NCBI GenBank assembly: GCA_937141935.1
Contig: CAKZQS010000046.1
Span: 99,181 to 163,180, forward strand
Source: an uncultured Ectothiorhodospiraceae bacterium
Lineage (GTDB): Bacteria > Pseudomonadota > Gammaproteobacteria > Nevskiales > Oceanococcaceae
Direction of reading: 5' to 3'
Length of the DNA stretch: 64,000 nucleotides
The translations under genes and the position numbers were made by a program. Positions 1-64,000 of the stretch are shown here, in pieces (the first letter of the stretch is position 1; each line of letters opens with the position of its first letter). The notes beneath the pieces were generated by a model, which saw nothing but the letters and a program-made list of their open reading frames with translations, had not been told where the DNA came from and did no database searches.

Positions 1-107
1 AGCGAGCCGGCGGCCGGTGCGGCGCGGTCGCACCGAGCGCGAGAGCCCGGCTAAACTGGCTGCTGCCGGGAATTCGGGGAACAACGACAGGTGCGCTCAG
101 GCCGCGA

Positions 108-2849
108 ATGCGCGGCAGTCCCACTGCGGCTGCCCATACCGACGAGCCTCGGCGCCGCCAGCGGCGCAGGCGCAGTGCGTTGCTAGGTCGTCGCACAACC
201 GCCGGCCTGGGTTTGCTGGGCGCGGCGCTGCTGCTTGCGCTCTTGTTGACGGCGGCCCACGGCCAGCGGCTGCTGGCCCTGCCCAATGCCTGGCTACTGG
301 AACAGCTGCAAAGCCTGGGGGGAACCCCGGCGCGGCAACACCCGGTGGCCGTGGTCAAGCTGCCGCCGCTTGCGGTGCTGCGCGATGAGGTGCGCTGGCA
401 GGCCCTGGTCGATGCGCTGCAGGCGCAGGGCGCGCGCCGCATCGTGCTGACGGCGCTGCCGGCGCAGCCCGCCGTGCTGGCCGCGCTCGCCCGGGAGCCG
501 ACCCTGCTCTTCGCCGTCAACACCGAGGCGCAATACGCGGCGCTGCTCGCCGCCGGTGTGGGCGCCGGCCAGATCGTCAGCAACCGCACCCCGGAGAGCA
601 CCGGCGCCTATGTGCGCAGCCAGCGCGGCCGCCCGCCACGCGCGGCGATGCCCCCCACGCTGGAGCGCAGGCTGGCGGGCGATTACGCCCCCGACATCGC
701 CCTGCCCCGCAGCGGCGCGTTCCCGATCCGCTACGGACGTCGCGCGGCGGGCATCGCCCTGCTTCGCGGCAGCCGCGTGCTCGCTGGCGACGCCGCACCG
801 GTCGCCGGCCGCATCGTACTGGTCGGCCGCGACCTGCTGCCGGATGAGCCCGGCTACTACGTCTCCCCCGACCCCGAACGACCGCGGCCGCTGGTCGAAA
901 TCCAGGCGCATGTCGTCGATGCGCTGCTCAACGAGCGGGTGCTGCGCCCGCTGGGCGGCCTGCCCACAATGCTGCTGCTGGTCGCCGTGTGCTTGCTGAC
1001 GCTGTGGCTGTTCCCGCGACTGGGCGTGCTCTTTGCCAGCGCCGCCACCGCGGCGCACATGCTGCTGTGGGTGTTGCTGGCCACGCTGCTGATCTTCGCC
1101 GCCGGGCTATGGCTGCCCCTGGTGGAAATCCTGCTCGCCCAGGCCACGATGCTCGCTCTGGTTGTCAGCGCCATCGTCCGCCGGGAAGAGCGCACGCTGG
1201 GCGAAATCCTGCACGACCTGGGTACGCGGCTGGAGTCGCGCCTGCGCCCCACGCTGAGCCGCAGCGAACAGGAGCGCTGGAGCGCCATCAGTTCGCTGAC
1301 CCGCCAGCTGCTGACGCTGAACCGGCAAATGTTCCTGGTGCCCGTCTCCGCCAGCCACCTGCGCGCGGTGCACGCGGACAACTGCCGTTTTGAGCAGATC
1401 GTCGAGCCACGACGCGACTACCGGCGTGCGCCTTATAGCGAGGCGCTGGAGGTGGGCGGCCTGTACGCGGTGCAACGCGAATTCCTGCCGCGCGAGCCGG
1501 ATGATGTGCAGTATCTGCTGCCGCTGGAGTTTGCCGGCCAGTTGCGCGGCTACTGGATGTTCAGCGTGCCGGAATCGGTGGCGGCGCAAACCACGCTGCT
1601 GGCCACCACCGCCGAGGAACTGGCCCGCCGGCTCAGCGAATACCTCTATCACGCCGCGCCGGCACCGCCGCGCGGTCTGGGCCCCTGGCTGGCCCGCCTG
1701 TTCGACCCGCGCTCGACGCGGGCGATCTACCAGCGGCTGCGCGAATCGCTGCTGAGCATGGACCAGCGCATGCAGCTGCGCGACCGGGCCAGCGCCAGCC
1801 TGATGTCCGCCTATTGGGTTTTTGATGGCTTCGGCCACCTGCAACTGCTCAATCGCGCCGCCGAGAGCCTGGCCCGCAAGCAGGAGATCCCGGCCTTTGA
1901 GCTCGACGCGCACGGCCTGCTGCAGCGCCTGCTGGGCGGCCGCATGGAACTGGCGCGCCAGGTGCTGGACCGAGCGCTGATCGAGCAAACCGCCTCGGTG
2001 CTGCCGCTGGCACCGCCGGGCGAGGTCGGCCTGCATGTCTTGCACGTGACGCCACTGGCCGGCGGCGCGGAGCGCGAGGATCGTGCCGAGCAGGCGGTGC
2101 TCGGCGGGCTGCTGGTCGAAGTCATCGACCATGGCGACTCCTGGCGCCTGTGGCAACGCAATGCCGAGCTGCTGTCCAGCCTGGCCCAGAACGTCGCCCG
2201 CCACGGCGAGCGGGTGCTGGCCCAGGCGCAGGCCCTGCCGCAGGACGACGGCAGCCGCGAGGATCTGCAGATCCTGCTGCCCGAGCTGCGCGAACTGGCG
2301 CTGGCCCTGAAAAACGAAAGCGCCGTGGGCGAATGGAGCGGCGGCCGGCTGGCACCGCTGGATCTTGGCGCCCTGCTGCGCGAGGTGGCCACCGAGCGCC
2401 GCCACCGGCTGCGCCGCCGGGCGCTCACCCTGCTGCTGCCGCGCTTCGCCGAGCCGGTCTTCGTCCTGGCGGAGCCGGCGCTGCTGACCGAAGGTCTGGG
2501 CCTGCTGCTGGATCTGTTGATCGACGATGCCCAGGACGACTCGACGATCCGCGTCGCCCCCTATTGCCGGCTGCGCGAACAGGGCATGGCGCTGGGGCTG
2601 TGCCTGGATGACGAGGGCGTGGGCATGGACCCCGAGCGCCTGCAGGAGGCCCTGCAGGGCGTGCTGCACGCCGGGGATGATGCCGCCTTGGCCCGCCTGC
2701 ACACACTGCGCCGCCAGCTGGAGCGCGCCGAGGCCGAGCTCGAGGCCGAAGCGGCGCTGGGCCTGGGGCTGCGCTTCGACCTCAGCCTGCGCCTGATGAC
2801 CACCCGCCTGCTCGAAGCGCGCTTCGAGTCCTGGCCGGAGCCCGACTAG
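108..2849 (+). CDS. CHASE2-domain membrane sensor with degenerate histidine-kinase-like C-terminus
   Basis: A 913-residue membrane protein and the first gene of a six-gene run. A basic N-terminus leads into one membrane helix (about 33-50). An extracytoplasmic region of about 230 residues follows, organised like a CHASE2 sensor, and then a block of about three hydrophobic helices (about 282-360), as CHASE2 proteins have. The cytoplasmic part has a PAS-like stretch near 560-610 (YWVFDGFGHLQLLNRA) and ends in a region resembling a GHKL ATPase, with a G1-like DDEGVGM at 834-840. I see no H-box, and the N-box asparagine is not evident (GLLLDLLIDDA). It may therefore be a pseudokinase or a scaffold rather than a working kinase. 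The next gene starts 3 bp after its stop, which suggests it senses for, or is built into, the polymer system downstream. The ATG at 108 is taken as start. Fold assignment is moderate; function is inferred. Confidence 0.75.
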   Translation: MRGSPTAAAHTDEPRRRQRRRRSALLGRRTTAGLGLLGAALLLALLLTAAHGQRLLALPNAWLLEQLQSLGGTPARQHPVAVVKLPPLAVLRDEVRWQALVDALQAQGARRIVLTALPAQPAVLAALAREPTLLFAVNTEAQYAALLAAGVGAGQIVSNRTPESTGAYVRSQRGRPPRAAMPPTLERRLAGDYAPDIALPRSGAFPIRYGRRAAGIALLRGSRVLAGDAAPVAGRIVLVGRDLLPDEPGYYVSPDPERPRPLVEIQAHVVDALLNERVLRPLGGLPTMLLLVAVCLLTLWLFPRLGVLFASAATAAHMLLWVLLATLLIFAAGLWLPLVEILLAQATMLALVVSAIVRREERTLGEILHDLGTRLESRLRPTLSRSEQERWSAISSLTRQLLTLNRQMFLVPVSASHLRAVHADNCRFEQIVEPRRDYRRAPYSEALEVGGLYAVQREFLPREPDDVQYLLPLEFAGQLRGYWMFSVPESVAAQTTLLATTAEELARRLSEYLYHAAPAPPRGLGPWLARLFDPRSTRAIYQRLRESLLSMDQRMQLRDRASASLMSAYWVFDGFGHLQLLNRAAESLARKQEIPAFELDAHGLLQRLLGGRMELARQVLDRALIEQTASVLPLAPPGEVGLHVLHVTPLAGGAEREDRAEQAVLGGLLVEVIDHGDSWRLWQRNAELLSSLAQNVARHGERVLAQAQALPQDDGSREDLQILLPELRELALALKNESAVGEWSGGRLAPLDLGALLREVATERRHRLRRRALTLLLPRFAEPVFVLAEPALLTEGLGLLLDLLIDDAQDDSTIRVAPYCRLREQGMALGLCLDDEGVGMDPERLQEALQGVLHAGDDAALARLHTLRRQLERAEAELEAEAALGLGLRFDLSLRLMTTRLLEARFESWPEPD

Positions 2850-2852
2850 CTC

Positions 2853-5800
2853 ATGGAAGGGCTGCTGCTGCCGATCTTCCCCGACGGCAGCCTGGCCAGC
2901 TCGGTGGTGACGACCGTCTGGGTGGGCGTGTTCATCGTCGTCTTCTTCAACCTGCGCCTGGGCTGGGTGATGTCCGGCCTGGTGGTGCCGGGTTATCTGG
3001 CGCCCATCGTGCTGCTCAAGCCCTGGAGCGCCGCGGTCATCGTCTTCGAGGCGGCCGTCACCTACCTGATCGTCTATCTGGCCTCGGAGAAGCTCTCGCG
3101 GACGGGGCTGTGGTCCAGCTTTTTTGGCCGCGACCGCTTCTTTGCGCTGATCCTGACCGCCGTCGGCGTGCGCGTGCTCTTCGATGGCTTTCTGCTGCCC
3201 GGCCTGGTGGCCTGGCTGGAAACGCAGGGCGCCGGCGACATCGCCTGGCGCAACGACCTGCAATCCTTCGGCCTGGTGATCCTGGCGCTGATCGCCAACA
3301 TGTTCTGGAAGCCCGGGCTGTGGCGCGGCTTGCGGGCGCTGGCGGTGATCCTGGGCCTGACCGTGCTGATCACGCGTTACGTGCTGATGGAGTACACCAA
3401 CTTCGCCCTCAGCAACATCGGCTACATGTATGAGGACGTGGCGCAGTCGCTGCTGGCCAGCCCCAAGTCCTACATCATCCTGCTCACCGCGGCCTTCATC
3501 GCCTCGCGCATGAACCTGCGCTATGGCTGGGATTTCAACGGCATACTGCTGCCCTCGCTGTTGGCGCTGCAGTGGTACCAGCCCAGCAAGATCGCCTTCA
3601 CGCTGGTCGAGGCCGCCGTCATCGTCACGCTGGCCCGCCTGCTGCTGCGCAGCCCCTGGCTGGCCAATGCCAACATCGAGGGCTCGCGCAAGCTGCTGTT
3701 GCTGTTCAACATCAGTTTCGCCTATCGCTTCGTGCTGGCCTGGGTGCTGGCGCTGTTCGCGCCCGAGTACAAGATCAGCGACGCCTACGGCTATGGCTAC
3801 TTGCTGGCCACGCTGATCGCCCTGCGCATCTTCGACAAGGGCAAGCCGCTGACCATCGTCGGCAGCACCCTGCAGGCTTCGCTGGCCGCGGTGCTGCTGG
3901 CCAGCGTCATCGGCTTTGGCCTGCAGTTTGGCGGCCCACTGACGCAGACGGCCACCCTGGCGGCCCGGCCGCTCAGCCCGCGGCTCGCCGCCGACCCCGG
4001 CCCGCTGGACGAGAGGCTGCGTGCCGACAAGCCACAGCTCTACGCCATCCGCAGCCAGCGCCGCCTGAGCCTGCCCGGGGTCAGCGAGCAGCGCGCCTTT
4101 CGCGAGGCCATCGGCCTGCTGGACGGGCCCGATGCGCTCGACCCCGGCACCTTGCAGGCCGCCAGCCTGATGGCTGCACGTGCCGGCTACGAGCTGTTGG
4201 TGGTGGACGGGCGCTGGCTGTACCTGCGCGAGATCGAGCCCGCGCGCGGCTGGGGCATCTTCGTCATCGATACGCAGGCGCCCAGCCCGCTGGCCCTGGT
4301 CTGGCCGACCGGCGCCGACCATCGCGAGGGCCTGGACCTGGCGCTGGCCAGCCTGAAACTGCTGCCGGCGCGATACTTCGCCTATGCCACGGCGCCTTCG
4401 CGGCTGAACCCGGACGGCAGCGCCAGCGCGCTGCAGCAGCCGGCCGCCCTGCTCAACATTTTCCAGGACAGCGTGGCCAGTGGTGAGTTGCTGCAGGTGC
4501 GGGTGCTGGATGCCACGCTGCAGGCCCGCCTGCAGCGCGAGCGCGGCGTGGGCAGCGAGGACCGCAACCCGCCGAGCAGCCTGTGGGTGGATGGCCACCT
4601 GCCAGCCGCCCTGCCGCTGCGTCGGTTGCAGCAGGTGCTGCCGGGGCTGCAGACCTACTGGGATGCGCCGCCCTACGCCAACCCCCAGCGCGGCCAGGCG
4701 CGCGACGGCTTTGCCGAGCTGCTGCTCAGCCGCGCCGCCTTCCGCCGCTTCCTCGGTGCCAGCATCGGCGGCGGCGAGGTGGCGGCGCTGAGCACGGCGC
4801 AACGGGTCGAGGGTTTCCTGGCGCAGTGGCTGTTCGCGCCCGAAGAGCGCTTCGCGGCGCGCGGCAGCGGCAACTACAGCGCACCCAGTCTGGAGGAACT
4901 GCTCTATGCCGAAGAGGAGCTGCTGCGGCCGCTGCTGGAGCTGGCGCCCAGCGCGCAGGCGCGGGAATCCGAGGCGCTGGACCGGCTGGACGCCGTGGCC
5001 CAGTCGCTGGGCTACCGCATCACGCGGCTGCAGCAGGTGGCCAGCGGCGAGCATTACCTGATTCTGTCGGAGCCCCCGGGCAGCCGCCGCCACTGGGGCC
5101 TGCTGAGCCTGCGCACCGGCCCGGCCAGCGACGTGCTGCTGCAGGTGCCGCGGCCGCTCTCGGAGGCGGGCAGCGCCGAGTTCGCGATCAGCCTGTTTGA
5201 AGACATGCAGGCCCGGGGCCTGTTCGTCAGTACCGCGCACCCGCGCGCCGCCGTCGACGGCAGCGCCGACCCCATGCTGCCGGCCGGCCGGCAGTCGCTG
5301 TTCAACCTGAGCGCGGAGACCTTCCTGCGCACGCGGGCCGATCGCCCCGCCCTGTTGCTGCACGTGCGTGGCAAGGGCGTCGCGCCCGAGCTCTACGAGG
5401 ATCTGGGCGGCGCGCCCAGCGAGGCCCTGGTGGTCGCCGACCGGCAACCCCCGGGCCCGCTCGCGCGAGCGGTCCACGCGGCGCTGGATGATTATGGGAT
5501 CGAGCACGTCGACGCCTACAGCGCCGCGGATGCGGCCAGCCTGGGGGTCGACTCCAGCCTCCAGGCGCGGGTGGCGCAGCCCTTCCCGCAGGCGGAGTTC
5601 GTGGCGCTGCGCCTGTCGCCATCCACGCGCGCCGCCTTCCGCCGCTCGACCAGCAACCGGGTGGAGCTGATGCACTTCCAGGCGCTGGACATCCCGTCGC
5701 AGGACATCCCGCTGCGCGACTACCTGGCCGGCCGTGGCTTGCGCGGGGGCGCGCCGGTGCCCCCCGAACTGGCCGGGGCGCTGGCCGACTACCAGCTGCG

Positions 5801-6050
5801 GCCGGATATCGTGGCGCTGGAGCGCGCGCGGCGCGCCGTGCCGGGCTATCGTTTCCTGCGTATCGCCGACCCGCGCAGCGTGCAAACCTTCCTCGTTGTG
5901 CAGGGCCCGGAGGGGCGTTTGGGCGGCGTGTGGAACCTGAACCCGCTGCGCCAGCGCGGCGGCGAGATCGTATCCCTGAGCGCGCTCGATGCCCCGCGGA
6001 TCGAGCGCTTCACGGATCGGGGGGAGCCGTGGCTACGATTCGACCCGTAG
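2853..6050 (+). CDS. Tandem PgsC/CapC-like membrane protein fused to two diverged PghP-like domains
   Basis: A 1065-residue protein. Residues 1-370 are strongly hydrophobic and match the PgsC/CapC subunit of poly-gamma-glutamate synthase, including GLVVPGYLAP at 42-51, GRDRFFALI at 92-100 and LIANMFWKPGL near 145. A second copy of the pattern follows about 185 residues later (GILLPSLLA at 230, GSRKLLLLFN at 277, GYLLATLIALRIFDKG at 315 with GSTLQ after it). Two PgsC-like modules therefore appear fused. The remaining 700 residues are soluble and probably extracytoplasmic. Two stretches (about 446-635 and 720-930) align by eye with the PghP-like product of the gene at 8496, but the histidine of its APH motif is lost (QVPR at 764-767) and the LHGY motif is not kept. 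They look like pseudo-hydrolase, polymer-binding domains. B. subtilis PgsC is only about 150 residues long. The gene starts 3 bp after its upstream neighbour. Confidence 0.8.
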   Translation: MEGLLLPIFPDGSLASSVVTTVWVGVFIVVFFNLRLGWVMSGLVVPGYLAPIVLLKPWSAAVIVFEAAVTYLIVYLASEKLSRTGLWSSFFGRDRFFALILTAVGVRVLFDGFLLPGLVAWLETQGAGDIAWRNDLQSFGLVILALIANMFWKPGLWRGLRALAVILGLTVLITRYVLMEYTNFALSNIGYMYEDVAQSLLASPKSYIILLTAAFIASRMNLRYGWDFNGILLPSLLALQWYQPSKIAFTLVEAAVIVTLARLLLRSPWLANANIEGSRKLLLLFNISFAYRFVLAWVLALFAPEYKISDAYGYGYLLATLIALRIFDKGKPLTIVGSTLQASLAAVLLASVIGFGLQFGGPLTQTATLAARPLSPRLAADPGPLDERLRADKPQLYAIRSQRRLSLPGVSEQRAFREAIGLLDGPDALDPGTLQAASLMAARAGYELLVVDGRWLYLREIEPARGWGIFVIDTQAPSPLALVWPTGADHREGLDLALASLKLLPARYFAYATAPSRLNPDGSASALQQPAALLNIFQDSVASGELLQVRVLDATLQARLQRERGVGSEDRNPPSSLWVDGHLPAALPLRRLQQVLPGLQTYWDAPPYANPQRGQARDGFAELLLSRAAFRRFLGASIGGGEVAALSTAQRVEGFLAQWLFAPEERFAARGSGNYSAPSLEELLYAEEELLRPLLELAPSAQARESEALDRLDAVAQSLGYRITRLQQVASGEHYLILSEPPGSRRHWGLLSLRTGPASDVLLQVPRPLSEAGSAEFAISLFEDMQARGLFVSTAHPRAAVDGSADPMLPAGRQSLFNLSAETFLRTRADRPALLLHVRGKGVAPELYEDLGGAPSEALVVADRQPPGPLARAVHAALDDYGIEHVDAYSAADAASLGVDSSLQARVAQPFPQAEFVALRLSPSTRAAFRRSTSNRVELMHFQALDIPSQDIPLRDYLAGRGLRGGAPVPPELAGALADYQLRPDIVALERARRAVPGYRFLRIADPRSVQTFLVVQGPEGRLGGVWNLNPLRQRGGEIVSLSALDAPRIERFTDRGEPWLRFDP

Positions 6051-8512
6051 ACCGCAAGCCGCGGGTGCAGCGCGCGGCGCTGCTGGCGGCTCTGCTGCTG
6101 CTTGGCCTGGCGCTGATCTATGGGCCGCGCCTGCTCGATATCGTCACGCAGCGGCTGCAGACCACCGAGCCGAACACCCGCAGCCTGCTCAGCTACCGCC
6201 TGGACGGCGAACGCTGGACCACCTTCGACGTCGACCCGCCAGACGGCCAGGTCCGCCTGCGCAGCAGCGCGCTGCTGCCAGCGGCGGCGATCGAGGCCGA
6301 GCCGGGCACCCTGGACCTGCGCTACGCCCTGGAGTACGAGATTCTCGACGCGCTGGGCCGGGTGCTCGCGGGCCAGCCGGCCTACTTCGAAGCCAGCCTG
6401 CCGCTGCAGCAGGGCGCCGGGGGCCAGCCCGAGGCACGGCTGCGGGTGCCGGGCGCCGAGCCGCGCGTCGCCGCCTCCTCGCAGGCGCTGGTGCTGGACC
6501 TGCGGCCCTGGCCGCAGGCCGACCAGATTCGCCTGCGGCTGCGCGAGGCCGCCGCGCCCCTGAGCGGCGTGGTTGTCGGCGTGTACGTGCACGAGCGCAT
6601 TGGCCCGCGTGCGGCGCTGCGCGAGTGGCTGCGGCGCAGCTTCGGCCAGCGCGAGCAGCTTGCCGACCCGCTGGTGTACCCACCCGGCCTGCTCGACCGC
6701 GAGGACCGCGTGCGGCTGATCGCCAACGACTGGCGTGCCGTGGGCCCGCTGGGCGTCGAGGGACGCGACTATGCGGTCGAGCGCATCCTGTACGACCGCG
6801 ATGCCGTGGCCTGGCAGCCACCGATCCTGCCCGCAGGCCTGTTTCTGGATGCCACGCGCGCCGCCGTGCTGCCGGTCGGCCCGGGCCCGCAACGGCGGCA
6901 GCTGCACCTGGTGGCCGCCGATGGTGCGACCGGCGGCGAGGCCACCCTGTTCTTCAGCTGGCGCGGCGCGCAGCCCTGGCAGCAGGACACGGAGACACTG
7001 CGCGTCGCGCTGCCGGCGATCCTCGAGCGCGAGCTGCGGCCGGGCTGGTTTCTGGCCCGCGCCGATCGCCCGCTCACGCTGCGCAGCTACGACCTCAACG
7101 GGCTGGAGATCACGCCGGAGAAACGCTACAGCCGGCTCTACCGCCTGGGGCCCGGGCAGGCGCTTGACTACCCGCTGCGCCACCACGCCGGCGACCCGGC
7201 GCCGCTGCGCATCGACCTGCGCCGCAGCCTGACCGAGCGAGCCGCCGGCATCGACGTCAAACTGGACGTGCGCTACGAACTCTACGACGAGGCCGAGCGC
7301 CTGCTCGACGCCGGCACATTGCCCGGCCGGGCGCCCCCGATCGACCCCTACGACTATCCCAACGACAACCCGATCGGCCACTACGTGTCCATGCCGGCGC
7401 AGCACTATCTGCTGGCCGACCCGCGGGTGCGGCGCCTGCGCCTGCTGGCGGACGGCGAGCGCCTGGCCGGCGTTTTCACCCGGCCGGCGGGCCTGCGCCA
7501 CCGGACCCGCGTCCCGCAGGACTACCAGCCCTGGCTCGACCCCAGCGACGAGGGCGGGCAGAACATCTGGTTCGGGCTGAGCCCGGAGCACCCGGCGGAC
7601 CTGCGCCGCGCGCCGGGTGTCTCCAAGCTGCTGCGCGTGCAGGCCGCGCCGCCTGAGCGCGACCCGCTGCTGGCGGAGGGGAGTTACCAGTGGGCCTCCA
7701 TCGAGCCCGCGGGCGATTGGAGCGGGCGCTGGCTCTTCGAGCCCCGCGATCCGGCGCAACCCACGCGGCCCCAGGCGCGCGCCAGCGTATTCAGCCCGCT
7801 CGCCGTCGGCACGCCGCTGCGCCCGCAACTGGTCAGCCCGGCCGCCGGCGGGCTGGTCCGTGCGCAGGTCTACGCCGAAGCCAGCCAGGCCGGGCTGCTG
7901 CAAATCCAGGTCAACGGCCAGAGCCTGCCGCCGCGGCCGTTGGCCGTCGGCGCGCAGCTCCACCCGCTGCCGCCGTTGCCGCCGGGGCCGCAGGCCCTGA
8001 CGCTGCAGGCGCCGCCGGGCCGCTACTGGCTGAACCAGTGGCAGGATGCGCCGGGCAGCCTGCTGCGGCGGCTGGTGGCGCGCCTGCCGGCCGATACCGG
8101 CGGCGCCGCGGGGCTGCGTTATCTGCTGCCGCGACCGCAGGAGGCGCAGACGCTTTCGGGCCGCCTGTACCGCCGGCCGAACAGCCCGCCCGTGCGCCTG
8201 AGCGTTCGCGTCGAACCCGCCACGCGGCCGCGTAACCAGCCGCTGCCCAGCTGGACCGTGGCCGACCGCGAGTTCCACTTTCCCAGCCCGCCCGCTGACC
8301 GCGTTCACGTGCCCGGGCACAATCCTGCCGAGATGGCCGCGGGGGAGGCCTTCTTCATTCCCCTGGGGCCCGACCTGGAGACCGACATGCTCGCCATCGA
8401 GATCCGCCTGCACGGAGCGCCCGAAGCCCTGCTGGGCCTGAGCCGGCTGGAGGCCGGCCTGGCCGAAGAGCTTCGGACCCGCCGCGACCGCCCCGATGAT
8501 GCGCCGCGCTAG
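6029..8512 (+). CDS. Membrane-anchored beta-rich envelope protein of the polyglutamate-like operon
   Basis: I do not recognise this 827-residue protein. The GTG at 6029 is chosen as start because it overlaps the end of the upstream gene by 22 bp and places one hydrophobic helix (about residues 15-35) at the N-terminus, after a short basic segment, as expected for a signal anchor. The rest has no obvious membrane helix. It is rich in short alternating hydrophobic and polar stretches, Pro and Arg, which suggests several beta-sandwich domains in the periplasm. Its 3' end overlaps the next gene by 17 bp, so it should be co-translated with the PgsC-like, PghP-like, barrel and PgsB-like proteins. 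By position it could be a periplasmic scaffold or polymer guide, in place of the missing PgsA/CapA. No catalytic motif was seen. The role is inference only. Confidence 0.7.
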   Translation: MATIRPVDRKPRVQRAALLAALLLLGLALIYGPRLLDIVTQRLQTTEPNTRSLLSYRLDGERWTTFDVDPPDGQVRLRSSALLPAAAIEAEPGTLDLRYALEYEILDALGRVLAGQPAYFEASLPLQQGAGGQPEARLRVPGAEPRVAASSQALVLDLRPWPQADQIRLRLREAAAPLSGVVVGVYVHERIGPRAALREWLRRSFGQREQLADPLVYPPGLLDREDRVRLIANDWRAVGPLGVEGRDYAVERILYDRDAVAWQPPILPAGLFLDATRAAVLPVGPGPQRRQLHLVAADGATGGEATLFFSWRGAQPWQQDTETLRVALPAILERELRPGWFLARADRPLTLRSYDLNGLEITPEKRYSRLYRLGPGQALDYPLRHHAGDPAPLRIDLRRSLTERAAGIDVKLDVRYELYDEAERLLDAGTLPGRAPPIDPYDYPNDNPIGHYVSMPAQHYLLADPRVRRLRLLADGERLAGVFTRPAGLRHRTRVPQDYQPWLDPSDEGGQNIWFGLSPEHPADLRRAPGVSKLLRVQAAPPERDPLLAEGSYQWASIEPAGDWSGRWLFEPRDPAQPTRPQARASVFSPLAVGTPLRPQLVSPAAGGLVRAQVYAEASQAGLLQIQVNGQSLPPRPLAVGAQLHPLPPLPPGPQALTLQAPPGRYWLNQWQDAPGSLLRRLVARLPADTGGAAGLRYLLPRPQEAQTLSGRLYRRPNSPPVRLSVRVEPATRPRNQPLPSWTVADREFHFPSPPADRVHVPGHNPAEMAAGEAFFIPLGPDLETDMLAIEIRLHGAPEALLGLSRLEAGLAEELRTRRDRPDDAPR

Positions 8513-9407
8513 TGGCGCCGCGGCCCGACGGGGGCGCGAGGTGGCCGTGCTCGGCCTCGCCGGTGGCCTGTTGCTGGCCCCCGTGCTGAAGGCCGCGCCC
8601 TGCCCCGAGGCCGACCTGGAAACGCTGTGGCGCGCATCCAAGGTGGCGCAGCACCGTGCGCCGGAGCCGGCCGAGGTCGCCCGCTCGCAGGCGCTGTTTG
8701 AGCGGGAGTTCGCCAGTGTCGCGCTGCCTACCGCGCAGGAGTGGGCCGAGGCGGGCTTCACCCTGCTGTCGGGCTGTGCCGACGGCCACCACCTGCGCGT
8801 GCTGCGCGACGCGCAGGACGCGGGCCAGGGCTTTTATGTCTTCAACCCCACGCCGCGGCGCAATGTCGTGATCCAGGCCCCGCATCGGGATTCCGACCTG
8901 CGCAGCGGCGAGATCGCCCTGCGCCTGTTCGTCGAGGGCGGCCTGCGCGCCGGCGCCTGGAATACCGTGCATCGGCGCGGGCCCGAGCGGCAGAGCCTGG
9001 ACACCGACCTCGCCCACGTGCAGCGCAGCCATTTCCAGGCGCTGACGGCGGCGCTGGCCCGCGAGGCCCCGGAGGCGCGACTGCTGCAGCTGCATGGCTA
9101 CGCCCAGCAGCGGCGGCGCAGCGCGGCCGGCCGCGCCTCGCAGCTGATCCTGTCGGCGGGCCGGCGCGAAGTCAGCGCCGCGGCCGCCGACCTGCACGCC
9201 TGCCTGGTGCGGCGTTTCGGCACCCAGGCGCTGCTCTACCCCACCCAGGTGCAGGAGCTGGGCGGCACGACCAATGCGCAGAGCCGGCTGCTCCAGGCCC
9301 AAGGCCACGGCGGCTTTTTGCACCTGGAGTTGTCGCGGCCGCTGCGCGAGGAGCTGGTGGAGTCCCCGCCGCGCCGTCGCCATCTGCTCGAGTGCCTGGA
9401 TGGCTGA
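8496..9407 (+). CDS. Secreted PghP-like gamma-polyglutamate hydrolase family protein
   Basis: A 303-residue exported protein. After two Met codons and a basic segment comes a signal peptide (about 15-33, cleavage near KAA-PC). The mature part resembles phage PghP zinc hydrolases that cut poly-gamma-glutamate: VVIQAPH with His130, GEIAL with Glu139, LLQLHGY with His200, then the late pattern GGTTNAQSR and HLELS (Glu278) before a basic LRxEL helix. In PghP the metal ligands are two His and one Glu in the corresponding blocks; here the first ligand pair is spaced differently, so activity should be treated as likely, not certain. It lies inside the operon, overlapping its neighbours by 17 and 8 bp. 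That fits release or trimming of a glutamate polymer made by the PgsB/PgsC-like proteins, the job done by CapD or PgsS elsewhere. The more distant alternative is another zinc amidohydrolase with the same fold. Confidence 0.68.
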   Translation: MMRRASGAAARRGREVAVLGLAGGLLLAPVLKAAPCPEADLETLWRASKVAQHRAPEPAEVARSQALFEREFASVALPTAQEWAEAGFTLLSGCADGHHLRVLRDAQDAGQGFYVFNPTPRRNVVIQAPHRDSDLRSGEIALRLFVEGGLRAGAWNTVHRRGPERQSLDTDLAHVQRSHFQALTAALAREAPEARLLQLHGYAQQRRRSAAGRASQLILSAGRREVSAAAADLHACLVRRFGTQALLYPTQVQELGGTTNAQSRLLQAQGHGGFLHLELSRPLREELVESPPRRRHLLECLDG

Positions 9408-12400
9408 GGCCACGCGTCCGAGCGGCGGCCGCCGGGCCGCCGGGCAGCGGGTCCGGCGGCTGGCCGGGCTGCTGACCCGGCTGCTGGCGCTCTCCGCCTG
9501 TGGCCTGGCCCATGGCGCCAACCCCTGGACCCGGGTGGCGCTGGACGATGCCTACCTCGAGCCCTACCCCGAGCCCTGGATCTGGGAAGACGCGCGGGCA
9601 CAGCCCTGGCTGCTGGGCCCCTTGCACGATGAGTCGGGCCAGCTGCGCGGGCAGCGCCTGCAACTGCCGGCTGGCGCGTGGCTGCGCGTCCACGCGCCGG
9701 AGGGCGGCTGTGGCCTGCCCTTGCGCGTGCTGCGCGGCGGCGTCGAGGGTCTGTGGGTCGAACAGCGTGGTCGCTGCAGCGACCATGGCCAGGCGCTGCT
9801 GTTTGACGACCCGGTGCATGCGCTGCGCGAGCTGCGCCTGAGGCACCGCGACGGCGCCTGGCCGCGGGACTGGCGGGTCGAAGTCGGCCACGCGCTTGGC
9901 CGCGGCAATGCGGCGCCGGCCCGGCAGGCGCTGCCGGCACAGGGCGAGCGCGTCCACCTGCGTCACCCCGGGGGCCGGCATGAATGGCCCCTGCGCCTGG
10001 GTCCGGCGCACCAGGGTGAACTCCAGGTACGGGGTCCGGCGCGCCTGGAGCTGCAAAACCGCGCGCTGGTGGCCTCGGAGATTTCCGACTGGACACTGCA
10101 GGTCGAACGCCTTGCGGACAGCCGCGAAGGGCGGCGCTACGAGCAGCGCAGCCTGCGCCTGAGCGCCGGCGCCGCCCGACAGCGGCGCTATTCGGTGGAC
10201 GGGCAGTGGCAACCGCTGTCCTCGGCCGCCGTGCGCTGGCTGGACGTGCCGCCCGGTGAGCACCGGCTGCGCTTCGCCAGCAGCCGCGACAGCCTGCTGC
10301 AGATCTATGCCTTGCAACCTTCGGACTGGTTGCTGCCGGGGTTCAACGCCCCCGAGCCCGCGCCGGCCGCGCTGCTGGGCCCGGTGCGCCAGGGCCGCGC
10401 GCCGCTGGCCGCGGCGCACCTGGCTCGCGTCGGCCGCGCGCTGGATCTGTTGGACGACGGCCACAGCCTGGCCGCCGCGCAGGTGCTGGCGGCGCCCATC
10501 AGCGAAGCCGCCGCCTCGGCCTCCCATGCCCTGGCCCGGCAGATCGATGCCCGCCACGCCTACTGGACGGCGCTGCACCCGCGAATGCGCAGCGGCGGCC
10601 GCGAGAACTACGCCCTGACCGGCCTGCTGCCTCGACCGACGCGCTGGGAGCACCGCCGCCGCGACGCCACGCACCCGGTGCAGTTGCGGGCCTGGGCAGA
10701 CAGCCTGCCGGAGTTGCTGATGAGCCGACCGGTGCCGCTGTGCGGCGGCAATGTGCGCTGCGCGGACGGCGGCACCCCGGGCCATGGCGCCCTGATCTGG
10801 AACCTGCCGCCACAAAGCCGCCCCGGTCGCATCGAACTGCTGGCCGATCTGCCCGACGAGGGTCCCGAGCCTCTGCACTTCTGGCTGCAGCAGGGCGAGG
10901 AGCCGCCGCGCCTGCTCCGTCTCGAGCGGCCCGCGCGCGCCGACTGGTCGCATCAGCAGCCGCTGCTGGGCATCCTGCATGCGGCCTGGGACGACGCCCA
11001 CCAGGGCGCGAGCCGGCCCGTCCGGCCCGATCCGCGGCCACCGCTGCGGCCGCTGGCCCGCATCGAACTGCCGCTGCGCGCGCAGGGCGATACCTTGCGC
11101 CTGTGGAGCGTCCAGCCCGGCAGCCGGTCGATCGGCTGGGCCCTGCGCTACCGCGCCGAGCGCGACTTCCGGCTGGCCCCGCAAGATCTGCGTGCGCGCA
11201 TCGCCGCACGCGGTGGTGGGCTGGACCTGCTGCTCGCCACGCCGCCCCGCGCCGCCAGCGCCGGGACGGCCACCGGCGAGGCCCGGCCCCGCGCCGAAGA
11301 CGCCGACCTGTATCAGCACCTGGCGCCGCTGCGCCGGCGCATCCAGGCACGAGCCGCGGCCTGGCAAGCGGCCGTAGGCCCCGCGCCGACTGGCGGTCGC
11401 GCGGGCGACCCGGCCCAGGCCCGCGCGGCGCTGGATCGCGGCGACGCGCTTGGCGCCCTGGAGCGCCTGGGGGATGCCTGGGCCTACCCTGATCGCGCGA
11501 CGCGCCTGCAGGCCGCGCGGCTGCGCGACGCCGCGCTGCAGGCCGCCGGTGAGCCGGCGCTGCGCCGGCATTTCCTGCAGGCGCTGACTGTGCACGGCGA
11601 TGCGCCGGCGGCGGCCTGGGCGACGCAGACGCTCGAGGCGCTGTATCGGCAAAGCGGCAACGCCATCGCGTTGCAGCGCCTGCAGGCCCATCGCCTGCTG
11701 CACCGGCCCGGCGCCCAGGCGCGCCACGCCGCCGCACTCGCGGACGCGCTTGCGCTGGGCGGCGCGATGGAGGACGCCACACTCTTGCGCCTCAGCGCCG
11801 GCCTGCCTGCGCGACCTCCCACGCAGGCCGTGGGCGGCTGGCAGGCGCGGCTCGCGCTGGCCACGGCGCACGCCGGCGTCATCGACGCACGGGCCGACAG
11901 CAGTGACGCGCTGACCCGCGGCCTGCGTGCACTGCCCGAGCAGGCGGTCGTGCTCCAGGTCGAGGGGCCGCAGCAGCTGCGCCTCGAGCTGCGCGCGCTG
12001 GCCTTCGACGCGGCCCGCAGCCCGGCCACGATGCTGCACATGGCGCGCAACGGCGAGCCCTACCGTCTGCCTCTGGCGGAGCGTCCGCTCAGCACCGGGC
12101 TGCGGCCGGAGAACGCGCCGGGACGCCTGGCCGTTGCGACCCACAGCGACCTGTCCTTGGGCCCGGGCCGGCACAGCCTGACCCTGCGGCCCGAGTCGGG
12201 CGAAGTCTATGTCCGCCCGCTGCTGTGGCAGGGCGATGCCCCGGCGCCGCCGCTGCAAAACCCACCGGCGCGCCGCGGCGGCACGGGAGCCAGGGCGCGC
12301 CTGGTCGCGGCCGTTCAGGATTTCGCGGCCGAGCCCGCCCTGGACGCGGCCATCCGTGCCGAGTTGGCCTATGCGGATCTCGCCAGCACCGGTGACAGCG

Positions 12401-14188
12401 AGGAGCCCGGCCGCTGGATGCAACTCGTGCGCGAAGCCACCCGGTGGCGCGGGGTGGACCTGGTTGAGGCCAGCGCCGGGCTCCGCCGGGAGCGCGTTTC
12501 CGGGCCCAGCTCGCCGCTGCAACGGGTGCGCCACGCACTGCTCGGTGCCACGCCGGAGGGCGCGGAGCTGCTGGCGCCGGGCGAACGGCTCTGGCTGGCC
12601 CCGCGCCTGTTGCAGCCGCAAACGCTGAGCGTGCACCTGCGTCTGCGTGACCTGCCCTACAACGTCCCGGTTCCGGCGAGCGCCACGCTGCGCGTCAACG
12701 GCGAGCCGATGCGGCGCTTCGCCGTGGGCGCGGCGCCGCACAGCGAACGCATTGCGCTGTTGCCGGGCGAGCACCGCATCAGCCTGCACTTCGACGAGGC
12801 CTACGCGCAGCAGCTGCTCGAGGTGCGGGTCGACAGCCCTGTGCCCTGGCGCCAGGAGCCCGGCCTGGACCTGCGCCACTGGCACTGGGCGACCGCGGCC
12901 GAGCCCATCCTGCTGACCCTGGAGGGGCCGGCGCTGCTGCGCATCCAGCGGCAGGGCGCGAGCCAGCCCGAGCTGCGGCATTACGCGGCCGGCCGCCAGC
13001 AACTGCAGCTGCAACCCGCCCCCGGCGCCCGTCGCAGCGCCTACCGCATCGAAGGTCTGGAGCTGCGCGCCGTGCCCCGGCCCTGGGCGCCGCCACGACG
13101 ACCGCCCGATCCGCCGGCCTATCCCGACTGGGACAGCCTGCGGCTTGCACAGGCACCCGCCGTGCCGCTGCAGCGCCCGCCCGTCCCGGACAGCGCGGGG
13201 GGCACCTGGACGCTGGACCTGCGTGGGGTGGACCGCCAGCTGGGCGCCGACGAGCCCTCCGACAGCGCCCAGCCGAATCGCTTTGTCGAGGCGGCGCTGC
13301 GCTACCGCCGGCTGCGCGTGCGCGATCGCGTCTGGCTGCGCGCCGACCTGCTGCACCGGCAGCAGGAGCTCGGCGAACCGACCTGGGGCCTGGGGCTGCG
13401 CGGCGAATGGCACCCGGACGACAGCCCCTGGTCGAGCCGCCTGCGCCTGAACGGGCTGTGGCAGCAGCAGCCGCTCAGCGCCGCCTGGCTGGGCGAGGCG
13501 GTCTTTGACCAGGACTACCGCTGGGACTTCGCCCGTCGCCAGGACCTGCGCTGGCGCGGCAGCCTGTTCGGTCGCCGCGTGCGTGCGCCCGAGCCGGCGC
13601 GGCCGCTACAGACCGTCGATGCCGATGTCTACACGCCCTACAAGGAAGACCACCGCTATGGCTGGCGCAGCGAGCTGCAATACGTCCATGCGCCCTGGCG
13701 GGACACCCGCTGGCGCGCCACCCTGGGTGCGAACAGCAATGAGAAGCTGGACGTGGACCATGGTCGCGCCGGGCTGAGCTGGGATCAGTTGCTGGGCCCC
13801 GTGGCCGCGCGCCTCGACGCGCGCTACCGGCTGTACCTGGCCGACGACGACCGCCGCAAGCGCAGTGAGCGCACCAACTTCGGCCTGGAGCTGGACTGGC
13901 AGCTCTGGCTGCAGCGGCGCCAGCGCCTGAGCCTGCGCGTGGATGGCGACTACGAGCTCGAGCGCGGCCGCTGGTCCTGGCAGCTCGGCCTGCGCTGGGA
14001 CTGGCACGACGGCCGCCGCCTGCGCGACTACCCACCGGGCAGCCCCCGATTCGCCGAACTGCGCCGCCTGCACGCGGCGGGCCGGCTCGCCCCCGGCGCG
14101 CTGCGGCACGGCCACGAGGTGGCTGACGATGGCGCCAGCCATGGCGCCGGCGATGACCAGCGCGACGGGGATGACCAGGGCGACGGCC

Positions 14189-14196
<8 letters not shown>
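9400..14196 (+). CDS. Large export protein: periplasmic helical repeats plus putative C-terminal outer-membrane barrel
   Basis: A 1598-residue protein. The ATG at 9400 sits in an 8-bp overlap (ATGGCTGA) with the upstream stop and gives a usable signal sequence ending near AHG-AN. An LSAC motif just before could alternatively be a lipobox. Beta-rich segments occupy about 40-650, an Ala/Leu-rich helical segment resembling TPR-type repeats lies near 690-820, and more beta-rich domains follow. The last 300 residues have alternating aromatic, charged and hydrophobic strands with Arg/Trp/Tyr girdles (WRSELQYV, WRATLGAN, LRVDGDYEL, WSWQLGLRWDW), typical of an outer-membrane barrel. Helical repeats plus a barrel is the plan of polysaccharide exporters such as BcsC and PgaA, so this is probably the outer-membrane exit for the polymer. 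The tail after the last strand is acidic and Gly/Asp-rich, which is unusual. Not recognised as a named family; the role is inferred. Confidence 0.72.
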
Positions 14197-18307
<4,111 letters not shown>

Positions 18308-18322
18308 GCCGCCACCGCTGGC

Positions 18323-18673
18323 TCAGCGCGCGCCCTTCGCCGCCTGCCAGCGCTGCGCCCACGCCGCCAGCGGCTGGTAGATCTGCAGCAGCTCAGCCGC
18401 CAAAGGCGTCAGCGTGTAACCGCCGGCCGGGTCCCGCACCACCAGGCCCTCCTCGCCGAGCCGTTTCAGGCGGCGGTTCAGCACCGTGGGCGACACGCCG
18501 CCGCAGGCCTGCTGCAGCGCCCGGAAGGTCAGCGGCGCGCCGCGCAGCTCCCAGATGATGCGCATGGTCCACTTGCTGCTGAGCAGCTCGACGATTTCGG
18601 CCAGGGCCGGGCGGGTCGGCGCCGGCGTGGTCCCCGGCTTGGGCAGGTCTGCGGACGACGAGGGCATGGGCAC
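18323..18673 (-). CDS. HxlR-family winged-helix transcriptional regulator
   Basis: A 116-residue regulator. The HxlR signature is visible: a short Pro-rich leader, then LLSSKWTMRIIWELRGAPLTF, a recognition region with SPTVLNRRLKRLGEEGLV, and a wing with a YTLTPLA motif. This family binds inverted repeats as dimers and often controls a divergent oxidoreductase or detoxification gene. Two starts are possible: GTG at 18673 and ATG at 18667. It is divergent from the carboxymuconolactone-decarboxylase-like gene at 18739. The 65-bp gap holds repeated GCTAC/GTAGC half-sites, so it very likely represses that gene and itself. The ligand is unknown. Confidence 0.88.
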   Translation of the reverse strand: MPMPSSSADLPKPGTTPAPTRPALAEIVELLSSKWTMRIIWELRGAPLTFRALQQACGGVSPTVLNRRLKRLGEEGLVVRDPAGGYTLTPLAAELLQIYQPLAAWAQRWQAAKGAR

Positions 18674-18680
18674 TCCGGTT

Positions 18681-18727
18681 GCGCTACCGATAGTGTAGCG
18701 CTACATTGCCGCTACGTTTTGTGTAGC
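18681..18727. promoter_or_regulatory. Divergent operator region with GTAGC/GCTAC inverted half-sites
   Basis: Between the HxlR gene and the gene at 18739 lies a perfect 12-bp palindrome TGTAGCGCTACA (18694-18705). It is flanked by further half-sites: GCGCTAC at 18681-18687, GCTAC at 18711-18715 and GTAGC at 18723-18727. The symmetrical arrangement and the short divergent gap fit binding of the adjacent HxlR protein and bidirectional repression. Seen directly; the binding partner is inferred. Confidence 0.7.
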
Positions 18728-18738
18728 ACTGAGCCAAC

Positions 18739-19290
18739 ATGACCACCGCAGCCTCCCCCCGCATCGCCCCCCTCGAGCCGCCTTACGCGCCCGGCATCGA
18801 GGCCGACTTCGCGCGCGTGATGCCGCCCGGCATGCCGCCGCTGACGCTGTTTCGCACCGTGGGCCGCAACCCCCGCGTGCTGTCCCGCATGGTCCGTGGC
18901 GGCCTGCTGGACCCCGGCAGCATCGGCCTGGGTGAACGCGAGCTGATCATCCTGCGCGCCTGCGCCCGCTGCGGGGCCGAGTACGAATGGGGCGTGCACG
19001 TGGCCGGCTTTGCCGCCAAGGCGGGCTTTACGCCCGCGCAGATTGCAGCGACGCGCGCGGCGGACATCGACGCCGAGCTGTGGGATGCGCGCCAGCGGCT
19101 GCTGCTGGCCACCGTCGACGCCCTGCACGAGAGGGCGACCTTGAGCGATGCCGAATGGCAGGCGCTGGGCGCCGAATTCGATGCGGCGCAATGCATCGAA
19201 ATCCTGATGCTCGCCGGGCTGTATCACGCCGTCAGCCTTGTCGTGAACGCGCTGGCGCTGGAGCCAGAACCCTTCGCGGCGCGCTTCTAG
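18739..19290 (+). CDS. Carboxymuconolactone decarboxylase (AhpD-like) family protein
   Basis: A 183-residue all-helical protein with the CMD/AhpD pattern: GLGERELIILRACARCGAEYEWGVH, where the CxxC pair and a following His form the redox or catalytic centre, and a later helix LMLAGLYHAVSLVVNAL. Relatives are either alkylhydroperoxidase-like disulfide reductases or decarboxylases of aromatic breakdown, and sequence alone does not choose between them. The gene is divergent from an HxlR regulator with palindromic operators in between, so it is probably induced by a small (perhaps aromatic or electrophilic) effector. Its TAG stop overlaps the TAG of the convergent TetR gene at the palindrome CTAG (19287-19290). 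The ATG at 18739 gives a start close after the operator. Confidence 0.85.
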   Translation: MTTAASPRIAPLEPPYAPGIEADFARVMPPGMPPLTLFRTVGRNPRVLSRMVRGGLLDPGSIGLGERELIILRACARCGAEYEWGVHVAGFAAKAGFTPAQIAATRAADIDAELWDARQRLLLATVDALHERATLSDAEWQALGAEFDAAQCIEILMLAGLYHAVSLVVNALALEPEPFAARF

Positions 19291-19985
19291 CTCCTAGGGG
19301 CCACCGCCGGGTCGATACCCAGCGCCGGGTCGATACCCAACGCCGGCGCCGTCATGTCGACAAAGGCGCGGATCAGCACGGCGGCCTCGGCGTCTTCGAC
19401 CTGCGTGCTCAGGCCGGCCAGGGCGTCCACCAGCACCATCAGCAGCAGCGCGCGGGCCTGCAATGTGTCGGCGGGCAACTCGGGGTGGCGGGCGCGCAGC
19501 AGCGCGGTGGCCAGCTCGGCATTGCGCCGGCTGTCCTCGAGATCCAGCGCGGCGAGTTCGGGGTCGGCGGTCATCGCCGCGCGCAGGTGGGCGCGAAAGG
19601 GCTGCGAGCGCTGCAGCGCGCAATAGGCGCTGATGGCCTCGCGGTAGGTCTCGGCCTCGCTGGCGCCGGGCCGCGGCGTCATGGCCTCCGCCAGCAGGCG
19701 GGCATTGTCCTCGAAGCTTGCGCGGGCCAGACGCACGAGGATCGCGCGCTTGTTCGGGAAGTAGCGGTACAGCGCCGGCTTGGAGACACCGGCCCGGCGC
19801 GCCAGCTCGGCCATGGAGAAGCCATCGGTGCCCTGCTCGCCGACCAGCTCGGCCGCCGCGCCCAGAATCGCATCCAGGCTGCGCTTGGCGCGCACCTGCT
19901 CGGGTTCCCGGCGCAGGGCGCGCGGGTCGGCGGCGGCCGTGGGGGCTGCGGCGGCGGGGCGTGTCGGGGCTCGGGAGGGGGCCAT
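19287..19985 (-). CDS. TetR/AcrR-family transcriptional repressor
   Basis: A 232-residue TetR-type regulator. After a Pro/Ala-rich leader of about 30 residues comes the HTH: ILGAAAELVGEQGTDGFSMAELARRAGVSKPALYRYFPNKRAIL. The C-terminal ligand-binding half is helical and shows no catalytic features. The C-terminus carries a duplicated ALGIDP segment, produced by an 18-bp tandem duplication (about 19312-19347). The gene is divergent from the flavin monooxygenase operon, with inverted AACGTGA repeats between them, so it should repress that operon and itself. The leader is long for the family, and translation could begin further in, but no better internal start was seen. Confidence 0.9.
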   Translation of the reverse strand: MAPSRAPTRPAAAAPTAAADPRALRREPEQVRAKRSLDAILGAAAELVGEQGTDGFSMAELARRAGVSKPALYRYFPNKRAILVRLARASFEDNARLLAEAMTPRPGASEAETYREAISAYCALQRSQPFRAHLRAAMTADPELAALDLEDSRRNAELATALLRARHPELPADTLQARALLLMVLVDALAGLSTQVEDAEAAVLIRAFVDMTAPALGIDPALGIDPAVAPRS

Positions 19986-20002
19986 GGTTTGACACTATAC
20001 GA

Positions 20003-20034
20003 AACGTGACCAACAATCACGTTCGCAAACGTGA
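20003..20034. promoter_or_regulatory. TetR-type operator, AACGTGA/TCACGTT inverted repeats
   Basis: Three 7-bp half-sites alternate in orientation: AACGTGA (20003-20009), TCACGTT (20017-20023) and AACGTGA (20028-20034). The last pair forms an inverted repeat around CGCA. They lie between the TetR gene and the divergent monooxygenase gene, where they would block both promoters. A TATAC element at 19996-20000 may be part of a -10 box. Repeats are seen directly; binding is inferred. Confidence 0.75.
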
Positions 20035-20071
20035 CCGTTAGTCCATTTCAGCCTGCGAGCCGAGTCTGCCC

Positions 20072-21469
20072 ATGAATGCTCCGACCCCGACACCGACTCC
20101 AGCCCCCGCCCCGGCGGCTGCCAACAGCGAAATTCTCGATGTGGCCGTCATCGGCGCCGGCCCGGCCGGCCTGCTGCTGGCCCGCCGCCTCGCGGCGAGC
20201 GATGCGCGCTTTGCCGTGCTGGAGCGCAATGCCGATGTGGGCGGCATCTGGGATATCGACGCGCCCGGCTCGCCGATGTATGAGTCGGCGCACTTCATCT
20301 CCTCGCGCACGCTGTCGGGCTTTCCCGGCTTCCCGATGCCGGAGCACTACCCCGACTACCCCAATCACAAGCAGCTCCTGGCCTATATCCGCAGCTTTGC
20401 CGAGGCTTTCGACTTGCGCCGGCACATCCGCTTTGGCGCGCAGGTGGAATCGGCCCGCTGCGACGCGGCCGGCGTGTGGTCGCTGCAACTGGCCGGCGGC
20501 ACGACGGTGCGCGCGCGTTACCTGGTCTGCGCCAACGGCGTGACCTGGGAGCCCAACCGGGTCGAGTGGCCGGGCATGGCCGGGTTCACAGGCGAGATCC
20601 GCCACTCCGTGACCTACCGCTCGCCCAAGGAATTCGAGGGCAAACGCGTGCTGGTGATCGGCTGCGGCAACAGCGGCGTGGACATCGCCTGCGATGCGGC
20701 CTTCGCCGCCGAGCAGGCCTTTCTGAGCACGCGCCGCGGTTACCACTTCGTGCCCAAGCATGTGATGGGCCTGCCCACGGATGTGTTTGCCGAAAACGGG
20801 CCCAAACTGCCCTTCAAGGTGCAGCAGGTGGTGATGGGTGCGCTGCTGCGCTTCATCAACGGCAAGCCGCAGCGCTATGGCCTGCCGGAGCCGGACCACC
20901 GCCTGTTCGAATCGCACCCGCTGATGAACACGCAGATCCTGCACTACCTCGGCCATGGCGACTGCATCGCCAAACCCGGCGTCGAGCGCTTCGAGGGCCC
21001 GGAGGTCGTGTTCACCGACGGCAGCCGCGAGACGGTGGACCTGGTCATCACCGCCACCGGCTACCAGCACGCCAGCCCCTTCCTGCCGGGCGATGCCTGG
21101 GAGGACCGCGGCGGCCGCCCGGACCTGTACCTGCGCCTGTTCTCCAAGCGCTATGACAACCTGGCCGTGCTGGGCTTCGTCGAGTTCGCCTCGGCCGCCT
21201 ACAGCCACTTCGACGCGATGGCCGAGCTGATCGTGGCCGACGCCAGCGCCGCCCCGGACGGCGCCCTGCGCCGCCAGCTCGGCGCGCTCAAGCAGCAGCC
21301 CGAGCCGGACTTGAAGGCCGGCCACCGCTACATCGCCACCGCGCGCCACGCCAACTACGTGGACGTGGATCGCTACCGCAAGACGCTGGCCGCGGTGAAG
21401 CGCCGCCTGGGCCTGAGCGAGTCCGCGCCGCCCACGCCCGAGGCCAAGCCCGCGGCGCAGGCGGCATGA
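20072..21469 (+). CDS. Flavin-containing monooxygenase (class B, FMO-like)
   Basis: A 465-residue NADPH- and FAD-dependent monooxygenase. After a Thr/Pro-rich leader the FAD Rossmann motif GAGPAG lies near residue 29. The FMO identifying motif FxGxxxHxxxY is present as FTGEIRHSVTY. The NADPH motif VIGCGNSGVDIA follows, and the ATGY motif typical of FMOs is seen as ITATGYQ. Such enzymes oxidise N, S or carbonyl groups (Baeyer-Villiger type) of small hydrophobic substrates. It is first in an operon with two SDR-type dehydrogenases (ATGA overlap with the next) and is divergent from a TetR repressor with clear operators. Together they look like a hydroxylation/dehydrogenation route for a lipophilic ketone or alcohol, but the substrate cannot be read from the sequence. 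The soluble protein acts in the cytoplasm. Confidence 0.9.
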   Translation: MNAPTPTPTPAPAPAAANSEILDVAVIGAGPAGLLLARRLAASDARFAVLERNADVGGIWDIDAPGSPMYESAHFISSRTLSGFPGFPMPEHYPDYPNHKQLLAYIRSFAEAFDLRRHIRFGAQVESARCDAAGVWSLQLAGGTTVRARYLVCANGVTWEPNRVEWPGMAGFTGEIRHSVTYRSPKEFEGKRVLVIGCGNSGVDIACDAAFAAEQAFLSTRRGYHFVPKHVMGLPTDVFAENGPKLPFKVQQVVMGALLRFINGKPQRYGLPEPDHRLFESHPLMNTQILHYLGHGDCIAKPGVERFEGPEVVFTDGSRETVDLVITATGYQHASPFLPGDAWEDRGGRPDLYLRLFSKRYDNLAVLGFVEFASAAYSHFDAMAELIVADASAAPDGALRRQLGALKQQPEPDLKAGHRYIATARHANYVDVDRYRKTLAAVKRRLGLSESAPPTPEAKPAAQAA

Positions 21470-22299
21470 GCGCCGGCGTGTCGCGCACGGCCATCGTCTA
21501 CGGCGCCAGCGGCGGCATCGGCCCTGCGGTGCTGCGCCGACTGGACCGCCGTGGCTATCGCCTGCTGCTGGTGGACCCCGACGCAGCCGCGGCGCAGGCC
21601 CTGGCCACGCAGGTCGCGCATGCCGAGGTCTGGACGGCCGACTTCACGGACCGCGCTGCCCTGGCGGCGCTATGCGAGCGCGTCGTCTCCTACCCCGACC
21701 CGATCCGCGTCGCCGTGGTCAACGCCGGCACGGTGCGTACCGGCAGCTTGCTCGACAGCAGCACCGAAGACATCGACCTGCAGCTGGAGCTGAACCTGCG
21801 CGCCGCGGTGCACCTGATCCGTGCCAGCGCCGCGCACATGCGCCGCGCGGGCGGCGGCCACATCCTGGCCACGGTGTCGATGGGCGGCCTGGTGGCGCTG
21901 AAGGGCGCCGCCACCTACGCGGCCAGCAAGTTCGGGCTGCGCGGGCTGCTGGCCAGCCTGGCGGGCGAGCTGGCGCCGCTGGGCATCCGCGTCTCCGGTA
22001 TCTACCCGCCGGGCGTGGACACCGCGATGCTGCGCTACGAGGCCCGGGAGGGCGGCAGCGCGCTGAACTTCGTGGGCACGCCGGTCACGCCCGAGGACGT
22101 GGCCGACGCCTTCGAGCGCGCGCTGGATCGCGGCGCGCTGGAGGTTTTTGTCGCCCGCGGCGATGGGCTCAGTGGCCGGCTTCTGAATGCCGCGCCCGGC
22201 CTGCTGCGCCGGCTGAGCCCGCTGCTGGAGCGCATCGGCGAGCGCGGCCGCCAACGCTATCTGGCCCGGGTGGGGGCCAAGCCCGAGGCCACGCCATGA
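21466..22299 (+). CDS. Short-chain dehydrogenase/reductase (classical SDR)
   Basis: A 277-residue oxidoreductase. The cofactor motif GASGGIG lies near residue 13, NAG is in the central strand (VVNAGTV), and the catalytic region shows Ser in VSMGG and YAASK (YxxxK). The PPG turn and the following loop (YPPGVDTAML) are also typical. The Asp after the second strand (LLLVDPD) suggests NAD(H) preference. It overlaps the monooxygenase by ATGA (21466-21469) and the next gene by ATGA (22296-22299), so the three are translated together. It probably oxidises or reduces the alcohol or ketone handled by the monooxygenase. The specific substrate is unknown. Confidence 0.9.
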   Translation: MSAGVSRTAIVYGASGGIGPAVLRRLDRRGYRLLLVDPDAAAAQALATQVAHAEVWTADFTDRAALAALCERVVSYPDPIRVAVVNAGTVRTGSLLDSSTEDIDLQLELNLRAAVHLIRASAAHMRRAGGGHILATVSMGGLVALKGAATYAASKFGLRGLLASLAGELAPLGIRVSGIYPPGVDTAMLRYEAREGGSALNFVGTPVTPEDVADAFERALDRGALEVFVARGDGLSGRLLNAAPGLLRRLSPLLERIGERGRQRYLARVGAKPEATP

Positions 22300-23291
22300 A
22301 GGCCCTGGTCACCGGCGCCACCGGCTTTCTGGGCAGCAACCTGGTGCACGAGCTGCAGGCCCAGGGCTGGGAGGTGCGCGCCTCCGGCATGTACGGCTCG
22401 GAGACCCGTTATCTGGACGCCCTGCCGGTTGAGGTCGAGCTGGCCGACATCACCCAGCCGGCGGACTGCGCACGCATCGTCGCCGGCTGCGATGTGGTGT
22501 TTCATGTGGCCGGCGACACCAGCTTCTGGCGCCGCCACTACGCCCGCCAGCGGCGCATCAACGTCGAGGGCACCGCGCATATCGCCCAGGCCTGCATCGA
22601 CGCCGGCGTGCGCCGGCTGGTGCATACCAGCACCGCCGACCTGCTCGGCTACCACCCCGACGCTAGCCCGGTGGACGAGCGCGGCGGCTCGGCCCACTTC
22701 GAGGGCCTGGGCTACAACTACGGCGAAACCAAGCGCGCCGCCGAAGAGCACCTGCGCGGCCTGGACCCCGAAGCGCTGGAGGTCGTCTATGTCTACCCCG
22801 GCTTCATGATCGGCCCCTTCGATCACACGCTGCAGATCGGCCGCGTGTTCTTCGACCTGGCCCGCGGCGCCGTGCCCGCCGCGCCGCCCGGCGCCAGCAG
22901 CTTCTGCCATGTGCGCGAGGTCGCGCGGGCGCATGTCGCCGCCGCCACACGCGGCCGCGCCGGCGAGGGCTACCTGTGCGCCGGCATGCCGCACAGCAAC
23001 CTGAGCTATGCCGAGCTGTTCCGGCGCATGGCGCAGGCCATCCAGGCCCGCCCGCCGCGACTCACGGCGCCACGCTCGCTGTTCGTCGCGTACGGCCAGC
23101 TCTGCGAACTGCTCGCCGCAGTGACCGGCCGCCCCCCGGAGATGAACCCCGGCCAGGCGCGTTATATGTCGCTGCCGCAGGCCGCCGACAGCAGCAAGGC
23201 CATCCGCGAGCTCGGCTACACCGTGCCCCCCGTCGAGCAATGCATTGCCGATGCGCTCACTTGGTACCGCGCGCAGGGCTACGAAATCTGA
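22296..23291 (+). CDS. Extended SDR: NAD(P)-dependent epimerase/dehydratase family
   Basis: A 331-residue extended SDR. The motif TGATGFLG at residues 7-14 binds the nucleotide, followed by the early Asp of the ADITQPADC strand, FHVAGDTSFW, a HTSTADLLG segment and the catalytic YGETK (YxxxK). The overall pattern resembles dihydroflavonol-4-reductase, 3-beta-hydroxysteroid dehydrogenase and HpnA-like proteins rather than sugar epimerases. ATG 22296 overlaps the stop of the upstream SDR, and no other in-frame start gives the N-terminal strand so exactly. It is the last gene of the TetR-controlled operon; no clear terminator hairpin was seen, only a GC-rich repeat region downstream. Confidence 0.88.
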   Translation: MKALVTGATGFLGSNLVHELQAQGWEVRASGMYGSETRYLDALPVEVELADITQPADCARIVAGCDVVFHVAGDTSFWRRHYARQRRINVEGTAHIAQACIDAGVRRLVHTSTADLLGYHPDASPVDERGGSAHFEGLGYNYGETKRAAEEHLRGLDPEALEVVYVYPGFMIGPFDHTLQIGRVFFDLARGAVPAAPPGASSFCHVREVARAHVAAATRGRAGEGYLCAGMPHSNLSYAELFRRMAQAIQARPPRLTAPRSLFVAYGQLCELLAAVTGRPPEMNPGQARYMSLPQAADSSKAIRELGYTVPPVEQCIADALTWYRAQGYEI

Positions 23292-23309
23292 ACCGCACCG
23301 CCCGCGGCG

Positions 23310-23392
23310 GGGTGCGCGGCAAGCAGGCGGGGGCGCGCGGCAAGCGGGCCTGGGTGCGCGGCCTGCGGGCGTGGGCGCGCGCCGTCGGGCGC
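23310..23392. repeat. Degenerate ~21-bp GC-rich tandem repeat
   Basis: About four imperfect copies of a 20-22-bp unit beginning GGGTGCGCGGCAAGC follow the SDR operon. The first starts at 23310 and the next at 23330, 23352 and 23373. They lie in the gap between two plus-strand genes. No coding or regulatory role is evident; slippage origin is likely. Confidence 0.5.
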
Positions 23393-23553
23393 AAACCCTT
23401 GCCGCCACTGGCCCTGGCCCTGCGCCGGCGGCCAGGGTGGTTTAATGCGCGCGCCAGAGAACCACAACGCCTGTAAATGCCGTGCTGAAGACCATATTTG
23501 CGCGCGCCCTGCCGCGCCGCCACGCCCCCCTATGCCTTCCCGCCGCCGCCGGC

Positions 23554-24933
23554 ATGCCGCGGCTGGCCGCGGGCCGCGCCGCGAACCCGGCCCCGCTGCG
23601 TGGTGCGCTGGCCCTGCTGGCCGGCGCGCTGCTGGCCGGCTGCAGTGACGGCGACATCCTCAGCGGCAACGGCGAAGGCACGCGCTCGCAGGCCCAGCCC
23701 CGCGTCGTGGTCGCCATCGTCGACTCCTCGCTGAACCCCTACCACGACTATTTCTACGCCGGCAGCCCGATCTATGCCGACGCGGCGCCGGCCAGCATCA
23801 CGCCGGCCGTGCTCGACGAGCTGGGTGTGGCCGCGCAGGACCGCGTGCGGCTGACCCGCAGCGGCGACATCGCCGCCGACGTGGCCGCCGATGCCGAATT
23901 CTGGGATGGCGTGGAGCACGGCCGGCCCTATTGGTTCGAGGGCAGCAACATCGTGGCCGTGTCCTTCTGCGAGGAGGGCTTTCGCCCGCTGGAGCCGCAT
24001 CCGGACAAGAACCCGCACGGCACCGGCGTCAGCGCCGCAATGCTCAAGGCCCACCCCGAGGCCGTGCTGCTCTTTGTCGAGTCCTGCGCGCAGCCCGACC
24101 CGATCGAGCTGACTTATGTGCTCGAACACCCGGCCGTCGACATCTTCAGCCACAGCTACAACCTGGGCCTGCCCCTCACCGAGGTCGGCGCCTACCGCGG
24201 CGTGGTGGAGCTGGGCAAGCTGATCTTCCAGGCCGCCGGCAATTACCTGGTGCCGGTGTCCTACCAGGGCGGCCCGGGCAGCTGGTGGACCATCGGCGTG
24301 GGTGGCATCGAGGACGAGGCCAATGGCCAGGCCAGTACCGGCGCGCTGCTGCCCGACTTCGTGGCCGGCTTCAGCGACACGCTGCCCTTTTGCAGCTATT
24401 GCGAATCCGAGCTGCTCAGCATTGGCGGCACCAGCCTGTCGACCCCGCAGGCCGCGGGCCTGACCGCGCGGATCCTGCTCGAGGCCCGCCGCCAACATGG
24501 CCACCGCGGCGGCATCCAGCTCGCCGCCGACGGTCGGCCGGCGCTGGTGCTGACCGACGCCGGGCCGATCACCAACTGGGATCTGCGCCGCGCGCTCGAA
24601 GAGGCCGCCTATGTGGACTACGGCCCCGAGGACTACAACGCCCCAGAGCCCGTGCTCGACCTGCCGCCCATCGGCGCCCTGCCCTACAACCCGCTGGCGC
24701 CCTGGCTGCAGCTGGCCTGGGGCGACTTGAGCACCGACCCGGACAAGGGCGTGGCGCAGGAGACGCTGGCCCACCTGGGCCTGGGCACGCCCAGCCGCAG
24801 CAAGCCGCAGGCCTATTGCGATTACATGGCCGCGCAAATGCGCCGCCGCCAGGCCTATGGCGACCTGCGCGGTCAGGCCACCGGCGAGGTGGTGCCCTCG
24901 CCCAACCCCTACCGCTTTTGCGACGCGGGCTGA
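23554..24933 (+). CDS. Subtilisin-like (S8) serine protease, predicted lipoprotein
   Basis: With the ATG at 23554 the product is 459 residues and has a normal lipoprotein signal, with lipobox LLAGC near residue 31. An upstream in-frame GTG at 23482 would add 24 residues and make the signal unusually long. The subtilase triad is visible: Asp57 in VVVAIVDSS, His155 in NPHGTGVS and Ser294 in GGTSLSTPQAAG, with the oxyanion Asn230 in AAGNY. Spacing between Asp and His is longer than in classical subtilisins, with an insertion of about 60 residues. The C-terminal 100 residues contain LNP-type proline-rich segments and a Cys pair, and resemble no domain I know. The enzyme should sit on the periplasmic or outer face and degrade protein. 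It stands alone between the SDR operon and the convergent CBM2/YceI operon. Confidence 0.85.
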   Translation: MPRLAAGRAANPAPLRGALALLAGALLAGCSDGDILSGNGEGTRSQAQPRVVVAIVDSSLNPYHDYFYAGSPIYADAAPASITPAVLDELGVAAQDRVRLTRSGDIAADVAADAEFWDGVEHGRPYWFEGSNIVAVSFCEEGFRPLEPHPDKNPHGTGVSAAMLKAHPEAVLLFVESCAQPDPIELTYVLEHPAVDIFSHSYNLGLPLTEVGAYRGVVELGKLIFQAAGNYLVPVSYQGGPGSWWTIGVGGIEDEANGQASTGALLPDFVAGFSDTLPFCSYCESELLSIGGTSLSTPQAAGLTARILLEARRQHGHRGGIQLAADGRPALVLTDAGPITNWDLRRALEEAAYVDYGPEDYNAPEPVLDLPPIGALPYNPLAPWLQLAWGDLSTDPDKGVAQETLAHLGLGTPSRSKPQAYCDYMAAQMRRRQAYGDLRGQATGEVVPSPNPYRFCDAG

Positions 24934-24966
24934 AGGCGCGAAGCCGGCACCGCACGGCCCCCTGGC

Positions 24967-26181
24967 TCAGCCCAGCAGCACGCCCGGGATTTCGCGACCG
25001 TAGGGCAGCGTGACGCCGCAGGCCAGGCCGGCGGTGTGCAGCAGGTCGTGCTGGTCGTAGCCGTTGGCGGGCGTGCCCTGCCCGCGGCGCAGGCGCCCCC
25101 CGCCGCCGGCCAGCATGAAGGGCACATCGCTGTTGCCGTGCAGGTCCGCGTGGCCCATGTCGGTGGTTTCCAGCACCACGGTCGAATCCAGAATCCCGGC
25201 ATCGCGCAGGCCGGCGATCAGGTAGGCCGACAGGCTGCCCAGGTGGCGGCGCATCTCGGTGTAATAGGGATAGTCCGGCAGGCCGTTGCTGCCGCCGTGG
25301 TGTGACTGGTGGTAGATGCCCTGGTAGCTCAGCTCGGGCACGCGGAACTCGGCCTGGTGGTTGCCAAAGCCAATCGACACCGAGCTGGTCAGGTTGCAGC
25401 GCAGCGCGGCCACGGCGATGTCGGCCTGCAGCCGGGCCTGCCGGCTGAAGGTCTCGTGCGTCAGCGGGAACTCCTCGTCGTCCGGCAGGCCGGCGCAGCT
25501 GGAGCCGCCGGCCATGTCGTCGAGCCGGCGCTGAGTCGCGGCGATGGCATCCAGGTGCTCGTCCATGCGCTGCACCTCATAGCCGGCCAGCTTTTGCCGA
25601 ATCGACTGCACGGCCGCGGCGTGCGCATCAAGGATCGGCGTCTTTTCGCTGCCCGGCCCGGTGTTTCCGAACAGCAGCCGGAAGGCGTTGAAGGGGTTGT
25701 CCTCGAAGGGCACGTCGGTGTTGCCGACCTTGGTCAGATAGCCCTGGCCATTGCTGTGCACGCCCAGGTTCACATAGGTGAAGGGCAAGTCCGGGCCCAG
25801 CGCCTTACCCATGGCCACGTCGTAGCTGTCGCCGTTCCAGCCGGCCTTGAGCAGCAGCGGCAGGCGCCCGTGCCCGGCGGCGTTGTGGCCCATGTTGAGC
25901 AGGAAGTTGCACTCGGTCTTGACCGGCTCGTAGCCCTGCGACATCGGCCCCAGCTGCATCTGCGCGCCCTGGCCAGACGGCGCCCAGAAGTCGTGGATGC
26001 CGCCGCCGGGCACATAGATCGCCACCGTGCGCGTGGGCATCAGGCCCTGCGCCTCGGCGCTGCGGGCATAGAGCAGCCCGGTCAGTAGCGGGCTGCTGCG
26101 CAGCAGTGCGGTGGAGATGCCCGACCCGGCCACGGTGGCCAGGAAGTGGCGGCGGGAGACGATGGGGTTGTGCCGGCTCAT
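24967..26181 (-). CDS. Tat-exported DUF1552 family protein
   Basis: A 404-residue protein of the DUF1552 family. A twin-arginine signal opens the protein (SRRHFLATVAGSG, then a hydrophobic stretch and SAEAQ), so it is folded, perhaps with a cofactor, before export. Family hallmarks follow: IYVPGGGIHDFW near the start, MGHNAAGHG, a central helical region with RRLDDMAG, then IGFGNHQAEF, YHQSHHGG and, near the end, ETTDMGHADLHGNSDVPFMLAGG. The last blocks recall the metal-site strands of the alkaline phosphatase/DUF1501 fold. The ATG at 26181 overlaps the stop of the cytochrome-containing upstream gene (ATGA). In planctomycetes, myxobacteria and some proteobacteria DUF1552 genes pair with DUF1592/DUF1588 cytochrome-like genes exactly as here; the biochemical role is unknown. 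It is the last gene of a three-gene operon. Confidence 0.85.
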   Translation of the reverse strand: MSRHNPIVSRRHFLATVAGSGISTALLRSSPLLTGLLYARSAEAQGLMPTRTVAIYVPGGGIHDFWAPSGQGAQMQLGPMSQGYEPVKTECNFLLNMGHNAAGHGRLPLLLKAGWNGDSYDVAMGKALGPDLPFTYVNLGVHSNGQGYLTKVGNTDVPFEDNPFNAFRLLFGNTGPGSEKTPILDAHAAAVQSIRQKLAGYEVQRMDEHLDAIAATQRRLDDMAGGSSCAGLPDDEEFPLTHETFSRQARLQADIAVAALRCNLTSSVSIGFGNHQAEFRVPELSYQGIYHQSHHGGSNGLPDYPYYTEMRRHLGSLSAYLIAGLRDAGILDSTVVLETTDMGHADLHGNSDVPFMLAGGGGRLRRGQGTPANGYDQHDLLHTAGLACGVTLPYGREIPGVLLG

Positions 26182-29100
26182 TGCGCGCCCTCCCGGGACC
26201 AGGCCTTGCGGTAGCGCACCGCATCCAGCAGCGCGAAACGCTCGAGCATCGCGCGTGGGCTGTCGTTCATCAGGCTGTCGCGCAGCGCCTCGATCTCGCA
26301 GGCATAGCCCGCGCGCTCCAGCTCGCTGAGCTGCGCCCCTTCCGGGTTGTCGCCATCGATCTCGTCGTGGCCCACCCCGGTGACGTAGCGGAACATCTGC
26401 TTGGGCAGGCAGGCCTGCGCCGACTCCAGGTTGGCGAGCACGCCGCCCAGTTCCTTCGCGCCGGTGAAGCTGAGCATCTGGTCGATGTCGCTGTAGCGCA
26501 GCGGCGCATAGAGCTCGCCGGAGGCATCGATCGGGTTGCCGTTCAGGTCGCGCTCGCGCACGCGGCCCACGGTGTCGAAGTCCTCCATGCCAAAGCCCAG
26601 CGGGTTGATGTACTGCAGGTGGCAGTTGGTGCAGGGCGCGTCCTCGGTCAGCCGGTGGTATTTCATCCGGTTGGTGGTCTCCGGGTCCTGCAGGAACTCG
26701 GACATCTCGGCCAGCTTCTGCTCGCGGGCCTCGAAGGTGCCCGCCGGCGGGTCGGGCTGGTCCTGGCACAGCAGGCGCCGGCGGACCCGCACCGAGCGCA
26801 GGATCGGCGAGGACTCGACGGCCTCGCCCCAGCGCGCCATGAAGGCGCCGCCCACCAGCACGCCACCGCGATCGCTGGTCGCCACCTTGCGCAGCGCGTC
26901 GCCGCTGACGCCGGGCACGCCGTAGTGCTCGGCCAGCGTCTGGTTCAAAAAGGTGAAGTTGCCGCCATAGAGGTCGGCAAAGCTTTGCGCCGGGTCGAGC
27001 ATGATGTGGCCGAAGGTGGCGTTGATCTCGGCCTGCATGTGCGGCACCAGCGCGGTAAAGCCGGGCCAGACCTCCTCATCCTTGGCGGCCACGGCCAGGT
27101 CCTGTGTGCCCAGCCAGCTGCCGAGGAAGGCATGCATCACCGGCTGGGCCTGGCCCGCGAGCCGGGTCGCCTGGGCCAGGATCTGGCTGGGGTCACGCAG
27201 CTCGTCGCGGGCGGCCGCGGCCAGCAGCGCGGCATCCGGCGTGGAGCCGGTAAAGGTGTAGGCCAGGAAGGTGGCCATCTCGTAGGAGCTGAGCTCGAAG
27301 GCATCGGCGTCCAGCGCCGGGTTGTCCGGGTTCGCGCTGCCCAGCTCGTGCCGGTACAGGAACTGCGGCGAGGCCAGCAGGGCCTCCAGCGCCATCGTCA
27401 GGCCGGCCTTGACGTCTCCGCCGCTGTGGTCACCGCGCGCCATCGCCGTGTAGGTGCCGACCTCCCCCGGGTCCAGCGGCCGGCGCATGATGCGCGGCGC
27501 GACTTCGGCCACGAAGCGGTCGGCGCAGGCGCTGTCGTAGCTGGCGCAGGACAAGGCGGGGTCGAAGTCGCGTGCGGCCGACCACTGCGCCACCTCCTCG
27601 GCCACCAGCAGCGCATTGCTGTAGGAGGCCGGGCTGACCGCGTGATGGGTGTTGTTGGTGAACAGGCCGACCTTGGCGTCTTCGGACAGCCCGCTGGCGG
27701 CATCGAAGTCCACGCCGAGCAGATCCTCGATGCTGCGCTGGTACTCGCTGCGGGTCAGCAGCTTGAGCTGGCGGGCGCCGTAGCGCACCGGCGTGCGGCC
27801 GGTATCGCAGACCACATCGGCCACCCACAGCGTCTGGATGAAGGCGGCCACATCCTCGGCGCACTGGCGGTCGCAGCTCTGCGGGTTGCCGCGCGGCATC
27901 GTGGTCTCGATGGTGGCGATCATCGACTCGAGGTCGCGTGCGGTGTTCAGCGCCGGGAAGTCGGCCGAGCCCTCGCCGTTCTCGCCGTGGCAGCCCGCGC
28001 ACTGGTTCTGATACAGCTCGTGGCCGCGCACAATGGGGTTGCCGGCCTGCACGGCGATGGTCAGCACGCCGCTGGGCGCCGAGGGCCTGCTGCCGTTGAG
28101 CGCGATCACCTTGTAGTCGTATTCGGCCGCTTCGGGCAGGCCCTCGCTAAGGGCGCTGCTGTTGGCGGGCAGCTCGGCCGTCGTGGCCCAGCGCCCGCCG
28201 CCGACGCGACGGCGCACCAGAAACAGGCTCTCGTTCTCGCTGTTGTCCAGCCAGGCCAACTCGGCGGTGCCGTTGTCGGCATCGAAGTAGCCGTTGAGAT
28301 AATCCGGCGCGGCGGGGGCCGGCGGCAGCGCCAGCGGCGTGGCCCCGGCCTCGGCGGCGGTGTAGACGAGGTGGAAATACACCGGTACGGCCTCGCCGAT
28401 GGAGCTGAGGTTGGCCACCACCCGCAGCGCCTCGATGCCGGCATCCATGTCGAAGCGCTTGGCATCCACCAGCACCGGCGCGACGCTGCTGACCCGCAGC
28501 TCGGTGGCGGACACGCGGCTGATCAGCACCGGCGCCTGCAGCGTCTGGCTGACGCCATGAATGCTCAGCTCCAGCGCGATGGTCTGCGCCTGCAAGTCGC
28601 CCGGCTGCAGCGCGTCAAGCTGGGCGATGTCGACCTGCGTCTGGATGTAGGCGGTGGGCAGGAACTCGGTCTCGAACAGCAGTGCCAGCAGGCGGCTGTC
28701 GCGGATCTCCACGCCGGTGGCGACATCGTTCAGGTCCAGCGCCAGCCGCGCCTGGCCGGCGGCATCGATGCTACCGCTCAGCGCCGGCTCCTCGCCCGGC
28801 TCCCCCGCGAAGTGGTTGTTCTCGGCGGTGTGTTCTTTCTTGACCGAGACGTAATGCAGCGTTGAGCGCTGGCCGTCCAGCGTCCAGCGCGTGGAACCGG
28901 TGCCCCCGCCCCCGTTGTTGCCATCGCAGATGGCACCGGCCACGACCACGTTGCGGTCGGCCGGCGCGCCGCTTTTGTCGTTGATGTAACCGAAGGTGTA
29001 TTGCGCACCGGTGGCAATGGTGGGCTGCCAGTCCGGCGGTGTGGCGGTGCAGGCCTGCGCGCCGCAGGCGTAGCGCGCATTCCAGCCCTCGCGGAACTGG

Positions 29101-29345
29101 CTGCCATCGGCCCAGGACCAGTTCAGCGACCAGTCCTGCAAGGGCGGGCCGTCGTTGACGATGGTGATTTCGGCCTTGTAGCCGTCCGGCCATTCGTCCA
29201 CGACCTCATGGAGGCATTGCACAGCCTGGGCGGCGGTGCTGGCCGTCGCCGTGGCAAACACGGTGGCAAACAGGGCGGCGGCGCGCGCGAGCGGCCGGGC
29301 GGCAGGAATCGGTTGGCTGTGCATGGTCGACACTCCCGCGCTCAT
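26178..29345 (-). CDS. CBM2-YceI-Fn3-cytochrome c-DUF1587/1592/1588/1585 fusion protein
   Basis: A 1055-residue secreted mosaic. Domains in order: signal peptide (ending near AAQA, about residue 41); a CBM2-type cellulose-binding module (VVDEWPDGYKAEITIVNDG, Trp-rich); a YceI-like lipocalin (STLHYVSVKKEHTAENNHF); an Fn3-like domain (LAWLDNSENESLFLVRRRV); a c-type cytochrome with CAGCH near residue 448; and the DUF1587/1592/1588/1585 block (EYQRSIEDLLGV, ALLASPQFLYRHE, GGVLVGGAFMARWG). A second CxxCH lies in DUF1588 (APCTNCHLQYINPLGF). YceI proteins bind isoprenoid quinones, so quinone, haem and a polysaccharide anchor are combined. The start at 29345 overlaps the upstream stop (ATGA); ATG 29324 is an alternative. 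It recalls Cellvibrio Cbp2D/Cbp2E redox proteins, but I know of no such protein with the DUF1592 block. Confidence 0.87.
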   Translation of the reverse strand: MSAGVSTMHSQPIPAARPLARAAALFATVFATATASTAAQAVQCLHEVVDEWPDGYKAEITIVNDGPPLQDWSLNWSWADGSQFREGWNARYACGAQACTATPPDWQPTIATGAQYTFGYINDKSGAPADRNVVVAGAICDGNNGGGGTGSTRWTLDGQRSTLHYVSVKKEHTAENNHFAGEPGEEPALSGSIDAAGQARLALDLNDVATGVEIRDSRLLALLFETEFLPTAYIQTQVDIAQLDALQPGDLQAQTIALELSIHGVSQTLQAPVLISRVSATELRVSSVAPVLVDAKRFDMDAGIEALRVVANLSSIGEAVPVYFHLVYTAAEAGATPLALPPAPAAPDYLNGYFDADNGTAELAWLDNSENESLFLVRRRVGGGRWATTAELPANSSALSEGLPEAAEYDYKVIALNGSRPSAPSGVLTIAVQAGNPIVRGHELYQNQCAGCHGENGEGSADFPALNTARDLESMIATIETTMPRGNPQSCDRQCAEDVAAFIQTLWVADVVCDTGRTPVRYGARQLKLLTRSEYQRSIEDLLGVDFDAASGLSEDAKVGLFTNNTHHAVSPASYSNALLVAEEVAQWSAARDFDPALSCASYDSACADRFVAEVAPRIMRRPLDPGEVGTYTAMARGDHSGGDVKAGLTMALEALLASPQFLYRHELGSANPDNPALDADAFELSSYEMATFLAYTFTGSTPDAALLAAAARDELRDPSQILAQATRLAGQAQPVMHAFLGSWLGTQDLAVAAKDEEVWPGFTALVPHMQAEINATFGHIMLDPAQSFADLYGGNFTFLNQTLAEHYGVPGVSGDALRKVATSDRGGVLVGGAFMARWGEAVESSPILRSVRVRRRLLCQDQPDPPAGTFEAREQKLAEMSEFLQDPETTNRMKYHRLTEDAPCTNCHLQYINPLGFGMEDFDTVGRVRERDLNGNPIDASGELYAPLRYSDIDQMLSFTGAKELGGVLANLESAQACLPKQMFRYVTGVGHDEIDGDNPEGAQLSELERAGYACEIEALRDSLMNDSPRAMLERFALLDAVRYRKAWSREGAQ

Positions 29346-31159
29346 TGCGCCACGTACAGCAGGCTGAGGTTCACCGGCACCGCGTAGCTGATGACGTTCA
29401 GGCTCGCCAGCTCGCGCAGGATCTCCACCCCTTCGACCAGGGCGAAGTCGGCGGCCTGGATCAGGATCGGCTCGGCGGTCTGCACCAGCAGCTTGTCCGC
29501 GCCCACGCGGCTGACCCGCAATCGCGCCGACACCGGCGCCGCGATGCCGTGCAGGTCCACGGTGACGTCGAGCACGTGCTCCCGGGTCTGGCCCGGCGCG
29601 AGCTGCGCCAGCCCCAGGCTGCTGACATCGACCTGCGCGCGCGCCAGCGGGAAGTCCTGCGTTTCGAACAGGTAATCGCGCATGCGCTCGTTGCGGATGG
29701 CGATGCCGCTTTCGACGCTGTTCAGGTCGATCTGCATGGTGGCCAGGCCCTGCTCGCTGATCGCCCCGCTGAGCGTGGTGAAGGTGTGCGCCTCGATCAC
29801 GTGCACCTTCTTGGTCGATACGAAGTGCAGCGTTGAGAGGGCCGGGTCCAGGCTGTAGGCCGCGTTGGGCTGCGGCGCGCTGACCCGCACCGCCACCGTC
29901 GCCGCATCCTCGCCGCCGCGGCCGTCGCGGACCGTCAGCGTGGCGCTGTAGTCGCCGGGCTCCTCGTAGCGACGCTCGACGACGGCGGTGTCGGCGCTGC
30001 TGCCGTCGGCAAACTCCCACAGGTACTGCAGCGCATCGCCATCAGGGTCGCTGGAGGCCGTGCCGTCAAAGCGCACATCCAGCGGCGCCAGGCCGGAGGC
30101 CGGCGTGGCGGTGGCCGCGGCGCTGGGCGCCTGGTTGGCCGGGCCGCTGGCGTCCGGGTCACAGATGCCGGCCAGCTCGGGTTGCTCCGGCGCGGTGCCC
30201 TCCTGCGGCTTGTCGGCGTTGTAGCCAAAGCTGACGCTGCCGCCGGCCGGAATCAGCCGGTTGTAGCTGGCGTTGTCGGCGCGGTAGCGCGGCGCCGTGC
30301 CGCTGACCTGCGCATTCCAAGCCCCGGCGATGAGGGTGCCACCGGGGTAATGCAGCCTGACATGCCAGCCGTCGATGGCCGCCGGCGTGGGGTTGTGAAT
30401 TCGCACCGAGCCGGTATAACCCGCCAACCAGTCCTTCTCGACCGCGAAGCTGCAGTGCGCCTCGCCGCTGCTGGCGGGCTCGCTGACCTGGATCTGCAGC
30501 GTGGCCGGGGCCGACTCGGCCTGCCCGTCATGCACGTGGAGGGTGACCGTGTAGTCGCCGGGGGTCGCAAATGTTTGGCTCGGCGCGGCGGCCGCGGAGC
30601 TGCTGCCCTCGCCCAAATCCCCGTCACCAAAATCCCAGGCATAGCGCAGCGCATCGCCATCCGCGTCACTCGACGTGCGGCCGTCAAACTGAACCGTGAG
30701 CGGCGCCGGGCCCGTCGTTGTGTCCGCCTCGATGCGGGCCTCGGGCGCGCTGTTGCCGCCGCCGGTGGGCTCGCAGACCCCGCCGAACACCGGCGCGCGC
30801 GCCGCGGCGCCCGGCGTGGCCTTGGCCGCGTTGAAACCGAACTGCACGCTGCGCCCCGGCATGATGGCGCCGTTGTAGAGCATGTTGTGGGCCTGATAGG
30901 GGCCGCTGCCGCTGAGCTGCGCGTTCCAGATCTGGGTGATGGCCGCGCCGTCGGCGAAGGCCATGCCGACCGTCCAGCCCGCCATCGGCGCCACGCCGTC
31001 GTTGTGCACCTGCACCGATCCGGTGTAGCCGCTGGCCCATTCGTTGCTGATCTCAAAGCGGCATTCGGCCGCCAGCCCGGGTGCCGACCACAGGGTCAGC
31101 AGCAACAGGCCCACACCCGGGCCCCGCCACGCATTTCGTCCGCCTCTAGGCTTGGCCAT
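29342..31159 (-). CDS. Secreted CBM2-PKD-CBM2-PKD-YceI protein
   Basis: A 605-residue exported protein. The start ATG at 31159 gives a standard signal peptide (basic MAKPRGGRN, hydrophobic GVGLLLLTLW, cleavage near GLAA-EC); ATG 31177 would add six residues. Two CBM2-like modules (CRFEISNEWASGYTGSVQV and CSFAVEKDWLAGYTGSVRI) each precede a PKD domain (YAWDFGDGD and YLWEFADGS). A YceI-like domain forms the C-terminus (LSTLHFVSTKKVHVIEAHTF to the final LSLLYVAQ). CBM2 binds cellulose, chitin or xylan, PKD acts as a spacer, and YceI holds a long isoprenoid such as ubiquinone. The protein is first in an operon with the CBM2-YceI-cytochrome fusion and the DUF1552 protein. The whole looks like an extracellular electron-carrier set docked on polysaccharide. 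No catalytic glycosidase domain is present. Confidence 0.87.
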   Translation of the reverse strand: MAKPRGGRNAWRGPGVGLLLLTLWSAPGLAAECRFEISNEWASGYTGSVQVHNDGVAPMAGWTVGMAFADGAAITQIWNAQLSGSGPYQAHNMLYNGAIMPGRSVQFGFNAAKATPGAAARAPVFGGVCEPTGGGNSAPEARIEADTTTGPAPLTVQFDGRTSSDADGDALRYAWDFGDGDLGEGSSSAAAAPSQTFATPGDYTVTLHVHDGQAESAPATLQIQVSEPASSGEAHCSFAVEKDWLAGYTGSVRIHNPTPAAIDGWHVRLHYPGGTLIAGAWNAQVSGTAPRYRADNASYNRLIPAGGSVSFGYNADKPQEGTAPEQPELAGICDPDASGPANQAPSAAATATPASGLAPLDVRFDGTASSDPDGDALQYLWEFADGSSADTAVVERRYEEPGDYSATLTVRDGRGGEDAATVAVRVSAPQPNAAYSLDPALSTLHFVSTKKVHVIEAHTFTTLSGAISEQGLATMQIDLNSVESGIAIRNERMRDYLFETQDFPLARAQVDVSSLGLAQLAPGQTREHVLDVTVDLHGIAAPVSARLRVSRVGADKLLVQTAEPILIQAADFALVEGVEILRELASLNVISYAVPVNLSLLYVAQ

Positions 31160-31411
31160 TGCTGTCGCCGCTCCCATTTCGCAAACCCGCCAGGCTGGCC
31201 GCGCAACCGCGCCGGCCCACCCGAGATACCCCGGAGCAAAACTTAGCACCGCCAGCGCACCCTGGACGCGGCCAAATGTGGAGATTGTGTGGAATTGCCC
31301 GACGGCAAGGCTGGCCGTGGGCGCGGCCGACAATCGGCGCGTCAGGTTGCGGAGGGCCAGAGCTGACGGAGCTGCCCTCCACCGGCTCCGGCCGCGCGCC
31401 GCTGGCCCGCT

Positions 31412-31813
31412 ATGCCCCCGTTACACTGCAACTGGAATGCGCGCAGGCCCAGACCCTTGACCGAATCCCAGCAGGACACGCTGTACTACGACGGCCAGTG
31501 CCCGGTCTGCCGGCGGGAGATGGATCGCTTGCAGCCGCTGCAGGATGGGCGGCTGCGTCTCGTCGACATCCACAGCCAGCCGCTTCCCGCCGGCCGCAGC
31601 AAGGCCGAGCTGCTGGAGGTGCTGCACCTGCAGGACGAAGAGGGACGCTGGATTTCCGGCCTGGACGCCAACGTGCGCGCCTGGCGCCACACCCGCTGGG
31701 GCTGGCTCTTCGGCTGGCTGCGCTGGCCGCTGATTGCCCCCATCGCCGACCGCCTCTACGCCCGCTGGGCGCGACGCCGCTATCGGCGGCTGTACGGGCC
31801 GTCGTCGGCCTGA
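31412..31813 (+). CDS. Thiol-disulfide oxidoreductase DCC family protein (DUF393)
   Basis: A 133-residue protein of the DCC family. The name-giving motif is present as YYDGQCPVCRREMDRL, with the CPVC pair as the redox centre, and is followed by the characteristic second strand RLVDIHS. The later part has hydrophobic, Trp-rich helices (WGWLFGWLRWPLIAPIADRLYARWARRRY). The family's role is poorly known, and many members are associated with membranes. The ATG at 31412 is used, but a promoter-like GTTACACT directly behind it (about 31419-31426) raises the possibility that translation really begins at the TTG near 31456 (LTESQQDT). It is divergent from the CBM2/YceI operon and converges with the hydrolase gene. 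Confidence 0.8.
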   Translation: MPPLHCNWNARRPRPLTESQQDTLYYDGQCPVCRREMDRLQPLQDGRLRLVDIHSQPLPAGRSKAELLEVLHLQDEEGRWISGLDANVRAWRHTRWGWLFGWLRWPLIAPIADRLYARWARRRYRRLYGPSSA

Positions 31814-31845
31814 GCTGAGGCGCCTCGGGCGACGCGACTGCGGGC

Positions 31846-33384
31846 TCAGTCGCAGCCCAGGCGGATATCCCCGCAGCCGGCGTCCAGCCCGTCCCGGGTC
31901 GGGAAGGCGCGTGCGCTGCGGTAATGCCGGGACAGGCGCGGCGCCCACTGGGCGTCGTCCAGCAGGCGGGCATCGGCGTCGGCGTAGCCGGCTTCGCCGG
32001 GGCCTTTGAGCCAGCGGTCGAACCAGGCCACGGTGTAGTGGGTGATGGCGGGGCGGCCCCAGCCGCCACGGCAGGCATTGCCCTCGACTTGGGCGCACCA
32101 GGAGGTGGCCGGCAGCTGCGGGCCGAGCGAGAAATCCAGGTGGGTCGAACCGGCGATAACAAGCTGGTAGACCGGCACCTCGGCCTGGCGCCATTCCGCG
32201 TAGGCGGCCTGAAAGGCATCGCGGTCGGGGTCGCTGGGGAATGGCAGCGGAGTGAAGCCGTATTCGGAGCTAAAGCCCAGGGCCGGCACGCGGGGCACCA
32301 CCGGCGGCGCGCCCGTGGGCGACACCAGCAGCTGGAACAGCGGCGAGGAGGACGCGGCCAGGTTGGTGGCCGTGGCACTGACGGGCGCCTGACTGGAGCC
32401 CAGCGCGTCCCAGGCCACGATGGCCTGCACGGGGTTGCTGGCACTGAGCTGCCCCGGCCAGGGCGCGGAGCCGGGCGCGTCGTAGCTTTGCACCCAGGTG
32501 GCCCCGCCGGCGCCGTAGGAATGCCCGGCCACGCCGATGCGTTGGGCGTCGAGCTGCGCGGCGAAGGGATTGAAGGCGGCGGTTTGCGTCGGGTAGGTGC
32601 CGGCGCAGGCCTGCTCGTGTGGGTAGGGCTGTGCCTCGCTCGACAGCAGAAAGTCGATGTCGTCCACCAGCCCTTCGAAGAACACGGCGCCGTTGATGTT
32701 GCCGCCCTGCCCGGCCCCGGGCGTGGCGAAATCGGAGCGCCCCTGCCCACGCGGGTCGCCGGTCAGCACCATGTAGCCGGCGCGCACCAAGGCCTGCGCG
32801 GCCCACCAGTACAGCGCCTCGCCGGCCTGCACCGAGCCGTTTTTGATCACCACCGCCGGCAGGCGCCCGGACACCCCGCGCGGCCGCCAGACGCGGCCGC
32901 TGATGCGCGCGCACTCGCGGTCGTAATAGACCACCGGCAACACCTCGGCCTCGGCCTCATAGAAATCGTCGCCGTCGGCACCATCCACGCCGGGGTAACG
33001 GAAGGGGTCGCCCACGCAGGGCCCCATGCCCGCCGCGCACAGCGGCGTGGCGGGCGTGTTGCCCAGGGCCGGCGGCAGACCCCAGCTCGGGTCGGCCAGG
33101 TTGCGGGCCGCCAGCGCGGCGAGGTTGGCGGCCTGCTGCTCGAGCGCGCGCTGCACGAAGGCCGGGGCCAGCTGCTCCAGCGTGGCCTCGCCGCTGCGGG
33201 CCCAGTTCTCGGCCTCGCACTGCGCCCACTCGGGCGAGGGGTAGCTGGCCAGGTCGCAGGTGGTGTCGACGGCAGCCACGGTGCGCGGCAGCGAGGCGCC
33301 GCCGTGGGATGCGGGGCCGGTGGCGTCGGTGCAGGCCAGCAAAACCGCGAGCGCGGGCCACAGCAGCAGGGTTCGGGTGTTCAT
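31846..33384 (-). CDS. Alpha/beta-hydrolase fold lipoprotein
   Basis: A 512-residue predicted lipoprotein: signal NTRTLLLWPALAVLLAC with Cys18 as lipidation site. The hydrolase part shows a strand-turn VVYYDRECARISGRVWRP, the early DPRGQGRSDF segment, and the nucleophile elbow GHSYGAGG with Ser near residue 289. A later acidic segment and a His in GSTHLDF could complete the triad. Many Cys residues suggest disulfides in the periplasm. It resembles secreted dienelactone-hydrolase-like or acetylxylan-esterase-like proteins, but the substrate is not clear. It is monocistronic and convergent with the DCC gene. Confidence 0.75.
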   Translation of the reverse strand: MNTRTLLLWPALAVLLACTDATGPASHGGASLPRTVAAVDTTCDLASYPSPEWAQCEAENWARSGEATLEQLAPAFVQRALEQQAANLAALAARNLADPSWGLPPALGNTPATPLCAAGMGPCVGDPFRYPGVDGADGDDFYEAEAEVLPVVYYDRECARISGRVWRPRGVSGRLPAVVIKNGSVQAGEALYWWAAQALVRAGYMVLTGDPRGQGRSDFATPGAGQGGNINGAVFFEGLVDDIDFLLSSEAQPYPHEQACAGTYPTQTAAFNPFAAQLDAQRIGVAGHSYGAGGATWVQSYDAPGSAPWPGQLSASNPVQAIVAWDALGSSQAPVSATATNLAASSSPLFQLLVSPTGAPPVVPRVPALGFSSEYGFTPLPFPSDPDRDAFQAAYAEWRQAEVPVYQLVIAGSTHLDFSLGPQLPATSWCAQVEGNACRGGWGRPAITHYTVAWFDRWLKGPGEAGYADADARLLDDAQWAPRLSRHYRSARAFPTRDGLDAGCGDIRLGCD

Positions 33385-33459
33385 CGCGCCTAGCCTAGCG
33401 CGCCGGCCGCCCGTGGGCCGCCGCGATCCAACGGCAAAGCTGCGCGCGCGGGCCGGGCA

Positions 33460-33489
33460 TAAAAAAGCCGGACCCGCAGGCCCGGCTTT
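33460..33489 (-). terminator. Rho-independent terminator after fadA
   Basis: Arms AAGCCGG (33465-33471) and CCGGCTT (33482-33488) form a GC-rich hairpin. On the minus strand it is followed by a T-run (the A-run at 33461-33466 of the plus strand). It lies about 45 bp beyond the fadA stop and ends the fadBA transcript. Confidence 0.85.
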
Positions 33490-33531
33490 CTGGTCATTGC
33501 GGCGCCGCTGACAGCGGCGCCAGCGTATCGA

Positions 33532-36890
<3,359 letters not shown>

Positions 36891-37068
36891 GGGGTGTCGT
36901 CCCTCGTCGTGTACGTGGGGTGCCCACGACGGCCGCGCAGGGCGGCGTGGCGGGCACGTGAAGTGCGCCGGGGATGGTACCACCGCGGCCCGGCCGGCTT
37001 TGACTTTGCCGCGCGGCGCCTCCTACACTCGCCCGCGGTGGCGTGAATCACAGCTTTGGGGACAGAAC

Positions 37069-38034
37069 ATGGCGAAGAAATCCACCCGCTCGGCCAAGCT
37101 CAAGAGCCGTCTCGACGATTTGCGCGGGGCGCTGTCGAGTGGCTTCGAACGTCTGGTCCAGCACGAACTCGAAGGCCTCAAGGCCCACTACGAGGAGCTG
37201 CGCAAGAGCCTGCAGGCCACGCGCAAGTCGGGCTCGCTGAAGAACGCCGCCCAGCTGCAACTCGATACGGTGCAGGACACGCTGGACCGCATCCTCGACA
37301 ACATGCGCGAGACGATGCGCATCCTCAATAACACGCGCGATGAGGTGGCCAAGGCCCTGGCCGACCAGGCCAAGGACTCCGAGGCCGACCTCAAGGCCGC
37401 CGTCAGCAGCGCCTCGTCCAAGGCCCGCGAAGCCGTAGCCAGCGCCCGCCAGGAAGCCAGCGCCGCGGCCAGCCGCGCCCGCGCCAGCGTGGGCAAGGCC
37501 AGCAGCAAGGCGGCAGCAGCGAAAAAACCCGCCGCCAAGAAGCCCGCCGCGAAAAAACCCGCGGCGAAGAAGCCGGCGGCCAAAAAGCCCGCTGCGAAGA
37601 AGCCCGCCGCGAAGAAACCAGCGGCCAAGAAGCCGGCGGCGAAGAAGCCCGCCGCCAAGACGGCCAGCCGCAGCGCCGCCAGCAGCAGCACCGCCACCAA
37701 GGCGCCGGCCGCGAAGTCAACGGCAGCGAAGTCGGCGGCCGCGAAGTCGTCTGCAGCCAAGGCGACTGCCGCGAAAAAGCCGGCCGCCCGGAAGCCCGCG
37801 GCGAAGAAGCCCGCCGCGAAAACACCCGCGGCGCGGAGCACGGCCGCCAAGAAGCCTGCTGCGCGCAGCACCGCCGCCAAGTCCACCGCCGCCAAACCCG
37901 CCGCCGCCAAACCGGCAACCCCGGCTGCGGCCAAGCCGGCCGCCGCTGCCGCCAAGCCGGCCGCCGGTGGCAGCACGACCTCGCGGGCCAAGCGCGCCAC
38001 CTCCGCGGCCAAGAAGGCCACGCCGAGCAGCTAA
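37069..38034 (+). CDS. AlgP-like histone H1-like protein with KPAAK repeats
   Basis: A 321-residue protein in two parts. Residues 1-140 form a long helical, probably coiled-coil region (LKSRLDDLRGALSSGFERLV and following). The remainder is a very basic tail of Ala, Lys and Pro, including about ten KPAAK-type pentads in a row (roughly 37525-37665) and then more irregular AKSTAAK units. This composition matches the AlgP/histone-H1-like proteins of Pseudomonas and relatives, which bind DNA and were linked to alginate control. The repeats are coded with mixed codons (AAA/AAG, GCC/GCG), so they are old rather than freshly expanded. Repeat number varies readily in this type. The gene is monocistronic, divergent from fadB, and ends in a strong terminator. 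Confidence 0.88.
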   Translation: MAKKSTRSAKLKSRLDDLRGALSSGFERLVQHELEGLKAHYEELRKSLQATRKSGSLKNAAQLQLDTVQDTLDRILDNMRETMRILNNTRDEVAKALADQAKDSEADLKAAVSSASSKAREAVASARQEASAAASRARASVGKASSKAAAAKKPAAKKPAAKKPAAKKPAAKKPAAKKPAAKKPAAKKPAAKKPAAKTASRSAASSSTATKAPAAKSTAAKSAAAKSSAAKATAAKKPAARKPAAKKPAAKTPAARSTAAKKPAARSTAAKSTAAKPAAAKPATPAAAKPAAAAAKPAAGGSTTSRAKRATSAAKKATPSS

Positions 38035-38053
38035 GAACCCAAGCCCAAGCACG

Positions 38054-38080
38054 AACGCCTCCCTCGCGGAGGCGTTTTTC
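38054..38080 (+). terminator. Rho-independent terminator after the KPAA-repeat gene
   Basis: A perfect hairpin with arms ACGCCTCC and GGAGGCGT around CTCGC is followed by TTTTTC. It begins about 20 bp after the stop codon and ends 15 bp before the next start. Confidence 0.92.
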
Positions 38081-38094
38081 TTGGGCGCGCATCC

Positions 38095-39033
38095 ATGAGC
38101 ACCCTCAACGACACCGCCGAGCTGCTGCGCGTGCTCGGCGAACCCACCCGGCTGCGCCTGGCCTTGCTGCTGGGCGAGCTGCGCCTGTCGGTCGCCGAGC
38201 TGACCGAGCTGACCGGGCTGGCGCAAAGCCGAATCTCCTCGCACCTGGCGCGCATGCGCCGGCTGGGGCTGATTGCCGAGGAGCGCCACGGCAGCACCAG
38301 CCTGCAGGGCCTGGCCGAGTCGCTGCCGCGGCCCGCCGCCCAGGTGCTGGCCACGCTGCGCGAGGGCGCCGCCGCCGACGAGTTGGCCCACGACCTGGAG
38401 CTGGCCCGCGCGCTGGTGGCCCGGCGCGAACAGCGGGAGGGCTGGGCGGCGCGCGTGGCCGGCGAGATGGAGAAGCACTATTCGCCGGGCCGCGGCTGGG
38501 AGGTGCTGGCCCACGCCCTGCGGCCCTGGGCGCGGCTGGGGGACACGCTGGACATCGCCGCCGGCGACGGCGTGGTCGCCGGCTTTCTCGCCCCGCAGGC
38601 ACGCAGCCTGACCTGCGTGGACCTGGACGCCACGGTGGCGGCCGCCGGCCAACAGCGGCTGCGCGGCCGCGGGCTGGACAACGCCCGCTACCTGCGCGCC
38701 GACATGCACGCCCTGCCCTTCGCGCCGCGGGCCTTCGATACCGTGTTGCTGCTGAACGCGCTGCCCTATTCGGACGACGCGCCGCGGGCGCTGGCCGAGG
38801 CGGCGCGCGTTCTGCGCCCGGGTGGCACGCTGCTGCTGGGCACGCTGGATGCGCACAGCCACGCCGCCAGCGTGGCGGCTTACGACCATCGCAATCAGGG
38901 CTTCGGGCTGGACACGCTGCGCGCGCTGGTGGCCAGAACCGGGCTGGCGCTCGCCGGCGAGCCGGCCCTGGTCACCGAGCTGCGGCCGCCCTATCACCGC
39001 GTGCACGTGCTGCTGGCGCGGCATGCGGATTAA
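38095..39033 (+). CDS. ArsR-family regulator fused to a SAM-dependent methyltransferase
   Basis: A 312-residue two-domain protein. Residues 1-75 are an ArsR winged helix (LLRVLGEPTRLRLALLL, then SRISSHLARMRRLGLI as recognition helix). The C-terminal 170 residues form a class I methyltransferase: motif I DIAAGDGVVAG, the acidic end of strand 2 CVDLDATV, the post-I segment LRADMHALPF and VLRPGGTLLL. The fused family is common in proteobacteria, often near methionine-cycle genes, and may sense or use SAM/SAH, but no methionine gene is visible here. The start ATG at 38095 lies directly behind a terminator, so its promoter must overlap or read through that structure. Confidence 0.87.
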   Translation: MSTLNDTAELLRVLGEPTRLRLALLLGELRLSVAELTELTGLAQSRISSHLARMRRLGLIAEERHGSTSLQGLAESLPRPAAQVLATLREGAAADELAHDLELARALVARREQREGWAARVAGEMEKHYSPGRGWEVLAHALRPWARLGDTLDIAAGDGVVAGFLAPQARSLTCVDLDATVAAAGQQRLRGRGLDNARYLRADMHALPFAPRAFDTVLLLNALPYSDDAPRALAEAARVLRPGGTLLLGTLDAHSHAASVAAYDHRNQGFGLDTLRALVARTGLALAGEPALVTELRPPYHRVHVLLARHAD

Positions 39034-39039
39034 GTGACG

Positions 39040-39071
39040 CGCTGAATAAGTCCGTCCTGGACTTCTCAGCG
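39040..39071. repeat. Imperfect inverted repeat (REP-like hairpin)
   Basis: Just after the ArsR-methyltransferase stop, arms CGCTGA-AT-AAGTCC and GGACTT-C-TCAGCG face each other around a 5-bp loop GTCCT. It has no T-run, so it is not a standard terminator. The shape suggests a REP-type element or transcript-protecting hairpin. A second inverted repeat, GCGGGCC/GGCCCGC, lies at 39138-39157 in the same 224-bp gap. Confidence 0.55.
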
Positions 39072-39257
39072 AACGCGCACTGCGGCGCACCCCGCACCGC
39101 GCTTCGCCGGATCCACGGCGCAAGCCGTCGATCCGCGGCGGGCCCTCCCTGGCCCGCGGGACGCGCGTAGTACTTCCGCGCATCCTTCAGTCGGCGCAAT
39201 CAGCTCTGCGCCCGACGCGTCATCGGCGCACAGGCCCGCATTCGCTACCATAGTCCG

Positions 39258-39692
39258 ATGCCCAGTCTCAGCACCGCCGACAGCGCCGGCCAGGCCCTGC
39301 TCGATCTGGCCGATGGCCTGTCGGGGGCGGTGCTCGGCCTGCTGTTTTACGGCGCCTGGGCGGTGTGGGCCAATGCCGAGCACGGCAGCGCGCTGGCGCT
39401 GCGTGCCGGGGCGCTGCAGGGGAGCCTGAGCTTCGCGGTGACGCTCGGTGGCACCAGCCTGATGAAAACGCTGTTCCGCGGCTCGGGCGCCGCCGCGTGG
39501 CGCGCGCTGCGCGCGATGCTGGGAACCCTGGCGCTGATCTATGGCCTGATCATTGCCGTGCACCTGTGGCATGGCACGCCGGAAATCGCCCTGACCCTGG
39601 CGCCAGGGCTGCCCATCACCATCGCCTTTTGCGCCAGCTACTGCCTGGGCTTGGCGCGCTACCGCCAGCCACCGGCACCGCAAAGCGCCTGA
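39258..39692 (+). CDS. Small membrane protein, function unknown
   Basis: A 144-residue protein with three or four hydrophobic helices: AVLGLLFYGAWAVWA, a weaker SFAVTLGGTSLM, LGTLALIYGLIIAVHLW and ITIAFCASYCLGLA. Its middle loop is basic (KTLFRGSGAAAWRALRA). I do not recognise the family. It is followed after 22 bp by the DinB-like gene and could be co-transcribed with it. The ATG at 39258 follows a CTACCATAGT stretch that may be a -10 region. Confidence 0.7.
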   Translation: MPSLSTADSAGQALLDLADGLSGAVLGLLFYGAWAVWANAEHGSALALRAGALQGSLSFAVTLGGTSLMKTLFRGSGAAAWRALRAMLGTLALIYGLIIAVHLWHGTPEIALTLAPGLPITIAFCASYCLGLARYRQPPAPQSA

Positions 39693-39714
39693 GCCCCACC
39701 CAACCCTGTCCCGC

Positions 39715-40221
39715 ATGCCCCCTCATCTGCTCACCGACACGCTGCACACGCTGCAGGGATTCTTGCCCTTGTGCACCGGCCCGCAGCCCAGCTGCACGGA
39801 TTACCAGCGCGTCGTGGGCCCGCACCTGCGCCACGTGCTCGACCACTGCGATGCGCTGCTTGAAGGGCTGCGGGCGACGCCGGCACTGGTCGATTACGAC
39901 CGCCGCGCCCGTGACACCCGCACCGAACAGGACCGGCACCACGCCGAACACCGGCTGCGCCGCGTGCTGCTGGAACTGCAGCAGCTCGAAGGCCGCGACG
40001 GCAGCCAGCCACTGAGCGTGCGCTGCGCCACGCACCCGGCGCGTGAGGCCACGCCGCTGTCCAGCTCGCTGGCGCGCGAACTGCAGTTTTTGCAGAGCCA
40101 CGCCATCCACCACCAGGCCGTGATCGCCGCGGCGGCGCAGGCCGCCGGCTGGGCGCTGCCCGCGGACTTCGGCATGGCTCCGGCCACGCTGGCGCAGGAG
40201 CGCAGCCTTGCCGCGGACTGA
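39715..40221 (+). CDS. DinB-like helical-bundle protein
   Basis: A 168-residue all-helical protein. His residues are spaced as in DinB/YfiT metal-binding bundles: GPHLRHVLDHCD in an early helix and FLQSHAIHHQAVI in a late one. In relatives three such His bind a divalent metal, and some act as thiol transferases. No other catalytic feature is visible. It lies between a small membrane protein and an ATP-grasp gene whose start overlaps its end by 14 bp, so the three are probably expressed together. The assignment rests on the His pattern and helical content, so it is moderate. Confidence 0.65.
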   Translation: MPPHLLTDTLHTLQGFLPLCTGPQPSCTDYQRVVGPHLRHVLDHCDALLEGLRATPALVDYDRRARDTRTEQDRHHAEHRLRRVLLELQQLEGRDGSQPLSVRCATHPAREATPLSSSLARELQFLQSHAIHHQAVIAAAAQAAGWALPADFGMAPATLAQERSLAAD

Positions 40222-41377
40222 GGCCGGCGCCCGCCTGGATTTACCCACCCGTCTGCGCATCCGCCTGGCGCGGGCGCGGCGCTGGGAGTTTTGGCCGGGC
40301 TGGCTGTTTTACTTGCCGGTCATCGGCTGGATCGTGCTGCTGGGCCTGCGCCATCGGCACTTCACCGCCTTCACCGCGGCGAACCCCGGCTTTGACAACG
40401 GCAGCGTCGTCGGCGAGCGCAAGTCGGTGGCGCTGCTGGCCCTGCAAGCGCGCCACCCGCAGCACCTGCCCCTGACCCGCAAGCTGCCCGCCGCGACGCC
40501 GGCGGCCCTGGCCGCCGTCGACGCGCTCGCGGCGCAGCAGGGCTGGCCGCTGGTGCTCAAGCCCGACATCGGCCAGCGCGGCCGCGGCGTGGCCATCGTG
40601 CACGGCCGCGAGGAGGCCGCCGCCTACCTGCGCCAGGCGCGCTTCACGGTGCTGGCGCAGGCCTATGCGGCAGGCGCCGAGTACGGCGTGTTCGTGATGC
40701 GTAAGCCGGGCCGGGCGGAGTTGGAGATCAGCTCGATCGTGCACAAGGTCTTGCCGACGCTGGTCGGCGATGGCGTGCGCACGCTGGGCGCGCTGATCCT
40801 GGCGGACGCCCGCGCGCGGCTGATCGCGCCGCAGCTCTATGCCCGCCACGCCCAGTCGCTGGACACGGTGCCGGAGGCCGGCGAGCGCGTGCAGCTGGTG
40901 GAGTTGGGCGCGCACTGCCGGGGCGCCGAGTTTCGCAGCGCCATGGAGCTGGACAGCCCGGCGCTGCTGGCGACGATGCAGCAGATCGCCGATGCCGTAC
41001 CGGGCTTTGCCTTTGGCCGCATCGACCTGCGTTGCCCCGATGCCGAGGCCCTGCGCGCCGGGCGCGAGCTGGCCGTGCTGGAAATCAACGGCGTGACCAG
41101 CGAGCCGGCCCATTACTACCAGCCGGGCACGCCGCTGCGGCGGGCCTGGGCGGGTTTTTGCGCGCATTGGTCGCGCGCCTTCGCGCTGGGCCGCGAGCAG
41201 CTGCGCGAGCCCGGGGTGCGGGCCATCGCGCCGCTGCGCCTGCTGGCGCTGTTCCGCGAGGACCTGCGCCGCTTCGATGCCTGCGAGGCCGCCGCCGGCG
41301 CCGCCCGCGCCGCAAGGGCGCGCGGCACCGCGGCCGTGCCTGGCGCGGAGGCGCACAACCGCCCGCGGGCCGCCTGA
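40208..41377 (+). CDS. ATP-grasp domain protein (D-Ala-D-Ala ligase/RimK-like)
   Basis: A 389-residue protein. A Trp-rich hydrophobic segment (WEFWPGWLFYLPVIGWIVLLGL, split across about 30-50) may insert in the membrane. Then comes an ATP-grasp fold: WPLVLKPDIGQRGRGVAIV (the glycine-rich ATP-binding loop), AGAEYGVFVMRKPG, a RIDLRC strand with the metal-site Asp, and LAVLEINGVTSEP (Glu and Asn). These enzymes join a carboxylate to an amine or thiol through an acyl-phosphate. The substrate is not evident, and I see no sugar or peptide pathway next to it. The TTG at 40208 is the only start preserving the full N-terminus. Its TGA overlaps the ATG of the TauE-type gene. The C-terminus is Ala/Arg-rich and looks disordered. 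Confidence 0.8.
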   Translation: MPRTEAGARLDLPTRLRIRLARARRWEFWPGWLFYLPVIGWIVLLGLRHRHFTAFTAANPGFDNGSVVGERKSVALLALQARHPQHLPLTRKLPAATPAALAAVDALAAQQGWPLVLKPDIGQRGRGVAIVHGREEAAAYLRQARFTVLAQAYAAGAEYGVFVMRKPGRAELEISSIVHKVLPTLVGDGVRTLGALILADARARLIAPQLYARHAQSLDTVPEAGERVQLVELGAHCRGAEFRSAMELDSPALLATMQQIADAVPGFAFGRIDLRCPDAEALRAGRELAVLEINGVTSEPAHYYQPGTPLRRAWAGFCAHWSRAFALGREQLREPGVRAIAPLRLLALFREDLRRFDACEAAAGAARAARARGTAAVPGAEAHNRPRAA

Positions 41378-42108
41378 TGCTGACGGCCCTGCTCGCGCTG
41401 GTGGTGCTGGCCGCCTACACCACGCAGGCGATGATCGGCTTTGGCGCCAACATCATCGCGCTGACCATCGGCGCCCACCTGTGGCCGCTGGAAACGCTGC
41501 TGCCGCTGATCGTGGCCTTGAACCTGCCCCTGTCCGGCACGCTGGTCTGGCGGCACCGGCAGCAGATCGCCTGGGCACCGCTGCGGCGGGCCATTGCGCC
41601 GCTGCTGGCGCTGGGCTTCGCGGCCGGCATGGCCGGGGCGCAATGGCTGCAGTCGCAGGCGTTGGCGCTGGGCTTTGGCCTGCTGGTCTGCGCGATTGCG
41701 GCCTGGGAGCTGGCCCGCGGCCAGGCTCCAGCGCGGGCCGCGCCGCGCTGGCAGGCCGGCGGCTTTCTGCTGCTGGGCGGGCTGGCCCAGGGCCTGTACG
41801 CCAGCGGCGGGCCCTTTGTCGCCTATGCCGTTGATCGCATGCAGCTCGGCCGCGCGGGGTTTCGCGCCACGCTGCTGCTGATCTGGCTGGTCACCAACAG
41901 CATCCTGCTGGGCAGTTTCGCCGCGGCCGGGCGGCTCGACGGCCCCTTCGCGCTGCGCCTGCTGGCCTTCCTGCCCCTGATCGCCGCCGGGCTGTGGCTG
42001 GGCGAGCGGCTGCACCACAGCGTCAGCGAGGCCGCCTTCCGCCGCGGCCTGTACCTGCTGTTGCTGGGGGCCGGCGGCGCGCTGGTCCTGCGCCAGCTCG
42101 CGGGCTAA
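41377..42108 (+). CDS. TauE/SafE-family (TSUP) membrane transporter
   Basis: A 243-residue protein with about seven or eight membrane helices. The family's two-half layout is visible, with QAMIGFGANIIALTIG in the first half and GGLAQGLYASGGPFVAYA in the second; the glycine-rich segments with Gln are characteristic of sulfite/sulfoacetate exporters. The start ATG 41377 shares its A with the upstream stop (TGATG). No sulfur-metabolism gene is visible next to it, so the substrate, an organic or inorganic anion, is open. It is the last gene before a 92-bp gap. Confidence 0.85.
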   Translation: MLTALLALVVLAAYTTQAMIGFGANIIALTIGAHLWPLETLLPLIVALNLPLSGTLVWRHRQQIAWAPLRRAIAPLLALGFAAGMAGAQWLQSQALALGFGLLVCAIAAWELARGQAPARAAPRWQAGGFLLLGGLAQGLYASGGPFVAYAVDRMQLGRAGFRATLLLIWLVTNSILLGSFAAAGRLDGPFALRLLAFLPLIAAGLWLGERLHHSVSEAAFRRGLYLLLLGAGGALVLRQLAG

Positions 42109-42200
42109 GCCGGCGTGTCCCAAGGATTTACGCTGGAGTCATCGGCCGCGGCTTGGCACAATCGCTGCGTTAATCTGGTTGAACCTTGCCGAGGTCGCGC

Positions 42201-43856
42201 ATGCGCCGACTGATTCCCCTGCTGCTTGCCGGCCTGCTGGCCGCGCCGGCGCAGGCCACGACCCGCCCGCTGCTCGACACCGTCGAGGGCCTGCTGCCGA
42301 TTGCGCTGCCCGCGCTGGGCAGCCAGTTGCAGGCCCTGCTGGGCCAGCCGGTGGCCAAGGGCGGCGCGCTGCGCTATGCCCTGAACGTCCCGCACGCGGC
42401 GCTGGCGCATGGCGACGGGCAGTGGGCCGAACGCGACGGCCGCGCCGTCTGGCAATACCAGCTGCATTCCCCGCAGGCGCTGTCGCTGAGCGCCAGCTTC
42501 GCCGCCGTCGACGTGCCCGCGGGCACGGTGCTGCGCCTGGCCGATGGCCGGGGCGTGGTCTGGGGCGAGGCGCGCAACTTCGGCGCCCGCGAGCGCTTCC
42601 AGACGGCCATCGTGCCCGGCGACACCCTGCTGCTCGAAGTCGAGCTGCCCAGCAGCGAGCGCGCCGCGGACTGGCGCATCGAGGGCGTCCAGCACGGCTA
42701 TCGCAGCTTCGATTTCCGCGCCAAGTCGGGTAGCTGCAACATCGACACCGTGTGCCCGGCGGGCGATGCCTGGACGGCGCAGATCCGCTCCGCCGCCCGC
42801 ATCACCGTGGCCGGCACCGCGCTGTGTTCGGCGGTGCTGATGAACAACACCGCCAACGACGGCAGCCCGCTGCTGCTGACCGCCGAGCATTGCGGCGTGC
42901 GCGAGGACAACGCCGACAGCGTCGTCGCCTACTGGAACTACGAGACCAGCCGCTGCGGCGGCAGCCCCGACGGCAGCCTGCGGCAGAGCCAGAGCGGCGC
43001 CACGCTGCTGGCCCGCAACCCCGACCCGGACTTCGCGCTGCTGCGCCTGGATCAGGCCCCGCCCGCCAGCTACAACGTGCACTACGCCGGCTGGGATGCC
43101 AGTGGCGACAGCTTCCCAAGCGGCGCCAGCGTGCACCACCCGCGCGGCGACGAAAAGCGCATCAGCCTGTTCGAAAACCGCCCGCGCAAGGTGCGCGCCC
43201 TCGTCGACGGCGAGCCGGTGCAAAGCTGGGAGGTCGTGTGGAACCAGGGCGTGACCGAACCCGGCTCCAGCGGCTCCGCGCTGTTTGACAATGCCGGCCG
43301 TGTCGTCGGCCAGCTCTCCGGCGGCAACAGCTCCTGCGACAACCCGCAAGGCAGCGACGTCTATGGCCGGCTGGATTTCGGCTGGGAGGCCGGCCGCAGC
43401 GCCAGCGAGCGCCTGGCCCCCTGGCTGGACCCGCGCGGCAGCGGCACGCGCCGCGTTGACGGCCGCAACGGCGCCGGCAACAACGCCCGCACGCAGGCCC
43501 GCGGTGAAAGCTTCCTGCTGCCGCCGCTGAGCCGCGAGCCGGTGCCCCTGGCCGTGCTGGACAACGACTTTGGCGCGCCGCCGCTGCGCCTGGTCGGCGC
43601 CAGCGCCGAACAGGGCGAGGCGCTGATCGTCGACAACCGGCTGCTGTACACGCCGGCGCCCGGCTTTGCCGGCGACAGCGTGCAGTACCAGATCATCGAC
43701 CGGCATGGCGAGGCCAGTACGGCCACCGCGCAGGTCGCCCCCGGCACGCAGGCCCGCGCGCTGCAGGCCAGCGAGCTGGCGCCGCGCGGGGGCGCGGCCA
43801 CGCCGGGGCTGCTGCTGCTGATCCTGCTGGCCGGCTTGCGCCGCCGCCAGCGCTAG
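42201..43856 (+). CDS. Secreted trypsin-like serine protease with GlyGly-CTERM-type anchor
   Basis: A 551-residue exported protein. ATG 42201 gives a clean signal peptide (MRRLIPLLLAGLLAAPAQA); an in-frame ATG at 42186 would add five residues. The protease core recalls lysyl endopeptidase-type S1 enzymes: LLTAEHC (His), the acidic PDFALLRLD (Asp) and EPGSSGSALFD (Ser). Several Cys should form disulfides. After the core is an Ig- or cadherin-like segment (LLYTPAPGFAGDSVQYQIID). The last 23 residues are a sorting tail: RGGAATPG, a hydrophobic LLLLILLAGL stretch and RRRQR. This is the GlyGly-CTERM pattern recognised by rhombosortase and linked to type II secretion. No rhombosortase lies in the window. 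It probably degrades extracellular protein. Confidence 0.85.
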   Translation: MRRLIPLLLAGLLAAPAQATTRPLLDTVEGLLPIALPALGSQLQALLGQPVAKGGALRYALNVPHAALAHGDGQWAERDGRAVWQYQLHSPQALSLSASFAAVDVPAGTVLRLADGRGVVWGEARNFGARERFQTAIVPGDTLLLEVELPSSERAADWRIEGVQHGYRSFDFRAKSGSCNIDTVCPAGDAWTAQIRSAARITVAGTALCSAVLMNNTANDGSPLLLTAEHCGVREDNADSVVAYWNYETSRCGGSPDGSLRQSQSGATLLARNPDPDFALLRLDQAPPASYNVHYAGWDASGDSFPSGASVHHPRGDEKRISLFENRPRKVRALVDGEPVQSWEVVWNQGVTEPGSSGSALFDNAGRVVGQLSGGNSSCDNPQGSDVYGRLDFGWEAGRSASERLAPWLDPRGSGTRRVDGRNGAGNNARTQARGESFLLPPLSREPVPLAVLDNDFGAPPLRLVGASAEQGEALIVDNRLLYTPAPGFAGDSVQYQIIDRHGEASTATAQVAPGTQARALQASELAPRGGAATPGLLLLILLAGLRRRQR

Positions 43857-43945
43857 CGGAGGCCGGGGCCGCGGGGGCGGCCCGGCAGCACATCCCGATC
43901 GGGCCGCGTGGCGGCCCGCCGAGAACCACGGGCGGGGAGAGCCCT

Positions 43946-44446
43946 ATGAAGCTGAACATCGAAGTCATTGCGCCGCGCAGCGGCGGCGACCTGGCGGCCT
44001 GCCGGGCCTTGCGTCATCGCGTATTCGTGGACGAGCAAAGCGTGCCCGAGCAGGTGGAGCGCGACGAGCGCGACGCGGACTGCACCCACGTGCTGATCCG
44101 CGACGAGGCGGGGGCGGCCATTGCCACCGGCCGGCTGCTGCCCGAGGGGCGCATCGGTCGCATGGCGGTGGACCCGGTCTGGCGCCGCATGGGCCTGGGG
44201 CGCATCGTGCTGGACCTGCTGCAGGCCTGTGCGCTGGCCGCCGGGCGCAGCCGCGTCAGCCTGCATGCGCAGGTCAGCGCCGTGCGCTTTTATACCGCCG
44301 CGGGCTACAGCCGCTGCGGCGACGACTTTGTCGAAGCCGGCATCCTGCATACGCCGATGGACCGCACGCTGGACCCGCAGAGCCCCGGCGTGGACGCGCT
44401 GCTTGCCGCCGCCCCGACGCACCTGCCGCAAGCCCCCGCCGCGTGA
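43946..44446 (+). CDS. GNAT-family N-acetyltransferase
   Basis: A 166-residue acetyltransferase. The core is visible as RHRVFVDEQSVPEQVERDERD in the first part, then ATGRLLPEGRIGRMAVDPVWRRMGLGRIVLDLLQ, in which RRMGLG is the acetyl-CoA pyrophosphate loop, and later FYTAAGY. The opening segment is that of ElaA/YjcF-like GNATs, whose substrates are mostly unknown. A leader of about 90 bp separates it from the protease gene, and its stop overlaps the RDD gene by 4 bp (GTGA). It probably forms a small operon with the following RDD, two-helix membrane and hydrolase genes. Confidence 0.88.
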   Translation: MKLNIEVIAPRSGGDLAACRALRHRVFVDEQSVPEQVERDERDADCTHVLIRDEAGAAIATGRLLPEGRIGRMAVDPVWRRMGLGRIVLDLLQACALAAGRSRVSLHAQVSAVRFYTAAGYSRCGDDFVEAGILHTPMDRTLDPQSPGVDALLAAAPTHLPQAPAA

Positions 44447-44922
44447 AGGGCGCGCTGATCCGGCCGGCCCCGCTGGGCCGCCGGCTGGCCGCCGCCCTGT
44501 ATGACCTGCTGCTGGTGTTGGCGCTGTGGTTCGCCGTGGGCTTTGCCGCCCTCCCCTTCACCGGCGGCGAGGCCGTGGCCACCGGCCACCCGGGCTTTGC
44601 GCTGCTGCTGTACCTGCTGACGGCCCTGTTTTACCTGGGCTTTTGGACCCACGGCGGGCAGACGCTGGGCATGCGCGCCTGGCGCCTGCAGCTCCGCCGC
44701 GAAGGCGGCGGCCCGGTGGACCTGCCGCGCGCGCTGCTGCGCCTGCTGCTGGCCCTGCCCAGCTGGGGCCTGGCCGGGCTGGGGCTGCTGGCCATGTATG
44801 CCGACGACCGTCGCCGCGCCCTGCACGACCGCTACAGCGGCACCGAAATGGTGCTGGTGCCCTTCAGCCGCGATGCCCAGCGCCCGCCGCCGCCTGATCC
44901 CGCCTCCGACTCGACATCCTGA
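44443..44922 (+). CDS. RDD-family membrane protein
   Basis: A 159-residue membrane protein with four hydrophobic stretches. The RDD signature is scattered as usual: PLGRRLAAALYDLLLV near the start, GGQTLGMRAWRLQL in the middle and DDRRRALHDRYSGTEMV near the end. RDD proteins may act in ion or solute transport but are poorly defined. The GTG at 44443 overlaps the GNAT stop (GTGA) and keeps the first RR-D motif. The C-terminal tail is Pro/Asp-rich and soluble. Confidence 0.85.
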   Translation: MKGALIRPAPLGRRLAAALYDLLLVLALWFAVGFAALPFTGGEAVATGHPGFALLLYLLTALFYLGFWTHGGQTLGMRAWRLQLRREGGGPVDLPRALLRLLLALPSWGLAGLGLLAMYADDRRRALHDRYSGTEMVLVPFSRDAQRPPPPDPASDSTS

Positions 44923-44955
44923 GCCGGCGACCCTCCTTCCGATAGAGCCCGATCC

Positions 44956-45318
44956 ATGCTGTTTTCCAACCCCCGCACCCTGCCGGCGCTGCTGCTGTGC
45001 ATCGGCGTGTTTCTGGCCGGCCACCGCTGGTATCAGCTCGAACAGATGCCGCCCTACGACGCCGAGGAGGTCGAGCTGGCGGTCGAGCTGAACTATGCGC
45101 TGGACCTGGCCCGGGCCCAGCGCGACGGCCAGCCGCTGCCGGATGCGCAACAGCGGCTGGACGACAAGGCCCGCCTGCGCGAGGAAATCGAGGCCCATTT
45201 CTATGGCAAGCGCAACGAGCTGCAGACGCAGATCCAGCAGGGGATCATCGCCGCCCTGATCGGCCTGGTGCTGTACGTCGGCGTGATGGTGCTGCAGCGC
45301 CGCGGCGTGATCCGGTGA
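44956..45318 (+). CDS. Small two-helix membrane protein, function unknown
   Basis: A 120-residue protein. An N-terminal hydrophobic helix (LPALLLCIGVFLAGHRW), an acidic helical loop rich in Glu, Asp and Gln (about 25-95), and a second helix (GIIAALIGLVLYVGVMVLQ) near the end. The loop should face the periplasm or form a coiled coil. It is not recognised as a named family. Its TGA overlaps the GTG of the hydrolase gene (GTGA at 45315-45318), which suggests coupled translation. Confidence 0.75.
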   Translation: MLFSNPRTLPALLLCIGVFLAGHRWYQLEQMPPYDAEEVELAVELNYALDLARAQRDGQPLPDAQQRLDDKARLREEIEAHFYGKRNELQTQIQQGIIAALIGLVLYVGVMVLQRRGVIR

Positions 45319-46034
45319 GCGCCCGCACGCCCTGGCACTGGTTGCCGCTGGAAGGCCGCGCCGCCGCCGAATTCGCGCTGGCCGGCTGGCACGCCCGCCG
45401 CCTGCGCGACCTGCCCGCCGGTGACGGCCATGCCGTGCTGGTGATCCCCGGCTTTGGCGGCGACGATCACGCCACGGCGCCCCTGCGCCGTGCGCTGAAG
45501 CAGTGTGGCTACGCGGTGCACGGCTGGGGCCAGGGCCGCAACACCGGCATGCGCCGCGCCGTGGGCCAGGCGCTGGGCGCACAACTGGCGCGGCTGCGCG
45601 AGCACAGCGGTGGCCGCGTCAGCCTGATCGGCTGGAGCCTGGGCGGCATCTTCGCCCGCGAGATGGCCCGCCGCGAGGCCGACGCCGTGCGTCAGGTCAT
45701 CACGCTGGGCAGCCCGATCCAGGACAGCGACCACACCACCATCGACGCGCTGTTTCGCCTGCTGAACCCGGGCACGCCCGCGCGCACGCCCCCGGAGCAG
45801 CGCGCCGCCCGCAGCCGCCCGCCGGCGGTGCCCTGCACGGCGATCTACACCCGCAGCGACGGCATCGTACCCTGGCGCGCGGCGCTGGAGCCGGCCGCGC
45901 CGCACACCCGCAACGTCCGCGTGCGCGGCTCGCACATGGGCCTGCCGGCCAATCCGCAAGTCTGGCGCGCCTGCGCCGAGGCGCTGGCCACGCCGCTGCC
46001 CCGACCCGGCGGCGCCAAAACCGGCACGGCCTGA
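45315..46034 (+). CDS. Alpha/beta-hydrolase (lipase-like)
   Basis: A 239-residue hydrolase. Key blocks are HAVLVIPGFGGDDHATAPL (oxyanion region), LIGWSLGGIFAREMARR with the nucleophile Ser in GWSLG, the ITLGSPI strand-turn, an acidic residue in YTRSDGIVPW and the catalytic His in RGSHMGL. The block order matches triacylglycerol-lipase/thioesterase-like hydrolases such as the PGAP1-like group. No signal peptide is visible, so it is likely cytoplasmic. GTG 45315 overlaps the stop of the two-helix protein and is the only start near the core. The substrate is not evident. Confidence 0.82.
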   Translation: MSARTPWHWLPLEGRAAAEFALAGWHARRLRDLPAGDGHAVLVIPGFGGDDHATAPLRRALKQCGYAVHGWGQGRNTGMRRAVGQALGAQLARLREHSGGRVSLIGWSLGGIFAREMARREADAVRQVITLGSPIQDSDHTTIDALFRLLNPGTPARTPPEQRAARSRPPAVPCTAIYTRSDGIVPWRAALEPAAPHTRNVRVRGSHMGLPANPQVWRACAEALATPLPRPGGAKTGTA

Positions 46035-46081
46035 GCCATCTCGGCCCAGGGGGCACCGCCACGCCAACGGCGGACGGCACC

Positions 46082-46765
46082 CTAGATCGGCGCGGTCAGC
46101 TCGGCGCCCTCGTTGCGGGCGTTGTTGACCCGCGGGCTGACCCGGTACCACTGCAGCGCCGGCGTCGGCGCTTCCGGCAGGGCCGCCTGGGCGTCCGCAC
46201 CACCCCGCAACCATTGCCGCGCCATCGCCGGCTCCAGCAGCACCGGCTCGCGGTGGTGCAGCGCGTCCTGCGGGGGCCGCGCGGCGCGGGTCAGGATGGT
46301 GGCCGACAGCGTGATCTCGCCACTGTCGGCATCAACACGCTCCTCCCACAGCCCGGCGAAGACCAGCGGGCCGCCCTGCGCGGCGTGCAAAAAATAGGGC
46401 TGCTTGGCGCCCTGCTCCAGCCGCCACTCGTAATAGCCGCCCGCGGGAATCAGCGCGTGCTGGGCGCCGCGCCAGGCGCCGCGGTAGCTGGGCTTGCCGG
46501 CCACCTCCTCCAGGCGCGCGTTGAAGGTGGCATAGCGCGGCGCGGCCTCGCGCGACCAGCGCGGCACCAGGCCCCAGCGCGCCTGGGCCCAGCCGGGCTC
46601 GCCCCCGGGCTCGCGCTCGTGCCCGCCCTTGTGCCCGGCGCGCAGCAGGTGAATCGATTGCGTCGGCGCCACGTTGCGGCGTGTGGCCTGCAGCCGCGGC
46701 CAGCCGGCCAGGATGTCCTCCCACTGGCGCAGGTTGTCGATGTGTTCGGAAAAGCGACCGCACAT
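46082..46765 (-). CDS. SRAP-domain protein (YedK/HMCES-type abasic-site DNA-protein crosslinker)
   Basis: A 227-residue SRAP protein. The start must be ATG 46765, because the catalytic Cys has to be residue 2 (MCGRF) after Met removal; a longer upstream frame is excluded on this ground. Other active-site marks are RRNVAPTQ, ARWGLVPRWS, the Asn in TFNARLEEV, GGYYEWR with the conserved Glu, and the H-x-R segment LHHREPVLL. The family forms a thiazolidine crosslink with abasic sites in single-stranded DNA and protects them during replication. It faces away from the AddB-like gene across a 317-bp gap. Confidence 0.92.
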   Translation of the reverse strand: MCGRFSEHIDNLRQWEDILAGWPRLQATRRNVAPTQSIHLLRAGHKGGHEREPGGEPGWAQARWGLVPRWSREAAPRYATFNARLEEVAGKPSYRGAWRGAQHALIPAGGYYEWRLEQGAKQPYFLHAAQGGPLVFAGLWEERVDADSGEITLSATILTRAARPPQDALHHREPVLLEPAMARQWLRGGADAQAALPEAPTPALQWYRVSPRVNNARNEGAELTAPI

Positions 46766-47082
46766 GGGCACATGCTGCCATGCCCCGGGGCACCGGGACG
46801 CTCGGGTGTCCCGGCCGCGGGACGCTTTGCCGCCCAAGCGCGATGGCTGCCGGGCCGGTCGCAGGCGGCGCGGAGCCTGCCGCCAAAGCCGCTACCATCG
46901 CGGGTGGGGCGGCGATCGGGGCGGCGCGCGCGGCCCCTGCCCCGGGCAGGCTCAGCTTTTGAGCCCGGGGCGCGCCAGACTGCCCCGCGGCGGCCCGGCC
47001 AGGCAGCCGCCCCGGAGCGAGACCGCCGGCGGCGCCGGCCCGATACCACCACCCGCAAGGCACATCCACCCGCAAGGCCCGC
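46766..47082. other. 317-bp intergenic region with a GC-rich inverted repeat
   Basis: No convincing gene or RNA is seen. One inverted repeat has arms GCCCCGGGC (46939-46947) and GCCCGGGGC (46963-46971) around a 15-bp loop containing TTTT. The hairpin lacks a T-run, so it is not a clear terminator. The gap separates the divergent SRAP and AddB-like genes and must hold both promoters, but no good -10/-35 pair stands out. Confidence 0.4.
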
Positions 47083-49863
47083 ATGACCCCGCCCTCGAAT
47101 CCCCGGCCCACGCCGACCCCGCCAGCCCCCGCCCACGCCGGACAGGCCGTGACGCTGGCGCCGACCCCGGCGCTGGCACGCCAGCTGCGCGAGGCCGAGG
47201 CGCTGCGCCGGCAGCAGGCCGGCGAACGGGTCTGGGAGGCGCCGCAGATCTTCCCGGTCGACCTGTGGGCGCGGCGCCTGTGGCTGCGCGCCTGGCCCGA
47301 ACAGCAGCAGCTGCACCCGGTGCAGGAGCTGGTGTTGTGCGAGCAGCTAACGGCTGCGCAGGGCGCGCAAGTGCTGTCGTCGACCGAGCTGGCGCGCTCG
47401 CTGCGCCAGGCGCTGGCGATCTGCGACCAGCAGGACATCGACCTGGCCCAGGCCCCGGAATCGACCACCGAGCAGCAGCAGCTGCGCGGCTGGCGCGAGG
47501 AGCTGGCGACCATGCTGGCGCGCTTCGGCGGCCTGACCAATGCCCAGGTTGAGCCGGCGCTGACGCGGCTGATTGCGGCCGGCCAGGTGCGCCCCCCGGC
47601 GCACATCCGCGTGGCCGGCGAGCCGGCCGACCTGAGCCGGGCGCAGCGGCAGCTGCTCGCGGCCTGCGTCGCCGCCGGCGCGCGGGTGGAGTACGCCGAC
47701 CCGCGCGGGCCGGCCACAGGCACGGCGGCCTGCGAGGGCCGGCTTTACGCCAACGAGACGGCGCTGTGGTCGGGCGTGGCCACGCTGGTGCGCGAGGCCC
47801 TGCGCGCCGCGCCCGAGGCCCGCGTACTGATCGTGGTCGACAACGCCGAAACGCTGCGTCCGGCGCTGGAGGCCGCGCTGCAGGAAGCGCTGTGCCCACA
47901 GCTGATGCTCGAGGGTTCACGCCAGCGCCCCTGGCGCTTTGCCGCCGGGCGCCGGCTGTCCGAATACCCACTGGTCAGCGCCGCGCTGAGCCTGCTGCGC
48001 TGGAGCCGCCAGACCGACGACCCCGACAGCGTCTTTGCGCTGCTGCACAACCCGGTGCTGCTCGGCGGCGAGCGCGCCCTGGACGCGGCGCGCGCCGAGC
48101 GCCGGCTGCGTCGCGAGGGCGGTGACGTGATGCCGCTGGCGCGCGTGTTGGGCGCGCTGGCACCGGGCCCGGCGGCCGAGGCGCTGCAGGCCTTTGCCGA
48201 GGTCCTGCAGCAGGCGCCGCGCGAGGCGCTGCCCTCGGCCTGGGTCGCCCACCTGGATGCGCGCCTGGCGGCCTTTGGCTGGCCCAACGTCGCGGGCACG
48301 CTGCCGCCGGAGCTGCACCAGGAAGTCGAGCAGTGGCGCGAAGCCTGCGCCACCTTCCAGGCGCTGGATGCCCAGACCGGGCCCATCAGCCCGGCCCAGG
48401 CCGCCCGCTACCTGCGCGAAACGGTGGCCACCCGCCGCTTCACGCCGCGCGCCGAGATCGACGTGCCGGTCGAAATCGTGGACCTCGATGGCGCCCGTGG
48501 CCTGCGCGCCGACCTGATCATCGCGGCCGGGCTGTACGAGTCAAACTTCCCGCGGCCGGTACGGCGCAACCCCTTTATCGCCCAGAGCGTGCTGGTGGCC
48601 AGCGAGCTGCCCTACAGCAGCCCGGAGGACTGCAACCTGCGGGCACAGCGCTTCCTGGAGGACAGCGCCCGCAACGGCCGGCGGCTGGTCTACGCCTGCG
48701 CCGCCCAGAGCGACGCCGGCAGCGAGCTGGAACCCTCGCCGCTGCTGCGTCGCGCGCTGGGCGGGCCGCTGCAGCCGGCGCAGCCGGGCGACACCGCCAT
48801 CCAGCGCTGGGTGGGCGCGGCGACGCTGAGCGCGTCGCAGGAGGAGCCGACCCCCGTGACACCTGCCGAGCTGCGCGGCGGCTATGTGCGCGGCGGTGCG
48901 CGCCTGCTCGAATCGGTAGCCGAATCGCCGCTGTATGCGCTGGTGGCCCACCGGCTCGGTGCCCAGGGCCTGGACCCGGTCAGCCGCATGAGCCCCGCCA
49001 CCCAGGGGCGCCTGACCCACCGGGTGATGGAGCGCTTGAGCCGGCGCTGGGCCAGCCGCGACGCGCTGCGCGCGGCCGAGGCGCAGTGGGAGGACGCCAT
49101 TGCCCAGGCCGTGGACCAGGCGCTGGAGGAGCTGACCCAGGCCACCCGCTACCGCCCCGCCACGCTGCAGCTGGAGCGCGGCTACCAGATCGGCGTGGCC
49201 CGTGCGGCGCTGGGCCACGAGGTGCGCCGCGCGCACAACTACAGCGTGCTCGGCCGCGAGCTGCGCATCGAGGACATCGAATTCCATGGCCTGCCGCTGC
49301 GGCTGAGCATCGACCGCATCGACCGCGTGCACACGCCGCTGGGGCCACGCGACTTGCTGATCGACTACAAGACCAGCACGCAAATGAGCATCGGCGGCTG
49401 GGAGGCCGAGGCGCTGCGCGAGCCGCAGCTGCCGCTGTACGGCTCGGACACGGTGCTGGCCGGCGTCAACGCCGCGCTGGCCCGCCAGGCCGCGGCCAGC
49501 GGCGAGCCCGCACCGGCCCCGGTGGGTTGCGACGGGCTGTGCTTCTTTGTCGTGCACCCGGAGAAGCCGGCCTTCAAGGCGCTGACCAACTGGACGCCCA
49601 AGCTGCTGGAGGACGGCAGCGCCGGCGGCTCGCGCGAGGAGCGCGACTGGCCCGGCCGCCGCCAGCGCTGGCAACAGCGGCTGGAATCGATGACCGCGGC
49701 CTTTCTGGCCGGCGATTTGCGCTTCGACGCACCCAGCAGCAAGGCCGAGACCTTTGCCGCCGATCTGCTCGCCGTGCTGACCGCCGGCCACCGCGAACGG
49801 GCCGGCGACCCCGGTGATGGCGGCGATGGCAGCGATGACGCCGGCGCCGGAGAGGCGCCATGA
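47083..49863 (+). CDS. AddB-like nuclease subunit (PD-(D/E)XK DNA repair protein)
   Basis: A 926-residue protein of the proteobacterial AddB-like type. A Pro-rich leader is followed by VTLAPTPALARQLREAEALRRQ, a helicase-like but Walker-lacking N-terminal half, and a C-terminal PD-(D/E)XK nuclease: LRLSIDRIDRV and LLIDYKTSTQMSIGGW, containing the active-site Asp and DYK. The Cys cluster typical of Bacillus AddB iron-sulfur nucleases is not obvious. It overlaps the AddA-like helicase gene (ATGA at 49860-49863), and the two should form a heterodimer that resects double-strand breaks for RecA. The acidic Gly/Asp tail at the C-terminus is unusual. This group is often annotated only as a probable DNA repair protein. 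Confidence 0.87.
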   Translation: MTPPSNPRPTPTPPAPAHAGQAVTLAPTPALARQLREAEALRRQQAGERVWEAPQIFPVDLWARRLWLRAWPEQQQLHPVQELVLCEQLTAAQGAQVLSSTELARSLRQALAICDQQDIDLAQAPESTTEQQQLRGWREELATMLARFGGLTNAQVEPALTRLIAAGQVRPPAHIRVAGEPADLSRAQRQLLAACVAAGARVEYADPRGPATGTAACEGRLYANETALWSGVATLVREALRAAPEARVLIVVDNAETLRPALEAALQEALCPQLMLEGSRQRPWRFAAGRRLSEYPLVSAALSLLRWSRQTDDPDSVFALLHNPVLLGGERALDAARAERRLRREGGDVMPLARVLGALAPGPAAEALQAFAEVLQQAPREALPSAWVAHLDARLAAFGWPNVAGTLPPELHQEVEQWREACATFQALDAQTGPISPAQAARYLRETVATRRFTPRAEIDVPVEIVDLDGARGLRADLIIAAGLYESNFPRPVRRNPFIAQSVLVASELPYSSPEDCNLRAQRFLEDSARNGRRLVYACAAQSDAGSELEPSPLLRRALGGPLQPAQPGDTAIQRWVGAATLSASQEEPTPVTPAELRGGYVRGGARLLESVAESPLYALVAHRLGAQGLDPVSRMSPATQGRLTHRVMERLSRRWASRDALRAAEAQWEDAIAQAVDQALEELTQATRYRPATLQLERGYQIGVARAALGHEVRRAHNYSVLGRELRIEDIEFHGLPLRLSIDRIDRVHTPLGPRDLLIDYKTSTQMSIGGWEAEALREPQLPLYGSDTVLAGVNAALARQAAASGEPAPAPVGCDGLCFFVVHPEKPAFKALTNWTPKLLEDGSAGGSREERDWPGRRQRWQQRLESMTAAFLAGDLRFDAPSSKAETFAADLLAVLTAGHRERAGDPGDGGDGSDDAGAGEAP

Positions 49864-52800
49864 GCCGCCTGCTCAAACCCGGGCCCGAGGCCTACCGCGG
49901 CGGTGCGCTGGGCGATGCCGACGCCCGCGAGCGGGCGCTGGACATCCGCCACAGCGTCATCGTCAAGGCCCCGGCCGGCTCCGGCAAGACCACGCTGCTG
50001 GTGCAGCGTTTCCTGCGCGCGCTGGCCCGCTGCCAGCAGCCCGAGGAGGTGGTGGCCATCACCTTCACCCGCAAGGCCGCCGCGGAGATGCGCCAGCGCC
50101 TGACCCAGCTGCTGCACCAAAAGCCCGAGGACCCCGACGTGGCCGCCGTCCTGCGCGCCGACGCCGCGCAGGGCTGGCAGCTGCGCGACAACAGCGCCCG
50201 GCTGCGGGTGACGACCATCGACTCCTTCTGCGGCAGCATCACCCAGCAGGTGCCCATCACCAGCACGCTGGGTGGCAGCGGCAAGCCCACCGAGGACGAC
50301 CAGCCGCTGCTGGACCAGGCCATCCTGCGGCTGCTGGCCGACCTGGATGGCCCAGCGGCCGAGGCCGGGGCCGAACAGGCCCAGCAGGCCGTGCGGCGGC
50401 TGCTGCTGGATGCGCGCAACCGCAGCGACGCCCTGCTGGAGCCGCTGCGCAGCCTGTTGCGCACGCGCGACCGCTGGTATGCCGCGCTGCTCGACCGCCG
50501 CGAGCAGGCGGCCGCCGGCCGGCCCAGCACCCAGGGCCAGCGCCTGCTGACCCTGACCGCGCAGGCGGCCTTGCGGGCGCTCGACGCCACCCTGAGCGCC
50601 GAAGATCGCGGCGCCATTCTCGAGGCCTGGGCGCTGCGCCGCCTCGAGCAGCCCGAAGAGCCGCTGGTGCCCGGCCTGCAGGACGCCATCGGCAGCGGCC
50701 GTTGGCCGCCCGCCGAGGCCACGGCGCTCGGCGTCTGGCAGCAGCTGTTGAGCGCCTATGTCACCGGCAAAAAGCAGCTCGCCAAACCCGGCGGGCTGCG
50801 CCAGCCCACGCAGGGCTGGCTGGCCGGCAAGCCCGGGGCGCAATGCGCCAAGGCCCTGCTGAAGGATTGGCATGACAGCGGTCGCGCCGTGGCGATCGAT
50901 GCCGTGCTGACCCCGGTGCTGACCCACCCCGGCACCACCATCCCGGACAGCGTGCGCAGCTATGGCGAGGCGCTGGATGCCGCGCTGGCGCGGCTGGTGG
51001 ATCACCTCTTCGACGTCTTCGCCGAGAGCGGCGAGGTCGACTTCCTGGAGGTCTCGCAGCGCGCCAACATCGCGCTAAGCGGCGCCACCGACCAGGGGTA
51101 CGCGCTGCTCGAAAGGCTGGACCAGCGCATCTCGCACCTGCTGGTGGACGAGATGCAGGACACCTCGCACACCCAGCTGCTGCTGCTGCGGCAAATCACC
51201 GCCGGCTGGCAACCCGGGGACGAGCGCACGCTGTTCCTGGTGGGGGACCCGCAGCAGTCGATCTACAGCTTCCGCAATTCCGATGTCGCGCTGTTCATCG
51301 ACCTGTGGGAGCAGCAGCACCTGGGGCCCGGTCGCGACGGCGTGCCGCTGCGCCGCTGCGAGCTCAGCGCCAACTTCCGCTCGTTGCCGGCCGTGGTGGA
51401 CTTCAACAACCGCGTCTATGCCCAGGTCTTCCCCGCGCACAGCAACGCGCTGGGCGGCAGTGCGGCCTTCAGCGCCGCCGAGGCCCGGCTTGTGCCGGCC
51501 ACGACCATCGCCGCAGCCGACGCCGCCTGGGCGGGGCTGGAGGACGAGGAATGCGCACGCTGGCACCGCATCGCCGGCGACCCCAACGCGGCGCCGCCGA
51601 GCGAGGCGACGCTGGTGGCCGACGAGGTCGAGCGCGTGCTGGCCAGCACGCCGGCCCGCTCGGTGGGCGTCATTGGCCGCACCCGCTCCCACATCCAGCC
51701 CGTGATCGAGGAGCTGGACCGCCGCGGCATCGGCTACGTGGCCGACGACGTCGACAGCCTGGCCAACCGGCCCGAGGTGCGCGTGCTCGGCGCGCTGGCG
51801 CGCGCGCTGTGGCACGCCGCCGACGACACCGCCTGGCTGGCGCTACTGCGCAGCCCCCTGCTGGGCCTGAGCTGGGGCGAGCTTCTGGCCCTGCGCCAGG
51901 CGACCGGGCCCGAGGCGGAGCGCTGCTGGCCCGAGCGCCTGGCACGGGCCGACGAGGCGCCCCTGCCCGCGCCGGCGCGGGCGCGGCTGCAGCGGCTGCA
52001 GGCCGCGCTGGCCCGGCGCGAGGGGCCCATCGAACGCGCGGACCTGGCGCGGCTGGTGGAGCAGGTCTGGCATGCGCTGGGCGGCCCCGCCACGCTGGCC
52101 AACCGTGCCGAGCTGGCGAACGTGCGCAAGGCGCTGGTCCTGCTGACCGAGCAAACCGAGGGCGGCAGCGCGGCCACACTGGAGGAGTTTCGCCGCCGGC
52201 TGGGGCAAAGCTACGCCCTGCCCGCGCGCGCCGAGGCACAGGTCTCGCTGATGACCATCCACAAGAGCAAGGGCCTGGAGTTCGACCACGTCTTCGTGGT
52301 GGGCGCCGGCCGGCGCTTTCGCGGCGATGACAAGCCGCTGCTGGCCACCCTTGCCGCCATGGATGACCTGCTGGCCGTGCCCAAGCCGCCGCCGGGCGAT
52401 GAGCACAGCGCCTGGGCCCGGCTCTACCGTTTCGTCTGCGACCTGCTGAAGGCGCGGCGCCAGGCCGAGGACTGCCGCTTGGCCTATGTCGCCAGCACGC
52501 GTGCGGCGTTGGCGCTGCACGGCTACGAAACCTGGAGCTGGGACGACAAGACGGGCGCGCCCAAGCCGCCGCAATCCAACTCGCTCGCCGGTCGCATCGC
52601 GCCCGGCACCGCGACGCTGGCCGCACCGGAGCTCAGCCTGCATGCCGGCGAGGAGCCGGCGCCGCAGGCGCAGGAGGCGGAGCACGCGGCCGCGGACAAG
52701 GCCACGCCGCCCGCGCCACAGCCCACCCTGCTGTCGGCCTCCACGCAGCGGCTGCCGGCCGACTACGCGCCGCGGATCGACCCCGAGCTGACCCTGCCGC

Positions 52801-53441
52801 TGCGCAGCGTGGACCGCATGCGGCCCAGCGAGGCCACGCTGAACGCCGCCGAAAGCGCGGGCGGCGACGCCCCCGAGGCGCGGCTGGATCGCGGCGCGGG
52901 CACCGCCGAGGCGATTCGCCGGCGCCTGTATGGCGACATGTACCACGCCGCGATGGAGCGCATTGCCGAACAGGGGCTGGCGCAGTACTGGCAGGAGGAT
53001 GGCGGCGTGCGCCAGGCGGCGCTGGCGGCACTGCAGCCGGCGCTGCGCGGGGGGCTGCGCCGCATGGGCCTGCCCGAACCCGAGGTGGCCAGCACGCTGG
53101 ACGCGCTGCAGGCGCTGCTCGCGGCGACCCTGGACGATGCGCAGGCCCGCTGGATCCTCGCGCCCCGCGACTGGGCCCGCAATGAATACCCCTTGGCCGG
53201 CTACCTCGACGGCCAGTGGGTCAGCGCCATCATCGACCGCGCCTTCATCGAGGCGGACGCGCTGTGGATCATCGATTACAAGAGCGGGGAGCGCAGCGAG
53301 GCCGCCGTGGCCGAGTACCAGCGCCAGCTCGCCACCTACGCCCGCCTGCTGGCCGAGCTGCAGCCCGGCCGGCGCATGCGCTGCGCGCTGTACTGGGCGC
53401 GCAGCCGGACGCTGGAGGAGCTGCCCAGCGAAGTGGAGTGA
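49860..53441 (+). CDS. AddA-like UvrD/Rep-family helicase with C-terminal nuclease
   Basis: A 1193-residue helicase-nuclease. SF1A motifs in order: Walker A APAGSGKT (37-44), motif Ia AITFTRKAAAEMRQR, DNA-contact VTTIDSFC, motif II LLVDEMQDT, motif III LFLVGDPQQSIYSFR, motif IV ELSANFRS, motif V MTIHKSKGLEFD and motif VI LAYVASTRA (with Ser in place of the usual Leu/Val). A linker of about 100 residues, rich in Pro/Ala/Glu, leads to the RecB-type nuclease with IIDRAFIEAD and LWIIDYKSGER. It translocates on DNA and degrades ends as an AddAB-type enzyme, and its start overlaps the AddB-like gene. It converges with the tRNA-Ala locus; the repeat block begins only 9 bp after its stop. Confidence 0.92.
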   Translation: MSRLLKPGPEAYRGGALGDADARERALDIRHSVIVKAPAGSGKTTLLVQRFLRALARCQQPEEVVAITFTRKAAAEMRQRLTQLLHQKPEDPDVAAVLRADAAQGWQLRDNSARLRVTTIDSFCGSITQQVPITSTLGGSGKPTEDDQPLLDQAILRLLADLDGPAAEAGAEQAQQAVRRLLLDARNRSDALLEPLRSLLRTRDRWYAALLDRREQAAAGRPSTQGQRLLTLTAQAALRALDATLSAEDRGAILEAWALRRLEQPEEPLVPGLQDAIGSGRWPPAEATALGVWQQLLSAYVTGKKQLAKPGGLRQPTQGWLAGKPGAQCAKALLKDWHDSGRAVAIDAVLTPVLTHPGTTIPDSVRSYGEALDAALARLVDHLFDVFAESGEVDFLEVSQRANIALSGATDQGYALLERLDQRISHLLVDEMQDTSHTQLLLLRQITAGWQPGDERTLFLVGDPQQSIYSFRNSDVALFIDLWEQQHLGPGRDGVPLRRCELSANFRSLPAVVDFNNRVYAQVFPAHSNALGGSAAFSAAEARLVPATTIAAADAAWAGLEDEECARWHRIAGDPNAAPPSEATLVADEVERVLASTPARSVGVIGRTRSHIQPVIEELDRRGIGYVADDVDSLANRPEVRVLGALARALWHAADDTAWLALLRSPLLGLSWGELLALRQATGPEAERCWPERLARADEAPLPAPARARLQRLQAALARREGPIERADLARLVEQVWHALGGPATLANRAELANVRKALVLLTEQTEGGSAATLEEFRRRLGQSYALPARAEAQVSLMTIHKSKGLEFDHVFVVGAGRRFRGDDKPLLATLAAMDDLLAVPKPPPGDEHSAWARLYRFVCDLLKARRQAEDCRLAYVASTRAALALHGYETWSWDDKTGAPKPPQSNSLAGRIAPGTATLAAPELSLHAGEEPAPQAQEAEHAAADKATPPAPQPTLLSASTQRLPADYAPRIDPELTLPLRSVDRMRPSEATLNAAESAGGDAPEARLDRGAGTAEAIRRRLYGDMYHAAMERIAEQGLAQYWQEDGGVRQAALAALQPALRGGLRRMGLPEPEVASTLDALQALLAATLDDAQARWILAPRDWARNEYPLAGYLDGQWVSAIIDRAFIEADALWIIDYKSGERSEAAVAEYQRQLATYARLLAELQPGRRMRCALYWARSRTLEELPSEVE

Positions 53442-53449
53442 GGGCGCGG

Positions 53450-53819
53450 GTGCGGCACAGGACGTGCCGCACACCTCCCGACCGCCGCGGCAGAACTGCC
53501 GGCGCGCGACGTCGCGAGATAGGGAGTGGTGGAGCGGAGGAGGATCGACGAATTCGCCCGGAGCGAATTCGCGCGCAGCCCGCGCGTCAGCGCGGGTGCG
53601 GCACAGGACGTGCCGCACACCTCCCGACCGCCGCGGCAGTACTGCCAGCGCTAACGGTTACGAGGAAGGAAGTGGTGGAGCGGAGGAGGATCGACGAATT
53701 CGCCCGGAGCGAATTCGAGCGCAGCCCGCGCCTCGGCGCGGGTGCGGCACAGGACGTGCCGCACAACCTCCCGACCGCAGCGGTATACCTGCCGCGCTGA
53801 CGATCAAGAGAGTGTGGAG
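53450..53819 (-). repeat. tRNA-3'-end-containing ~146-bp repeats downstream of tRNA-Ala (rtT-like)
   Basis: Reading on the minus strand after tRNA-Ala, about two and a half copies of a 146-147-bp unit follow. Each full unit carries the last 22 bp of the tRNA gene (copies at 53673-53694 and 53527-53548; the tRNA itself ends at 53820-53841). Each also has three hairpins: CGAATTCGC/GCGAATTCG (53549-53571 and 53695-53717), a CCCGCGC/GCGCGGG stem, and GTGCGGCAC/GTGCCGCAC (53450-53472, 53596-53618, 53742-53764). In the CCCGCGC stem the loop-closing bases differ between copies but still pair. The layout matches the E. coli tyrT rtT repeats, in which each unit holds the 3' end of the tRNA. Function is not known. 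Confidence 0.85.
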
Positions 53820-53895
53820 TGGTGGAGCGGAGGAGGATCGAACTCCCGACCTCCACGTTGCGAACGTGGCGCTCTCCCAGCTGAGCTACCGCCCC
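53820..53895 (-). tRNA. tRNA-Ala (anticodon CGC)
   Basis: A complete 76-nt tRNA with encoded CCA. The acceptor stem GGGGCGG pairs with CCGCTCC, including the G3-U70 wobble that identifies alanine tRNAs. The D arm (GCTCAGCTGGGAGAGC), anticodon stem CCACG/CGTGG with loop TTCGCAA (anticodon CGC, codon GCG) and T arm with TTCGATC loop all fold. GCG is a frequent codon in this DNA. It stands alone on the minus strand, facing addA. Confidence 0.97.
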
Positions 53896-53975
53896 ACGCG
53901 AGGCGGGCATGTTAAGCGCAAGCCCCAGGGTGCGCAAGCTGCGGCGGCGGCCGCGGATCGCGCTAGGCTGTGGCC

Positions 53976-54392
53976 ATGCTTGAGATTACGCCCACCCTCT
54001 CGCTGCCCGAGGAGGAGATCCAGTGGCAAGCCATCCGCGCCCAGGGGGCGGGGGGTCAGAACGTCAACAAGGTCGCCAGCGCGGTGCACCTGCGCTTCGA
54101 CATTGGCGCCTCCTCGCTGCCCGCGCCGATCAAGGAGGCGCTGCTGGCGCGGCGCGACCGGCGCATCAACCGCGAGGGCGTGGTGGTCATCAAGGCGCAG
54201 CGCTCGCGTACGCAGGAGGCCAACCTGGCCGATGCGCGGGCGCGGCTGGCGGCGCTGATCGCCCAGGCCGCTCAGCGCGAGAAGCCGCGCAAGCCCACCA
54301 AGCCCACGCGCGGCTCGGTGCGCCGCCGCCTGCAGGCCAAGACCCAGCGTGGCCGCACCAAGGCGCTGCGCCAGCGGCCGCCGAGCGACTAG
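53976..54392 (+). CDS. arfB: Alternative ribosome-rescue factor / peptidyl-tRNA hydrolase ArfB (YaeJ)
   Basis: A 138-residue release-factor-like protein. With the ATG at 53976 the GGQ motif falls at residues 26-28 (QGAGGQNVNK), exactly as in E. coli YaeJ. An in-frame GTG at 53970 would add two residues. The globular domain is followed by a very basic tail rich in Lys, Arg, Pro and Thr (KPRKPTKPTRGSVRRRLQAK), which in the family threads into the empty mRNA channel of a stalled ribosome. GGQ then hydrolyses the peptidyl-tRNA ester. The gene is monocistronic and divergent from tRNA-Ala. Confidence 0.95.
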   Translation: MLEITPTLSLPEEEIQWQAIRAQGAGGQNVNKVASAVHLRFDIGASSLPAPIKEALLARRDRRINREGVVVIKAQRSRTQEANLADARARLAALIAQAAQREKPRKPTKPTRGSVRRRLQAKTQRGRTKALRQRPPSD

Positions 54393-54441
54393 CCCCTGGG
54401 CCGATGGCTGGCGCGGGCCGGGGCCTGACCAGGGCCAGCGC

Positions 54442-55722
54442 CTAGCGCGGCCCGACCCAGACCGGTGCGGCGAAGGCCAGTGACTCGCCTTCGCTGTCGT
54501 TCACCCGCAGGAAGTAAAAGGCCTCCTGCGCCGCGACGGGCAATTCGGCCCGCAGCCGCGGACCGACGGCCTCGGCGACGACCTCGCCCCCCGCCGTGAT
54601 CAGCTGCAACTGGCCGGCAAACAGGCTGCCGTCGGCCTGGCGGACCTGGGCGCTGTAGGGCACCCGGGCGCCGTCGGCGCATTGCAGCGTGCTGCCCATC
54701 GGCGCGCCGGCCGCGTCGATGTCGATGCGCAGGTCCTGGCCGGACAGCAGCGCATAGGTGCGCCGTGCGAGCCAGGCCTCGCGGAAGGCCGCCGGCGTCA
54801 GGGCGGTGGCCAGGGTCACGGTCTTGGCCTTGCCCGCACTGCCCCAGTCGGTGCCGTGCTCGTCCTCCACGCCCACCGGCGCCAGGCGCCAGCCAGCCTC
54901 CAGCGCCTGCAGGTAATAGCCCGGGTAGGCCACATCGCGACCACCGCCGTTGTACAGCTCCATGGCAAACATGCGCTCGACCGCGGCGGGCACCAGCGCG
55001 AAGTCTTTCCAGTTGCAGCCCGGGTCCGCGGCGTCCAGGCATTTGTCGCCCGGGTGGTTGAAGTGGGCCAGGCCATCCCCGCCGCCGCCCAGCGGCACCG
55101 GGCTGGTCAGGCTGCCGCCCAGCGGCGAGATCTCGGTGGGCGCGCGCGTGAACCAGTCCCAGAAGGTCTCCATCGTCACCGCATAGCCCAGGTCGGTTTT
55201 GGCGTTGGTGATGTTGGTGGAGAAATAGACGTTGATGTGGCCGAATCGGTCCGAGGTCCACTCGAACCCGCGGATGGCCAGGAAGTCGTCGCGGGTGGCC
55301 TGCTGCGTCTGCACGCCGGTGGCCTCCCACTTGGCCAGGGTGTCGTCGCGCAGCCCGCTCAGGCAGGTCAGGAAGCCATCGGGGGTCGAAAAGCAGTCGC
55401 CGCCCACGGCGATGAAGACGCCGTCATCCAGCGTGTCCGAATGCTCGGAGCCGGCCAGAAAATCCAGGCCCTGCATCTGCGCGGCACGGTAGTAGTCGGC
55501 GGGGATGCTGTAGATATCGCCATCGCTGTAGCTGGAGTGTTCATGCATGCCGCCGACGTAGTGCCTGAGCGGCGTCCGCGGCAGCGGCTGCGCGCTGTCG
55601 CAGTCCGCGGCCAGGGCCGCAACCGCGTCGCGGCTGTCGGGGGCATCGGAGCCCCGGCCACCCTGGCAGGCGCTCAGGGTCGCCAGCAGGGCCAGGCTGA
55701 ATAGGCGGAGAGGCAGGGACAT
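54442..55722 (-). CDS. PHP-domain lipoprotein (DUF3604-like)
   Basis: A 426-residue predicted lipoprotein: ATG 55722 gives MSLPLRLFSLALLATLSAC with Cys19 as lipidation site, while a longer upstream frame would bury the signal. The PHP-type metal motifs are visible: GGMHEHSSYSDGD near the start, LAGSEHSD (His/Asp), the central HINVYFS, AHFNHPGDK and, late, GVEDEHGTDW. These fit a two- or three-metal phosphoesterase-like site outside the cytoplasm, as in DUF3604 proteins, whose substrates are unknown. A beta-sandwich of about 100 residues with RVNDSEGESLAFAAPVWV closes the protein. It is transcribed towards arfB and away from the DUF2064 gene. Confidence 0.8.
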   Translation of the reverse strand: MSLPLRLFSLALLATLSACQGGRGSDAPDSRDAVAALAADCDSAQPLPRTPLRHYVGGMHEHSSYSDGDIYSIPADYYRAAQMQGLDFLAGSEHSDTLDDGVFIAVGGDCFSTPDGFLTCLSGLRDDTLAKWEATGVQTQQATRDDFLAIRGFEWTSDRFGHINVYFSTNITNAKTDLGYAVTMETFWDWFTRAPTEISPLGGSLTSPVPLGGGGDGLAHFNHPGDKCLDAADPGCNWKDFALVPAAVERMFAMELYNGGGRDVAYPGYYLQALEAGWRLAPVGVEDEHGTDWGSAGKAKTVTLATALTPAAFREAWLARRTYALLSGQDLRIDIDAAGAPMGSTLQCADGARVPYSAQVRQADGSLFAGQLQLITAGGEVVAEAVGPRLRAELPVAAQEAFYFLRVNDSEGESLAFAAPVWVGPR

Positions 55723-55862
55723 GGGCGGCGCGCGGGCAGCAAGGTGGCCGCAAACTTTATGGCCGTGCGGTTGCAGGCGGATGACAGCGCAGCCTGGGCC
55801 GGCCGGCCGCCGGCGCGCCCGACACGCTAGGCTGGGCGCCCTGCCCCGCACCCCGCCACCCC

Positions 55863-56465
55863 TTGCGCATCGCCATCCTGGCCAAGGCCCCGCAGGCCGG
55901 CCGCTGCAACACGCGTTTGATCCCCCGCCTGGGCGCTGGCGGCGCGGCCCGGCTGCAGGCGCAGCTGTTGCGCCGCGCGGCGCGCAACGCGGCAGCCAGT
56001 GGGCAGCCGGTCACGCTGTGGGTGACCCCGGACCTGCGCCACCCGAGCTTTCTGGCACTGCGCCGTGCCGGGCTGCGCCTGCGCCGGCAGCCCGCCGGCG
56101 ACCTGGGTCGGCGCATGCTGTGGGCCGCACGCGGCGGGGCCACGGTGCTGCTGGGCACGGATGCCCCGGCGCTGGGGGCGGCCCGCATTCGCGCGCTGGC
56201 CGAAGCCACGGCGCCGGCGGCGCTGCACCCGGCCCCGGACGGCGGCTTCGTGGCGCTGCGCCTGCCCCGCGCGCAGCCGCGCCTGTTCGCCGCCGTCGAC
56301 TGGGGCAGCGCGCGCGTGTTGCGCCAGCTGCGGCGCAATGCACGCCGTGTGCCCGGGCCGCTGCAATGGCGCGAGGCCGTGCCGGACCTGGACACGCCGG
56401 CGGATTTTCGGGCGCTGCGCCGCGCCGGCGTGCTGGGGCCGCTGTGCCTGTGGCGGGTCGACTGA
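55863..56465 (+). CDS. DUF2064 (TIGR04282) putative nucleotidyl/glycosyltransferase
   Basis: A 200-residue protein of the DUF2064 family, related to GT-A-fold nucleotide-sugar enzymes. The start TTG at 55863 gives RIAILAKAPQAGRCNTRLIP, the usual lysine- and arginine-bearing opening of the family (AKxPxxGxxKTRL). The central LLGTDAPALGAARI corresponds to the family's GTDCPxL, with Ala in place of Cys. PDGGFVALRL and the WSxxxVL-like block (VDWGSARVLRQL) follow. The last is close to the conserved pattern. Molecular function is unproved; many relatives sit near cofactor or sugar pathways, but here it is alone. Confidence 0.82.
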   Translation: MRIAILAKAPQAGRCNTRLIPRLGAGGAARLQAQLLRRAARNAAASGQPVTLWVTPDLRHPSFLALRRAGLRLRRQPAGDLGRRMLWAARGGATVLLGTDAPALGAARIRALAEATAPAALHPAPDGGFVALRLPRAQPRLFAAVDWGSARVLRQLRRNARRVPGPLQWREAVPDLDTPADFRALRRAGVLGPLCLWRVD

Positions 56466-56628
56466 AGCGACAGCAAGAGGGATGCCAGCCGTGCGCTTTG
56501 GCACCCAAATTGCAGTGCGATTTGTCCATCAAGTATTTCTATGCCGGGCGTCTTGATTTTCGACGGGCGTCCGCAATACTGCGAGGGCATTCAGCCCGAA
56601 TGCCCTGCACTGTGGAGGAATCGCTGGC

Positions 56629-56886
56629 ATGGACGGCAGGACTGACGATTTCGACGATGACGACGACGCCCTCGACCTCGACACCGAAGACGGTGAGGAG
56701 ATCGCGGAACTCAACGCCGGTGCCGACTTCTCGCGCAAGCTGGGCTACGGCCGGCGCGGGCGCGGCCGGCGCAATTGGCAGGACGTCGAGCGGGCCCGCG
56801 AGGAACGCCAGATGCGCCGCCTGCTGAACGCGCAGGACGACTGGTTCGACGAGCTGGACGACCGCCCGCGGCACTCGCGCCGCTAG
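56629..56886 (+). CDS. Small charged protein, PA3496-like (tentative)
   Basis: An 85-residue soluble protein, first half strongly acidic (DDFDDDDDALDLDTEDGEE), middle Gly/Arg-rich (KLGYGRRGRGRRNW), end basic-acidic helical (VERAREERQMRRLLNAQDDWFDELDD). The layout of acidic N-terminus, RR-rich turn and a helix with RRL followed by a D-W-F-D end resembles the PA3496 family of short pseudomonad proteins, which has no firm function. The ATG at 56629 follows TGTGGAGGAAT, which contains a good ribosome binding site (GGAGG). It is separate from neighbours, with a 163-bp upstream gap that contains AT-rich promoter-like sequence. Confidence 0.65.
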   Translation: MDGRTDDFDDDDDALDLDTEDGEEIAELNAGADFSRKLGYGRRGRGRRNWQDVERAREERQMRRLLNAQDDWFDELDDRPRHSRR

Positions 56887-56947
56887 GCCCGGCCGCGCCC
56901 GGCGGCAGGCCGGGCGCGGCGCGGATTGATGCGCTAGGCGACTGGCC

Positions 56948-58792
56948 TTACCAGCCGCACTGGCGCGCGCGGTTGCGCGGCTCCAGCCAGTCGAGCAGCG
57001 GCTGGAAATAGCGGATCACCGCCGCGGCATCCATTTGCGGCGAGCCCGTCAGCAGCGCCAGCGTCTCCGGCCAGGGCCGCGATTGGCCGGCCTCCAGCAA
57101 CGCCCACATCTTCGCCCCGGCCTCCTCCGAGCCGGCAAAGCTGCACTGATGCAACGGCCCCTCGTAGCCCGCGGCATCGCACATCGCGGCATAGAACTGG
57201 AACTGCAGGATGTGGGCGAGGAAATAGCGCATATAGGGCGTGTTGCCCGGGATGTGGTACTTGGCGCCGGCATCGAAATGCAGCTCGCTGCGCGGCACCG
57301 GCGGCGCGATGCCCTGATAGGTCTGGCGCAGATCCCACCAGCCCTGGTTGTAGGACTGCGCATCGATCTCGCCGGAAAACACCTTCCAGCGCCACTTGTC
57401 GACCAGCAGGCCGAAGGGCAGGAAGGCGATCTTGTCCAGCGCCATCTGCATCTGCGTGTTGATGACCGCCTGCTCGGTGGGCCGGCCACCGGCGGGCATC
57501 AGGCCGACGCTGGCCAGGTAATCCGGCGTCATCGACAGCACCATCGTGTCGCCGATGGCCTCGTGGAAGCCGTCGTGGGCGCCGCTCTGGAAGATCACCG
57601 GCTGCTTGTTATAGGCCAGGTCGTAATAGATATGGCCCAGCTCGTGGTAGATGGTGCTGAGGTTGTCGGCATCGGGCTTGATGCACATCTTGATGCGCAC
57701 ATCGCCGGCAAAGTCGATGTCCCAGGCCGAGGCATGGCAGACCACATCGCGGTCGCGCGGCTTGACCAGCATCGACTTGCGGTAGAAGGACTCGGGCAGC
57801 GCGCGCATGCCCAGGTCGGTGTAGAAGCCCTCGGCCTGGCGCACCATCTGCTCGGCGCTGTAGTCCTGGGCCACCAGCGCGCTGGTGACGTCCGGCGCCT
57901 GCGCCTGCGGGTAGGGCGCGACCAGCGGGTAGATGTTGCTCCACTGCTGCGACCACATATTGCCCAGCAGGTGCGCCGGAATCGGCCCGGTAGCCGGCGC
58001 CACCGCATCGCCGTAATGCTCATTGAGCTGGGCGCGCACCTCGCAGTGCAGCGCCTCGTACAGCGGCTCGACCTGCGCCCACAGCCGCTCGACCTCGTCG
58101 GCGAAGGCATCGGCCGGCATGTCGTAGCGCGCCCGCCAGTATTCGCCGGCGTCGGCAAAACCCAGCTCGCGGGCGCCGACGTTCTGCAACTCGACAAAGC
58201 GGCCGTAGTCCTCGCGCATCGGCGGCGACACGGTGCGCCAGCCCAGCCAGGCCTCGCGCAGCGCGTCGGGGTCACGCGAGTGGTCGATGACCTCCTCCAG
58301 ATCACCGAGGTCGCGGCAGCTGTCCTCGCCATCCGGGCAATAGCGGCCGGAGCCGTAGGCGGCCTCCAGGCGGCTGCCCAGCACCGTCAGCTCGCGCAGT
58401 TGCTCGGCATCGGTGGGCACACCGTTGGACAGGCGCAGCAGCCGCAGCTGGCGCGCGCTGGCCGCGTCCAGCGGCAGGCCCTCGTAGCGGCGCGCGGCCA
58501 GGGCCTGCTCGCTGTTCCAGGCCAGGTAGCGCTCGTAGGCCTTGGCGGCCAGCGCCTGGGTGTCCGGCGTGATGTAGGTGGCCTGCACCCAGGCCGCCTG
58601 CGCCGCCTCGCGCGCGATCTCGCGCGCCTGGGCGTCGTATTCGGCCAGGAAGGCCTGCGCCTGCGCGGGCGTCGCCGGGGTGGCGGCGGCCGACTCGGGC
58701 TGCGCCTCGCGATCGCCGAGCAGCGCACAGGCGCTGAGCAGACCCGCGGCGGCGAGCGCCGCCAGCAGCGGGCGTTGCGGGAAGGACATCAT
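56948..58792 (-). CDS. M2-family zinc dipeptidyl carboxypeptidase (ACE-like) lipoprotein
   Basis: A 614-residue peptidase of family M2 (angiotensin-converting-enzyme-like). The start has two adjacent ATG codons (58792 and 58789); the first overlaps the stop of the peptide transporter gene. A signal with LLSAC gives a lipidation Cys at residue 22. The zinc motif HELGH lies near residue 382 (STIYHELGHIYYDLAY), with the third ligand Glu in the later GFHEAIGD segment. Further ACE marks are NVGARELGFADAGEYWRARYDM, the IKMCIKPD strand and the C-terminal SQP-like stretch. Bacterial members remove dipeptides from peptide C-termini in the periplasm. It is coupled to a POT transporter that would import the products. 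Confidence 0.92.
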   Translation of the reverse strand: MMSFPQRPLLAALAAAGLLSACALLGDREAQPESAAATPATPAQAQAFLAEYDAQAREIAREAAQAAWVQATYITPDTQALAAKAYERYLAWNSEQALAARRYEGLPLDAASARQLRLLRLSNGVPTDAEQLRELTVLGSRLEAAYGSGRYCPDGEDSCRDLGDLEEVIDHSRDPDALREAWLGWRTVSPPMREDYGRFVELQNVGARELGFADAGEYWRARYDMPADAFADEVERLWAQVEPLYEALHCEVRAQLNEHYGDAVAPATGPIPAHLLGNMWSQQWSNIYPLVAPYPQAQAPDVTSALVAQDYSAEQMVRQAEGFYTDLGMRALPESFYRKSMLVKPRDRDVVCHASAWDIDFAGDVRIKMCIKPDADNLSTIYHELGHIYYDLAYNKQPVIFQSGAHDGFHEAIGDTMVLSMTPDYLASVGLMPAGGRPTEQAVINTQMQMALDKIAFLPFGLLVDKWRWKVFSGEIDAQSYNQGWWDLRQTYQGIAPPVPRSELHFDAGAKYHIPGNTPYMRYFLAHILQFQFYAAMCDAAGYEGPLHQCSFAGSEEAGAKMWALLEAGQSRPWPETLALLTGSPQMDAAAVIRYFQPLLDWLEPRNRARQCGW

Positions 58793-60336
58793 GGCTTGAT
58801 CTCCGCGGCCTGGGCCCGCGCCTCGGGCTGACCGCTTTCGGGGAACTCGGCGGAGCCGCGCATCCAGGACTTCAGGAAGGGCGTGGCCAGCAGCATCAGC
58901 AGGCCGGCGCCGATGCTCATGTACACCACGCGCATGAACTGGTCGGGCATCGCCTCCGCCCCGGCCACGGTGATGTGGCCGGCCATCAGGCCCGCGATCA
59001 CGTTGCCCAGCGAGGCGCCCATGAACCAGGTGCCCATCATCTGCCCCAGGTAGCGCCGCGGCGCGAGCTTGGTGACGGCCGACAGGCCCACCGGCGACAG
59101 ACACAGCTCGCCGGTGGTGTGGAAGAGATAGGTCAGCAGCAGCCAGGTCGGCGCGGCCAGTTCCCCACCGGCGGCGATGCGCGCGGCATAGACCATGACC
59201 CAGAAGCCCACGCCGAGCTGGATCAGGCCCAGCGCGAACTTGAGCGGCGAGGAGGGATCCATGTTGCGCTGGGCGAGGAACACCCAGAGCCAGGCGAAGA
59301 ACGGCGCCAGCAGGATGATCAGCATCGGGTTGACCGACTGCAGCCAGGAGGCCGGCATCTCCCAGCCGAAGATGTTGCGGTCGGTGTAGCGGTCGGCGAA
59401 GAGGTTCAGAGAGGAGCCGGCCTGGTCAAAGCCCGACCAGAACACCGCGGCCGCGAGGAAGAACACGAAGATCACGCCAACGTGCTTCTTCTCCTGCGTG
59501 CTCAGCCCGCCGAAGATCAGCACCCAGCCAAAGAAGCCCACGGCCAGCGCGATGACCAGCTGCGCCATCCACAGCGCCAGCTGGCCAGCATCCGGCGTCC
59601 ACAGCCCGGTCATCGCGCACACCACCGCCAGCGTCAGCAGCAGCGCGAACACGCCGATGGCCCGCCAGCCGATGCGCTGCACGCGTGCGTCGTGCGCGGC
59701 ATCGCCGGTCGAGGCCGGCGCCATGCCGGCATCGCCCAGGTGCGCCGAACCGGCCCGGTATTGCCACAGGCCGAAGAGCATGCCCACGCCTGCGGCGCCA
59801 AAGCCCCAGTGCCAGCCCACCTTCTCGCCCAGGTAGCCCACGACCAGCTGGCCGAAGAAGGCGCCGAGGTTGATGCCCATGTAAAAGATCGAGAAGGCCG
59901 CATCGCGGCTGGCGCTGCCCTGCGGGTACAACTCGCCGACCATCGTCGACACATTGGGCTTGAGCAGCCCGGTGCCGAGCACGATGAAGATCAGGCCCAG
60001 ATAGAAGGTCTGCTCAAAGGGCAGCGCCATCGTGAAGTGGCCCAGCGTGATGATGATGCCGCCGTACCACACGGCGCTGCGCTGGCCGATCAGCCGGTCG
60101 GCGATCCACCCCCCCGGCAGGCAGGCGAGGTACACGGCGCCGGTGTACATGCCGTAGATCGCGGTGGCCGTCGTGTCCGCCAGCGCCAACCCGCCGCCGT
60201 CGCTGACCGCGGCCGTCAGGGCCAGCACCAGAATCGCGCGCATGCCGTAGTAGCTGGCGCGCTCCCACATCTCGGTGCCAAAGAGCACCATCAGCCCCCG
60301 CGGGTGCTGGGAAAACACGTTGAACATCGAAGCCAT
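58789..60336 (-). CDS. Proton-dependent oligopeptide transporter (POT/PTR2 family)
   Basis: A 515-residue transporter with about 12-14 membrane helices. POT marks are FGTEMWERASYYGMRAIL (the ExxER motif and YYG), LPGGWIADRLIGQR in the first loop, FSIFYMGINLGAFFG (the PTR2 signature), FWSGFDQAGSSLNLFADR and ELCLSPVGLSAVTKLAP. It takes up di- and tripeptides with protons. It overlaps the M2 dipeptidase gene by 4 bp (ATGA) and comes first, so cleavage and uptake of peptides are coupled. The promoter should lie in the 210-bp gap shared with the DegV terminator. A 14-bp tandem duplication (GGCTGGGTCCGGTG twice, 60366-60393) sits in that gap. Confidence 0.93.
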   Translation of the reverse strand: MASMFNVFSQHPRGLMVLFGTEMWERASYYGMRAILVLALTAAVSDGGGLALADTTATAIYGMYTGAVYLACLPGGWIADRLIGQRSAVWYGGIIITLGHFTMALPFEQTFYLGLIFIVLGTGLLKPNVSTMVGELYPQGSASRDAAFSIFYMGINLGAFFGQLVVGYLGEKVGWHWGFGAAGVGMLFGLWQYRAGSAHLGDAGMAPASTGDAAHDARVQRIGWRAIGVFALLLTLAVVCAMTGLWTPDAGQLALWMAQLVIALAVGFFGWVLIFGGLSTQEKKHVGVIFVFFLAAAVFWSGFDQAGSSLNLFADRYTDRNIFGWEMPASWLQSVNPMLIILLAPFFAWLWVFLAQRNMDPSSPLKFALGLIQLGVGFWVMVYAARIAAGGELAAPTWLLLTYLFHTTGELCLSPVGLSAVTKLAPRRYLGQMMGTWFMGASLGNVIAGLMAGHITVAGAEAMPDQFMRVVYMSIGAGLLMLLATPFLKSWMRGSAEFPESGQPEARAQAAEIKP

Positions 60337-60410
60337 GTCTCCTGTCTACCGGTCTGCTGCCGGTTGGCTGGGTCCGGTGGGCTGGGTCCGGTGCTTGGGC
60401 GTCGCAGGCG

Positions 60411-60439
60411 CAAAAACAAAAGGCCGCACGAAGCGGCCC
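60411..60439 (-). terminator. Terminator of the gatB-hslO-degV transcript
   Basis: On the minus strand the hairpin GGCCGC/GCGGCC (60422-60427 and 60433-60438, loop TTCGT) is followed by a T-rich run (AAAAACAAAA at 60412-60421 on the plus strand). It lies about 110 bp after the DegV gene and before the POT gene. Confidence 0.8.
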
Positions 60440-60546
60440 CTTGCCCACGGTGCCCGAAGGCTCCGTCTCTCCCCCAGTGGATTCACACCCCGACCCCGTT
60501 TCAGAGGTTCCCGCCGCGCCTTGCGGCCCGCGGGATGGCGGTCACT

Positions 60547-61473
60547 CTATTGGAATTTCCGGCGTTTGCCTAGTACGCCCGCGCTCAGCGCCCCGGGCCC
60601 CAGATTGACCGCGCCGGGCGGGTTCATCACGCATTCGAGCAGGCGGACGCCGGCCGCTTCGCAGCTGGCCGCCAGCTCGGCATGGCCGGGCAGCGCGCGC
60701 AGTTCCTCCAGCGGGCCGGCATAGGACAGCACGACGAAGGGCGCCTGCAGGCCGCGCTCGACCTGGCGCCGCAGGTGCGCCAGCAGCCGGCCGCAGGCCG
60801 CCTTGTGGCCGCGCACGCGGGCCAGCACCCGGGTGCGGTCGCGGCGGCCCGACAGCACCGGCCGCAGCCCGATCAGGCGGCTGCCCAGCGTGCCCAGGCG
60901 GCCCAGGCTGTGGTCGCCCCGGCGCAGCATGCGGGCGCGCAGAAAGCCCAGATCGCGCGGCACCGCATAGGCCTGCACGGCCTCGCCCAGCCGCTCCAGG
61001 CGCGTGCGCAGCTCGGTGGGTGGCAGGCCGCTGGCAATCAGCCGCGCGGTCTCGGCCGCCAGCACGCCCTGCCCGGCGAAGAAGCTGCCGCTGTTCTGCA
61101 CCCGCAGCGCGAAGGGCCCGCTGCGCCCGGCGGCGTCGCGGCTGGCCCGGTAGTCGGATAGCACCTCGAAGGAGGCGCGGGTGGCGTGGTCATATTGCGC
61201 CGAGCGCGAGCGCGACAGGGTCTGGCAAAACACGAAGTCATAGCGCCGCACCCATTGCCCCAGCGCGCGCTCGACGATGGCCGCCGGCCGGCAGGGCACG
61301 GTTTCCAGGCTGCGCGCCTGGGCCCGCATCGCGCCGGCATAGAAGGCCAGACGGGTGGCCGGGTCCGCCAGGTCCAGCGCCTGCCCGCTGGCGTCGCGCA
61401 CCTGGATCGGCAGCACGTCGATGCCGTGGGCGGCCAGGAACTCGGGCGGCAGGTCGCAGGCGGCATCGACCAC
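60547..61473 (-). CDS. DegV-family fatty-acid-binding protein
   Basis: A 308-residue DegV-type protein as read from the GTG at 61473. That start cuts the first beta strand, because in-frame codons upstream read AAIGLVVDAACDLP, the usual opening. The likely true start is a CTG at 61533, overlapping the hslO stop (CTGA) and adding 20 residues. Core motifs are VVDAACDLPPEFLAAHGIDVLPI, ETVPCRPAAI, a QTLSRSRSA strand-turn (normally SSxxSGTYxSA), VQNSGSFFAGQGVLA and the late LLECVMNPPGAVNLGPGALSAG. The family binds fatty acids at a lipid pocket and in Gram-positives feeds fatty-acid kinase FakA. The usual SSKLSGT binding loop is altered, so ligand binding may differ. Confidence 0.82.
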   Translation of the reverse strand: MVDAACDLPPEFLAAHGIDVLPIQVRDASGQALDLADPATRLAFYAGAMRAQARSLETVPCRPAAIVERALGQWVRRYDFVFCQTLSRSRSAQYDHATRASFEVLSDYRASRDAAGRSGPFALRVQNSGSFFAGQGVLAAETARLIASGLPPTELRTRLERLGEAVQAYAVPRDLGFLRARMLRRGDHSLGRLGTLGSRLIGLRPVLSGRRDRTRVLARVRGHKAACGRLLAHLRRQVERGLQAPFVVLSYAGPLEELRALPGHAELAASCEAAGVRLLECVMNPPGAVNLGPGALSAGVLGKRRKFQ

Positions 61474-61529
61474 CAGGCCGATGGCCGCCGCGGCCGCGCC
61501 CGGGGCCGGCGTGCGGGCGTCGGGCGCGT

Positions 61530-62369
61530 TCAGTGGCGCGGGGCCTCGGGCGGCGCCTGCTCGGCCGCGAAGAGCTGCTCGACCTGCGCGGCGTCAAAGC
61601 GGTAGGGCTGGCCGCAATAGCCGCATTCGATCTCGATGTGCCCCTGCTCGGCGAGCAGCGCGCGGGCGTCCTCGACGCCCAGGCCCAGCAGCATGCGGCT
61701 GACGGTGCCGCTGTCGCAGTGGCAGCTCAGCGCCCAGGGCTGCACCGGCTCCAGCAGCTCGATGTCGGCCTCCAGCAGCACGCCCAGATAATCCTGCGGC
61801 TGGGGCGGCAGCTCACGCAGCGCCCAGTTCTCGACCACCTGCAGCGCAGCGTCCACCGGCGTGTCGTCACCGGCGACGCGCTGCACGACCAAGCCAAAGG
61901 CCCGCTGCGCATCGGCGTAGAGGTAGAAGCGCGTGGGCAGCTGCTCGGACTGGTCGAAATAGTCGGCCATCGCGGCGGCCAGCGTGTCGCGGGCCATCGG
62001 CACGATGCTCTGCTGCGCCTGGCTGCGCCCCGGCGATTCCAGCGTCATGACCAGCCGCGCCTGCGGGCCCGGGGTGAAGGCCGCGAGGTCGACGGGCTTG
62101 ATCAGCCCGCGCAGCTGGCCGGGGCGCAGCGACTGCGCCACCAGCAGCTCCACGCCGGCCACGGCGCTGAGCTGCAGGGTCAGCTTCGGCGGGCGCTTGG
62201 CCAGTCCGGCCAGCAGGCCCACCGCGCACAGCGACTCGCCCAGCAGCGCGCTGGCCGCCGGCGCGTAGCCGCGCTCGGCCACCAGCGCCGGCCAGCTCTC
62301 ATCCAGCGCCAGCAGCGCCCCATACAGCGGCTGCCCGCGGTAGCGGAAGGGCCACAGCGTGCCGCTCAC
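61530..62369 (-). CDS. hslO: Redox-regulated chaperone Hsp33
   Basis: A 279-residue Hsp33. The GTG at 62369 overlaps the gatB stop (GTGA) and gives the family opening (FRYRGQPLYGALLALDESW). The N-terminal substrate-binding half has ALLGESLCAVGLLAGLAKRPPKLTLQLS. The C-terminal redox switch keeps all four zinc Cys: CHC near residue 218 and CGYC near 250. Under oxidation these form disulfides, zinc is lost and the chaperone is activated to hold unfolded proteins. Location between gatB and a DegV-type gene suggests one transcript. Cytoplasmic. Confidence 0.95.
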   Translation of the reverse strand: MSGTLWPFRYRGQPLYGALLALDESWPALVAERGYAPAASALLGESLCAVGLLAGLAKRPPKLTLQLSAVAGVELLVAQSLRPGQLRGLIKPVDLAAFTPGPQARLVMTLESPGRSQAQQSIVPMARDTLAAAMADYFDQSEQLPTRFYLYADAQRAFGLVVQRVAGDDTPVDAALQVVENWALRELPPQPQDYLGVLLEADIELLEPVQPWALSCHCDSGTVSRMLLGLGVEDARALLAEQGHIEIECGYCGQPYRFDAAQVEQLFAAEQAPPEAPRH

Positions 62370-63343
62370 AGACGCGCCTGGATCAACTTGTTCACGGCGC
62401 CGGGGTTGGCCTGGCCCTTGGTTTGCTGCATGACCTTGCCGACCAAAAAGCCGACGACCTTGGTCTTGCCGGCGCGGATCTGCGCCACCTGCTCGGGGTG
62501 GGCGGCCATGACCTCGTCGACGATGGCCTCCAGCGCGCCGGTGTCGGAGATCTGCTTGAGACCCCGCGCCTCGATGATGGCATCGGCCTCGCCCTCGCCC
62601 GCCCACATCGCGGCGAAGACCTCCTTGCCCATCTTGCCCGACAGCGTGTCGTCGGCCAGCCGCGCCAGCAGGCCGGCCAGTTGGGCCGGCGGCACCGGCG
62701 AATCGGCGATGCCACGGCCATCGGCATTCAGCGCGGCAGCCAGCTCGCCAAGCTGCCAGCGTGCGGCCAGCGGGGCCTGCGCGGCGCCGGCCGCCTCGAC
62801 CAGCGCCTCGAAATAGCGCGTGACGTCGGGGTCGCCGGCCAGCTGGCGGGCCTCGTCCTCGCCCAGGCCGTAATCGGCCACGTAGCGCTGGCGGCGCTGC
62901 GCCGGCAGCTCGGGCAGCGCGGCGCGGGCGGCGGCGATGAAGTCCTCGCTGCACACGACCGGCAGCAGGTCGGGGTCGGGGAAGTAGCGATAGTCCATCG
63001 CGTCTTCCTTGCCGCGCATCGCCCGCGTCTCGCCACGGTCGGGGTCGAAGAGCCGGGTTTGCTGCTCGACCGTGCCGCCGGATTCCAGCAGTTCGATCTG
63101 CCGCTCGACCTCGTACTCGATGGCCTTCTCGACGAAGCGGAAGGAGTTCAGGTTCTTGGTTTCGGTGCGGGTGCCCAGGGTATCGGAACCCTTGGGCTTG
63201 AGTGAGATGTTCACGTCAAAGCGCATGGAGCCCTGTGACATCTCGCCATCGCAAATGCCGAGCGAAGTTACGATAGAGTGTAATTTTTTCGCAAAGGCTA
63301 CAGCCTCTTCGGCATTGCGCATGTCGGGCTCGGAGACAATCTC
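62366..63343 (-). pseudogene. gatB: gatB, 3' two-thirds (Asp/Glu-tRNA amidotransferase subunit B), chimeric at its 5' end
   Basis: About 325 residues of GatB: from EIVSEPDMRNAEEAV through SFRFVEKAIEYEVERQIE, DYRYFPDPDLLPV and the tail with the GKMGKEVFAAMW and GFLVGKVMQQTKG segments of the YqeY-like domain. GatB, with GatA and GatC, amidates Glu-tRNA(Gln) or Asp-tRNA(Asn). The first ~170 residues are missing: reading upstream the frame runs into an unrelated Ig-like fragment at 63340. Bases 63180-63340 are AT-richer (for example 63241-63300) than the remainder, so even this part may come from a related but different genome. The break looks like an assembly join, not a natural truncation, so the living gene is probably intact. 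Confidence 0.9.
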
Positions 63344-63585
63344 GGGGGGCTGGTTCACGTTGAGCACCACCACGTCGATTGTGTGGGTGACCTCCACCTG
63401 TCCGTCGTCGGCACGCAGGGTGACACCCACCGTGCCCGAGTCCTCATCGCCGGGTGTGCCCGCTAGAAGGATGGTCCCATCGCCTTGATCCGTGGCCTCC
63501 AGCCAAGCGGGAAGCCCGGTGGCCGTGAGGACGAGGTCGTCCCCATCGGGATCGAAAGCCACCGCCTCGTGTGTGAACGCCTGCC
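63344..63585 (-). other. Ig/cadherin-like domain fragment (chimeric insert)
   Basis: About 80 residues of an extracellular Ig-like (He_PIG/cadherin-type) domain in frame with gatB: HEAVAFDPDGDDLVLTATGL, then GTILLAGTPGDEDSG and VTHTIDVVVLNVNQPPE. These calcium-type DPDGD and NVNQPP turns belong to repeat-rich secreted proteins and have no place in GatB. Both edges fall where the adjacent sequences share short identity (EGQAFT side and PPEIVSEPD side), as expected for a false join. Confidence 0.75.
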
Positions 63586-64000
63586 CCTCCACCAGGACGC
63601 GCTGCCCTGTGTAGGTGAAGCCGCCGCCGACACCGACGGCGATCAGTACGCCCACGAGCGCGGCGTGGAAGACGAGGTTGCCGGTCTCGCGGAGGTACCC
63701 GCGCTCGGCGGAGACCGAGAAGGTTCCGCGTCCGTCGTATCGGGCGACACGGTAGCCGCTCTTGCGCAGCTGCGCGGCGGCGGTGTCGACGGCGGATGCC
63801 GCCACCTCGGAGGCATCCTGCCCCTCGGGCACCGACACGGTCACGGTGCGGTGGTCGTCCAGACGCGACAGCCGCGCGGGCGTGCGCGGGGGCTGGGAAC
63901 GCAGCGCCTTCCAGTGGTGCTTCGTACGCGGCAGGACGCACCCGATCAGCGAGATGAAGAGCAGGATGTAGATCGCGGAGAACCACGGCGACGTGTAGAC
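63586..64000 (-). other. ResB-like cytochrome c biogenesis fragment of actinobacterial type (chimeric)
   Basis: The minus strand from the window edge reads VYTSPWFSAIYILLFISLIG, then CVLPRTKHHWKALRSQPPRTPARL, an acidic VSVPEG segment, and GYLRETGNLVFHAALVGVLIAVGVG before YTGQRVLVEGQ. This is the N-terminal third of ResB (Ccs1), which delivers haem in system II cytochrome c maturation, and the wording is that of Microbacteriaceae-like actinobacteria rather than a proteobacterium. It is open at the window edge and stops being ResB near 63586. Confidence 0.8.

What the first reader, a model, noticed from the sequence alone, without database searches (positions are those of the whole stretch)
108..18307. 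Six-gene Gram-negative operon for a poly-gamma-glutamate-like polymer: synthesis, export and hydrolysis
Seen: six plus-strand genes with gaps of 3 bp or overlaps of 8-22 bp, among them a clear PgsB/CapB ligase core (14189), a PgsC/CapC-type membrane protein (2853), a PghP-like secreted hydrolase (8496) and a protein ending in a barrel-like region (9400). Known: PgsB+PgsC polymerise glutamate; PghP cuts the polymer; helical-repeat barrels such as BcsC and PgaA export polymers. Inferred: a complete envelope machine that makes a gamma-linked polymer, passes it through the outer membrane and trims it, under a CHASE2 sensor. PgsA/CapA and CapD are not visible. I know of no described system with these parts.
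Basis: partly seen in the sequence, partly recalled or inferred. Interest (0 to 1): 0.95.

Follow-up and report, generated by a model that had tools for sequence, protein, structure and literature searches.

The report
Gram-negative polyglutamate synthesis-and-export machine
Six neighbouring genes, kept in the same order in distantly related proteobacteria, encode relatives of the enzymes that make and cut polyglutamate together with a predicted outer-membrane channel, and would likely let these two-membrane bacteria make, thread out and trim a glutamate-type polymer, a route not found described in the papers searched.

Summary
The six-gene operon (108-18307) is real and conserved. F carries the PgsB ligase core with an intact P-loop behind a HEAT-like domain. 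B carries two CapC/PgsC units fused to two diverged copies of the neighbouring hydrolase D; both copies have lost both metal-binding histidines. D aligns with poly-gamma-glutamate hydrolases at the zinc ligands, the catalytic Glu and three substrate contacts, but not at others; its model resembles PghP, PghL and formylglutamate amidohydrolase. E ends in a confidently predicted 14-strand barrel that resembles porins first, then PelB, BcsC and PgaA. The order A-B-C-D-E-F recurs in five other genomes on unbroken contigs (in two with a response regulator added after A), and parts of it in eight more. In class samples of 369 genomes, long F and long B occur in the same six. CapA/PgsA was on no operon contig of the 12 genomes examined. 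Best reading: a synthase-dependent secretion system for a likely gamma-linked glutamate polymer, with inactive hydrolase domains on the PgsC subunit probably guiding the chain. Polymer identity, export and trimming are inferred. I found no description in the papers searched.

The parts
108..2849 (+). Gene A: CHASE2 membrane sensor with a degenerate histidine-kinase-like C-terminus
   Evidence: CHASE2 residues 95-297, E 1e-6; upstream of B in 7 of 7 other genomes readable there, in one of them only its kinase-like end; kinase part absent in L018/L019
2853..6050 (+). Gene B: two CapC/PgsC units plus two pseudo-hydrolase domains
   Evidence: CapC E 4.1e-39, two stretches; D-like domains
2922..3329 (+). 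CapC/PgsC copy 1 of B (residues 24-159)
3486..3857 (+). CapC/PgsC-like copy 2 of B (about residues 212-335)
   Evidence: second CapC stretch; copy 1 against copy 2 hhalign E 1.3e-4, 53.7%
4047..4529 (+). Pseudo-hydrolase domain 1 of B (about residues 399-559; its C-terminal part did not align)
   Evidence: hhalign to D E 3.2e-17; both metal-ligand His positions lost
4863..5669 (+). Pseudo-hydrolase domain 2 of B (residues 671-939)
   Evidence: hhalign to D E 5.1e-19 and 5.4e-21; both metal-ligand His positions are Arg in 7 of 7, the acidic ligand position stays Glu
6029..8512 (+). Gene C: protein with one N-terminal membrane anchor, no known family; role unknown, possibly a periplasmic scaffold
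   Evidence: one hydrophobic segment; no family; conserved in the operon
8496..9407 (+). Gene D: PghP-like zinc hydrolase, probably exported (hydrophobic N-terminus)
9400..14196 (+). Gene E: large envelope protein ending in a predicted outer-membrane barrel
13204..14004 (+). 14-strand beta-barrel domain of E
14189..18307 (+). Gene F: HEAT-like domain, one membrane helix, PgsB ligase core and C-terminal extension
14924..15268 (+). HEAT-like repeats of F (approximate)
   Evidence: profile match to alphaRep chains, best E 2.9e-9
16190..16261 (+). Predicted membrane helix of F before the ligase core (residues 668-691)
   Evidence: hydropathy
16283..17248 (+). PgsB ligase core of F (residues 699-1020)
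   Evidence: TIGR04012 E 2.3e-57
16307..16336 (+). Ligase P-loop GGWGTRGKSG
   Evidence: identical in 11 of 11 rows of A3

Best explanation
Six adjacent genes, kept in the same order in distantly related proteobacteria, encode a PgsB-type ligase, a PgsC-type membrane protein fused to two hydrolase-like domains that lack both metal-binding histidines, a predicted outer-membrane barrel and a PghP-like hydrolase, which together likely make, export and trim a gamma-linked glutamate-type polymer. Proposed working (inferred): F, anchored in the inner membrane, activates the growing chain with ATP and adds amino acids; the doubled PgsC part of B passes the chain to the periplasm; the two dead hydrolase domains of B grip the nascent chain without cutting it, taking the place that CapA/PgsA holds in Bacillus; C and the long N-terminal part of E would bridge the periplasm; the E barrel is the exit through the outer membrane; D clears stray chain or sets chain length; A sets activity from a signal sensed by CHASE2. 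Shown here: the genes, their families, conservation, fold predictions and residue patterns. Not shown: substrate, polymerisation, export, cutting and signal.
Confidence: 0.65

Rival explanations
1. The machine makes and exports an amide polymer other than poly-gamma-glutamate (another amino acid, or a gamma-glutamyl chain on a carrier); PgsB/PgsC supply the chemistry type but not the substrate.
For: F and B fall under the curated PgsB/PgsC cut-offs; the Thr79/Ser80 recognition pair of PghL is not kept in the window's D; a formylglutamate amidohydrolase fits the fold of D as well.
Against: D keeps His, Asn and Arg positions that contact polyglutamate in PghL, and PgsB-, PgsC- and PghP-like parts coincide in one operon.
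Confidence: 0.22
2. An ordinary CapBC-type polyglutamate capsule locus that has merely picked up neighbours; E, C and D are unrelated passengers.
For: CapB plus CapC are the only mandatory parts of the published PGA capsule model, and such loci are reported in most phyla (passages of PMC5542703).
Against: The same neighbours in the same order recur in distant genomes, and B itself is built from D-like domains.
Confidence: 0.07
3. The operon modifies the cell wall or a lipid: F is a Mur-like ligase acting on an envelope acceptor and E is an envelope anchor, not an exporter.
For: PgsB is a Mur-ligase relative (recalled); both E homologues scanned for it carry SPOR domains, which bind peptidoglycan (binding role recalled).
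Against: The CapC partner and PghP-like hydrolase point to a free gamma-linked chain; E ends in a whole predicted barrel.
Confidence: 0.06

Closest known systems
PgsBCA/CapBCA(DE) poly-gamma-glutamate synthases of Bacillus
   Same: PgsB ligase core and PgsC membrane partner
   Different: PgsB extended by a HEAT-like domain; PgsC doubled and fused to two pseudo-hydrolase domains; no CapA/PgsA on the operon contigs examined; barrel and hydrolase added
PghP / PghL (YndL) poly-gamma-glutamate hydrolases, PF05908
   Same: fold, zinc ligands, catalytic Glu and three contact positions of D
   Different: D is below Pfam detection, has a hydrophobic N-terminus, and lacks the Thr/Ser recognition pair
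Synthase-dependent polysaccharide secretion (BcsABC, PgaABCD, Pel)
   Same: inner-membrane synthase, periplasmic parts, large outer-membrane protein ending in a barrel (general plan recalled; barrel fold matches)
   Different: ligase-made amide chain (inferred) instead of a glycosyltransferase-made sugar chain; barrel nearer to 14-strand porins; no shared family found
sfz stalk cluster of Zetaproteobacteria
   Same: six-gene envelope polymer cluster, in a class that also has members with this operon
   Different: described from BcsB-like, GT2, glycosyl hydrolase and CotH-type proteins (passages of PMC8250860)
PGA capsule group of CapsuleFinder (PMC5542703)
   Same: CapB and CapC mandatory
   Different: the components named in the passages seen are CapA-E and PgsS, none a barrel, a PghP-like protein or a fusion

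Membership tests
PgsB (TIGR04012) | curated score 222.7 bits | tested here: not met
   194.5 bits, E 2.3e-57: a relative, not a certified equivalog
PgsB (TIGR04012) | ligase P-loop and core motifs | tested here: met
   GGWGTRGKSG in 11 of 11 rows; further motifs shared with a short PgsB relative
CapC (PF14102) | Pfam gathering score 27 bits | tested here: met
   134.1 bits, two stretches
PgsC (TIGR04011) | curated score 96.45 bits | tested here: not met
   65.8 bits
Bacillus-type PgsBCA operon | CapA/PgsA (PF09587) in the operon | tested here: not met
   no match in the window's genome; the 5 matches in 4 of 12 operon genomes lie on contigs other than those of the operon; L001 and L003 not searched; contigs are broken in several
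PghP hydrolases (PF05908) | Pfam match of D | tested here: not met
   no match for D; 3 of 36 members of A6 match weakly, best E 0.066
PghP hydrolases (PF05908) | zinc ligands and catalytic Glu | tested here: met
   H130, D134, H200, E278 aligned, roles from PMC6506827 passages
PghP hydrolases (PF05908) | side-chain contacts to polyglutamate | tested here: inconclusive
   His, Asn and Arg of eight align; Thr79/Ser80 do not
PghP hydrolases (PF05908) | fold | tested here: met
PghP hydrolases (PF05908) | activity on poly-gamma-glutamate | not testable with these tools
   needs an assay
Outer-membrane polymer exporters (BcsC/PgaA/PelB type) | C-terminal transmembrane barrel | tested here: met
Outer-membrane polymer exporters (BcsC/PgaA/PelB type) | TPR superhelix ahead of the barrel | tested here: inconclusive
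   none in the window's E; weak TPR in L037, none reported in L001
Histidine kinase (gene A) | H-box and ATPase domain | tested here: inconclusive
   no HATPase match in the window; weak in L041 and L037, none in L018 and L062

The most novel reading that the evidence does not exclude
A distinct synthase-dependent secretion system for an amide polymer in two-membrane bacteria, in which dead copies of the polymer's own hydrolase were fused onto PgsC as chain-guiding domains replacing CapA/PgsA, while the live copy stays in the operon and a dedicated barrel takes the chain across the outer membrane.
Probability: 0.55. Interest if true: 0.86.

Novelty: new variant of a known kind. Interest (0 to 1): 0.78.

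Why it matters
Polyglutamate synthesis is known mainly from Gram-positive bacteria (recalled), where the chain has no second membrane to cross. I found no account of how a Gram-negative producer gets such a chain out. This operon names candidate parts for each step and makes the question directly testable. The pseudo-hydrolase fusion also suggests a route by which a degradative enzyme becomes a handling module of the synthase.

Tried and rejected
Zetaproteobacterial sheath or stalk system: considered because some of the copies are in that class and sheath genes are unknown (passages of PMC10734525); rejected as a general explanation because only 5 of 78 genomes of that class carry F, and the published stalk cluster is described from other families. 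Defence system: no PADLOC match for A, B, C, D or F; E was not submitted. Sequence searches of PDB with profiles of D and B found nothing meaningful. C and E share no convincing domain (20.6% probability). B's domains against PghP directly: no match; the link goes through D only. Controls: D against C, E and F profiles gave E 0.29-0.61. The strand alternation has no shuffled control, and the inward side was chosen there as the less hydrophobic one, so it is weak evidence. The lipocone paper matched 'CapC' through 'CapCone' in the passages shown and is irrelevant. Literature: the listings (PMC open-licence papers only) showed no description of such an operon; I saw passages of six papers and only listings of the rest, so absence from print is not established. 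Myxobacterial copies: E homologues exist in Sorangium, but their gene neighbourhoods were not fetched. Rows dropped: A6 uses 35 of the 45 homologues; A7 leaves out P0001 and P0051 of the hits; the B, C, D and E alignments leave out loci in which the gene is cut, split or absent, and L063, fetched later; A3 leaves out L032, L033, L035, L036 (contained in L002) and L037. The first alignment of PF05908 proteins read four loci on the wrong strand and was redone.

Full report
Observation. The six ORFs exist at the stated places with a 3-bp gap and overlaps of 22, 17, 8 and 8 bp. F carries the PgsB core, B the CapC family in two stretches, A a CHASE2 domain. C, D and E match no curated family over its cut-off.

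Distribution. Among 61 genomes of the window's order-level kin, its own included, only its own carries F. In a class-wide sample 12 of 369 genomes match F at E<=0.001: six are long F (the window's genome included), five are short PgsB relatives, one is a short weak match at the C-terminus. In a phylum-wide sample 7 of 398 match, the window's own included; the six others are long F. Named records with F are a Gammaproteobacteria MAG, a Mariprofundaceae MAG and a Methylococcaceae MAG (3 loci confirmed of 15 pattern matches). The Mariprofundaceae record is the contig of G466: its sequence contains that of L036. So there are 13 other genomes or records in all. In the class of G549, which holds that genome and is Zetaproteobacteria by my knowledge of the family, 5 of 78 genomes have F. 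The pattern is sporadic, as expected for horizontal transfer or repeated loss.

Gene order. A-B-C-D-E-F is unbroken in the window, G121, G136, G364, G202 and G549. G202 and G549 carry a response-regulator gene between A and B (in G549 read by eye), and so does G470. A and C of G202 are too diverged for the tblastn; A was recognised by a weak CHASE2 and HATPase match and C by place and alignment. The eight others are partial: G357 on two contigs with A-D and E-F; G470 on two contigs with the end of A, then B-F, cut within F; L003 B-F with E in two ORFs (upstream not fetched); L001 B-C-E-F without D; G557 and G593 E-F; G628 and G466 F only at a contig end. In the class sample long B is found in the same six genomes as long F (369 genomes in both calls, presumed the same draw since non-matching genomes are not all listed); the two other B matches are partial. 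D is in those six and in six further genomes.

F. The ligase P-loop GGWGTRGKSG is invariant in 11 rows. A single hydrophobic helix (668-691) stands just ahead of the core, as in PgsB (recalled). The preceding part holds HEAT-like repeats (best chain E 2.9e-9). Which side of the membrane this 667-residue part lies on is unexplained.

B. Profiles of B and D align over B 671-939 (E 5.1e-19, 99.1%). B holds a second such domain further upstream: domain 1 against domain 2 E 1.3e-19, D against domain 1 E 3.2e-17 and against domain 2 E 5.4e-21. A D profile searched over genomes finds D plus two places inside B in each of the six operon genomes of the class. In 7 of 7 B proteins the position of H200 is Arg in both domains; that of H130 is Arg in domain 2 (7 of 7) and T, A, K, D or S in domain 1; that of D134 is Glu in 13 of 14 copies; that of E278 is Trp or Arg in domain 2 and unaligned in domain 1; R284 is kept in domain 2. 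With both histidines gone these domains look unable to bind zinc as D does. That they hold the nascent chain is inference. CapA/PgsA: PF09587 has no match in the window's genome, and the five matches in four of twelve operon genomes are on other contigs; L001 and L003 were not searched.

A and C. A has CHASE2 and, in the window, a sequence resembling a kinase end that Pfam does not recognise; L041 and L037 have weak HATPase matches, L018/L019 lack that part. A sits upstream of B in 7 of 7 other genomes that can be read there, in G470 only as its kinase-like end. C has one N-terminal anchor and no family; its fold was not predicted.

Reading. The parts fit one path from ATP-driven chain growth at the inner membrane to an outer-membrane exit, with an active-looking and two inactive-looking versions of one hydrolase fold. 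Substrate, export and trimming are inferred. Polyglutamate capsule loci with CapB and CapC are already reported in most phyla (passages of PMC5542703), so synthesis genes in Gram-negatives are not new; the export barrel, the hydrolase and the pseudo-hydrolase fusion are what I found no description of in the searches listed under Tried and rejected.

Noticed in passing
L003:4226-9756: E is split into two ORFs; the barrel-bearing second one starts with what reads like a lipoprotein signal, which hints at where the exporter's two working parts meet.
   Followed up: partly
L041:13409-13777, L037:379-738, L062:8052-8453: A single-domain response regulator lies between A and B in G202, G470 and G549 (by eye), suggesting a phosphorelay in those copies.
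   Followed up: partly
L001:4125-9740 and L037:7342-12960: SPOR domains inside the E homologues, absent from the window's E.
   Followed up: no
G180, G198, G226, G232, G255, G343: D-like proteins in genomes without long F or long B; their substrate is unknown.
   Followed up: no
P0054-P0060: E homologues in Sorangium; whether they lie in the same operon was not checked.
   Followed up: no
L034:9663-11054, L035:3934-5325 and L033:5009-6385 (reverse strand of the last two): An ORF of about 460 codons follows F in three copies from one genus, g389.
   Followed up: no
window 14189-16190: 667 residues precede the only predicted membrane helix of F; their side of the membrane is unclear.
   Followed up: no
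window 18323-18673 (-): A short ORF downstream reads like an HxlR-type regulator (my reading of the translation, untested).
   Followed up: no
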